A DNA stretch of 33,341 bases from Planctomycetota bacterium. GTDB taxonomy: Bacteria; Planctomycetota; Phycisphaerae; Tepidisphaerales; Tepidisphaeraceae. Shown here piece after piece: positions 1 to 33,341 of the stretch. Each line of letters starts with the position of its first letter. Position 1 is the first letter of the stretch. A program made the position numbers and the translations under genes. A model generated the notes under the pieces. It was not told the DNA's origin. It ran no database searches and saw only the letters and a program-made list of their open reading frames with translations. The stretch spans positions 1 through 33,341 of the forward strand of contig JBCDKH010000016.1 in assembly GCA_038746835.1 (NCBI GenBank), given 5' to 3'.

Positions 1-103
1 CACCAATGGGTCAAGCGGAGCGGTCACAAAGGTCTTTCGACCTCACGACGCTGCGTCAAGATTGGGTAAAGGTGCCCGCGCGGTGCGGATGCGGAAACCC
101 CGA

Positions 104-109
104 TAGACT
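104..109 (+). promoter_or_regulatory. Candidate -10 element of the ABC ATPase gene
   Basis: A TAGACT hexamer ends 20 bases before the ATG at 130. The leader between them is C-rich and has no Shine-Dalgarno, so a transcript starting about 7 bases downstream would carry a leader of only about 14 bases. I see no convincing -35. Support comes mainly from similar TA-N3-T hexamers before other genes in this window. Confidence 0.3.
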
Positions 110-129
110 CGCCCGCCCCCCCTCTCCCC

Positions 130-1167
130 ATGACGCCCGTCCGACTCGACCACGTCACCAAACGCTTCGGCGAGACCGTCGCCCTCGACGCGACCAGCCT
201 CACCATCGACGCCGGCGAACTCTTCTTCCTCCTCGGCCCGTCCGGCTGTGGCAAGAGCACGCTCCTCCGCCTCATCGCCGGGCTCCACGAACCCACCGAC
301 GGCCGCATCTACTTCGGCGAGCAGGACGTGACCGGCCTCGGCACCGAAAAGCGCAACGCTGTCATGTGCTTCCAGAGCTACGCCCTCTGGCCTCACATGT
401 CCGTCCGCGACAACGTGAAGTTCGGCCTCGACGTCAAAGGCACCACCGGCGACGCCAAGCGACAGAAGATCGACGAGGCGCTCGAGCTGGTCCGCATGAC
501 CGAGTACGCCGACCGCAAGCCCAACCAACTCTCCGGCGGCCAGCAGCAACGTGTCGCGCTCGCGCGGGCGATCGCGGTCGAGCCGGACGTGCTGCTGCTC
601 GACGAGCCGCTGTCGAATCTGGATGCCAAGCTGCGTCACGAGATGCGCAGCGAAATCCGCCGCATCTGCAAGACCAGCGGCCTGACGACGGTGTACGTCA
701 CGCACGACCAGAAGGAGGCGCTGAGCGTCGCCGACCGGATCGCGGTGCTGAAGGACGGCAGGGTCATGCAGGTCGGCAGCCCGGGCGACCTCTACCACCA
801 CCCGGCGACGGCGTTCGTCGCGGACTTCGTCGGGCACACGAACCTGCTCGATGGTGACGTGGCCGACGGCGTGTCGGTCGAGACGGCCATCGGCAGGCTT
901 TCGACGCGGCAGACGGACCTGACGGGCAAGGTGAAGGTCAGCATCCGCCCGGAGCAGATGTCGCTGGTCTCCGACGCAGCCGCGGCGAACAAGCTGACGG
1001 GCGTCGCGAAGTCGACGACGTTCCTGGGCGAAGCGAGCGAGCACGACGTCGAGGTGGCGGGTCGGATGCTCCGCGCCGTCGCCGCGCCGCCCCGGTTTGA
1101 TGTGAAGGAAGGGGACAGCGTGACGCTGGCTTTTGATGCGGAGGACGTTGCGGTGTTGCCAGGGTGA
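130..1167 (+). CDS. ABC transporter ATP-binding protein, sugar (MalK/UgpC-like) type
   Basis: ATPase subunit of an importer, probably for sugars or glycerol-phosphate-like substrates; it would act as a dimer on the cytoplasmic face of the membrane. All nucleotide-binding motifs are present: Walker A GPSGCGKST (residues 36-44), Q-loop Gln82, signature LSGGQ (134-138), Walker B LLLDEP with Asp158/Glu159, D-loop NLDA and H-loop His192. Residues from about 235 to the end form a C-terminal extension typical of MalK-type OB/TOBE domains, including the RPEQM segment. The length of 345 residues is normal for the family. The ATG at 130 gives the family N-terminus. No permease or binding protein lies downstream, so these are either upstream of the window or the ATPase is shared by several importers. 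The substrate cannot be read from the sequence. Confidence 0.88.
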   Translation: MTPVRLDHVTKRFGETVALDATSLTIDAGELFFLLGPSGCGKSTLLRLIAGLHEPTDGRIYFGEQDVTGLGTEKRNAVMCFQSYALWPHMSVRDNVKFGLDVKGTTGDAKRQKIDEALELVRMTEYADRKPNQLSGGQQQRVALARAIAVEPDVLLLDEPLSNLDAKLRHEMRSEIRRICKTSGLTTVYVTHDQKEALSVADRIAVLKDGRVMQVGSPGDLYHHPATAFVADFVGHTNLLDGDVADGVSVETAIGRLSTRQTDLTGKVKVSIRPEQMSLVSDAAAANKLTGVAKSTTFLGEASEHDVEVAGRMLRAVAAPPRFDVKEGDSVTLAFDAEDVAVLPG

Positions 1168-1190
1168 GGGGCCCGAATTGTCGAACCCGG

Positions 1191-1274
1191 ACCCGAAGCT
1201 TCCGCTTCGGCGTTCTATTTGTTTCACACTCGTATCTTGGCTCGCATGACGACGCCGAAGCGGAAGCTTCGGGT
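1191..1274. repeat. Pair of inverted REP-like hairpins, left flank of RAYT gene
   Basis: The 22-base element ACCCGAAGCTTCCGCTTCGGCG lies at 1191-1212 and its exact reverse complement at 1253-1274. Each unit folds by itself (7-bp stem CCGAAGC/GCTTCGG, TTCC loop), and the two units are also complementary to each other, as in a BIME. The pair lies between the ABC gene stop and the 3' end of the transposase-like gene and could also stop transcription. Confidence 0.85.
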
Positions 1275-1278
1275 CCTT

Positions 1279-1821
1279 TCAGTCGCAATCAATCTGCAGA
1301 ATGCTTTCATCACCCCATATAGCAGCATCGCGCTCCTGCTTACAAACGATGTATGCGAAGCAAGCCTTCAGGTGCGAGAGATCGGTAACGGGCTTGGGGC
1401 TACAGCTCGAACTCCAGAGCCTTCCTGGCAGATAACTTTTCATCTCGAAGCTGCTGCCTATCTTGATGCCGCCCACGGTACGACGGACGTCTGCATAGTT
1501 GCCGGGATGGCGTAGTAGCAGGTGCGCGTGTGCGTCACCGACGCTCACCGAAGCGAGACTGACTTCTCGGCGAATGGCAGCGTCCCGGATCGCTTCAAGC
1601 GTCTTTGCCCGAAGACCTTCAGGAATTAGCACGGGTGGTGACGCACGTGACTTCGCGTAGCGGTGCAGTCCCGCATGCTCACCTGCAGGGGGCGGCGTTT
1701 TGTAGTCGCCACTCGAATGGACGCGGTGATCGTGATCGCGAAAGCCACGTGGGTCTCCGGGAAGCCAGCTGCAATGGGTGCCAAGGACGACGTGCCACCA
1801 GTTTCGGAACGGTGGTTTCAC
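1279..1821 (-). CDS. REP-associated IS200/HUH-type transposase-like protein (RAYT candidate)
   Basis: 180-residue protein, read from a GTG at 1821. It matches a planctomycete group of IS200-like (Y1_Tnp fold) proteins that I recall: an early SWLPGDPRGF segment, a YKTPPP/LHRYA region, the metal-binding HUH pair in DAHAHLLL (His-x-His), then GRLW...GC..KPV and YIV. The expected role is cutting single-stranded DNA at hairpins and so mobilising REP elements. Support from context is strong: paired REP hairpins lie immediately on both sides (1191-1274 and 1845-1897), the arrangement known as a REPtron. The catalytic tyrosine cannot be assigned with certainty; Tyr residues are present between the HUH motif and the C-terminus. 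It could be active or a domesticated, non-mobile copy. The reading frame is intact. Confidence 0.68.
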   Translation of the reverse strand: MKPPFRNWWHVVLGTHCSWLPGDPRGFRDHDHRVHSSGDYKTPPPAGEHAGLHRYAKSRASPPVLIPEGLRAKTLEAIRDAAIRREVSLASVSVGDAHAHLLLRHPGNYADVRRTVGGIKIGSSFEMKSYLPGRLWSSSCSPKPVTDLSHLKACFAYIVCKQERDAAIWGDESILQIDCD

Positions 1822-1844
1822 GGTTGCGAAGAATGTGAATGTGT

Positions 1845-1897
1845 CGCCGAAGCGGGAGCTTCGGGTTGTCGGAGGACCCGAAGCTTCCGCTTCGGCG
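1845..1897. repeat. Pair of inverted REP-like hairpins, right flank of RAYT gene
   Basis: Third and fourth copies of the REP unit: CGCCGAAGCGGGAGCTTCGGGT at 1845-1866 (one base different from the copies at the left flank) and ACCCGAAGCTTCCGCTTCGGCG at 1876-1897. They are in inverted orientation, only 9 bases apart, and lie between the transposase-like gene start and the gatA stop codon. Confidence 0.85.
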
Positions 1898-1905
1898 TCG
1901 GGAGG

Positions 1906-3390
1906 TCAGTCAAACACAGGGCGCTTGGTATGAAAGTCGGTGACGGACTCGAAAAGCCGTCCGGCTTGAAGCATCTTGGATTCAGCAAAAGCCGGTCCGA
2001 TCAGATGCAAACCGATGGGCAGCGGCTTCTCACCTGAGGTGAAGCCGCACGGCACACTCATCGAGCAGTTGCCGGCGATGTTGCTGGTGACGGTGAAGAC
2101 GTCGCACAGGTACATGCTCAGCGGGTCGGCCGCCTTCTCGCCGACCTTGAAAGCCGGGAAAGGGCTCGTCGGGCTGGCGATGACGTCGCACTTCTGGAAC
2201 GCCTGCTCGAAGTCTTGTGCAATTCGAGTCCGGACCTTGAGGGCCGTGTTGTAATACGCGTCGTAGTAGCCGCTGGAAAGGGCGTACGTGCCGATCATGA
2301 TGCGGCGTTTGACCTCGGGGCCGAAGCCTTCTTCGCGGCTCTTGCTGAAGAGCTCGATGATGTCCTGGACCGGTTCGCTGGTGCGATGGCCGAAGTGGAC
2401 GCCGTCGTAGCGGGCGAGGTTGCTGGAGGCCTCGCACGGCGCGATGACGTAGTAGGCGGCGATGCCGTACTCGGTGTGCGGCAGGCTGACGTCGACCACC
2501 TCGGCCCCGTGTTCCTGTAAGACGGCAAGCGCCGCGTCGAATGCGGCTTGGACTTCCGGATCGACACCGCCGGACTGCTCGGCGGCGGAGGTGAACTCCT
2601 TGGCGATGCCGATGCGGAGCCCCTTGGCACTGCCCGCCTGAACGAGCTTCTCGGCCTCGGCGACGAAGTCGGGCACCTCGACGGGCGCGGAGGTCGAGTC
2701 GAGAGGGTCGTGGCCGCAGAGAACGTTGAGCAGCAGGGCGGCGTCGCTGACGGTCCAGGCGAACGGGCCGATCTGATCGAGCGAGCTGGCGAAGGCGACG
2801 AGGCCGTAGCGGCTGACTCGGCCGTAGGTGGGCTTGATGCCGACGGTGCCGCAGAGGCTGGCGGGTTGTCGGATGGAGCCGCCGGTGTCGGAGCCGATGC
2901 TGCCGACGCAGAATCCTGCCGCCAGTGCTGCTGCCGAGCCTCCTGAGCTGCCGCCTGGCACGCGATCGGTGTCCCACGGGTTCCGCGTCGAGCCGAAGGC
3001 GGAGTTCTCGGTCGACGAGCCCATGGCGAACTCATCGAGGTTCGTCTTCCCGACGATGACGGCCCCGGCCTCTTCGAGCTTGCGGATGGCGGTGGCGTCG
3101 TAGGGGCTCTTGAAGTGCTCGAGCATCTTGCTGGAGCAGGTCGTGGTGCCCCAGCTGGTGCACAGGTTGTCCTTCACCGCGATCGGCACGCCCGCCAGCG
3201 GCCCGGTGACGCTCCCCGCATCGACATTGGCCGCTCGACGCAGCGCCCGCTGCGCGTCGGTAGAGACGAAGGCCTTGATGTCCTGGTCGTGCTGATCGAT
3301 CGCCGCCAGCGCCGCCCGCACGAGCTCATCGCTGGAGACGTCCTTGGCCCGAATGGCGTCACGAGCGGCGAGAAGGGAAGGAAGAGGCAT
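1906..3390 (-). CDS. gatA: Asp-tRNA(Asn)/Glu-tRNA(Gln) amidotransferase subunit A
   Basis: Amidase subunit of the GatCAB complex, which releases ammonia from glutamine and passes it to mischarged Glu-tRNA(Gln) or Asp-tRNA(Asn). The 494-residue protein has the amidase-signature triad Lys73 (VKDNL), cis-Ser148 ([11 protein letters not shown]) and nucleophile Ser172 ([12 protein letters not shown]). Length and motif spacing match bacterial GatA. I chose the ATG at 3388-3390 (protein [10 protein letters not shown]); the frame stays open upstream to 3468, but those codons lie in the inverted repeat 3402-3505 and do not resemble GatA. gatC is just upstream on the same strand; gatB is not in the window. 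The 3' end abuts the REP pair at 1845-1897. Confidence 0.95.
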
Positions 3391-3401
3391 GGTGATCGCA
3401 G

Positions 3402-3505
3402 AAAGCTTGAAGGAGGAAGCTTGAAGCCTGAAGAGCCGAGCGTCGTTGCGGCAAACAACCGCACCCATCCGACCTTCAAGCTTCAGGCTTCACCCTTCAA
3501 GCTTT
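3402..3505. repeat. Inverted repeat (AAAGCTTGAAG family), copy 1, between gatC and gatA
   Basis: A 32-base left arm (3402-3433) starts AAAGCTTGAAG and ends GAAGCCTGAAG. A complementary right arm (CTTCAGGCTTC...CTTCAAGCTTT, ending 3505) follows after a spacer of about 45 bases. The element fills most of the 129-base gap between gatC and gatA and may attenuate transcription or alter mRNA stability in the operon. A second copy lies at 26559-26637; the left arms agree at 29 of 32 positions. Confidence 0.8.
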
Positions 3506-3519
3506 CCGGCCATCAGGCT

Positions 3520-3843
3520 TTACCCCGCCGAGTCTTCGTCGCCGCCGAGGACTTTGGGGACCTTGAAGAAGGGCGGGTCGCTATCGGGGGCGTTGCGGAG
3601 GACCTGGTCGACGGTGAGCGGGTCGCCGACGGCGTCTTGGCGGAGCACGTTGGTCAGGTCGGCCGCGTGGGCGGTGGGATCGACACCGGCGACGTCGACC
3701 TCGCGGATTTTGGCGATGTAGCCCAGGATCCCACCGAGCTGCTCGGCGTAGGGGTGGATGGCCTCGTCAGCGGGGGCCAAGCGGGCGAGCTTGGCGACGT
3801 GCCGGACATCGTCATCGGTAATGGCGGGCGAGGCGTCGGCCAT
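3520..3843 (-). CDS. gatC: Asp-tRNA(Asn)/Glu-tRNA(Gln) amidotransferase subunit C
   Basis: Small scaffold subunit that wraps around GatA and GatB and stabilises the transamidosome. The 107-residue protein has the normal GatC pattern: N-terminal ITDDDVRHVAKLARL helix, a middle helix with LGGIL..I..IREVDVAGVDP, and the C-terminal LRQDAVGDPLT.D.VL.NAP followed by FF.VPKVL. The ATG at 3841-3843 gives the family N-terminus; the frame is open further upstream, but that part is low-complexity and unlike GatC. No clear Shine-Dalgarno is seen. It is the first gene of a gatC-gatA unit on the minus strand, separated from gatA by an inverted repeat. Confidence 0.93.
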   Translation of the reverse strand: MADASPAITDDDVRHVAKLARLAPADEAIHPYAEQLGGILGYIAKIREVDVAGVDPTAHAADLTNVLRQDAVGDPLTVDQVLRNAPDSDPPFFKVPKVLGGDEDSAG

Positions 3844-3985
3844 GGGACCAGTTTTAGGCGTGGGCGCGGTGGACGGGATGGGCGGAGTGGATGAGTGGGC
3901 GTTGTGGGGTCTTGCGACTTGAGCCGGCTGGGGCGTTGGGGCGGTTATGGGGCGGTCTGAGGGGCTTTGGCTGGGGCGTCTGGCA

Positions 3986-4013
3986 TTGACAGGCGCGGCG
4001 GCCAAGGTACAAA
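3986..4013 (+). promoter_or_regulatory. Candidate sigma70-type promoter of the giant surface-protein gene
   Basis: A perfect TTGACA (3986-3991), a 16-base spacer and TACAAA (4008-4013). This is the best consensus promoter I found in the window. Transcription would begin near 4020 and give a leader of about 255 bases before the ATG at 4276, containing the foldable segment at 4034-4185. The rest of the gap between gatC (3843) and 3986 is G-rich on the plus strand and shows no gene. Confidence 0.5.
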
Positions 4014-4033
4014 GGCGGGTCCGTCGGCCGGTC

Positions 4034-4185
4034 CGATGGGGCGTTGGAACTTCAGCGGGAACCTCCCGCGGGGTGACGCGTCCCAGAAGAGGCCGCCGAG
4101 GCTGCTGCAGAAGCCCGTGCCGCCGCCGGTGCCCAGTCACCGGACCCCGCCAGGCACTTCGAAAAGGGCTCTGCAACCCCATTCG
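4034..4185 (+). ncRNA. Candidate structured RNA or 5' leader, family unknown
   Basis: About 150 bases between a good promoter and the giant gene can fold into a nested structure. A closing helix pairs 4036-4041 (ATGGGG) with 4177-4182 (CCCCAT). A hairpin pairs 4055-4060 with 4064-4069. A long arm pairs GCAG/AGCCC (4107-4116, one bulged A) with GGGCTCTGC (4166-4174), then GTGCC (4117-4121) with GGCAC (4153-4157), then CCGGTG (4126-4131) with CACCGG (4138-4143). I cannot match it to SRP RNA, 6S, tmRNA, RNase P RNA or a riboswitch I know. It could be a regulatory leader or an independent small RNA; GC-rich DNA also folds by chance. Confidence 0.3.
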
Positions 4186-4275
4186 CGGCAGGCTTCCACC
4201 ACCCTGCCCTCCGGCACCTTCGCCTCCACCGGCCACGCCGCCCCAAGAGGCCTTCACGCCAGCTCCACCGCCACC

Positions 4276-7200
4276 ATGTCGACGCCTCAGGATCTGTCTC
4301 GCTCGGCCCGTGTTCGTCCCATCGCATCCGTCCGGCGTCGGCTCGCCCGCGCGGTCCGTCGCGTGACTTTGGATCTCACCGGCCCGCACTCCTCCGCCGC
4401 TGGGCGCGCTGCGCTCATCGAGCGGCTCGAGGTGCGTCGCCAGCTGACGACGCTGTTTCCAGGCGACACCTTCATCTACTCCTCGTTTGACAACGAATCG
4501 CTGCCGGAAGACGCCGACGACTTCATCCCCGTCGAGTTCCGGGTCGAAGGTGACGCGGGGACCACCGTCGATGTCTTTGGCTCCACCGTGAGTGGTCAGC
4601 TCAGTGACCTCTCTGGGGTCATCGTCCGATCATCCACGGGCGAGATCATCAACGAGCGTGGCGGCCTTGGCGGCCGGATCGGTGCCCTGCCGCTGGTCCC
4701 AGACGAGCTTCTGTTCTTCTCCGAGTTCGGGACCATCCAGAACTACAGCGCTTCCGATCTCATCGGCTTCGACGTGGGCAGCGACATTCGCCTCGCGCCA
4801 CAATCGGCCCTTGCAGTGTCGAGCCTGGCGACCAACACCAACGGCGACACCTTCGGCCTGCAGCTTTCCGACGATGATGGCCTGGGTGGGCCACGCCTCG
4901 ATCTGCTCATCTTCAACACCGATCGCACCGACTTCGATCCGCTCGCTGAAATCTTCGGGATCGGCGACGCCAGCCGGACCCCAGGAAACCCCGGTTTCGA
5001 TCCTGTGGATCGCGGCAATGTCGGTGATGCGATCTTCGTCACCGACCTGCGCGACGACGTCATCGCAGCCGCCAATGCCGCTCCCGAGCTCGATCCCACG
5101 GCGCTCGACCCGATGGCGGACCCATTAGCGCTAGACGACGTCGTCTCGATTTTCGGGGCCGACTTCCGGTCGACCGATCCCGACACGCTGGTCGCCGGCA
5201 TCGTCATCAACACGCTCCGACCGGATCCCGACGGCGACGACGAAGACGGCCCGGCCACCGCAGAGGTCAACGTCCCCGCCTTCTTCGAGATCGACATCTC
5301 CGACCTGACGGCTCCCGTCGTCAGCTATCTCGGCAGCGGCTTCTCCGCGGAACAAGGCCAAGACGCCGACGATCTGCAGGCCGAGATCACCGCCTTCACG
5401 TTTGTCGAGAACGGGCTCGACGAGATGGGCGACCCGATCGCGGACAGCCTGCTTCTGCACGGCACCTTCCGTGATCGGACAGGTGAGGGCGGCGAAGCGA
5501 CGGCCGTCCGTGCGACCACGGGCGTCGTCCTTACCGACGGTGCGACAGGCACCTCGTTCGTGTCGCAGGCGGGCATTCGCGAGGTTGTGCTTTTCGAGGA
5601 AGTCGTTGCGGTCACGAGCCTCGAGTACCGGCCGACGGACGGACTCGTCTACGCACTGAGCGAGCCAGGCGACGATCAGCAGTTCTTCAATTTCGATCCC
5701 AACTTCAACCCTGAAAACGAAGACGAGCTGCCAAACTTCGTTGGCGGTGTTGCCGGTTCGTCTGATGAAGACGACATCCGCGGCGAGATGCTCGACTCGC
5801 TCACCTTCGATCCGACGCTGTTCGATCCGCTGCTCGACGACGGCGACGGCATTCCCGAGGCCGGTGAGATTGGGACATTCCTCAGCTTCGATTCCGAAAC
5901 TGACGAACTGCTTCAGATCGACGTCCGACCCCGCGGTGTTGGTGGTGCGTTGTCGATCTACAGCGTCGTTGTCAACGACGGCACGCTCGACACGATCATT
6001 GCCGTCCAGCCGATCGAGTTCGAAGACGACGACGACACCGAAATCAATGAAGAGGCCGATGTGGCTTTGACGTCGACCACCATCGACCGTCTGGGCTTCA
6101 CAGGGACGTCTGGCACACTCTCGTTCTACGGCGACGATTCTTCGGCGGTCTCGCCGGATGGCAGTGGCCTGCTGTTCCTCGGCCTGAAGTACGTCGTGAC
6201 GCCGGAAATGGGCGATCCGTTCGTTCAATCGGTCGCCAGCCTCGATCCCGAAGACGGAACCGAAGGCACCAGCCTCTTCACCGGCCCGCTCTTCGATGGT
6301 GAGATTCGGCCCGGCCTGTACGTGGAGGACTCGTCACTCGGCGTGTTCAACTTCGCCGGAACGGTGACCGGCAATGTCCGCATTGAGGGTGCTCTGGGTG
6401 AGTTTGTCGCCGGACAGATTCTGACGGGCAACGCGCTTGGCAATTTCACGTCAACCGCGTCGAACACCGTGTTCGAGTCAGCGCCCGTCTACCAGGAGCA
6501 GAACTTCGCCGTCTTCGGCGATGTCGACAACATCGTCAGCATCGGTTCGATCGGCGACAATGAGGTCGGCGGAGCCATCGACTTCTCAGAGGTCGGTGCA
6601 CCCGACAGTCAAGCGTTCTCCAGCGGGACCGACATCGCCATCGCCGGACGGGTCGGTGCGATTCGCAGCACCGTCGGCAGCGTCTCGGCCACCATCGAAG
6701 TCGTCGGCGACGTCGAGCCCGAGGACGGCTTCATCGCGCCGACGCTCTTCAAGACAGGGCGCGACGTCTACCAGGAACTTGAGCTCCAGGTTCAGCCCGA
6801 CGGCGACAACATCGGGCAGCTCTTCCAGCAAGGCGAGGTCATCACCGGGTCGTTCTTCAACGATTCCTTCACGACGTTCGAGCCCGTCGGTGCGCGGCCC
6901 GACGGAACCCTGACCATTCAGGGCCTCATCGACACCACCTCGACCAGCGCCGCATTCGACGACTTTGTCGACTACTTCGGCGTCGGCTTGGTCGCGGGAC
7001 AAACCGTCACGGTGGACCTCGACTTCTTCGGGAATCCGCTCGCCGTCGGCATCTTCGATCCCGACGGTCGGCTTGTCGCGACGGACTTTGAGGACAACCG
7101 CCCCTTGGACGTCCTGGGCGCGCCCTTCCAGTTCACGACCAAGACGGCGGGCAACTACCGCATCGCGATCGGCTACGCCGCCGCACCGGGCTTCAACGAC

Positions 7201-10200
7201 GGTGCAGGTCTCAACGGTCTCATCGTCACCGGATTCTCCCCGTACGAGCTGAACCTCGAGGGTCTGGGCGACATGAGCGTCGGCGGCATCGTCGCAGCTC
7301 AGCGCATCTACGCGGGTCGCCAGCTCGGCACCGTTTTCTTCTCGAAGGCCAACGTGTTCGACGGCGTCTTCGACACCATTCGCATCCGGCAGGACGACCT
7401 GGGCATCGTCGACGCCAGGAACGAATCCTTCACCGAGGTAGGAATCCTGCGTGTGACGCAAGGCAACCTTCGCCACCTCGGTGGAAGTGGCGTCGGCGGC
7501 CAGGACGTCGGGCCTCTGCTCGATACCCGCGATGCCAACGTTCGCGTCGGCTTCAGCATCGGTCGAGTCGAGGCGACCGGTGTCGCAGGCGATGCCGCGT
7601 TCTACGGCGGCGATGTGTTCCTCAACTTCACTGGCGTCACCACGTTCACCGGCGAGATCGACCTCACCCAAGTTGCCGCCGGCGATGACATTCAGGTCAT
7701 TGAGGCCGAACGAGACGTCTTCGGCAACTTCATCACTGGCCGCGGCATCGGTTCGATCGCTGCGGGTCGGAATTGGGGCAACGAGAACCTTGGCATTCTC
7801 TCCCGAATCTTCGTCAACGTCGACGACATCAACGACGACGGCTTCGTCGATCTGCTCAGTGTCGGCGGTGATGTCGGCGGCGGCGACACGACCGCAGGCG
7901 GCGGTGTCATCGTCGGCGGCCCGGCAATCGACGTCGGGACCAACGGCAACTTCCGCTACTTCGATGTCGGTGAGAACGCCTCGGTCCTTCGCGACCCCCA
8001 GTTCGGTACCTTCCCGACCAACCAGTACCAGGAAGTGCCGCTCGGTGAGAGCTTCGAGTACACCGACGACTCCGGTACACGCGTCCGCATCTCGACGGAA
8101 GAAGGCGAGCCGGATCCCGCCTTTGACATCACCTTCAACCCCTTCGACATCCCGATCGTCGGTGCCGGCCAGCTCGAGGTGCTCACCTACCCGGTGCGTA
8201 GCGGTGGCAGCATTCTCGTCAACGTCCGTTCGACACGTAGCGTCGGCGTTCAAACGCTTGATCGTGGGCAACGCGCAACCGCCGAGGTCGGCAACATCTT
8301 CCTCACCGGAACCAATGGCAGGCCGGTCCTGTTCGAGGTCGACAACGACGATCCCGGCTTCGACGACGTCGACCAGACCGTGGTCTTCGGCGCGGCCCAG
8401 GACCTGCCATTCGACTTCAACAACCCGAATGCCGACCTGAGTCCGTTCGACGATTACGAGGTTCGCCTCGCCGGGCGAAATGTCGACGTTTTCGGCGTCA
8501 ATCAGACCGGTGGCGGCGACGGACGCGTGACGCGGATCGTGAACGATTCGGACGGTGAAGTTCTCGACACGCGACTGACCAGCGTCGGGCTCATTCAGGC
8601 CGAACGGGTCGGCATTGCTGAAACGCGTGGATTTGCCGACCTTCAAGTTGCCCAGCCTCTCCTGGCCGGCAACTTCCCGTTCGATCAGAACCCCCACATC
8701 ATCGCGGTGGAAGGTAGCATCGGCAGCATCGTCGCCGACACGGTCGGCAACGTCTTTGCCGGTGTCGATCTGGGCATCGGCGTGACCGAGGGTGTCACCT
8801 TCCTCGCTGGCGCCGTCGAGGATGGTTTCGACGACGCGGCTGGTGACGGGATCAACAGCCAGCTCTTCGTAACTGCCGACGGCGACGTCGATGAGTTCGC
8901 GTTTGCCCGCATCGGCGAGCCGCGCGGCGTGATCGGCTCGATCCGTGCCGACGCGTTCGGTGGCGGACGATTCGAGCGAGACCAGTTCGGCTTCGGCCGA
9001 GACGACGAGTTCCGGTTCGAAGGCATCGCCGGCCCGATCGTCGCAGCGACGCCGGGCACGCCCGAGTCCCAGGGCGAGATTCGTTTCGTCGACATCGGCG
9101 AAGGCATCGCCGACGACGGCAGCGGCACGATCTCCGGCGGCGGTCTCTATGCCGAGACCTTCATCCTTACCGTCTTTGGTGACGAGGGCGCGAACATCTA
9201 TGGCGACATTGTCGCCAACGAGGTCAATCGCGTCACACTCAACGGCGGATCGCTCATCGGGGCCGACATCCTTCAGGCCGAGATCGCCGAAGGTGGAACG
9301 ATCGGCCAGATCGACTTCGGACTCGCCCGCGAGTTCGATCCGACGGCGACCGTCGTCTTTGAGTTCGCTGACACGGAGAACAACCCGGTCTTTGAGGTCG
9401 ACCTGATCGAACTCAACGGCGGTGGCATCATCGGCTCGCAGGTGCAAGGCTCTGACGTCGACCGAGTTGTCGTCAACGACGGCTACGGCATTCTGCGAAG
9501 CAACGTCTCCGCCATCCTTGATGACTCAGTCGTCAACAGGGTCTCTGTCGATGGCCTTGGCATCCGCAACTCGCAGATGACGGCTGGCCTGAATATTGGC
9601 AGCATCTCGGCTTCGGGCGACCAGACGCCGATCGACGTGAGCCAGTTCGATTCGACTGTTCGGCTGTCTGATCAGGGGTTCACGTTCAGCCCGTTCGACG
9701 GACGCCAGATTAATGGTGCAAACGATCTCCGGGTGGCCATCGGTCTTCCCGCCGATGTCAACATTCGGCCCGTGGTCACGGCCGACGGCGTGATCGAGAA
9801 CCTCATCCTCACCGCCTCGCGAGACCTCTCGTCCTACTCAGCCTCGGTCTCACGCAGCAACCCGAACACGATTTCGGTGCTGCCTGGATTCGAAGACGAC
9901 ACCGCCGCCATCGGCACGGGCAGTCTCGCGAGTGAGGCCTTCCCGAACACCGTTTCGGTCGGTCGCAATATCAGCGACTACGACGTCGACGACTTCCTCG
10001 GCTTCCGCAGTGTCTCGGGTGAGATCAATCGACTCGACGCGTCGGATGAGGTCACGAACGCTCTGTTCCGAGTTTCGGGTCGAATCCAGGACACGCGCGT
10101 CGGCGGACTATTCAACAGCAACGCAACGCTGCGAGCTGAAGGCCCCGACGGCAGCATCGGCCGGGTGCAGGCTGGCGAGCTGCTCGGCACGGTGCGGGCT

Positions 10201-10503
10201 GATATCGGTATCGAAGAGATCGTCGTTGACGGTGACCTCGGCTCGCCGAACGCGGCACCGATCACGTCCGACGACCCGTCGCTGGCCAACGTCCGTGCCG
10301 GTGGCTTCGGACAGGCCGACGCACCGATCCTGCGACTCTTCGTCGGTGGCGACGTGCTCACCGGCACGTTCATCCGGGCGACCGATCAGATTGAGGATCT
10401 GACGATCAACGGCGACATCCAGGTTGGTGCTCGCATCCAGGCCGAAGAGATCGACTCGCTCGATCTGGGCGGATCGAACTTCGGCACCATCATCCGCTCC
10501 TGA
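4276..10503 (+). CDS. Giant secreted/surface protein with planctomycete-type N-terminal signature and PPC-like domain
   Basis: 2,075-residue acidic protein, rich in Asp, Gly and Val and poor in Lys. The N-terminus is Arg-rich (VRRRLARAVRR) and contains ALIERLEVRRQL near residues 50-62, a variant of the LEPR-type signature that precedes many exported planctomycete proteins. A segment around 445-465 (SLEYRPTDGLVYALSE) resembles DUF4394-type beta-propeller repeats. Residues of about 855-975 look like a bacterial pre-peptidase C-terminal (PPC) domain (VDYFGVGLVAGQTVTVDL...GIFDPDGRL...TAGNYRIAIG). Much of the rest consists of short beta-strand repeats of the type GSIGSIVADTVGNV, suggesting a solenoid or beta-helix. 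I chose the ATG at 4276; the frame is open back to 3967, but the upstream part overlaps the promoter and the structured leader. It is probably anchored in or released from the cell envelope. Function unknown. Confidence 0.8.
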   Translation: MSTPQDLSRSARVRPIASVRRRLARAVRRVTLDLTGPHSSAAGRAALIERLEVRRQLTTLFPGDTFIYSSFDNESLPEDADDFIPVEFRVEGDAGTTVDVFGSTVSGQLSDLSGVIVRSSTGEIINERGGLGGRIGALPLVPDELLFFSEFGTIQNYSASDLIGFDVGSDIRLAPQSALAVSSLATNTNGDTFGLQLSDDDGLGGPRLDLLIFNTDRTDFDPLAEIFGIGDASRTPGNPGFDPVDRGNVGDAIFVTDLRDDVIAAANAAPELDPTALDPMADPLALDDVVSIFGADFRSTDPDTLVAGIVINTLRPDPDGDDEDGPATAEVNVPAFFEIDISDLTAPVVSYLGSGFSAEQGQDADDLQAEITAFTFVENGLDEMGDPIADSLLLHGTFRDRTGEGGEATAVRATTGVVLTDGATGTSFVSQAGIREVVLFEEVVAVTSLEYRPTDGLVYALSEPGDDQQFFNFDPNFNPENEDELPNFVGGVAGSSDEDDIRGEMLDSLTFDPTLFDPLLDDGDGIPEAGEIGTFLSFDSETDELLQIDVRPRGVGGALSIYSVVVNDGTLDTIIAVQPIEFEDDDDTEINEEADVALTSTTIDRLGFTGTSGTLSFYGDDSSAVSPDGSGLLFLGLKYVVTPEMGDPFVQSVASLDPEDGTEGTSLFTGPLFDGEIRPGLYVEDSSLGVFNFAGTVTGNVRIEGALGEFVAGQILTGNALGNFTSTASNTVFESAPVYQEQNFAVFGDVDNIVSIGSIGDNEVGGAIDFSEVGAPDSQAFSSGTDIAIAGRVGAIRSTVGSVSATIEVVGDVEPEDGFIAPTLFKTGRDVYQELELQVQPDGDNIGQLFQQGEVITGSFFNDSFTTFEPVGARPDGTLTIQGLIDTTSTSAAFDDFVDYFGVGLVAGQTVTVDLDFFGNPLAVGIFDPDGRLVATDFEDNRPLDVLGAPFQFTTKTAGNYRIAIGYAAAPGFNDGAGLNGLIVTGFSPYELNLEGLGDMSVGGIVAAQRIYAGRQLGTVFFSKANVFDGVFDTIRIRQDDLGIVDARNESFTEVGILRVTQGNLRHLGGSGVGGQDVGPLLDTRDANVRVGFSIGRVEATGVAGDAAFYGGDVFLNFTGVTTFTGEIDLTQVAAGDDIQVIEAERDVFGNFITGRGIGSIAAGRNWGNENLGILSRIFVNVDDINDDGFVDLLSVGGDVGGGDTTAGGGVIVGGPAIDVGTNGNFRYFDVGENASVLRDPQFGTFPTNQYQEVPLGESFEYTDDSGTRVRISTEEGEPDPAFDITFNPFDIPIVGAGQLEVLTYPVRSGGSILVNVRSTRSVGVQTLDRGQRATAEVGNIFLTGTNGRPVLFEVDNDDPGFDDVDQTVVFGAAQDLPFDFNNPNADLSPFDDYEVRLAGRNVDVFGVNQTGGGDGRVTRIVNDSDGEVLDTRLTSVGLIQAERVGIAETRGFADLQVAQPLLAGNFPFDQNPHIIAVEGSIGSIVADTVGNVFAGVDLGIGVTEGVTFLAGAVEDGFDDAAGDGINSQLFVTADGDVDEFAFARIGEPRGVIGSIRADAFGGGRFERDQFGFGRDDEFRFEGIAGPIVAATPGTPESQGEIRFVDIGEGIADDGSGTISGGGLYAETFILTVFGDEGANIYGDIVANEVNRVTLNGGSLIGADILQAEIAEGGTIGQIDFGLAREFDPTATVVFEFADTENNPVFEVDLIELNGGGIIGSQVQGSDVDRVVVNDGYGILRSNVSAILDDSVVNRVSVDGLGIRNSQMTAGLNIGSISASGDQTPIDVSQFDSTVRLSDQGFTFSPFDGRQINGANDLRVAIGLPADVNIRPVVTADGVIENLILTASRDLSSYSASVSRSNPNTISVLPGFEDDTAAIGTGSLASEAFPNTVSVGRNISDYDVDDFLGFRSVSGEINRLDASDEVTNALFRVSGRIQDTRVGGLFNSNATLRAEGPDGSIGRVQAGELLGTVRADIGIEEIVVDGDLGSPNAAPITSDDPSLANVRAGGFGQADAPILRLFVGGDVLTGTFIRATDQIEDLTINGDIQVGARIQAEEIDSLDLGGSNFGTIIRS

Positions 10504-10538
10504 GCGAGCACATAAGTGGTCGACCGGGACACCATCTT

Positions 10539-10577
10539 GCCGCCGCGGAGCTGGAGCTCTGCGGCGGCTTTCTTGTT
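10539..10577 (+). terminator. Rho-independent terminator after the giant gene
   Basis: GCCGCCGCGGAGC (10539-10551), TGGA loop, GCTCTGCGGCGGC (10556-10568) form a 13-bp stem with one G-U pair, followed by TTTCTTGTT. It lies 35 bases after the stop codon at 10501-10503. The next gene's -10-like hexamer begins only 3 bases after the T-tract. Confidence 0.9.
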
Positions 10578-10580
10578 CGC

Positions 10581-10586
10581 TACGCT
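10581..10586 (+). promoter_or_regulatory. Candidate -10 element of the serine hydrolase gene (leaderless)
   Basis: TACGCT ends 7 bases before the ATG at 10594, so transcription would start at or next to the start codon. There is no Shine-Dalgarno. The terminator T-tract is directly upstream and no -35 is recognisable, so an extended or alternative sigma factor would be needed. Confidence 0.35.
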
Positions 10587-10593
10587 CGGCCCG

Positions 10594-11730
10594 ATGGACG
10601 CTGGTTGGGACGAGGTGCAACAACGACTGCCATCCGTGGCGGCGGTCTTCGAGCAGGGGCTCGACGAGCAACATCCCGGCGTGCAGGTTTACGTCTCGCT
10701 CGACGGAACGCCGATCGTCGATGCCGCACTCGGGCAGGCGCGGCCGGGCGTCGAGCTGTCGCCGGACCACCTGACGCTCTGGATGAGCGCCGGCAAACCG
10801 CTGGCGGCGTACCTCGCGGCACGACTCGTTGCTGACGGACGCCTGTACCTGAGCGATCGCGTCGAAGACCTCGTTCCCGCCTTCGGAAGCGGCGGCAAGG
10901 AGGCGATCACCGTGCGTCATCTCCTGACGCACACCGGCGGATTTCGTCAAGTGTCGAGCAACTGGAGCCCGTCGCCCTGGGCCGAGGTGATCGAGCGCGT
11001 CTGCGACGCGGCGCTGGAAGACGACTGGATTCCCGGCGAGACTGCCGGCTACCACGTCGCCAGCGGCTGGTACATGCTGGTCGAGGTCTGCCGCGTCGTC
11101 AGTGGTGTCGACGCGACGGACGCGGCGATCTCGGCGATGTTCGATCGCGATGTGCTCGGGCCACTGGGCATGGAGCGGTCGCACGTCGGCATGTCGCGGC
11201 ATCGCTACATCGACTACGGCGTGGAGTCGGCCGTCTCGCTGGACATGAGCAAGACACCCGCGTCGCCGGTGGCTTTCCCGAACAGCGAGAAGGGCCACGT
11301 GCTCTGTCGCCCCGGCGGCAACGCACGCGGGCCGGCGCGATCGCTCGGACGCTTTTACGAGCAGCTCCTGCGCGATCGCGGCGAAATGCCCGGTGATGCG
11401 ATCCTGCCCGGCGAGATCGCCCGCGAGTTCACCACTCGCCAACGCGTCGGCCGACGTGACGAGACGTTCAAGGCTCAGATCGACTGGTGCCTGGGCTTCC
11501 TCGCGGCCGACGTGGAAGGGCGACGGATTCCGTACGGTTATGGGCCCCACGCGTCGCCCGATACATTCGGCCACAGCGGCAATCGGTCGAGCTGTGCCTT
11601 CGCCGATCCGGCACACCGGCTGGTCGTGGTGTGGGTGACGACGGGCCTGCCGAGCGAGCTGTTGCATCAGCGTCGGCAGCACGCCGTCAACGCCGCGATC
11701 TATGGGGATCTGAATCTGGCGAGCGGTTAA
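10594..11730 (+). CDS. Serine hydrolase of the beta-lactamase/penicillin-binding fold (class C-like, EstB type)
   Basis: 378-residue enzyme. The catalytic Ser-x-x-Lys is S65-A-G-K68, within TLWMSAGKPLAAYL. The second motif is Tyr153 (AGYHVASGWYMLVE) in place of the usual Y-S-N. The third, KTG-like motif is H327-S-G (GHSGN). RHLLTHTGGF (108-117) is also typical. Members hydrolyse esters, D-amino-acid peptides or beta-lactams; the substrate cannot be told from sequence. I see no signal peptide, so it is probably cytoplasmic. I start at the ATG at 10594 rather than 10516, because the longer frame would run through the terminator. It is followed 59 bases later by the SpoIIE-type phosphatase. Confidence 0.85.
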   Translation: MDAGWDEVQQRLPSVAAVFEQGLDEQHPGVQVYVSLDGTPIVDAALGQARPGVELSPDHLTLWMSAGKPLAAYLAARLVADGRLYLSDRVEDLVPAFGSGGKEAITVRHLLTHTGGFRQVSSNWSPSPWAEVIERVCDAALEDDWIPGETAGYHVASGWYMLVEVCRVVSGVDATDAAISAMFDRDVLGPLGMERSHVGMSRHRYIDYGVESAVSLDMSKTPASPVAFPNSEKGHVLCRPGGNARGPARSLGRFYEQLLRDRGEMPGDAILPGEIAREFTTRQRVGRRDETFKAQIDWCLGFLAADVEGRRIPYGYGPHASPDTFGHSGNRSSCAFADPAHRLVVVWVTTGLPSELLHQRRQHAVNAAIYGDLNLASG

Positions 11731-11789
11731 GCGGCCCCTGCGGCAGGCCGATTCGGGGAGAGAAGCGCTTCCCCCTGTCGCACCGCCAC

Positions 11790-12689
11790 GTGATTCGTCC
11801 CACCACGCAGCCACAGCTTAGTGTGCCGCGTCAGCCCGAAGGCTTGACGCCGGCCCAACGCACGCCCGAGTTCGTCGGCCGCCTTCTCGCTGCAGCCGAG
11901 GCGATGAAGAGCGAGCTGGAGAACCTGCGCGAGCAGGCCGACGCCCGTCGGTATCACCTGGAGCAGGTCGACCGCGAGCTGCGCCTCGCCGCCAAGCTGC
12001 AGGGCGACTTTCTCCCGGCGGCCATGCCTCTGGTCGACGGCATGACGTTCCACAGCTTCCATCGCGGCGTCGGCCACGTCAGCGGTGACATGTTCGGGGT
12101 CGATCGGCTCGACGAGCACCACGTCGGTATCCACCTCGTCGACGCTGTCGGCCATGGCATGCCGGCGGCGCTCCTGGCGATGTTCCTCGGCCATGCCATT
12201 CAGCCCAAGGTCATCCAGGAGCACGGGTACGAGCTGCTCCCGCCGGGCGACGTGCTGAAGGCACTGAACGCCACGCTCTGCAACAAAGGCCTGTCACACG
12301 GCTTCTTTGCGACCGCCCTCTACGCCAAGGCCAACGCCGCCACGGGCCAAGTCGATTTCGCCCGCGCCGGCCATCCGCTGCCGATCCACATGGCCGGTGA
12401 CGACGTCCGCTACCTCGGCGGCGACGGCGCGCTGCTCGGCGTGATCGCGGACGAGGAGTTCACGCCCGAATCGATCCAGCTTCAGCCGGGCGACAAGCTC
12501 GTCTTCATCACCGACGGCGCCGAATGTCTGTTCGCCGACGACCGCTATGGCGACCAGGACGCCTGGCTGGCCGCGATGACGCAGCGGCGCGACCTCTCCG
12601 GCACAGAGTTGATCGCCGAAGTGGCCCGTCAGTGTGAAGCGACGAGGCCTGATGACGATGTGACGGTGGTCGTCGTTGAACGCTGCTAA
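11790..12689 (+). CDS. SpoIIE/RsbU-type PP2C serine phosphatase
   Basis: About 299 residues if read from the GTG at 11790. A coiled-coil-prone helix (about residues 28-70, ending in LQGDFLP) leads into a PPM/PP2C-like phosphatase domain, the architecture of RsbU-type regulators that dephosphorylate anti-sigma-factor antagonists. Metal-binding acidic residues are visible: HVSGD (Asp100), VDAVGHG (Asp118), FITDG and the final RPDDDVTVVVV. The start is uncertain: GTG at 11790 is the first in-frame candidate downstream of the preceding gene, there is no Shine-Dalgarno, and another GTG occurs at 11823. There is no receiver, GAF or PAS domain, so its input probably comes from a partner protein. No anti-sigma factor or antagonist lies nearby. 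Confidence 0.85.
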   Translation: MIRPTTQPQLSVPRQPEGLTPAQRTPEFVGRLLAAAEAMKSELENLREQADARRYHLEQVDRELRLAAKLQGDFLPAAMPLVDGMTFHSFHRGVGHVSGDMFGVDRLDEHHVGIHLVDAVGHGMPAALLAMFLGHAIQPKVIQEHGYELLPPGDVLKALNATLCNKGLSHGFFATALYAKANAATGQVDFARAGHPLPIHMAGDDVRYLGGDGALLGVIADEEFTPESIQLQPGDKLVFITDGAECLFADDRYGDQDAWLAAMTQRRDLSGTELIAEVARQCEATRPDDDVTVVVVERC

Positions 12690-12727
12690 CGAGCCGCATT
12701 CGTGACATCCAGCCGTGGAAGATCGTG

Positions 12728-12733
12728 TAGACT
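12728..12733 (+). promoter_or_regulatory. Candidate -10 element of the Uma2 gene
   Basis: TAGACT ends 10 bases before the ATG at 12744, which would leave a leader of about 3-4 bases. A weak -35 (GTGACA, 12702-12707) is 20 bases upstream, which is too far for a standard promoter. Confidence 0.3.
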
Positions 12734-12743
12734 TGCACCAGTC

Positions 12744-13331
12744 ATGACCGCAACCGCACCCATGCCGGCCGGCAGCGTTTCGGCCGATGCTCGAATGACT
12801 TTCGAGGAGTTCGAGTCGAACCCAGACCTCAAGGGGTTCGAGCTCGTCGACGGATACCTCGTGGAAAAAGAAGTGGGACTACTCGAAAGCAGAAGCGCTT
12901 CGAAGCTGCATCAAGTCCTTCGCGAGCATGTCGAAGCACATCGCCTTGGTGATGTCTTCGATAGCGAGGCGATATATCGCTGTTTCGACGATCCTTCGCG
13001 TGGACGCAAACCCGACCTCAGCTTCATTGCCGCTGGCCGGCTGACGCAGGAGGACCTTCATCGCGGTCACAGCACCATTCCACCCGATCTCGCGGTGGAG
13101 GTCGTCTCGCCGAATGACGTTTACATCAAAGTCATCGCCAAAGTCCGCGAGTACTTGCAGGCCGGCGTAAAAGTGGTCTGGCTCGTGAACCCGCGTCAGC
13201 AGGAGGTCGCCGTCTACTTCGACGACGGCCGCACCGTCAGCCTTTCGGGCGACGACCGCCTCGATGCAGGCGACGTGTTGCCAAAGCTGTCGGTGACAGT
13301 CGGCGAGATCTTCGCCGACACCACGGCGTGA
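12744..13331 (+). CDS. Uma2 family PD-(D/E)XK endonuclease-like protein
   Basis: 195-residue protein of the Uma2 (DUF820) family. It has the typical start MTFEEFE, then FELVDGYLVEKE, KPDLSFI, the core DLAVEVVSPND (acidic catalytic residues in beta strands) and the lysine-containing helix KVREYLQAGVKVVWLVNP. The fold is that of restriction-type nucleases, but the biological role of these abundant proteins is not established; they expand greatly in cyanobacteria and planctomycetes. The ATG at 12744 is preferred over the frame opening at 12702, whose first residues are Ser/Arg-rich and unlike the family. Its stop overlaps the GTG start of the next small gene by three bases, suggesting translational coupling. 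Confidence 0.85.
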   Translation: MTATAPMPAGSVSADARMTFEEFESNPDLKGFELVDGYLVEKEVGLLESRSASKLHQVLREHVEAHRLGDVFDSEAIYRCFDDPSRGRKPDLSFIAAGRLTQEDLHRGHSTIPPDLAVEVVSPNDVYIKVIAKVREYLQAGVKVVWLVNPRQQEVAVYFDDGRTVSLSGDDRLDAGDVLPKLSVTVGEIFADTTA

Positions 13332-13615
13332 TCTGCCTGGAACGGGACCCTTTGGCCGTCACGATCGACATTCACTGGCACCTTGATGATCTGAAGCGTT
13401 ACGACTTGGAGTACGCGGCACTTGACGTCCAGGAGATCCTGTACTTCAAGCACCTCGACGGTGAGCGATGGACCTGCGACAACCCGGACGGTCTCCTCGA
13501 GACGTACCGAGTCGTCGCACGGAACGCCGTCATCGCAACGAGGCTCGAGAAGCTACTCGACGAGCTCTTCAAGCAGCCATGTCTTCACCGTCTGGCGACG
13601 GTGAAGCGGATCTGA
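13328..13615 (+). CDS. Small hypothetical protein, overlapping the Uma2 gene
   Basis: 95-residue protein of unknown function starting with GTG at 13328 and overlapping the Uma2 stop (GTGA). Codons end mostly in G or C as in neighbouring genes, which supports real coding. It is acidic to neutral with a likely beta-rich first half (VTIDIHWHLDDL, VQEILYFKHLDGERW) and a helical second half (RNAVIATRLEKLLDELFK). I recognise no motif. The overlap suggests co-expression with, and perhaps binding to, the Uma2 nuclease. It ends 12 bases before the convergent lpdA stop. Confidence 0.55.
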   Translation: MICLERDPLAVTIDIHWHLDDLKRYDLEYAALDVQEILYFKHLDGERWTCDNPDGLLETYRVVARNAVIATRLEKLLDELFKQPCLHRLATVKRI

Positions 13616-13627
13616 TCGGACCGTTGC

Positions 13628-15040
13628 TCAGAGATGAATCGCCCGCCCGTCCGCCACGCCGGCGGCTTCCATGACCGCCTCGGAGAGCGTCGGGTGCGGG
13701 TGCATCGCCTCGATGATCTCGGCCTCGGTCGCCTCGAGCTTCTTGGCGACGACCATCTCGGCCAGCAGCTCCGTCACGTGCTCGCCGACCATGTGGACGC
13801 CGAGCATCTCGCCGGTGTCGGCGTCATAAATCTGCTTGACGAAGCCGTCCGTCTCGCCCGCGGCCAGGGCTCGGCCTGAGACGCTGAAGGGAAACTTGCC
13901 GACCTTGAGCTTCCGGCCGGTCTCGCGCGCCTTCTTCTCGGTCAGGCCCATCGAGGCGACTTGCGGGTGCGTGTACGTGCACCCGGGAATGTTGTCGTAG
14001 TCGACGTGGTGGTCGCTGTACTCGAACATCCGCTCGACGCAGTAGACGGCCTCGTGGTGCGCGACGTGGGCGAGCCACGGCGGGCCGATGACGTCGCCGA
14101 CGGCCCAGATGCCTTCGACGTTTGTCTTGTAGTTCGTGTCGACCTTGACGTGCTCTTTGACGATCTCCACGCCGACCTTCGGGTCGAACAGGCCGTCGAT
14201 GTTGCCCGTCACGCCGACGGCCAGCAGGACCTTGTCGGCCTCGATGAGCTTCTCACCTTTGCCCTTGCTCTCGTCGGCCGGCACGACGGTCAGCACCACG
14301 CCTTCGGCACTCTTGGCGACCTTGGTCGTCTTGCTGCCGAGCATCAGCTTGATGCCGCGCTTCTTGAACACACGCTCCAATGCGATCGAGCAATCCTCGT
14401 CCTCGTTCGGAAGCAAGTGCGGCAGGAACTCGACGATCGTCACGTCGGTTCCCATCGCGTTGTAGAAGTCGGCAAACTCACAGCCGATCGCACCGGCCCC
14501 GATGATCGCCAGCGTCTTGGGCTGCTCCGGCAGGTTCATCGCCTCGCGCGACGAGATGATCTTGTCGTGATCGATCTCGATTCCTGGCAGGTTCTTCGGC
14601 TTGGCACCGGTCGCAATCAGGATCTTGTCGCACTCACTGCTCTCCGTCTTGCCATCGCTGGTCTTCCATTCAACCTTGTTTTTCGCGACGACCTTGGCTG
14701 TGCCCATCTTGTGGTCGACCTTGTATTTGCTGAACAGGTGTGCGATACCCTTGTTGAGCTTGCCGGCGATGGCTCGGCTGCGCTTGATCGGCTGGTGGAA
14801 GTCGACCGCCATGCCGTCAAACGAAACGCCGAACTCGCCTGCGTGGTCGCGTGCCTGACGCACGAAGGCCCCGGCGTCGAGGAGCGCCTTGGTCGGAATG
14901 CAGCCCCAGTTGAGACACGTGCCGCCGAGATTTTCCTTCTCGACGCAGAGGACGCGCTTGCCGAGTTGTCCGGCACGGATGGCCGCGGCGTAGCCAGCTG
15001 GGCCGCCACCGATGACGATGAGGTCGTACTTCTTGGGCAT
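13628..15040 (-). CDS. lpdA: Dihydrolipoyl dehydrogenase
   Basis: E3 flavoenzyme that re-oxidises dihydrolipoamide with NAD+ in 2-oxoacid dehydrogenase or glycine-cleavage complexes. The 470-residue protein has the FAD-binding IGGGPAG (residues 10-16), the redox disulfide Cys42/Cys47 (GGTCLNWGC), the NAD site GAGAIGCEFA, the second FAD motif WAVGDV, and the catalytic HPHPTLSE near the C-terminus (His449/Glu454). The start is the ATG at 15038-15040; the longer frame reaching 15397 is only antisense or out-of-frame sequence of the upstream gene. It lies 34 bases after the isomerase/epimerase gene on the same strand and may also have its own promoter. No E1 or E2 genes are in the window. Confidence 0.95.
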   Translation of the reverse strand: MPKKYDLIVIGGGPAGYAAAIRAGQLGKRVLCVEKENLGGTCLNWGCIPTKALLDAGAFVRQARDHAGEFGVSFDGMAVDFHQPIKRSRAIAGKLNKGIAHLFSKYKVDHKMGTAKVVAKNKVEWKTSDGKTESSECDKILIATGAKPKNLPGIEIDHDKIISSREAMNLPEQPKTLAIIGAGAIGCEFADFYNAMGTDVTIVEFLPHLLPNEDEDCSIALERVFKKRGIKLMLGSKTTKVAKSAEGVVLTVVPADESKGKGEKLIEADKVLLAVGVTGNIDGLFDPKVGVEIVKEHVKVDTNYKTNVEGIWAVGDVIGPPWLAHVAHHEAVYCVERMFEYSDHHVDYDNIPGCTYTHPQVASMGLTEKKARETGRKLKVGKFPFSVSGRALAAGETDGFVKQIYDADTGEMLGVHMVGEHVTELLAEMVVAKKLEATEAEIIEAMHPHPTLSEAVMEAAGVADGRAIHL

Positions 15041-15050
15041 GTTTCTCGCA

Positions 15051-15056
15051 AGCGTA
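15051..15056 (-). promoter_or_regulatory. Candidate -10 element of lpdA
   Basis: On the minus strand TACGCT ends 10 bases before the lpdA ATG. A CTGACC lies 16 bases further upstream, overlapping the end of the preceding gene, and could serve as a -35. Confidence 0.35.
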
Positions 15057-15074
15057 GGGCCGATCGGGCGACGG

Positions 15075-15875
15075 TCAGCCGTGTCGCTCGAACCCTGAAA
15101 GGTTCCTTGCCAGCCACGCGTCCTGATCGCCCGCCCAGCCCTCGTTGCTGAAGACTTCCAGCTCGAAAAGCCCGTCAAACCCTGCCGCTTCGCACATCGA
15201 TCGAATGCCCGCCACGTCGATGCAGCCCTCCCCGACCACGCCGCGATCGAACAGGAAGTCGCGCGTCGGCACACGCCAGTCGCACTCGTGCACTGCGAAG
15301 AGCCGGCCGAGCTTGCCGCACCGCTCGATCTCGTCGGCAAGGTCCGGGTCCCACCAGACGTGATAGACGTCCAGTGCCGCGCCGACGCCCGGATCACCGA
15401 GTGTCTCGGCGATGTCGGTCGCCTCCTTCATGCGGTTCACGCACGACCGCGTGTCGGCGTACATCGGGTGCAGCGGCTCGATCGCCAGCTTCACGCCGGA
15501 CTGGCTCGCATGCGGAGCGACAGCCGCAACGCCGTCAGCGACGAGCTTGCGCTGATCCGCCAGCGGCTTGCCCGGGTCGGCCCCGACGACTAGCACCACC
15601 ATCTCCGCCCCAATCGCCGCCGCCTCGTCGATGCACGCCTTGTTGACGTCGATCGCGTCCGGCTCGTGAAAAAACCCGCCGCGGACGAGCGCCGGCACCT
15701 TCAGTCCGCTGCCCCTGACGATGCGCGTCGCCTCGTCGAGGCCGACCTCCTCGATCTTGTCGCGCCACACACTGACGCCACCGCACCCCGCAGCAGCGAA
15801 CCTTTCGCAGCACTCCGCAAGCGACCAGGGCTTGCAGGTGATCGTGTGTGGAGCGCAACGTGAAAGCTCGGGCAT
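15075..15875 (-). CDS. Sugar phosphate isomerase/epimerase (xylose isomerase-like TIM barrel)
   Basis: 266-residue protein of the AP-endonuclease-2/xylose-isomerase-like TIM-barrel family. Expected metal ligands are visible at the ends of strands: Glu in KLAIEPLHP, Asp in ALDVYHVWWDPD, His in FAVHECDW and Glu in FELEVFS near the C-terminus. Members interconvert keto- and aldo-sugars or epimerise ketoses, or act on inositol intermediates; they often sit beside Gfo/Idh/MocA dehydrogenases, as here (the Gfo/Idh gene lies upstream on the same strand). The substrate is not predictable. The ATG at 15875 gives the family start (MPELSRCAPHTIT). A 26-bp inverted repeat lies just upstream. Confidence 0.85.
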   Translation of the reverse strand: MPELSRCAPHTITCKPWSLAECCERFAAAGCGGVSVWRDKIEEVGLDEATRIVRGSGLKVPALVRGGFFHEPDAIDVNKACIDEAAAIGAEMVVLVVGADPGKPLADQRKLVADGVAAVAPHASQSGVKLAIEPLHPMYADTRSCVNRMKEATDIAETLGDPGVGAALDVYHVWWDPDLADEIERCGKLGRLFAVHECDWRVPTRDFLFDRGVVGEGCIDVAGIRSMCEAAGFDGLFELEVFSNEGWAGDQDAWLARNLSGFERHG

Positions 15876-15905
15876 GTCAGTCGGATTGCTGCTGTTTACT
15901 GGTAA

Positions 15906-15976
15906 GCGAGCCCCGAGCGTGAGCGAGGGGTTTCCGCGTGACGACCGGACACCCCTCGCTCACGCTCGGGGCTCGC
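15906..15976. repeat. Perfect 26-bp inverted repeat (GCGAGCCCCGAGCG family)
   Basis: The left arm at 15906-15931 and right arm at 15951-15976 are perfectly complementary over 26 bases, with a 19-base loop. The arm contains a GAGCGTGAGCGAGGGG core. It fills the gap between the Gfo/Idh gene (ends 15989) and the isomerase/epimerase gene (starts 15875) and could terminate or process their transcript. No run of T follows on either strand. Confidence 0.9.
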
Positions 15977-15988
15977 AGGGAGTTCGTG

Positions 15989-17155
15989 TCACAATGCTGG
16001 AACATCAACCCACTGACGGGTCTCGGCACTCTTCATGCCAAGCTCTGCCAACTGCACGCCGCGGGCACCTTCGCGGAGCGTGTACGACCACGGTTCGTCG
16101 AGCGCGACGTGTCGCAGGAACTGCTCCCACTGAATCTTGAACGCATTGTCGTACTCCGTTGCCGCTGGCATCTGCGACCAGTTCTCGTAGAAATCGATCG
16201 GCTGTGGAATGTCCGGGTTCCAGACCGGCTTGGGCGTGTTGGAGGCGTGCTGGATGTGGCACTCGCGAAGGCCTGCGACCGCGCTGCCGTCGGTGCCGTC
16301 GACCTGGATTGTCAGGAGATCATCGCGACGCACACGCGTCACCCACGACGAGTTGAACTGCGCGATTGTGCCCGCAGGAACGTTGCCTTCGCCGAGCTCG
16401 AAGATCGCGTACGCCGAGTCGTCCGCGGTCGCCTTGTACGTGTTGCCTTCCTCGTCGCGGCGCTCGGGCAGGTCGGTCCGCATGCTGGCGACGAGCCTTT
16501 GAACCGGGCCGAAAGTGTGCTGGAGGACGTACTGCCAGTGGCAGAACATGTCGACGATGATGCCGCCCCCGTCCTCCTTGCGGTAGTTCCAGCTGGGGCG
16601 TTGGATCGGCTGGTCGTCGATGTCGCCGGCGAAGACCCAGTAGCCAAACTCGCCGCGAATGCTCAGAATTCGGCCGAAGAACTTCTGATTGATCAGCTGC
16701 TTGAGCCGTCGAATGCCCGGCAGCCACAGCTTGTCCTGCACGACGCCGTTCTTGATGCCGGCGTCTTCAGCCAGCTTCGCCAGCCGCAGGGCCTCGGCAG
16801 TCTCGATGGCGGTCGGCTTCTCGCAGTAGACGGCCTTCTTCGCATCGCAGGCCATCTGGACAAACTTGCCGCGCAGCTGTGTGGCCGACGCGTCGAAGAC
16901 GATGTCGCAGTCGTCGCTCTTGACCGCTGCCTCGACGTCGGTCGTGTACTTCTCGACGCCGTACTTCTCGGCGAGCGCTTTGAGCTTGTTCTCATTCCGC
17001 CCGGCCAGCGTCGGCACGGGCATGAGCGTCAGGTCGGGTGACACCTTCACGCCGCCTTGCTCGCGGATGGCGAGGATCGAGCGGACCAGGTGCTGGTTGG
17101 TCCCCATCCGACCCGTCACGCCGTTCATCACGATGCCGAGGTGTCTGATACTCAT
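15989..17155 (-). CDS. Gfo/Idh/MocA family oxidoreductase
   Basis: 388-residue NAD(P)-dependent sugar or cyclitol dehydrogenase. It has an N-terminal Rossmann fold (LGIVMNGVTGRMG), the family EKP motif at 112-114 with catalytic Lys113 (YCEKPTAIETAEA), and the C-terminal domain with GGGIIVDMFCHW (Asp202, His206 as likely substrate-binding residues). The SxxN-type context and length fit the family. It lies upstream of the TIM-barrel isomerase/epimerase on the same strand, so the pair probably oxidises and rearranges one sugar. The ATG at 17155 is supported by a -10-like TACTGT 7 bases before it. Confidence 0.88.
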   Translation of the reverse strand: MSIRHLGIVMNGVTGRMGTNQHLVRSILAIREQGGVKVSPDLTLMPVPTLAGRNENKLKALAEKYGVEKYTTDVEAAVKSDDCDIVFDASATQLRGKFVQMACDAKKAVYCEKPTAIETAEALRLAKLAEDAGIKNGVVQDKLWLPGIRRLKQLINQKFFGRILSIRGEFGYWVFAGDIDDQPIQRPSWNYRKEDGGGIIVDMFCHWQYVLQHTFGPVQRLVASMRTDLPERRDEEGNTYKATADDSAYAIFELGEGNVPAGTIAQFNSSWVTRVRRDDLLTIQVDGTDGSAVAGLRECHIQHASNTPKPVWNPDIPQPIDFYENWSQMPAATEYDNAFKIQWEQFLRHVALDEPWSYTLREGARGVQLAELGMKSAETRQWVDVPAL

Positions 17156-17162
17156 TGCCCGG

Positions 17163-17168
17163 ACAGTA
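17163..17168 (-). promoter_or_regulatory. Candidate -10 element of the Gfo/Idh gene (leaderless)
   Basis: On the minus strand TACTGT ends 7 bases before the ATG at 17155; no Shine-Dalgarno lies between. This placement would start transcription at the start codon. No clear -35 is seen. Confidence 0.35.
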
Positions 17169-17215
17169 AGACACGGCCAACGACCCGCACTGTGCGCATC
17201 GGGTCAATCATGTCC

Positions 17216-17313
17216 GTCATCCTGAGCGAGCGAAGCGAGTCGAAGGACCTCGTCTGGTCCGCCACTGATGCGCGGGCGAGGTCCCTCGGCTCGCCGCGCT
17301 CGCTCGAGATGAC
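17216..17313. repeat. Imperfect inverted repeat (GTCATCCTGAGCGAGCG family)
   Basis: The arms 17216-17252 and 17277-17313 are complementary at 31 of 37 positions with a 24-base spacer. The outer ends read GTCATC...GATGAC and the core contains GAGCGAGCG and GGACCTCG. This type of intergenic element, beginning GTCATCCTGAGC and containing GTCGAAGGACCTC, is widespread in GC-rich bacteria. It lies between the Gfo/Idh gene start and the AraC gene stop. Confidence 0.85.
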
Positions 17314-17332
17314 GATGGAGATCACTGACCCC

Positions 17333-18166
17333 TCACGCCACGTGCGGATCGCGACGGAAGCGGTCGGGCGTTTGGCCGACGTGCCGGGTGAACCAGCGGC
17401 TGAAGGCCGACGCGTTTGCGAAGCCGACGGCCGTGCCGGTCTCGGACGCCGTCGCGCCGCCGCCGGCGAGGAGCGCCTTGGCCTTGGCGAGTCGGTCGGC
17501 GTTGATGAAGTCGCCCGGCGCGCAATTGAAGTGTTCGCGAAAACGCCGGACGAAGTGCCGACGCGACAGGTGCGCCGTCGCGGCCAGCGCGTCGAGCGAT
17601 GGCGGCTTGCCGCTGGTTGTCTGAATGAGCCGCACGGCCGCGGCGAGATCGCGCGTGTCGTCGACGGTCGACGCATCGATGGCCGAAACATCACGCACCG
17701 GCCAGAGCGACAGCAGTTCGGCGATCATGGCCAGCAGTCTGGGTGATCGCTCGTCAGCCGTCTTCGGTAGCTGTGCAATGCCCGAGGCCAGCAACACGAC
17801 GGGCGACTTCTTGGCCGTCGACGCGTGTTGAGTCGCCCAGACGCGCGTCCGCACGACCGGCGAAAGCTGTCGCATCGCAAGCTTCAGGTGCCATCGTCGT
17901 CCGCCCTGCAGGTCGTACCCGTGACGCCGGCCGGGGTAGTGGGTGAGGAGCGTGACGCCGTCGACGTCGAGCGACTCGCCATCGACAATGGCCGAGCCGA
18001 CGCACCCGTTGAGCAGGTCGAGCTGCAACTCGTCGTGATGTCGGTGCGGCCGAATCGAGAATCGCCCGACGTCGGCCGACACCACGTCGCGCACCATGCC
18101 CGGCTTGCGGAACAGATCGCCGCAGAGGCCGCGCAGCATGAGGAGCGTTTCGGTGCGAGTCGCCAT
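17333..18166 (-). CDS. AraC family transcriptional regulator
   Basis: 277-residue regulator. The N-terminal half is cupin-like (IRPHRHHDELQLDLL, residues 38-52, then THYPGRRHGYD), a ligand-sensing fold for sugars. The C-terminal two helix-turn-helix units (about 178-270) include LDALAATAHLSRRHFVRRF and ETGTAVGFANASAFSRWFTRHVGQTPDRFR. The ATG at 18166 gives a normal N-terminus; the frame is open far upstream but overlaps the divergent gene. It is divergent from the GH88-like gene with a short intergenic region containing the 12-bp palindrome 18188-18199, so it probably controls that gene and itself in response to a sugar or uronide. Confidence 0.88.
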   Translation of the reverse strand: MATRTETLLMLRGLCGDLFRKPGMVRDVVSADVGRFSIRPHRHHDELQLDLLNGCVGSAIVDGESLDVDGVTLLTHYPGRRHGYDLQGGRRWHLKLAMRQLSPVVRTRVWATQHASTAKKSPVVLLASGIAQLPKTADERSPRLLAMIAELLSLWPVRDVSAIDASTVDDTRDLAAAVRLIQTTSGKPPSLDALAATAHLSRRHFVRRFREHFNCAPGDFINADRLAKAKALLAGGGATASETGTAVGFANASAFSRWFTRHVGQTPDRFRRDPHVA

Positions 18167-18182
18167 CGATGAGGTTGCCAGT

Positions 18183-18199
18183 AGATTACCCGATCGGGT
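18183..18199. promoter_or_regulatory. Divergent operator region: perfect 12-bp palindrome next to araC-type -10
   Basis: ACCCGATCGGGT at 18188-18199 is a perfect palindrome. A minus-strand TAATCT (18183-18188) touching it could be the -10 of the AraC-type gene, 16 bases before its ATG. The palindrome would then sit between -10 and -35 of that promoter and just upstream of the GH88-like gene's promoter, a good place for a repressor or co-regulator. AraC proteins usually bind direct repeats, so the binder may be another protein. Confidence 0.4.
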
Positions 18200-18208
18200 C
18201 ACGCGATG

Positions 18209-18238
18209 GCGACAGTCAAAGCGTGTTGTTCGTACCAT
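18209..18238 (+). promoter_or_regulatory. Candidate promoter of the GH88-like gene
   Basis: GCGACA (18209-18214), an 18-base spacer and TACCAT (18233-18238), ending 6 bases before the GTG at 18245. This supports the GTG start and a leaderless transcript. An in-frame ATG at 18206 lies upstream of this promoter. Confidence 0.35.
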
Positions 18239-18244
18239 GTCGGC

Positions 18245-19603
18245 GTGATCGACGTCGACAACACCATCACGCCCGAGAACCTCCTGCCCGCGATTGACAG
18301 GATGTGGTCGCTCAGCGGCGAGAAGATCAAACGCATCGCGCAGAGCGAGACGCTGCAAGGGCGAACGCCCGTCGTCACACGCAACGGCAAGTACGAGCCG
18401 CAGGGCTGGACCGAGTGGACGCAAGGCTTCGAGTTCGGGTCGGCCGTCCTGCAGTACGACGCGACCGGCGATGACGACTGCCTGCAGATCGGCTGGCGTG
18501 GCACGCGCGAGAAGATGCACACGCACGTCAGCCACAGCGGCGTACACGACCACGGCTTCAACAACCTCAGCACCTACGGCAACTTGCTTCGCCTCGGACT
18601 CGAAGGCCGATTCGACATGTGCGAGGACGAGCGGGCTTTCTACACGCTCGCGCTGCAGGTCAGCGGAGCGGTCCAGGCCGGGCGATGGACTCCGACGGCC
18701 GACGGTGGCGGGTTCATCCACTCGTTCAACGGGCCGCAGTCGCTCTTCGTCGACACGGTCCGGTCGTGCCGCATCTTGGCGGTCAGCCACCTGCTCGGCC
18801 ACGCACCGCTCGGCGAGCAGGACAAGGCGCTCGACTTACCCAAGCGACTGTCCGACCACCTGACGAAGACGGCCGAGTACAACATCTTCTATGGAGAAGG
18901 CCGCGACATCTATGACGTCAGCGGCAGGACGGCTCACGAAACACTCTGGAATCCGAACAGTGGTGAGTACCGATGTCCGTCTACTCAGCAAGGCTACAGC
19001 GCCTTCTCGACATGGACACGCGGCCTTGCATGGGCCATGCTCGGTTATGCAGAGCAACTAGAGTTGCATTTGAAGGAGCCGGAGCTGTACAGCGATGAGC
19101 TTATTGAGTTAATGAAGAAGGCAGCGACGGCGACGTGCGACTTCTACCTGGAGCACACGCCGACGTGTGGCGTGCCGTACTGGGACACCGGCGCTCCCGG
19201 GCTCGTCCACATCGGCGACTACCTGTCTCGGCCGGCGGACCCGTTCAACGAGCACGAGCCCGTCGACTCCTCCGCGGCGGCGATCGCGTGTCAGGGCTTG
19301 GTGCGACTCGGCGACGTGCTGGACAATCCGTCGTACACCGCGGCTGGGCTGACGGTGTTGAGAACGATTCTCGACGAGCCGTATCTGTCAGTAGAACAAA
19401 GTCATGAAGGACTACTGCTACACGGGGTATACCACCGACCCAATGGGTGGGATTTCACGGTCGCCGGGAGGTACGTGCCGAGTACCGAGTCTTGCATGTG
19501 GGGCGATTACCACTTGCGCGAGGCCGCGCTCCACGTGGGCCGCCGGGCGAAGGGTGAGCGTCCGTACACCTTCTTCGGCTGCGTCGAGGAACTGAGCCAA
19601 TGA
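18245..19603 (+). CDS. Glycoside hydrolase family 88-like, unsaturated glucuronyl hydrolase
   Basis: About 452 residues of (alpha/alpha)6-barrel type. Family 88 enzymes hydrate the double bond of 4,5-unsaturated uronic acids left by polysaccharide lyases. The two catalytic aspartates are visible: Asp102 in HDHGF and Asp170 in FVDTVR. Other family features are WTRGLAWAMLGYA, PYWDTGAPG, the DSSAAAIACQGL helix and the C-terminal ESCMWGDYHLREAAL. I prefer the GTG at 18245, because the 13 residues from the in-frame ATG at 18206 (Cys-rich) look foreign and the promoter lies between. It overlaps the SDR gene by 4 bases (ATGA) and faces an AraC-type regulator. There is no signal peptide, so it acts on imported oligosaccharides. 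Confidence 0.78.
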   Translation: MIDVDNTITPENLLPAIDRMWSLSGEKIKRIAQSETLQGRTPVVTRNGKYEPQGWTEWTQGFEFGSAVLQYDATGDDDCLQIGWRGTREKMHTHVSHSGVHDHGFNNLSTYGNLLRLGLEGRFDMCEDERAFYTLALQVSGAVQAGRWTPTADGGGFIHSFNGPQSLFVDTVRSCRILAVSHLLGHAPLGEQDKALDLPKRLSDHLTKTAEYNIFYGEGRDIYDVSGRTAHETLWNPNSGEYRCPSTQQGYSAFSTWTRGLAWAMLGYAEQLELHLKEPELYSDELIELMKKAATATCDFYLEHTPTCGVPYWDTGAPGLVHIGDYLSRPADPFNEHEPVDSSAAAIACQGLVRLGDVLDNPSYTAAGLTVLRTILDEPYLSVEQSHEGLLLHGVYHRPNGWDFTVAGRYVPSTESCMWGDYHLREAALHVGRRAKGERPYTFFGCVEELSQ

Positions 19604-20364
19604 GCAAGAAGACGATCATCGTCACCGGTGGCAGCCGGGGCATCGGCCTCGGCATCGCACGCGAACTCGCGGCCCACGATTGCAACGTCGTCATCAACGG
19701 CCGGCGACCGCAGGCGGACGTGCAGGACGTCATCGACGCGCTCGACACCGACGTGCTCTACGTCGCGGCAGACGTCGGAAACAAGGGAGATCGGGCAAAA
19801 CTGGTCGACGAGACCGTCGCCCGCTTCGGCCGGATCGACGGCTTGGTCAACAACGCGGGCGTCGCGCCCGACGTCCGGGCAGACCTTCTGGATGCGGGTG
19901 AGGAGAGCTTCGAGCGGCTCATGCGGATCAACCTGCAGGGCCCGTACTTCCTGACGCAAGCCGTTGCCCGGCAGATGGCCCGGCAGCACGAAGCCGACGG
20001 CGAATCGCGCGGCAGTATCGTCTTCGTAACGAGCGTCAGCGCCACCGTCGCGAGCATCAACCGCGGCGACTACTGCATCAGCAAAGCCGGTCTGGCCATG
20101 GCGGCGAAGCTCTGGGCGGCTCGGCTGGGCGACATCGGTGTCGGCGTCTACGAGGTCCGGCCGGGCGTCATCCAGACCGACATGACCAGCGGCGTGGCCG
20201 ACAAATACGACCAGCTTTTCAAGGAAGGGCTTGCAGTCGAGCGTCGCTGGGGTCTGCCCGAAGACGTCGCCCGAGCCGTCGGACTGCTGGCTCGGGGCGA
20301 AATGACGTACGCCACCGGCAGCGTGCTCCACGTCGACGGCGGGCTCACGCTGCCCCGGCTTTGA
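19600..20364 (+). CDS. SDR family oxidoreductase (FabG/KduD-like)
   Basis: 254-residue classical short-chain dehydrogenase. It has the coenzyme motif TGGSRGIG (residues 9-16), NNAG, the catalytic Ser145, Tyr158 and Lys162 (YCISK), a PGVIQTDM segment and the C-terminal HVDGG. The four-base ATGA overlap with the GH88-like gene shows translational coupling. From context the enzyme probably reduces a keto-sugar acid derived from unsaturated uronides, as KduD does, rather than serving fatty-acid synthesis. It is followed after 27 bases by a Gfo/Idh dehydrogenase. Confidence 0.9.
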   Translation: MSKKTIIVTGGSRGIGLGIARELAAHDCNVVINGRRPQADVQDVIDALDTDVLYVAADVGNKGDRAKLVDETVARFGRIDGLVNNAGVAPDVRADLLDAGEESFERLMRINLQGPYFLTQAVARQMARQHEADGESRGSIVFVTSVSATVASINRGDYCISKAGLAMAAKLWAARLGDIGVGVYEVRPGVIQTDMTSGVADKYDQLFKEGLAVERRWGLPEDVARAVGLLARGEMTYATGSVLHVDGGLTLPRL

Positions 20365-20376
20365 ACACGAATCGCA

Positions 20377-20382
20377 TAGGGT
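20377..20382 (+). promoter_or_regulatory. Candidate -10 element of the second Gfo/Idh gene
   Basis: TAGGGT ends 9 bases before the ATG at 20392. It fits the window-wide spacing pattern but may be fortuitous, because the gene could be transcribed from the upstream operon promoter. Confidence 0.25.
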
Positions 20383-20391
20383 GCAGCCTTC

Positions 20392-21612
20392 ATGAGTCAC
20401 CGCGTCAACATCGGCCTGGTCGGGCTGTCCGGCTACGCGAACGAGATCCGGAAACTGCTGCTTTCTGAGGGAAACCACGCTGAAGGGCGGACCCGCCTCG
20501 CAGCCGTCTTCGCGCCCGATCCGGAGCTGCACGCTGAGACGATCGACGATCTTCGGGCGCAGGGCGTGTCCCTCACCAGCAGCTTCGACGAGCTGCTCGA
20601 CGCCGACATCGAAGCCCTCTGGCTACCCGTGCCGATCGATCTGCATCGCCCGATGACCGAGCGTGCCCTCGCTGCCGGCAACGCGGTGATGCTCGAAAAG
20701 CCCGTGGCCGGCTGCATCGATGACCATGACGCCATCGCCCGCGCGGCAGACGCTGCGGGGTTGCCCGTCGCTGTCGGCTTCCAAGACATCTATCGCCCTT
20801 CGACGCTGGCGCTGAAGCGGCGGCTGCTTGCGGGTGAGTTCGGCACACCCGAGTCGGCCGTCGTGTGGGGCTTGTGGCCAAGAGACGACGCGTACTACGC
20901 CCGCTCCACCTGGGCAGGGCGGCTGCGTCGCGACGACACGTGGGTGCTCGACAGCCCCATCGCCAACGCGATGGCCCACTACGTCAACCTTGCTCTGTTC
21001 CTCCTCGGCCCGAGCGATTGCGACGCGGCACCCATCGCCTCGCTCTCCGGCGAGACGCTGCGTGGCCGGCCGACGATTGAAAATGCCGACACGTTCTCGG
21101 TTCGCGTGCACACACGCGGGCAGGGCTCGGCCGACCTCGTCGTGCTGCTCACCCACGCGACGGCCGGGTTCCAGCACCCGTCGGTCAGCATCCGCACCGA
21201 TCGCGGCGTGATCGACGTCGCCTTCGACGGCGTGACCACCTTCACGCCGACCGGCGGAGCCGCTGAGCCGCTCTTCGACGAGCAACCGCACCGCCCGCAC
21301 ATGGCCCGTCGGTTCGCCAGGCTGGTGCGTGGCGAAGAGGATCGCGACATCGCCTTGGCCACGCTCGCCTCCAGTCGGCCCCACAGCGTGCTCATCTGTG
21401 CGATCGCCGAGTCGCTCCCGATCACGCCCATCGACGCCCACCAGGCCGAGCCCGGCGGCGCGTTCGTCATCCCCAGCCTCGACGCCGCCATCGAGCGTGC
21501 CGCCCGCGAGCACAAAACCCTCGGCGAACTCGGCGACACCGGCTTGGCCGTGCAGGCCGCGTCATCGAAGGACCTGGCCGGCTACGCCCATTTCGCCGGC
21601 CCCCACGCCTGA
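20392..21612 (+). CDS. Gfo/Idh/MocA family oxidoreductase
   Basis: 406-residue NAD(P)-dependent dehydrogenase, a different subfamily from the one at 15989-17155. The Rossmann motif is IGLVGLSGYA, the catalytic EKP lies at 102-104 (MLEKPVAG), and the C-terminal alpha/beta domain contains DSPIANAMAHYVNLALFLLG, where Asp and His replace the usual GG-x-D-x-G-x-H. It is the last gene of the GH88-like/SDR unit and probably oxidises or isomerises a sugar acid from the same pathway. The C-terminal 60 residues (GGAFVIPSLDAAIERAAREHKT onward) are an extension relative to typical members. Confidence 0.86.
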   Translation: MSHRVNIGLVGLSGYANEIRKLLLSEGNHAEGRTRLAAVFAPDPELHAETIDDLRAQGVSLTSSFDELLDADIEALWLPVPIDLHRPMTERALAAGNAVMLEKPVAGCIDDHDAIARAADAAGLPVAVGFQDIYRPSTLALKRRLLAGEFGTPESAVVWGLWPRDDAYYARSTWAGRLRRDDTWVLDSPIANAMAHYVNLALFLLGPSDCDAAPIASLSGETLRGRPTIENADTFSVRVHTRGQGSADLVVLLTHATAGFQHPSVSIRTDRGVIDVAFDGVTTFTPTGGAAEPLFDEQPHRPHMARRFARLVRGEEDRDIALATLASSRPHSVLICAIAESLPITPIDAHQAEPGGAFVIPSLDAAIERAAREHKTLGELGDTGLAVQAASSKDLAGYAHFAGPHA

Positions 21613-21638
21613 CGCTGCCCTCGTCCTCACAACCCGGC

Positions 21639-21644
21639 TACGAT
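21639..21644 (+). promoter_or_regulatory. Candidate -10 element of tRNA-Cys
   Basis: TACGAT ends 16 bases before the first base of the tRNA, giving a short leader for RNase P to remove. It supports TA-N3-T as the local -10 form. The -35 region (TGCCCT) is weak. Confidence 0.4.
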
Positions 21645-21660
21645 GCCCGCCCCCACCCGC

Positions 21661-21734
21661 GGCCGGATGCCCGAGCGGACTAAGGGAGCTGATTGCAAAT
21701 CAGTTATTCGTGGGTTCGAATCCCACTCCGGCCT
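21661..21734 (+). tRNA. tRNA-Cys (GCA)
   Basis: Complete cloverleaf without encoded CCA: acceptor GGCCGGA (21661-21667) with TCCGGCC (21727-21733), a CCC/GGG D stem with GCGGAC in the loop, anticodon stem GCTGA/TCAGT with loop TTGCAAA (anticodon GCA), and T arm GTGGG-TTCGAAT-CCCAC. The discriminator is T (U73), the cysteine identity base. The immune-like cassette starts 295 bases downstream. That gap shows no gene and no copy of the tRNA 3' end. Confidence 0.96.
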
Positions 21735-22029
21735 TGCTCGTCCACGCGTCACCCCTGGGCATTTAACCGAGCTGATTTCTTCTCGGAAGGCCTGCCTGCC
21801 AGGTGATCTGACGTCGGGGCACTTCGTAGCGGTGACCCCTCCTCGACTCATTGCGGCGCTGTCGGTCTGCAACCGACGGTGGACGTATCAACGTTCAAGG
21901 CCAGCAGTCGTTCCTTGCTTGTTGAGCATCTTGCGATTCGGGAGAGGCGCTCCATACCCTCTCTGCGAGGGCGGTGTCGGCAGCGGGTCGATCTTCGCCA
22001 CAGATGCGCAACCGACTCTGGGAGGTGAC

Positions 22030-22356
22030 ATGGATCCGGTGACTTTGGCAACGCTCACTGCTGCGGCGGCCGTTCTTGGGACGAAAGTCGTCGAGGGCGT
22101 CGCTTCGGAGGCGGGCAAGTCCCTCTGGGGCAAGATCAAGGAGGTTCTTTGTTGGAAGGATGATCCCTCGGAGGCGGACCTGCCCGCCAAGCTCGCTGAA
22201 GGCTTCGCGAATGACGAGCGTCTCGCCGCCGACGTTTTGGCCCTCCTGAGGGAGGACCCGGACGCCCAATCCAGCGGTGCCACCCAACTCGTCGGCAGCA
22301 TCAAGGCCAAGAAGGTTTTTGTCGTCGGCACCAACCACGGTGGCATCAATGCCTGA
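22030..22356 (+). CDS. Small helical protein with C-terminal amyloid-like motif; putative NLR-linked effector (Bell-like)
   Basis: 108-residue protein with one of the few strong Shine-Dalgarno sequences in the window (GGAGGT at 22021-22026), which fixes the ATG at 22030. Residues 1-85 are predicted to be all helix: an Ala/Val-rich amphipathic first helix (MDPVTLATLTAAAAVLG), then WGKIKEVL, LPAKLAEGF and AADVLALL. The last 20 residues form a separate tail: a linker, then A93-K-K-V-F-V-V-G-T-N-H-G-G-I-N, which alternates beta-prone residues with turn residues. The same pattern begins the NLR encoded 15 bases downstream. Small proteins with an N-terminal helical Bell domain and a C-terminal motif shared with a neighbouring NLR are known as bacterial amyloid-signalling effectors, thought to damage membranes. 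Assigning this protein to them is inference. Confidence 0.75.
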   Translation: MDPVTLATLTAAAAVLGTKVVEGVASEAGKSLWGKIKEVLCWKDDPSEADLPAKLAEGFANDERLAADVLALLREDPDAQSSGATQLVGSIKAKKVFVVGTNHGGINA

Positions 22357-22371
22357 CGCGCCTCAGCCACC

Positions 22372-24867
22372 ATGCCCCCGCTGACCGGCGACATTCACAA
22401 TGCGAACAAGGTCGTCGTTGTCGAGAACAGCGACGGCGACATCTACCTGTTCGGCCACCGCCCCGCCCGCGAGGGCGACACGACCAATTTCCCCGCCGCC
22501 AAGGTCAAGTTCAATGACGGCTTCGTCGGCCGTGATGACGAGCTCGCCGAGCTCCACAGCCGCCTCGGCCGTGGGTCGGTTGCCGTCTATCACGCGCTTA
22601 GTTCCGACGGCGGCTTCGGCAAAACGCAAGTCGCCGTCGAGTACGTCAAGCGCCACGGCACCGACTACGAAGGCGTCTGGTTTGTCAACGCCCTGTCCGC
22701 GGCATCCGCCTACGAAGACGGCCGCGACCTCCTCACCGCCCTCGGCGAGCCGGTGCCGGAGAAGGCCGACGCGGTCGCCGCGGCCGTCGCCGCGGCCGTC
22801 TCACGCGGCCGTCACCTGCTCATCCTTGACGACGTCCAAGACCTCGCCGTCGCCAGCGCGTACGCATTGGGCAGCGATGCCCGCCTGCTCGTCACGACGC
22901 GGTGCCACGTCTACGCCAACGAGGGTTTCGAACCGTTCGCCCTCGACGTGCTCAAGCCGGAGGACGCGGTCAAGCTGCTCGTCCAGGGCCGCGATGATCT
23001 CGACAACGACGCCGAGCGTCCTGCCCTGCTCGACGTGGTCGAGTTCCTCCACCGCCACGCGCTCGCGGTCGCGCTCGCCGCGGGCTACCTCCGCCGCAAC
23101 GGCGACCTTTGCGCGGCCGGTTTGCTCGCCGCGCTTCGCGACGCTCCCGTCGGCGGGGACGAGGGGTTGCTCGGCGACGTCGACCCCGCCAGTGTGGCCG
23201 CCGGGTACCGCCGGGGCGTGGCCGCGACGCTCACGCTCCACCTGCCCACGCTCGGCAAGCCCGCGGACGACGACGACCGCCTCCGCCAGCGCCTGCTCGC
23301 CGCCGCCTGCCTGCTTGCCCCGCGGGGCATTCCACGCACGCTGCTCCTGGCCGCCGTGTCCGACGTGGCCACGGCCCGCGACGCCCGTAAGCAACTCACC
23401 GAACTGGCCTCGTTTTCCGTCCTTCGCCCGTCTGCGGGCGACGCGGCGACCCTCGAAATCCACGGCCTGACCCAGCAGATCGTCAAGGCCAAGCTCGTCG
23501 CCACGAATGAGGGACGGCAACTGCTCGGGCGAAGTGCCTACACCACGCGCGACCACCTCCTTGGCGTGTTCAATCGTGAGGCGAACGAGCGTGGTGCCCG
23601 CGGAGATGCCCTCGATCGGCTCTCGTCCCACGCCGAGTCACTGGTTAGGCAGAATCTGGGCCGCCACGTCGACACCGCGTGGTCGCACCTCTGCAATCAG
23701 CTCGCCTTCTTTGCCCGCAGGGTCCACCATCGGCTAGCCGACGCACGGGAACTGTTCGAGGAGGCCGTCAGGATTCTCAAGGCGGCTCCGGCGAGTGAGC
23801 GGGGTGACCTTGGTACTTGCGTCAATAACGTCGGCAACGTGCTGCAGGCCCGCGGCGACCTCGACGGGGCGTTGGCGAAGTACCGCGAGGCCGAGCGGAT
23901 CGACCGGGCGGCCTTCGGCGACGACCACCCGAACGTGGCGATACGGCTCAACAACGTCGGCACCGTGCTGCAGGCCCGCGCCGACCTCGACGGTGCGTTG
24001 GCGAGCTACCGCGAGGCCGAGCGGATCGACCGGGCGGCCTTTGGCGACGATCACCCGAAGGTGGCGATCCGCGTCAACAACGTCGGCTCAGTGCAGGAGG
24101 CCCGCGGCGACCTCGACGGTGCGTTGTCGAACTACCGCGAGGCCGAGCGGATCGACCGTGCGGCCTTCGGCGGCGACCACCCGAACGTGGCGAGGGACGT
24201 CAACAACATCGGCTATGTGCTGCAGGCCCGCGGCGACCTCGACGGTGCGTTGACGAGCTTCCGCGAGGCCGAGCGGATCAACCGCGCGGCCTTCGGCGAC
24301 GACCACCCGAACGTGGCGACCGACGTCAACAACATCGGCATGGTGCTGAAGGCCCGCGGTGATCTCGACGGTGCGTTGGCGAACTTTCGCGAGGCCGAGC
24401 GGATCGACCGGGCGGCCTTCGGCGGCGACCACCCGGAGGTGGCGACCGACGTCAACAACATCGGCATGGTGCTGAAGGTCCGCGGTGATCTCGACGGTGC
24501 GTTGGCGAACTTTCGCGAGGCCGAGCGGATCGACCGGGCGGCCTTCGGCGACGACCACCCGAGTGTGGCGGCCGCCGTCAACAACGTCGGCTCCGTGCTG
24601 ACGGCCCGCGGCGATCTCGACGGGGCGCGGGTGACGTACAAGGAGGCCTTCCGCATCCTGCTGCGGGCGAACGGGCCGCGGGGCGAGAACGTGATCACGG
24701 CAGCCGGCAACTTTCTGGCGGTCGGCGGCGATCCGGTGGCGATCGCGCGGGAGGTGGCGGGTGGTGGGGGCGAGGAGGCGGCGGAGGTGGTGCGGGCAGA
24801 GCTGACGGCGACGCTGCCGGAGGAGTGGAAGGCGAAGCTGGCGGCGTTGGAGGAGCGGCAGGGCTAG
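22372..24867 (+). CDS. STAND/NB-ARC ATPase with TPR sensor and N-terminal amyloid-like motif (bacterial NLR)
   Basis: 831 residues. Residues 8-28 carry A11-N-K-V-V-V-V-E-N-S-D-G-D-I, matching the tail of the preceding small protein. The NB-ARC module starts at FVGRDDELAEL (51-61); its P-loop is SDGGFGKT (78-85), with Ser78 where Gly is usual, Walker B is LLILDD (149-154), and the sensor is LLVTTR (172-177), followed by a helical region ending in HGLTQQIV. From about residue 480 come seven 42-residue tetratricopeptide repeats of kinesin-light-chain type (NNVG.VL.ARGDLDGAL..YREAERIDRAAFG..HP.VA). In such proteins the repeats sense a trigger, ATP-driven oligomerisation follows, and the N-terminus activates an effector. 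With the upstream gene it forms a probable two-gene abortive-infection or immune unit next to tRNA-Cys. The start is supported by the motif; there is no clear Shine-Dalgarno. Confidence 0.85.
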   Translation: MPPLTGDIHNANKVVVVENSDGDIYLFGHRPAREGDTTNFPAAKVKFNDGFVGRDDELAELHSRLGRGSVAVYHALSSDGGFGKTQVAVEYVKRHGTDYEGVWFVNALSAASAYEDGRDLLTALGEPVPEKADAVAAAVAAAVSRGRHLLILDDVQDLAVASAYALGSDARLLVTTRCHVYANEGFEPFALDVLKPEDAVKLLVQGRDDLDNDAERPALLDVVEFLHRHALAVALAAGYLRRNGDLCAAGLLAALRDAPVGGDEGLLGDVDPASVAAGYRRGVAATLTLHLPTLGKPADDDDRLRQRLLAAACLLAPRGIPRTLLLAAVSDVATARDARKQLTELASFSVLRPSAGDAATLEIHGLTQQIVKAKLVATNEGRQLLGRSAYTTRDHLLGVFNREANERGARGDALDRLSSHAESLVRQNLGRHVDTAWSHLCNQLAFFARRVHHRLADARELFEEAVRILKAAPASERGDLGTCVNNVGNVLQARGDLDGALAKYREAERIDRAAFGDDHPNVAIRLNNVGTVLQARADLDGALASYREAERIDRAAFGDDHPKVAIRVNNVGSVQEARGDLDGALSNYREAERIDRAAFGGDHPNVARDVNNIGYVLQARGDLDGALTSFREAERINRAAFGDDHPNVATDVNNIGMVLKARGDLDGALANFREAERIDRAAFGGDHPEVATDVNNIGMVLKVRGDLDGALANFREAERIDRAAFGDDHPSVAAAVNNVGSVLTARGDLDGARVTYKEAFRILLRANGPRGENVITAAGNFLAVGGDPVAIAREVAGGGGEEAAEVVRAELTATLPEEWKAKLAALEERQG
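23821..24702 (+). repeat. Seven 126-bp tandem repeats encoding TPRs
   Basis: Units begin at 23821, 23947, 24073, 24199, 24325, 24451 and 24577. Units 1-6 are nearly identical in DNA as well as protein; the seventh diverges in its second half. Differences concentrate at a few codons (for example AKY/ASY/SNY/TSF/ANF and the residues after HP), i.e. helix surfaces likely to contact a ligand. Such similarity points to recent duplication or gene conversion and makes copy number liable to vary. Confidence 0.95.
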
Positions 24868-25213
24868 GCAGCAGGACGTTTCAGCTCGTTGTACCCGAGG
24901 CTTGCGGGAGTCTGACCCCAATCCGTGGAGTCGGGGTTTCGGGCTAAGTAACGGCGACGCCGTCCCAAAGCCCTGAAGCTGCTTGCCTCATTCCTGCAGC
25001 GCGGTTCCACCTTGTTGTAACGCAAGTACAGGCCGTTGGAACGGCAGCCGGGAGGGGGTGGGGCCACGCCAAACTGTCGTTTTGTCGGCTTCGGCTTCAG
25101 TGGGCTCGTGGCGTACTAGATAGGTGTGGCAGAGCGACGCGATGGGCGGCGTTCAACAGGCAGCGGGGCGAGGCTCTGCGGTCACTTCTTACAACAGCCA
25201 GGGAATCAACGTC
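24868..25213. other. Intergenic region without a recognisable gene
   Basis: About 346 bases between the NLR gene and the next start. It contains a GGAGTCTGACCCCAA segment similar to sequence often seen near REP/transposase remnants, a short palindrome ACGGCG-A-CGCCGT near 24950, and a GC-rich end. I see no tRNA-derived repeat, no terminator with a T-run and no convincing promoter. The reading frame opening at 25124 probably does not start there. Confidence 0.5.
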
Positions 25214-25900
25214 ATGGACATCACCTACAGCACCAACGACAACACACTCAAGAATCGCGTACGCGCTTTTCTGCGGACTGTGGCGGAAAGGGAGTCGTTG
25301 TTCGGACTCACAACGCAGTCGATATCGGACCTGCAGACGAGCTTCGACCACTTCGTGGAAGCTTCTGATCTCGTCGAGGATCCGAATACGAACTCGCGGG
25401 CGGCGTATGCCGATAAGCGGTCTAAGAAGGAGCGGCTGGTCAACGGGTATCGGACGGTCGTGGCCGTGGCGCAGGCGTGGCCGGAGCAGACGGATGAGAA
25501 GCGGCCGGAGCTGGGCATCACCATTCGCGATCGCAAGCCGACGCGTCGGCCGATTCCGACGGAGCTGGCGACGATCGAAGTGATCAGCCTTCTGCGTCGG
25601 CAGGTGACGGTGCAGGTTCGGAACCCCGAGGGTGGCCGCGGCAAGGTCGCGGGGGCCGCGGCGGTGCAGGTCTTCACGCACGTCGGCGACACCGCACCGG
25701 CGGCGGGGACGGACTGGACGTTTGCGATGTCGACCGGCAAGACGCGGTTCGACGTGCTGTTCCCGGACATCGTGCCGGCGGGGGCGAGCGTGTGGATCGC
25801 GGTCGCGTACCACAACGCGGCAGGCACGGGGCCGATGAGCAAGGCGATCCAGGTCAATCTCCCCGGCGGCCAGGCGGTTTATGCCCGAGAGGCGGCTTAA
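25214..25900 (+). CDS. Hypothetical protein with C-terminal beta-sandwich-like region
   Basis: 228 residues from the ATG at 25214; an AGGGA about 10 bases upstream could serve as a weak ribosome-binding site, and the earlier in-frame ATG at 25124 adds 30 low-complexity residues. The N-terminal half is helical and charged (LKNRVRAFLRTVAERESLFGLT, SDLQTSFDHFVEASD). From about residue 125 the sequence becomes beta-rich, with Pro/Gly turns and a PAGASVWIAVAYHNAAGTGPMS segment resembling fibronectin type III-like domains. No signal peptide. I recall similar unannotated proteins in planctomycetes but know no function. The nearest element downstream is an inverted repeat. Confidence 0.7.
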   Translation: MDITYSTNDNTLKNRVRAFLRTVAERESLFGLTTQSISDLQTSFDHFVEASDLVEDPNTNSRAAYADKRSKKERLVNGYRTVVAVAQAWPEQTDEKRPELGITIRDRKPTRRPIPTELATIEVISLLRRQVTVQVRNPEGGRGKVAGAAAVQVFTHVGDTAPAAGTDWTFAMSTGKTRFDVLFPDIVPAGASVWIAVAYHNAAGTGPMSKAIQVNLPGGQAVYAREAA

Positions 25901-25928
25901 GTCTTGGATCGCGGAAGTCTTTGGCTTT

Positions 25929-26043
25929 AAACGCAAAGGAGCAAAGAGGCAAAGGAACGCAAAGGCCGGAGAAGATGATGGTGTTCAACTCTGAACATTC
26001 TTCTCTTCTTTGCGGCCCTTTGTCACCTTTGCGCCTTTGCGTT
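25929..26043. repeat. Inverted repeat of the AACGCAAAGG family
   Basis: The left arm (about 25929-25975) consists of repeated GCAAAG words (AACGCAAAGG, GCAAAGAGGCAAAGG, AACGCAAAGG) and ends GAGAAGA. The right arm (about 25999-26043) is broadly complementary and ends CTTTGCGTT. A 23-base spacer separates them. It fills the gap between the hypothetical gene and the GNAT gene. The same style of CGCAAAG-rich intergenic element is known from several planctomycete and other genomes. Confidence 0.8.
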
Positions 26044-26085
26044 GAAGTCCGATGACGTTCTTTTTGTAGATGAGGTGGTACGACG

Positions 26086-27228
26086 ATGGACCTTTCGATT
26101 TACAAACCGGCGGTGGATCTTGGCGACATGGAGTGGTTTGCGGAGGGCATTGTCGTTCGCAAGGCGGATGAGTTTGATCTGCCGTCGATCGAGTCGTTGC
26201 AGAAGCGGCATTCGGAGGAACTGGGGTACTTCAACCGGCAGGTGATGGCGGAGAAGCTGGAGCGAGAGGAGATTCTCGTCGCGCGGGAGGCGAAGTCGAA
26301 GCGGTTTGCGGGATACGTCATCGCGAGCGATTCGTATCAGAAGCGGCAGGAGGTCGGGATCATCTACCAGATGGGCGTGCACGAGCGGTTCCGCCGGCGT
26401 GGCGTGGCGGCGTCGCTGTTGAAGGGGTTGTGGGCGTCGTGGCCACGCGGCGTGCGGCTGTGCAGTGCGTGGTGTGCGCAGGATCTGCTGGCGAACAAGT
26501 TCTGGGAGTCGATGGGGTTTGTGCCGTTGGCGTACCGGGCCGGGAGTGAAAAGGGCAGAAAGCTTGAAGATGGAAGCGTGAAGCCTGAAGACTCAGATTC
26601 CGGCCCTTCTGGCTTCAAGCTTCGTCCTTCAAGCTTTCCGTCGAACCGCGTGCATCTGTTCTGGCAGGCTCGGACGACGGCTGGGGACGAGACGCCGTGG
26701 TGGTATCCGTCGTTGACGGGGAGCGGGGCGTTGCGGGCGGATCGGGTGGTGTTGCCGGTGCCGACGGATCAGCACTGGAGCCAGACGCGGCCGGCGGTGT
26801 TGCCGACGGTTGCCTTGCCCGAACAGCCGGAGGAAGTCGAGCCGTTCGAGGGCAAGTCGCGGAAGTATGCGGACGGGGTGTCGGAGTGCGAGGAGGGGTT
26901 GTTGTGGCGGGACGGCAAGCGACTGATGACCCCCGAGCAGTGCATGCAGGCGCAGGGCGCGTCCCAGGGCGGGCCGTGGATGGTGCCGTCGGATGTGGAG
27001 CTGGTGCGCGAGTTGCCGCGGCCGCTAAAAAAGGAGAAGAAAGCGAAGAAGGTGCACGATCCGCGGCTGGTGGCCTTCGCGCGGGATTTGCGTGACGATT
27101 GGCTGGAGCACGTCAACAGCGAGCGGTTGCTGTCGGGCGAATCGCGCTATGCGGCGCGCCGGCACCTGCCCACGAGTCCTTTCGCGTCGTTGCCCGAGCG
27201 AGAGCGGCCGAGGCTGCTGGCGGCGTGA
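26086..27228 (+). CDS. GNAT family N-acetyltransferase-like protein with in-frame repeat insertion
   Basis: 380 residues. The start ATG at 26086 has a Shine-Dalgarno (GAGGTGG, 26072-26078). Residues 20-150 form a GNAT fold: IVVRKADEFDLPSIESL at the N-terminus, the acetyl-CoA loop R103-R-R-G106-V-A (motif A), then FWESMGFVPL. Residues 158-184 are encoded by an inverted repeat that also occurs between gatC and gatA, so this segment is almost certainly inserted and probably a disordered linker. The following part (VHLFWQARTTAGDETPWWYPS, VLPVPTDQHW) and a basic tail with KKEKKAKK are not part of the GNAT domain. Acceptor substrate unknown. The frame stays open across the repeat. Confidence 0.75.
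   Translation: MDLSIYKPAVDLGDMEWFAEGIVVRKADEFDLPSIESLQKRHSEELGYFNRQVMAEKLEREEILVAREAKSKRFAGYVIASDSYQKRQEVGIIYQMGVHERFRRRGVAASLLKGLWASWPRGVRLCSAWCAQDLLANKFWESMGFVPLAYRAGSEKGRKLEDGSVKPEDSDSGPSGFKLRPSSFPSNRVHLFWQARTTAGDETPWWYPSLTGSGALRADRVVLPVPTDQHWSQTRPAVLPTVALPEQPEEVEPFEGKSRKYADGVSECEEGLLWRDGKRLMTPEQCMQAQGASQGGPWMVPSDVELVRELPRPLKKEKKAKKVHDPRLVAFARDLRDDWLEHVNSERLLSGESRYAARRHLPTSPFASLPERERPRLLAA
26559..26637. repeat. Inverted repeat (AAAGCTTGAAG family), copy 2, inside the GNAT-like gene
   Basis: Left arm 26559-26590 and right arm 26606-26637 are complementary at 27 of 32 positions with a 15-base loop. The left arm agrees with the gatC/gatA copy (3402-3433) at 29 of 32 positions, and flanking bases (GCAG before, CCG after) also agree. 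It is read through in frame with no stop codon. Confidence 0.88.
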
Positions 27229-27243
27229 GGCGGGGAGAGAGAT

Positions 27244-27279
27244 CGCGAAGACGCGAAGCCGCGAAGAGAGACGCGAAGA
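27244..27279 (+). repeat. Short CGCGAAG direct repeats
   Basis: Four CGCGAAG words (27244, 27252, 27260 region and 27272) follow the GNAT stop by 16 bases. It looks like a half-copy of a palindromic intergenic element whose other arm is missing. Confidence 0.6.
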
Positions 27280-27341
27280 TGACGGAGTCGGGGGTGTTGT
27301 TGTCCCGGTGGGTTCGGTGCGCGACGTGCGATTGCGATGAC

Positions 27342-27377
27342 GAAAAGAAGCCGCCGACAGGGTTTTGTGTCGGCGGC
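27342..27377 (-). terminator. Rho-independent terminator for the metallophosphoesterase gene
   Basis: A perfect 10-bp stem (GCCGCCGACA 27350-27359 with TGTCGGCGGC 27368-27377) and an 8-base loop. On the minus strand it is followed by TTCTTTTC. It lies 28 bases beyond the stop of the PEP-CTERM metallophosphoesterase gene. On the plus strand no T-run follows, so it serves mainly the minus strand. Confidence 0.85.
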
Positions 27378-27405
27378 GAAGTGGGGTGGAAGATGTCAGC
27401 CGTGA

Positions 27406-29079
27406 TCAGCGTCGGCGGCGGAGCAGCGTGAGGCTGCTGAGGCCGAGCAGGGCGAGGCTGGTGGGTTCGGGGATGAGCGTGACTTCGAGCGTCGGACGCA
27501 GGCTCGGATCGGCGAACTCGCTGGTGTAGAAGTCGATGCCGTTGCCGCCGTCGGGGAAGGGGATCAGGGCCCAGCCGAGGTTGTCGAGGGAGCCGTCGAG
27601 GTAGGCCAGGATCGACTCGGTCACGTCGATTTCGAGCGTGCCGGTGGGCACGTTCTCGTTGAAGTTGTCAGCACCGAACGTTGCGATGGCTTCGGCGACG
27701 GCTTCGACGTCGTCGGGCTGTACGCCGCCTGCGAGGTCGACCCACGTGGTCGATTCGTCCCAGCTGACGAGCATCTCGTGAACGTTGAAGCCGCTGCCCG
27801 GGTTGTTGACCTTAAGCTTGAGGACGACGTTGTCGATGTCGCCTGCTGCGATGTCGGCCGATGTGAGTTCCGCGACGATGTTGTCGAAGCGGATCAGCCC
27901 GTGGTTCGGCTGGGCACCGGGCGAGCCGTCGTCTCCGTCGACGCTGATTTCGTCGAACTGGCCGTTGTTCTCATCGCCGCCGGAGAAGCGGATTTCTTTG
28001 TCCTGTGTGCCGAAGTAGCCGTCGACACCCTCGGTGAGTGCGAAGTCGGGTCCGGGCGGGGGTGGCGGGGGGACGATGGCGACGGGGTCGAGCCGCGTGG
28101 CGAAGTCGAAGTCGAAGCCGAATCGGCTGGCGAACCCGCCGACGTCGGCGACGGTTTCGGTTTGGAACTCGTCGAGCACGGGCGAGTACGTTTCGAACTC
28201 GATGCGGTTGTTGTCGGGCTGGAAGTCGATGAGTCGGAGCCAGCCGTCGCCGCCGTTGGGGTAATCCTGGTAGTCTTGGAGGACTTCGATGACCTGTCGG
28301 CCGGCGAGGTTGTCGCTGACCTGGTGGAACTCGCCGTCGTTGAAGGGTTCGTTGGCGGGGCGGGAGTGGTAGTGGCCGTTGAGGACCATGAAGATCTGGT
28401 CGTTTCGGCTGATGAGTTGGTTCCAGACGTTTTCGCCGCTGCCGCTCCGGCCGGCGGGGTTGTCGTCGAGGTGCTCGTGGGTGCTGAGGATGACGGGCGT
28501 GTCGGGGTTGGCGTCGATGATTGACTGGGCCCAGTCGAGCGGGGACTCGGTGCGGAACGGGATGTTGACATCCGGCCGCCACTCGAGGGCGAGGTGAATG
28601 AAGTCGTACCCGCCGGCGCTGAAGCGCTGGTACATGTTGTTGCCGCTGGCGTCGGCACCGCCGAACCAGCTTTGGCCGGCGTAGCGGTCGGGGCCGAAGA
28701 AGTTGCGGTAGGCGTCGGTGCCGGTGCTCTTGTTGCCCGTGGAGGCGTAGTCGTGGTTGCCAGGGAGGGTTCTGTACGGCACGACGCCATCGAGCGTGCT
28801 CATGGCCGTGTTGGCGCGGTTGAGCTGTGTGAAGCTGTCGCCGCTGGAGACCATGTCGCCCAGGTGGGTGACGAACTTGATGTTGCGGTCGTTGGTGCCG
28901 TTGACTTCGTCGGCGATCCACTGCGTCTGGGCGTTGAAGCCGAGCGTTCGCGTGGAGCTGGTGACGTAGTTCTGCGTGTCGGGAAGAGCGACGAGTGTGA
29001 AAGAGTTGTCGAGCTGCGCGAGGGCGGCCGTCGGGGCCGCGAGCAGGGCAGCGAGAGCGAGCTTGTGGGTGTTGTTCAT
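27406..29079 (-). CDS. Secreted PEP-CTERM metallophosphoesterase
   Basis: 557 residues. Residues 1-21 are a signal peptide (hydrophobic core LALAALLAAPTAALA). The calcineurin-like metallophosphoesterase domain covers about 25-300: ALPDTQNY (Asp34, Gln36), HLGDMVSSGD (Asp75), LPGNHDY (Asn108, His109, Asp110), STHEHLDD and NGHYHSR supply the metal ligands. After a PPPPPP linker comes a beta-sandwich of DNRLRE-like type, then the PEP-CTERM tail IPEPTSLALLGLS with RRRR, a sorting signal processed by exosortase. It probably cleaves phosphate esters outside the cell. The ATG at 29079 is preferred over a frame opening at 29124 because the signal peptide begins there. It follows a second PEP-CTERM gene by 47 bases. 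Confidence 0.9.
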   Translation of the reverse strand: MNNTHKLALAALLAAPTAALAQLDNSFTLVALPDTQNYVTSSTRTLGFNAQTQWIADEVNGTNDRNIKFVTHLGDMVSSGDSFTQLNRANTAMSTLDGVVPYRTLPGNHDYASTGNKSTGTDAYRNFFGPDRYAGQSWFGGADASGNNMYQRFSAGGYDFIHLALEWRPDVNIPFRTESPLDWAQSIIDANPDTPVILSTHEHLDDNPAGRSGSGENVWNQLISRNDQIFMVLNGHYHSRPANEPFNDGEFHQVSDNLAGRQVIEVLQDYQDYPNGGDGWLRLIDFQPDNNRIEFETYSPVLDEFQTETVADVGGFASRFGFDFDFATRLDPVAIVPPPPPPGPDFALTEGVDGYFGTQDKEIRFSGGDENNGQFDEISVDGDDGSPGAQPNHGLIRFDNIVAELTSADIAAGDIDNVVLKLKVNNPGSGFNVHEMLVSWDESTTWVDLAGGVQPDDVEAVAEAIATFGADNFNENVPTGTLEIDVTESILAYLDGSLDNLGWALIPFPDGGNGIDFYTSEFADPSLRPTLEVTLIPEPTSLALLGLSSLTLLRRRR

Positions 29080-29126
29080 GTCAGGTGATTCGTGGAGTCG
29101 GGTTCTGGCAAGTGAAAACAACACAA

Positions 29127-29843
29127 TCAGGCACGGCGACGACGGAGCGCGGCCAGGCCGAGGAGACCGATCGCGGCAGCCGAAGTCGGCTCTGGGATCA
29201 AGGTGCCTGCGAAGAGCACGTTGTCGAGTCGGTAGCCGTCGTTGTTGTCGTCGGTCAGGATGTCGACCTGGAGGTAAGCGTTTGTGACCGACGGATCGAA
29301 GGCGTAGGTCAGCGGGCCGAACGTGACGGCACCGTTGGAGTTGCCTCGGGTGTCGAGGAGCGTTGTGAGAAGCACGCCGTTGCCGTCGAAGAGGCGGATG
29401 ACGGCGTCGTCGTCGCCGGTGTTGGTTGCTCCGACGATGTCGCCGAAGTCCATCGAGAACGAGACGTCGTTGAAGTTCGTCAAGTCGACGGTGTCGAACG
29501 TCAAGGCGCCCGTTCGCGAGTTCCCGAAGTCGAGCAGCGAGTCGCCGCTGAGCGATGAGTAGTGGGAGACGACGAACTGATCGTCGTTGACCCCGATGAA
29601 ATCGGTAGACGAGGTGGTGGAGGCCGTACCGTTGTGGCTGAAGCCGAGGTCGGTAGGACCGGTTGAGATGTGCACGACGTCGGGCGCGTTGGTCGCGCTG
29701 CTGGTGTCGCCGTTGTTGAAGTCGACGGGTTGCGTCGGGAAGTTGGCGGGGCCGAAATCCTGGCTGGCGATCACGGTGCCGAAGGCGGAGCCTGTGATGG
29801 TGCAGGAAGCTGCGACGATGGATGCGGAAATGGAGCGGTGCAT
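29127..29843 (-). CDS. PEP-CTERM sorting domain protein, function unknown
   Basis: 238 residues. An N-terminal signal peptide (ISASIVAASCTITGSAFG) is followed by a beta-rich extracellular domain, with Asp/Asn/Thr-rich strands such as FNDVSFSMDFGDIVG and AYLQVDILTDDNNDGYRLDNVLF, resembling carbohydrate-binding jelly-roll domains. The C-terminus is IPEPTSAAAIGLLGLAAL-RRRR, the exosortase sorting signal. I chose the ATG at 29841-29843 because it begins the signal peptide. It is the promoter-proximal gene of a likely two-gene unit with the metallophosphoesterase. Role unknown; surface or matrix location inferred. Confidence 0.85.
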   Translation of the reverse strand: MHRSISASIVAASCTITGSAFGTVIASQDFGPANFPTQPVDFNNGDTSSATNAPDVVHISTGPTDLGFSHNGTASTTSSTDFIGVNDDQFVVSHYSSLSGDSLLDFGNSRTGALTFDTVDLTNFNDVSFSMDFGDIVGATNTGDDDAVIRLFDGNGVLLTTLLDTRGNSNGAVTFGPLTYAFDPSVTNAYLQVDILTDDNNDGYRLDNVLFAGTLIPEPTSAAAIGLLGLAALRRRRA

Positions 29844-30252
29844 GTAGTGGTCTGCGAAGCGTCTTTCGCCGTATCGGACCATGTGACCCGTGTCGCCGGT
29901 CCCTCGGCGGCGGGACGCAATCAAACCGCCTACAAATGAGGTTGTGTCATTCTGCGATGAAACGTCAGCGAGGTTTTAATGTGTGTGACGTGTGATTCGA
30001 ACTTGCACTCAATGAAGCCTTTGTGAGGCGAATGGGTCGGCGTTGCCGACTGCAAGCAACAGGAAGCAGACGCGCGTTCACAACACTCGGCCGGTGGCTT
30101 TCTCGCGGCGCTTGCGTGTCAACAGGTTGGGCCGTGTCAACCGGCAGCGGCTGCTCTTGGGCGATTCGCGTCAGATGGGAGCGGCAGGCCGCGTACGGAA
30201 ACTCGTGTCTTGGCTTCGCGTTGCCGCGGGCGACCACGACGGTGAACGGTGG
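29844..30252. other. Intergenic region with paired GTGTCAAC direct repeats
   Basis: About 409 bases between the sulfatase stop and the PEP-CTERM gene start. I accept no gene here: a 90-codon minus frame (29965-30237) shows no domain or ribosome-binding site. Two direct repeats, GTGTCAACAGG (30116-30126) and GTGTCAACCGG (30134-30144), are 18 bases apart and read as TTGACAC on the minus strand. They could be regulator half-sites or -35 elements, but I find no matching -10 at a standard distance. Confidence 0.45.
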
Positions 30253-31587
30253 TCACAGCGTCGGAAAGGCGAAGCCGTCGTCGCCCAGGTCGGTTGCCCA
30301 TTGGAGCAGGCGGTCGTGCAGGGCTTTGCGGCGGGCGTGGTGGACGCTGTTGTGGGCGAGGTTGACCTGTTCGTACGGGTCGTCGTTGAGGTTGAACAGC
30401 AGCCAGGGTTGGTGTTCGAAGCAGACGTACTTCCATCCGTCGCGCGTGACCAGGCCGCGCCAGGGGCGGTCGGTGCTGTGGCCGTGGAGTGTGGGCTCGA
30501 CCAGACTGAGGTAGGCGGAGTCGGGGAGGTCTTTCGCCGGGCGATCGTGGCAGCGGAGGTGGCTGTAGTCGATGCCGCGCATCCAGTTGGGCGGGTCGAT
30601 GCCGCACAGGCCGAGGGACGTCGGAGCGAGGTCGACGTGATTGATGAGGGCGTCGGATCGGAAGACCTTGTAGCCGTACCTCGGCACGCCGCCGCCGAAG
30701 ATCATCGGGACGCGGATGGATTCCTCGTACGGATTGGTCTTGCGGAACATGCCGTGGCTGCCGTGCATGTCGCCGTGATCGGAGAAGAAGACCAGGTGCG
30801 TCTGATCAAGCTGACCGGCGTCGGCCAAGGCGTCGCGGAGCCGGCCGAGGTTCCAGTCGAGGTTTTCGACCATCGCGTGATAGCCGGCCAACTCGCGTCG
30901 GGCCTGTTCGTGGGCGGCGGGGATGTCGGGAACGTTGGGCCGGAGCGTCACATCGGCCGGGCGGTGCCGCTGTTGCCACCGCTCGGGCGCGATGTACGGA
31001 TCGTGCGGCGGCTGGACGCTGACGACGCAGAAGTAGGGCCGATCCCCCTTGCGTCGCGCGCGGATCATGTCGATCGCGAGATCGGTCAGGGCGTCGGTCT
31101 CGAAGGTCGGCAGGCGGTAGCGCTCGATCTCGTTGCGTGACGCGTCGTGGCCATGGACGAGGCAGTCCCACGGGCTGTTGTTGTTGTCGTATCCGAGCCA
31201 CTGGGCAAAGCCGCCTCGGCGATTGCGTGGGACGGTGTGCAGAGCGGATCGGCCGTCGCGCTCGCGCCAGCCGTCGAGGTGCCACTTGCCGAACCACGCC
31301 GTGTGGTAGCCGGCGTCGTTGAACGCGGTGGCGACGGTCGGCAGTTCCGGCGGCATCTGTCGCTCGTGACCAGGGACGGCCTCGTGCGGATAGCGACTCG
31401 TCAGGAGCGAGCCGCGATACGGACAGCAGAGCGGACAGCCCGAAACCCCGTCAGCCACGACGCCCTGGGCGGCGAGGCGATCGATGTTGGGTGTGGCGAC
31501 GTTCGGGTCGCCGGCGTGGCCGACGGTCTGGGCGCGATGTTGATCGCCGAAGAACCAGATGACATTCGGCCGCGGCTGATCACTCAT
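30253..31587 (-). CDS. Sulfatase (arylsulfatase/alkaline phosphatase superfamily)
   Basis: 444-residue enzyme that removes sulfate esters, probably from sulfated polysaccharides. The formylglycine motif is C54-C-P-Y-R58 followed by GSLLTSR (C-x-P-x-R type, maturation by a formylglycine-generating enzyme). Metal and substrate residues include Asp15 (FFGDQH; the usual second Asp is Gln), FGKWHLDG, and FFSDHGDMHGSHG. The C-terminal part carries GLVTRDGWKYV...LFNLNDDPYEQVNLA, typical of family S1. There is no signal peptide, which suggests a cytoplasmic enzyme acting on imported oligosaccharides. It lies 31 bases after the FAD-dependent oxidoreductase gene and is probably in the same operon. Confidence 0.92.
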   Translation of the reverse strand: MSDQPRPNVIWFFGDQHRAQTVGHAGDPNVATPNIDRLAAQGVVADGVSGCPLCCPYRGSLLTSRYPHEAVPGHERQMPPELPTVATAFNDAGYHTAWFGKWHLDGWRERDGRSALHTVPRNRRGGFAQWLGYDNNNSPWDCLVHGHDASRNEIERYRLPTFETDALTDLAIDMIRARRKGDRPYFCVVSVQPPHDPYIAPERWQQRHRPADVTLRPNVPDIPAAHEQARRELAGYHAMVENLDWNLGRLRDALADAGQLDQTHLVFFSDHGDMHGSHGMFRKTNPYEESIRVPMIFGGGVPRYGYKVFRSDALINHVDLAPTSLGLCGIDPPNWMRGIDYSHLRCHDRPAKDLPDSAYLSLVEPTLHGHSTDRPWRGLVTRDGWKYVCFEHQPWLLFNLNDDPYEQVNLAHNSVHHARRKALHDRLLQWATDLGDDGFAFPTL

Positions 31588-31618
31588 GCGAATGTCGTAG
31601 TGAATCCCCGCAAATCGT

Positions 31619-33341
31619 TCAATCTGATCTGCCAGGATGACGACGGATCGGCCCGGCGTTCGGGTCGGCGTAGCAGCGGATGCCGAAGAGGGCGGCGGGG
31701 ACGTCGGTTGACGGATGCGTCAGTTCCAGCCGTAGCTGTCGAAGGTCAACGGCCACGTCTGGCAGCAGGATGACGTGTGAGGCGCTGTTGTCGTCAGCCT
31801 CGCCGAGCGTGTGCTCGTTGCCGTCGGCATCGATGCCGACGAGGCGGAACTGGCGAACGACGAACGGCGAGATGCTGTCGTGGTGGCCGAGCAGGACGGA
31901 CTCGAGCGGGTTGTCGAAGTCGGTGTCGAAGTGGAGGTCGACGCGGCGGATCGTCTGATGCTCCGACCATTCGACGAGCAGTGTCGGCCGTGCGTCTGAC
32001 GGGTCGGCGACCCAGGCGTTGCTGCGATCGCACGGGCGAAAGACGCCGGTCGTCAGTTCGTCTTTGCTGAAGCCGGCAACCGGCGGATCGAGCCGCATCG
32101 CGAGGTTCTGCCCGCCGGGGCGCCGCTCGGGACACCAGAAGTCGAACGCGTCAACGCCGAGGTGCTCCATGTCGGTCTGAGCCCCGGCCGACACGGCCTT
32201 GTTCGGTCGGCACTGCACCCGCATGACGCCCGTCACGCGGCGATCCGAAAGTCGCAGCTCCAATCCGTCGGCTGGGAAGACGCAGACGAAGACGTGCGCG
32301 TCGCGCGGCAACTGCGACTCGAAGCTCAGCGTCACCGCGCCGCCGTCACCCGCGGCGACGGGCACCGTGATCTGCTCGAGCGTCGTGTCGGGCGTGAAGC
32401 TGCCCGGCCGACTGCAGACGCGAAGCTCTGCCCGCATCTCCGTCGACTTTGCCGCCCGCGCCTCGATCGCCACCGATGGCATCGCGCCGGCCTTGAGCGG
32501 AAGCAGCATCGCCTGCGGGTCTTCGACCTTGAGCCAGTCGTCGGAGGCCGGAAGCCCGCCCAGCTTGAATGAGCTAGACGTCGAGAGCGTCGCATTGCCG
32601 ACCAGGTCATCTCCGTCGTCGAGCGGGACGGCCGGGATGTGCTGGGTGGACCGGAGCAGGTCGCGTTGAAGCTCGGCCAGGTGTGTTCCGGAGCTCACCT
32701 CGCGCGGCAGGACGCCGTGTCGCGCACAGACGGCCGCGGCGTGTCCGATGGCCTGGCCCATGTGGCTCGTGGTCGCCATCACCCGCGTCGAGCCAAAGGC
32801 GACGTGGCTCGCGCTCATCGTGCGTCCGCCGAGGAACAGGTTTTTGATGTTGCGGCTGTAAAGCGAGCGATACGGAATCTGATACGTCCCGATGCTGTGG
32901 TACTGGTTGCAGCCAGGCTTCTCACTGAAGACGCCGTCCGCCGGATGGAGGTCGATCGCCCAGCCGCCGAAGGCCACGGCGTCTTCGAACCGCCGCTGCT
33001 CGATGACGTCGGGCTGCGTGAGCATCACATCGCCCTCGAAACGGCGACTTTCCCGCTTTCCAGGCACGGTACCGACCCACTCGAGCGTCTTATTGGCGGC
33101 CTCGGGAAACTGGCCGCTGTTTTTGATGTGGTTCCAGACGCCGTAGATGACGCGCCACAACTCCCACTTGATCTCTTCGGTGTCATGCACGGTGTCAAGC
33201 CGTCCGCCATACTCGATCCACCAGAGCTGGCATCCTTGCTTTTCCGCATTGAATTGGCGGTACCTTGGAATGTCGGTGACGTCTTTGAGGGCAAAGCTCG
33301 GCGGCGTGTACTCGACCGGGTGGTCGAGGTCTTTCGTGTAG
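31619..33341 (-). CDS. FAD-dependent oxidoreductase with C-terminal beta-sandwich domain, 5' end outside window
   Basis: The frame is open from 31619 to the last base, so at least 573 residues are seen and the N-terminus with the first FAD motif is missing. The visible part contains LWWIEYGGRLDTVHD, ELWRVIYGVWNHIKN, RRFEGDVMLTQPDV, the GGWAIDLHP segment, PYRSLYSRNIKNLFLGGRTMSASHVAFGSTRVM and GQAIGHAAAVC, all typical of the planctomycete FAD_oxidored family. The last 250 residues or so form beta-sandwich sequence (TLLVEWSEHQTIRRVDLHFDT, VVRQFRLVGIDADG) resembling discoidin-like sugar-binding domains. A GTG at 33190 could be mistaken for the start, but the family sequence continues upstream. 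It probably oxidises a sugar before or after desulfation by the adjacent enzyme. Confidence 0.85.
   Translation of the reverse strand, partial: YTKDLDHPVEYTPPSFALKDVTDIPRYRQFNAEKQGCQLWWIEYGGRLDTVHDTEEIKWELWRVIYGVWNHIKNSGQFPEAANKTLEWVGTVPGKRESRRFEGDVMLTQPDVIEQRRFEDAVAFGGWAIDLHPADGVFSEKPGCNQYHSIGTYQIPYRSLYSRNIKNLFLGGRTMSASHVAFGSTRVMATTSHMGQAIGHAAAVCARHGVLPREVSSGTHLAELQRDLLRSTQHIPAVPLDDGDDLVGNATLSTSSSFKLGGLPASDDWLKVEDPQAMLLPLKAGAMPSVAIEARAAKSTEMRAELRVCSRPGSFTPDTTLEQITVPVAAGDGGAVTLSFESQLPRDAHVFVCVFPADGLELRLSDRRVTGVMRVQCRPNKAVSAGAQTDMEHLGVDAFDFWCPERRPGGQNLAMRLDPPVAGFSKDELTTGVFRPCDRSNAWVADPSDARPTLLVEWSEHQTIRRVDLHFDTDFDNPLESVLLGHHDSISPFVVRQFRLVGIDADGNEHTLGEADDNSASHVILLPDVAVDLRQLRLELTHPSTDVPAALFGIRCYADPNAGPIRRHPGRSD

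Follow-up and report, generated by a model that had tools for sequence, protein, structure and literature searches.

In-frame palindromic repeats in a planctomycete GNAT acetyltransferase and recurrent capture of different repeats in the same loops of Phycisphaerales proteins

The stretch of DNA that we analyzed (the window, 33,341 nucleotides) comes from a draft genome of 3.85 Mb and 335 contigs, in which it is contig C16. Throughout, C denotes a contig (of this genome unless a G number precedes it), G a genome and L a locus. The features in the window on which our analysis centers are as follows.

26086..27228, + strand: gene for a GNAT acetyltransferase with an extra conserved C-terminal region (open frame and Pfam matches; one of six paralogues)
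26290..26304, + strand: site A, the predicted beta2-beta3 turn at residues 69-73, empty here and lying between strands 63-68 and 74-81 of the structural model
26558..26638, no strand assigned: palindromic repeat S1 (81 bp), in frame at site B of the GNAT gene
3401..3506, no strand assigned: second copy of S1 (106 bp), between gatC and gatA, with inverted repeats I2, I4 and I8
15906..15976, no strand assigned: copy of the REP family that flanks a transposase domain in valS (inverted repeat I7, arms 97% complementary)

The frame at 26086-27228 is open throughout and encodes 380 amino acids. Matches to Acetyltransf_7, Acetyltransf_1 and Acetyltransf_10 exceeded the Pfam cut-off and fell within residues 48-148. 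The top Foldseek matches to a model of the paralogue on contig C168 (mean pLDDT 72) were GNAT enzymes (probability 1.00); the host protein is thus assigned to this family by domain and by fold. A phage origin of the gene was considered and rejected: PHROGs returned generic acetyltransferases only, and six matches on viral contigs were 28-34% identical and confined to the GNAT domain. Directly upstream, at 25124-25900 (+), lies a gene for a protein of no assigned family, relatives of which occurred near the GNAT gene in 28 of the 45 loci compared (these loci partly overlap); together they may make up a conserved pair of genes present in several copies. Between them, at 25920-26040, we noted by eye a palindromic stretch of GGCAAAG-like units.

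An inverted-repeat scan placed the arms of S1 at 26558-26590 and 26606-26638 (33 nt each, 85% complementary). The folding energy of its + strand was -41.9 kcal/mol, compared to a mean of -26.3 for shuffled sequences (z -4.5), and none of 200 shuffles folded as well. Using blastn (E<=10) we found S1 at 31 distinct places in the genome, two of them (C75 and C35) weak. In 21 full-length copies the 5' arms are degenerate heptamer tandems of the unit GAAGCTT, with a lag-7 self-identity of 0.65 vs 0.28 in shuffles. The arm of the gatC-gatA copy at 3401-3433 differs from the 5' arm of the GNAT copy at 3 of 33 positions by our own count, and the opposite pair of arms is 92% identical over 38 nt. The initial annotation had described a 79-base palindrome in the GNAT gene that matched the gatC-gatA element at 29 of 32 arm positions. 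Arms, fold and some 30 genomic copies bear out the palindrome, and our count agrees with the likeness, while the length is corrected to 81 bp. An Rfam scan of the window returned one tRNA only and no known RNA family at S1. The window also holds a 38-nt inverted repeat at 17215-17314 (84% complementary) whose sequence differs from that of S1.

S1 supplies residues 158-185 of the GNAT protein, with the predicted peptide [R]KLEDGSVKPEDSDSGPSGFKLRPSSF[P], between the blocks FVPLAYRAGS and RVHLFWQ, and this junction is conserved in the aligned homologues. Homologues without S1 have 5-17 residues between the same blocks. The insert is absent from the same-genome paralogues on C87 and C1 and from other genera, all of which join across the site without it, and was therefore gained. 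None of the homologues found outside this genome has the same residues at this position; such a match would have spoken against capture. A sequencing error hiding a frameshift is also unlikely, since three paralogues on three contigs keep an open frame with conserved sequence before and after the insert. The AlphaFold model of the window protein (mean pLDDT only 66) puts strands 146-150 and 190-194 on either side of the insert and gives residues 157-178 and 182-185, most of its length, a pLDDT under 50. In the C168 model, strands 58-63 and 97-105 border site A, and strands 170-176 and 213-220 border site B. By these models S1 occupies the predicted beta6-beta7 turn (site B). In-frame placement between conserved parts had been noted previously; the span is residues 158-185 instead of 158-184, and the models place it in this turn, not in a linker between domains.

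S1 also occurs in frame at site B of the paralogues on C39 and C168, and the C168 gene carries an additional in-frame copy at site A. The Mfd of this genome contains an in-frame S1 before its CarD-like domain, and its MnmG contains one between the PFSY-type and QVPC blocks. Counting a copy as in-gene when a recognized domain lies on both sides, there are six insertions in five genes; S1-spanning open frames at other places, among them those upstream of the KARI (C200), transglutaminase (C19) and BatA (C96) domains, were left out of this count. Five of the six read S1 in the same frame, KLE-GSLKLE. The exception is site A of C168, where reading begins in a different frame and the copy has lost the stop of that frame. 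This bias is partly mechanical, because the usual S1 arm has a TGA in the other two frames. Five of the six in-gene lengths (81, 90, 81, 91, 81 and 81) are multiples of three; among the remaining 15 full-length copies this holds for 3 (Fisher p 0.014). The initial annotation had proposed a search for further in-frame copies and for a favored frame, and both were found.

The presence of S1 at the same site and in the same frame of C16, C39 and C168 raises the question of gene conversion between paralogues, and the repeat DNA of these genes is indeed 84-91% identical compared to 57-64% for the 5' flanks over 300 nt. However, the flanks of filled copies were no closer to each other than to those of empty ones (for example, 0.92 for C168-C87 and 0.90 for C168-C16), and S1 is present in Mfd and MnmG as well. 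The three genes sit in separate parts of the GNAT tree. In addition, C15, the sister of C39 (support 100), carries a different repeat at site B, the 3' arm of which has copies at five other places in the genome. As the flanks show no conversion tract, we do not attribute the three site B copies to gene conversion and consider this origin quite improbable.

To define occupancy across the family we kept 39 distinct core GNAT ORFs from Phycisphaerales. We dropped duplicate ORFs, L094 (Bosea, E 3e-4), the six viral loci L095-L100, G012:C1 (L038/L108, 36% identity) and G021:C60 (L120, a C-terminal fragment), while an outgroup without insert (L091-L093) was used in the tree only. The genomes are draft assemblies, mostly MAGs; almost all relatives come from Phycisphaerales-type MAGs, and the few labelled otherwise (Methylococcaceae isolate 8 and Vicinamibacteraceae PLA1) may be mislabelled.

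The predicted beta2-beta3 turn that we call site A lies between VLIAE and GYLIxxDRY and was filled in 28 of the 39 ORFs. Two ORFs have 12 residues there: L089, counted as empty, and L069, counted as filled on account of its repeat-like sequence. Sorted by eye, the 28 inserts form 12 sequence groups, some of which may be subfamilies of one another: S1, a GAGCCGCG-type (9 ORFs), a GGCGAGACGCC-type (4), a CACAGAG-type (3), a GTGAACAGT-type (3), and others with 1-2 each. Fitch parsimony required at least 19 changes of group on the tree compared to a mean of 25.9 with shuffled labels, and related copies therefore share groups to some extent. Nevertheless, the sisters L037/L044 and L081/L083 (support 100 for both pairs) and L068/L069 (96) carry different groups, and filled and empty copies stand side by side in L076 vs L089 (93) and in L056 beside three empties (99). 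The inserts of L034 and L041 (G011) are very long, up to 257 residues, and seem to consist of several nested repeats. A third variable region, C-terminal, in L046 (C15) and L036 (G021) also seems to hold in-frame repeats (RDEGTEGQRD..SVPLSLSPSVPSV and NEPRALATG..VADASGS).

Site B was filled in four of the six copies in this genome, by S1 in three and by the other repeat in C15, and in none of the 33 ORFs elsewhere. Its restriction to this genome is not obviously explained by random insertion and loop tolerance alone. One possibility for this observation is that insertions are targeted, the mobilizing enzyme or copying mechanism preferring a DNA feature at the turns, for example purine-rich codons resembling the GAAG-rich arms, so that the same codons would be struck repeatedly whatever the selection. 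Two families at one site in one genome would fit such a preference, and the empty target in C1 is purine-rich (AGCACGAAGAAGAAG). On the other hand, families with different ends have site A in common, the recurrent sites in MnmG, Mfd and ValRS described below encode different residues, and loop tolerance by itself already predicts insertion into turns. We therefore regard targeting as unlikely.

We searched 20 of the site A inserts (others, for example L082, are outside this set) against their own genomes as two joined queries, with up to 40 candidates scored per genome; the copy counts are lower bounds. With the GAGCCGCG group taken as a single family, at least 16 of the 20 occur again elsewhere in the genome they come from. 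L081 has three additional places listed, two of which match the positions of other GNAT genes (L079 and L085), and the same is true of two of the three for L049 (L036 and L043). For L032, L074, L083 and L087 the matches listed included no second copy.

As a second measure, we compared the folding of 46 inserts with that of same-length windows of their own genes. Thirty folded better than 95% of these windows (16 of 28 at GNAT site A, 4 of 4 at site B, 2 of 6 in MnmG, 4 of 4 in Mfd and 4 of 4 in ValRS), while hairpin stability was ordinary for the gene in the remaining 16. That many hairpins are strong as RNA too, together with the high occupancy of site A, could be taken to mean that the inserts are adaptive, either as a useful flexible arm or as an mRNA hairpin that controls expression, with selection favoring filled turns. 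This is also quite improbable, as there is no conservation of the peptide, which differs between sisters or is missing from one of them, and the models give the inserts the low confidence expected of disorder.

Recurrent insertion was also observed outside the GNAT family. In 26 genomes of the family we found MnmG in 23 and Mfd in 25. Leaving out the ends, 20 aligned MnmG sequences have long internal insertions at two sites that recur (in 5 and 6 sequences) and a single one elsewhere, and 23 aligned Mfd sequences have them at one site that recurs (in 5 sequences) and, again, a single one elsewhere. The MnmG loop holds six unrelated-looking inserts (G000, G014, G001, G012, G003 and G016) and the Mfd turn at least four (G000, G021, G041 and G022), such that the same loops are filled by different repeats in different genera. 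At least six of the eight non-S1 inserts searched had further copies in their own genomes; for the MnmG inserts of G012 and G016 there were none among the matches listed.

A Pfam search of the genome for Y1_Tnp domains led to an unusually long open frame on C157. Sequence motifs and a class I synthetase domain identify it as valyl-tRNA synthetase, and no other such match in this genome reaches E<=1e-60. The Y1_Tnp match scored 25.3 bits (cut-off 23) and has pieces of the synthetase domain on both sides. The inserted unit is the following.

C157:3323-3979 (L226:3323-3979), 657 bp: a 72-nt REP, a Y1 domain and a 72-nt REP, stop-free and in the valS frame

A third REP lies farther along the same gene in the same frame. 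By our own count of rows the genome has this REP at 31 places, of which valS accounts for three. In G010 the same ValRS loop contains another repeat-like, hairpin-forming segment; the loop was readable in 4 of the 23 loci listed. PF01797 matched at three places (C63, C157 and C87), and these contigs have no copy of S1, but the assembly consists of 335 contigs. In the window, an IS200-like (Y1_Tnp) ORF at 1279-1821 (-), with an E value of 0.004 below the Pfam cut-off, is bracketed by matching inverted repeats at 1189-1276 and 1873-1913. It looks like a decayed REP-transposase unit.

As all but a few of the assemblies are drafts and repeats are classic points of misassembly, it could be speculated that assembly or binning joined unrelated sequence inside these genes. 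We consider this highly improbable, given that the frame is continuous and the protein conserved on both sides in dozens of genes from many assemblies.

The explanation that we favor, and hold to be probable, is that mobile hairpin repeats insert widely and that only in-frame, stop-free copies in tolerant turns survive; S1 is best explained as a non-autonomous dispersed hairpin repeat of this kind. The data above show the identity of the repeats, their dispersal and frame, the empty homologues, the different families at one site and, in a predicted model, the position in a turn; from them we infer the mechanism of insertion, purifying selection as the filter, translation of the inserts and their near-neutrality for the enzyme. 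S1 would have spread through the genome, and one copy would have entered the beta6-beta7 turn of the GNAT protein in frame. Most insertions into genes would destroy the protein and be lost, the survivors being those that kept the frame, brought no stop and fell in a surface turn able to tolerate some 30 disordered residues. Phycisphaerales genomes would hold many families of repeats and few very tolerant turns, presumably two in the GNAT family, one or two in MnmG, one in Mfd and one in ValRS; because of this, the same turns would be struck repeatedly by the repeat that happens to be active in the genome, and the inserts would turn over. Broad insertion followed by such a filter would account for the favored frame, the multiple-of-three lengths, the location in turns and the different families at shared sites, as well as the match of most inserts to repeats of their own genome.

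In-frame capture of repeats is already known from Rickettsia and from REPs, and in excerpts of the literature both appear as the same kind of event as that described here (PMC2229807, PMC10969869, PMC3733652, PMC4853749, PMC8266576). Rickettsia palindromic elements (RPEs; Ogata et al. 2000, 2002) are, as described in parts of PMC2229807 and PMC10969869, 105-146 bp long and, like S1, dispersed palindromic repeats in frame inside conserved genes. S1 shares one defining feature of RPEs, being a palindromic dispersed repeat found in frame in protein genes and between genes. As far as these excerpts go, both settings have several families per genome, mostly tolerated, and RPEs are also inserted in RNA genes such as those for tmRNA and rnpB. 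S1 differs in coming from another phylum and a GC-rich genome, in its length (63-113 bp vs 105-146 bp) and in its heptamer-built arms; and, unlike in the RPE accounts excerpted, many families here occupy the same turn of the same protein. The initial annotation had likened the repeat to RPEs. The likeness holds for the way of working and not for membership, as the host is not a Rickettsia and we do not claim that S1 belongs to the RPE sequence families.

Intragenic REPs of the GTAG/CGTC type, in the excerpt of PMC3733652, encode 20-30 residues, and many of them lie in genes for DNA repair, some in genes related to tRNA; their hosts include Planctomycetes and Verrucomicrobia, and recB of two Xanthomonas carries different REPs at about the same site. 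Compared to that account, same-site recurrence is common here and involves GNAT, MnmG, Mfd and ValRS. These REPs are recognized by a palindrome of 20-40 bp that carries an unpaired GTAG or CGTC tag at one of its ends. Inspected by eye, the 21 full-length copies of S1 and their flanks showed no common tag, typical ends being GAAAGCTTGAAG and CTTCAAGCTTTC. A REPtron, in which REPs flank a RAYT/TnpA-REP tyrosine transposase (PMC3733652 and PMC8266576, in part), resembles the C157 unit in its order of REP, Y1 transposase domain and REP. Unlike the REPtrons of those excerpts, the whole C157 unit lies in frame, within the sole valS gene of the genome. The fusions of ERIC, Correia and QMITE elements, given in parts of PMC2229807 and PMC10969869 as small non-autonomous MITEs fused in frame to genes, are like S1 in that respect, but neither a target-site duplication nor a parent transposase or IS has so far been found for S1. 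Our searches of open-access literature listed nothing on repeats of this kind within proteins of Phycisphaerales, on a REPtron within valS, or on same-site recurrence across families at this density. The recurrent capture of many repeat families in the same loops and the valS unit therefore extend the known phenomenon, and they go beyond the single insertion that was initially annotated.

A bolder reading, which we put forward tentatively and as rather less likely to be right than wrong, is that a few beta-hairpin turns of Phycisphaerales core enzymes are standing landing sites where unrelated mobile hairpin repeats, and once a REP-transposase-REP unit, are inserted, translated and in time replaced, making the ValRS of this bacterium a synthetase-transposase chimera. 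If this is true, mobile DNA has a habitat in essential proteins; and expression of the valS unit would mean that an essential enzyme has an internal transposase domain. Lineage-specific insertions in planctomycete proteins may, as a warning, be translated repeats. A given turn of a given protein, occupied by one mobile repeat or another or left without any, provides many natural replicates in which to test how selfish DNA becomes protein, which positions accept some 30 residues, and whether the inserts become useful.
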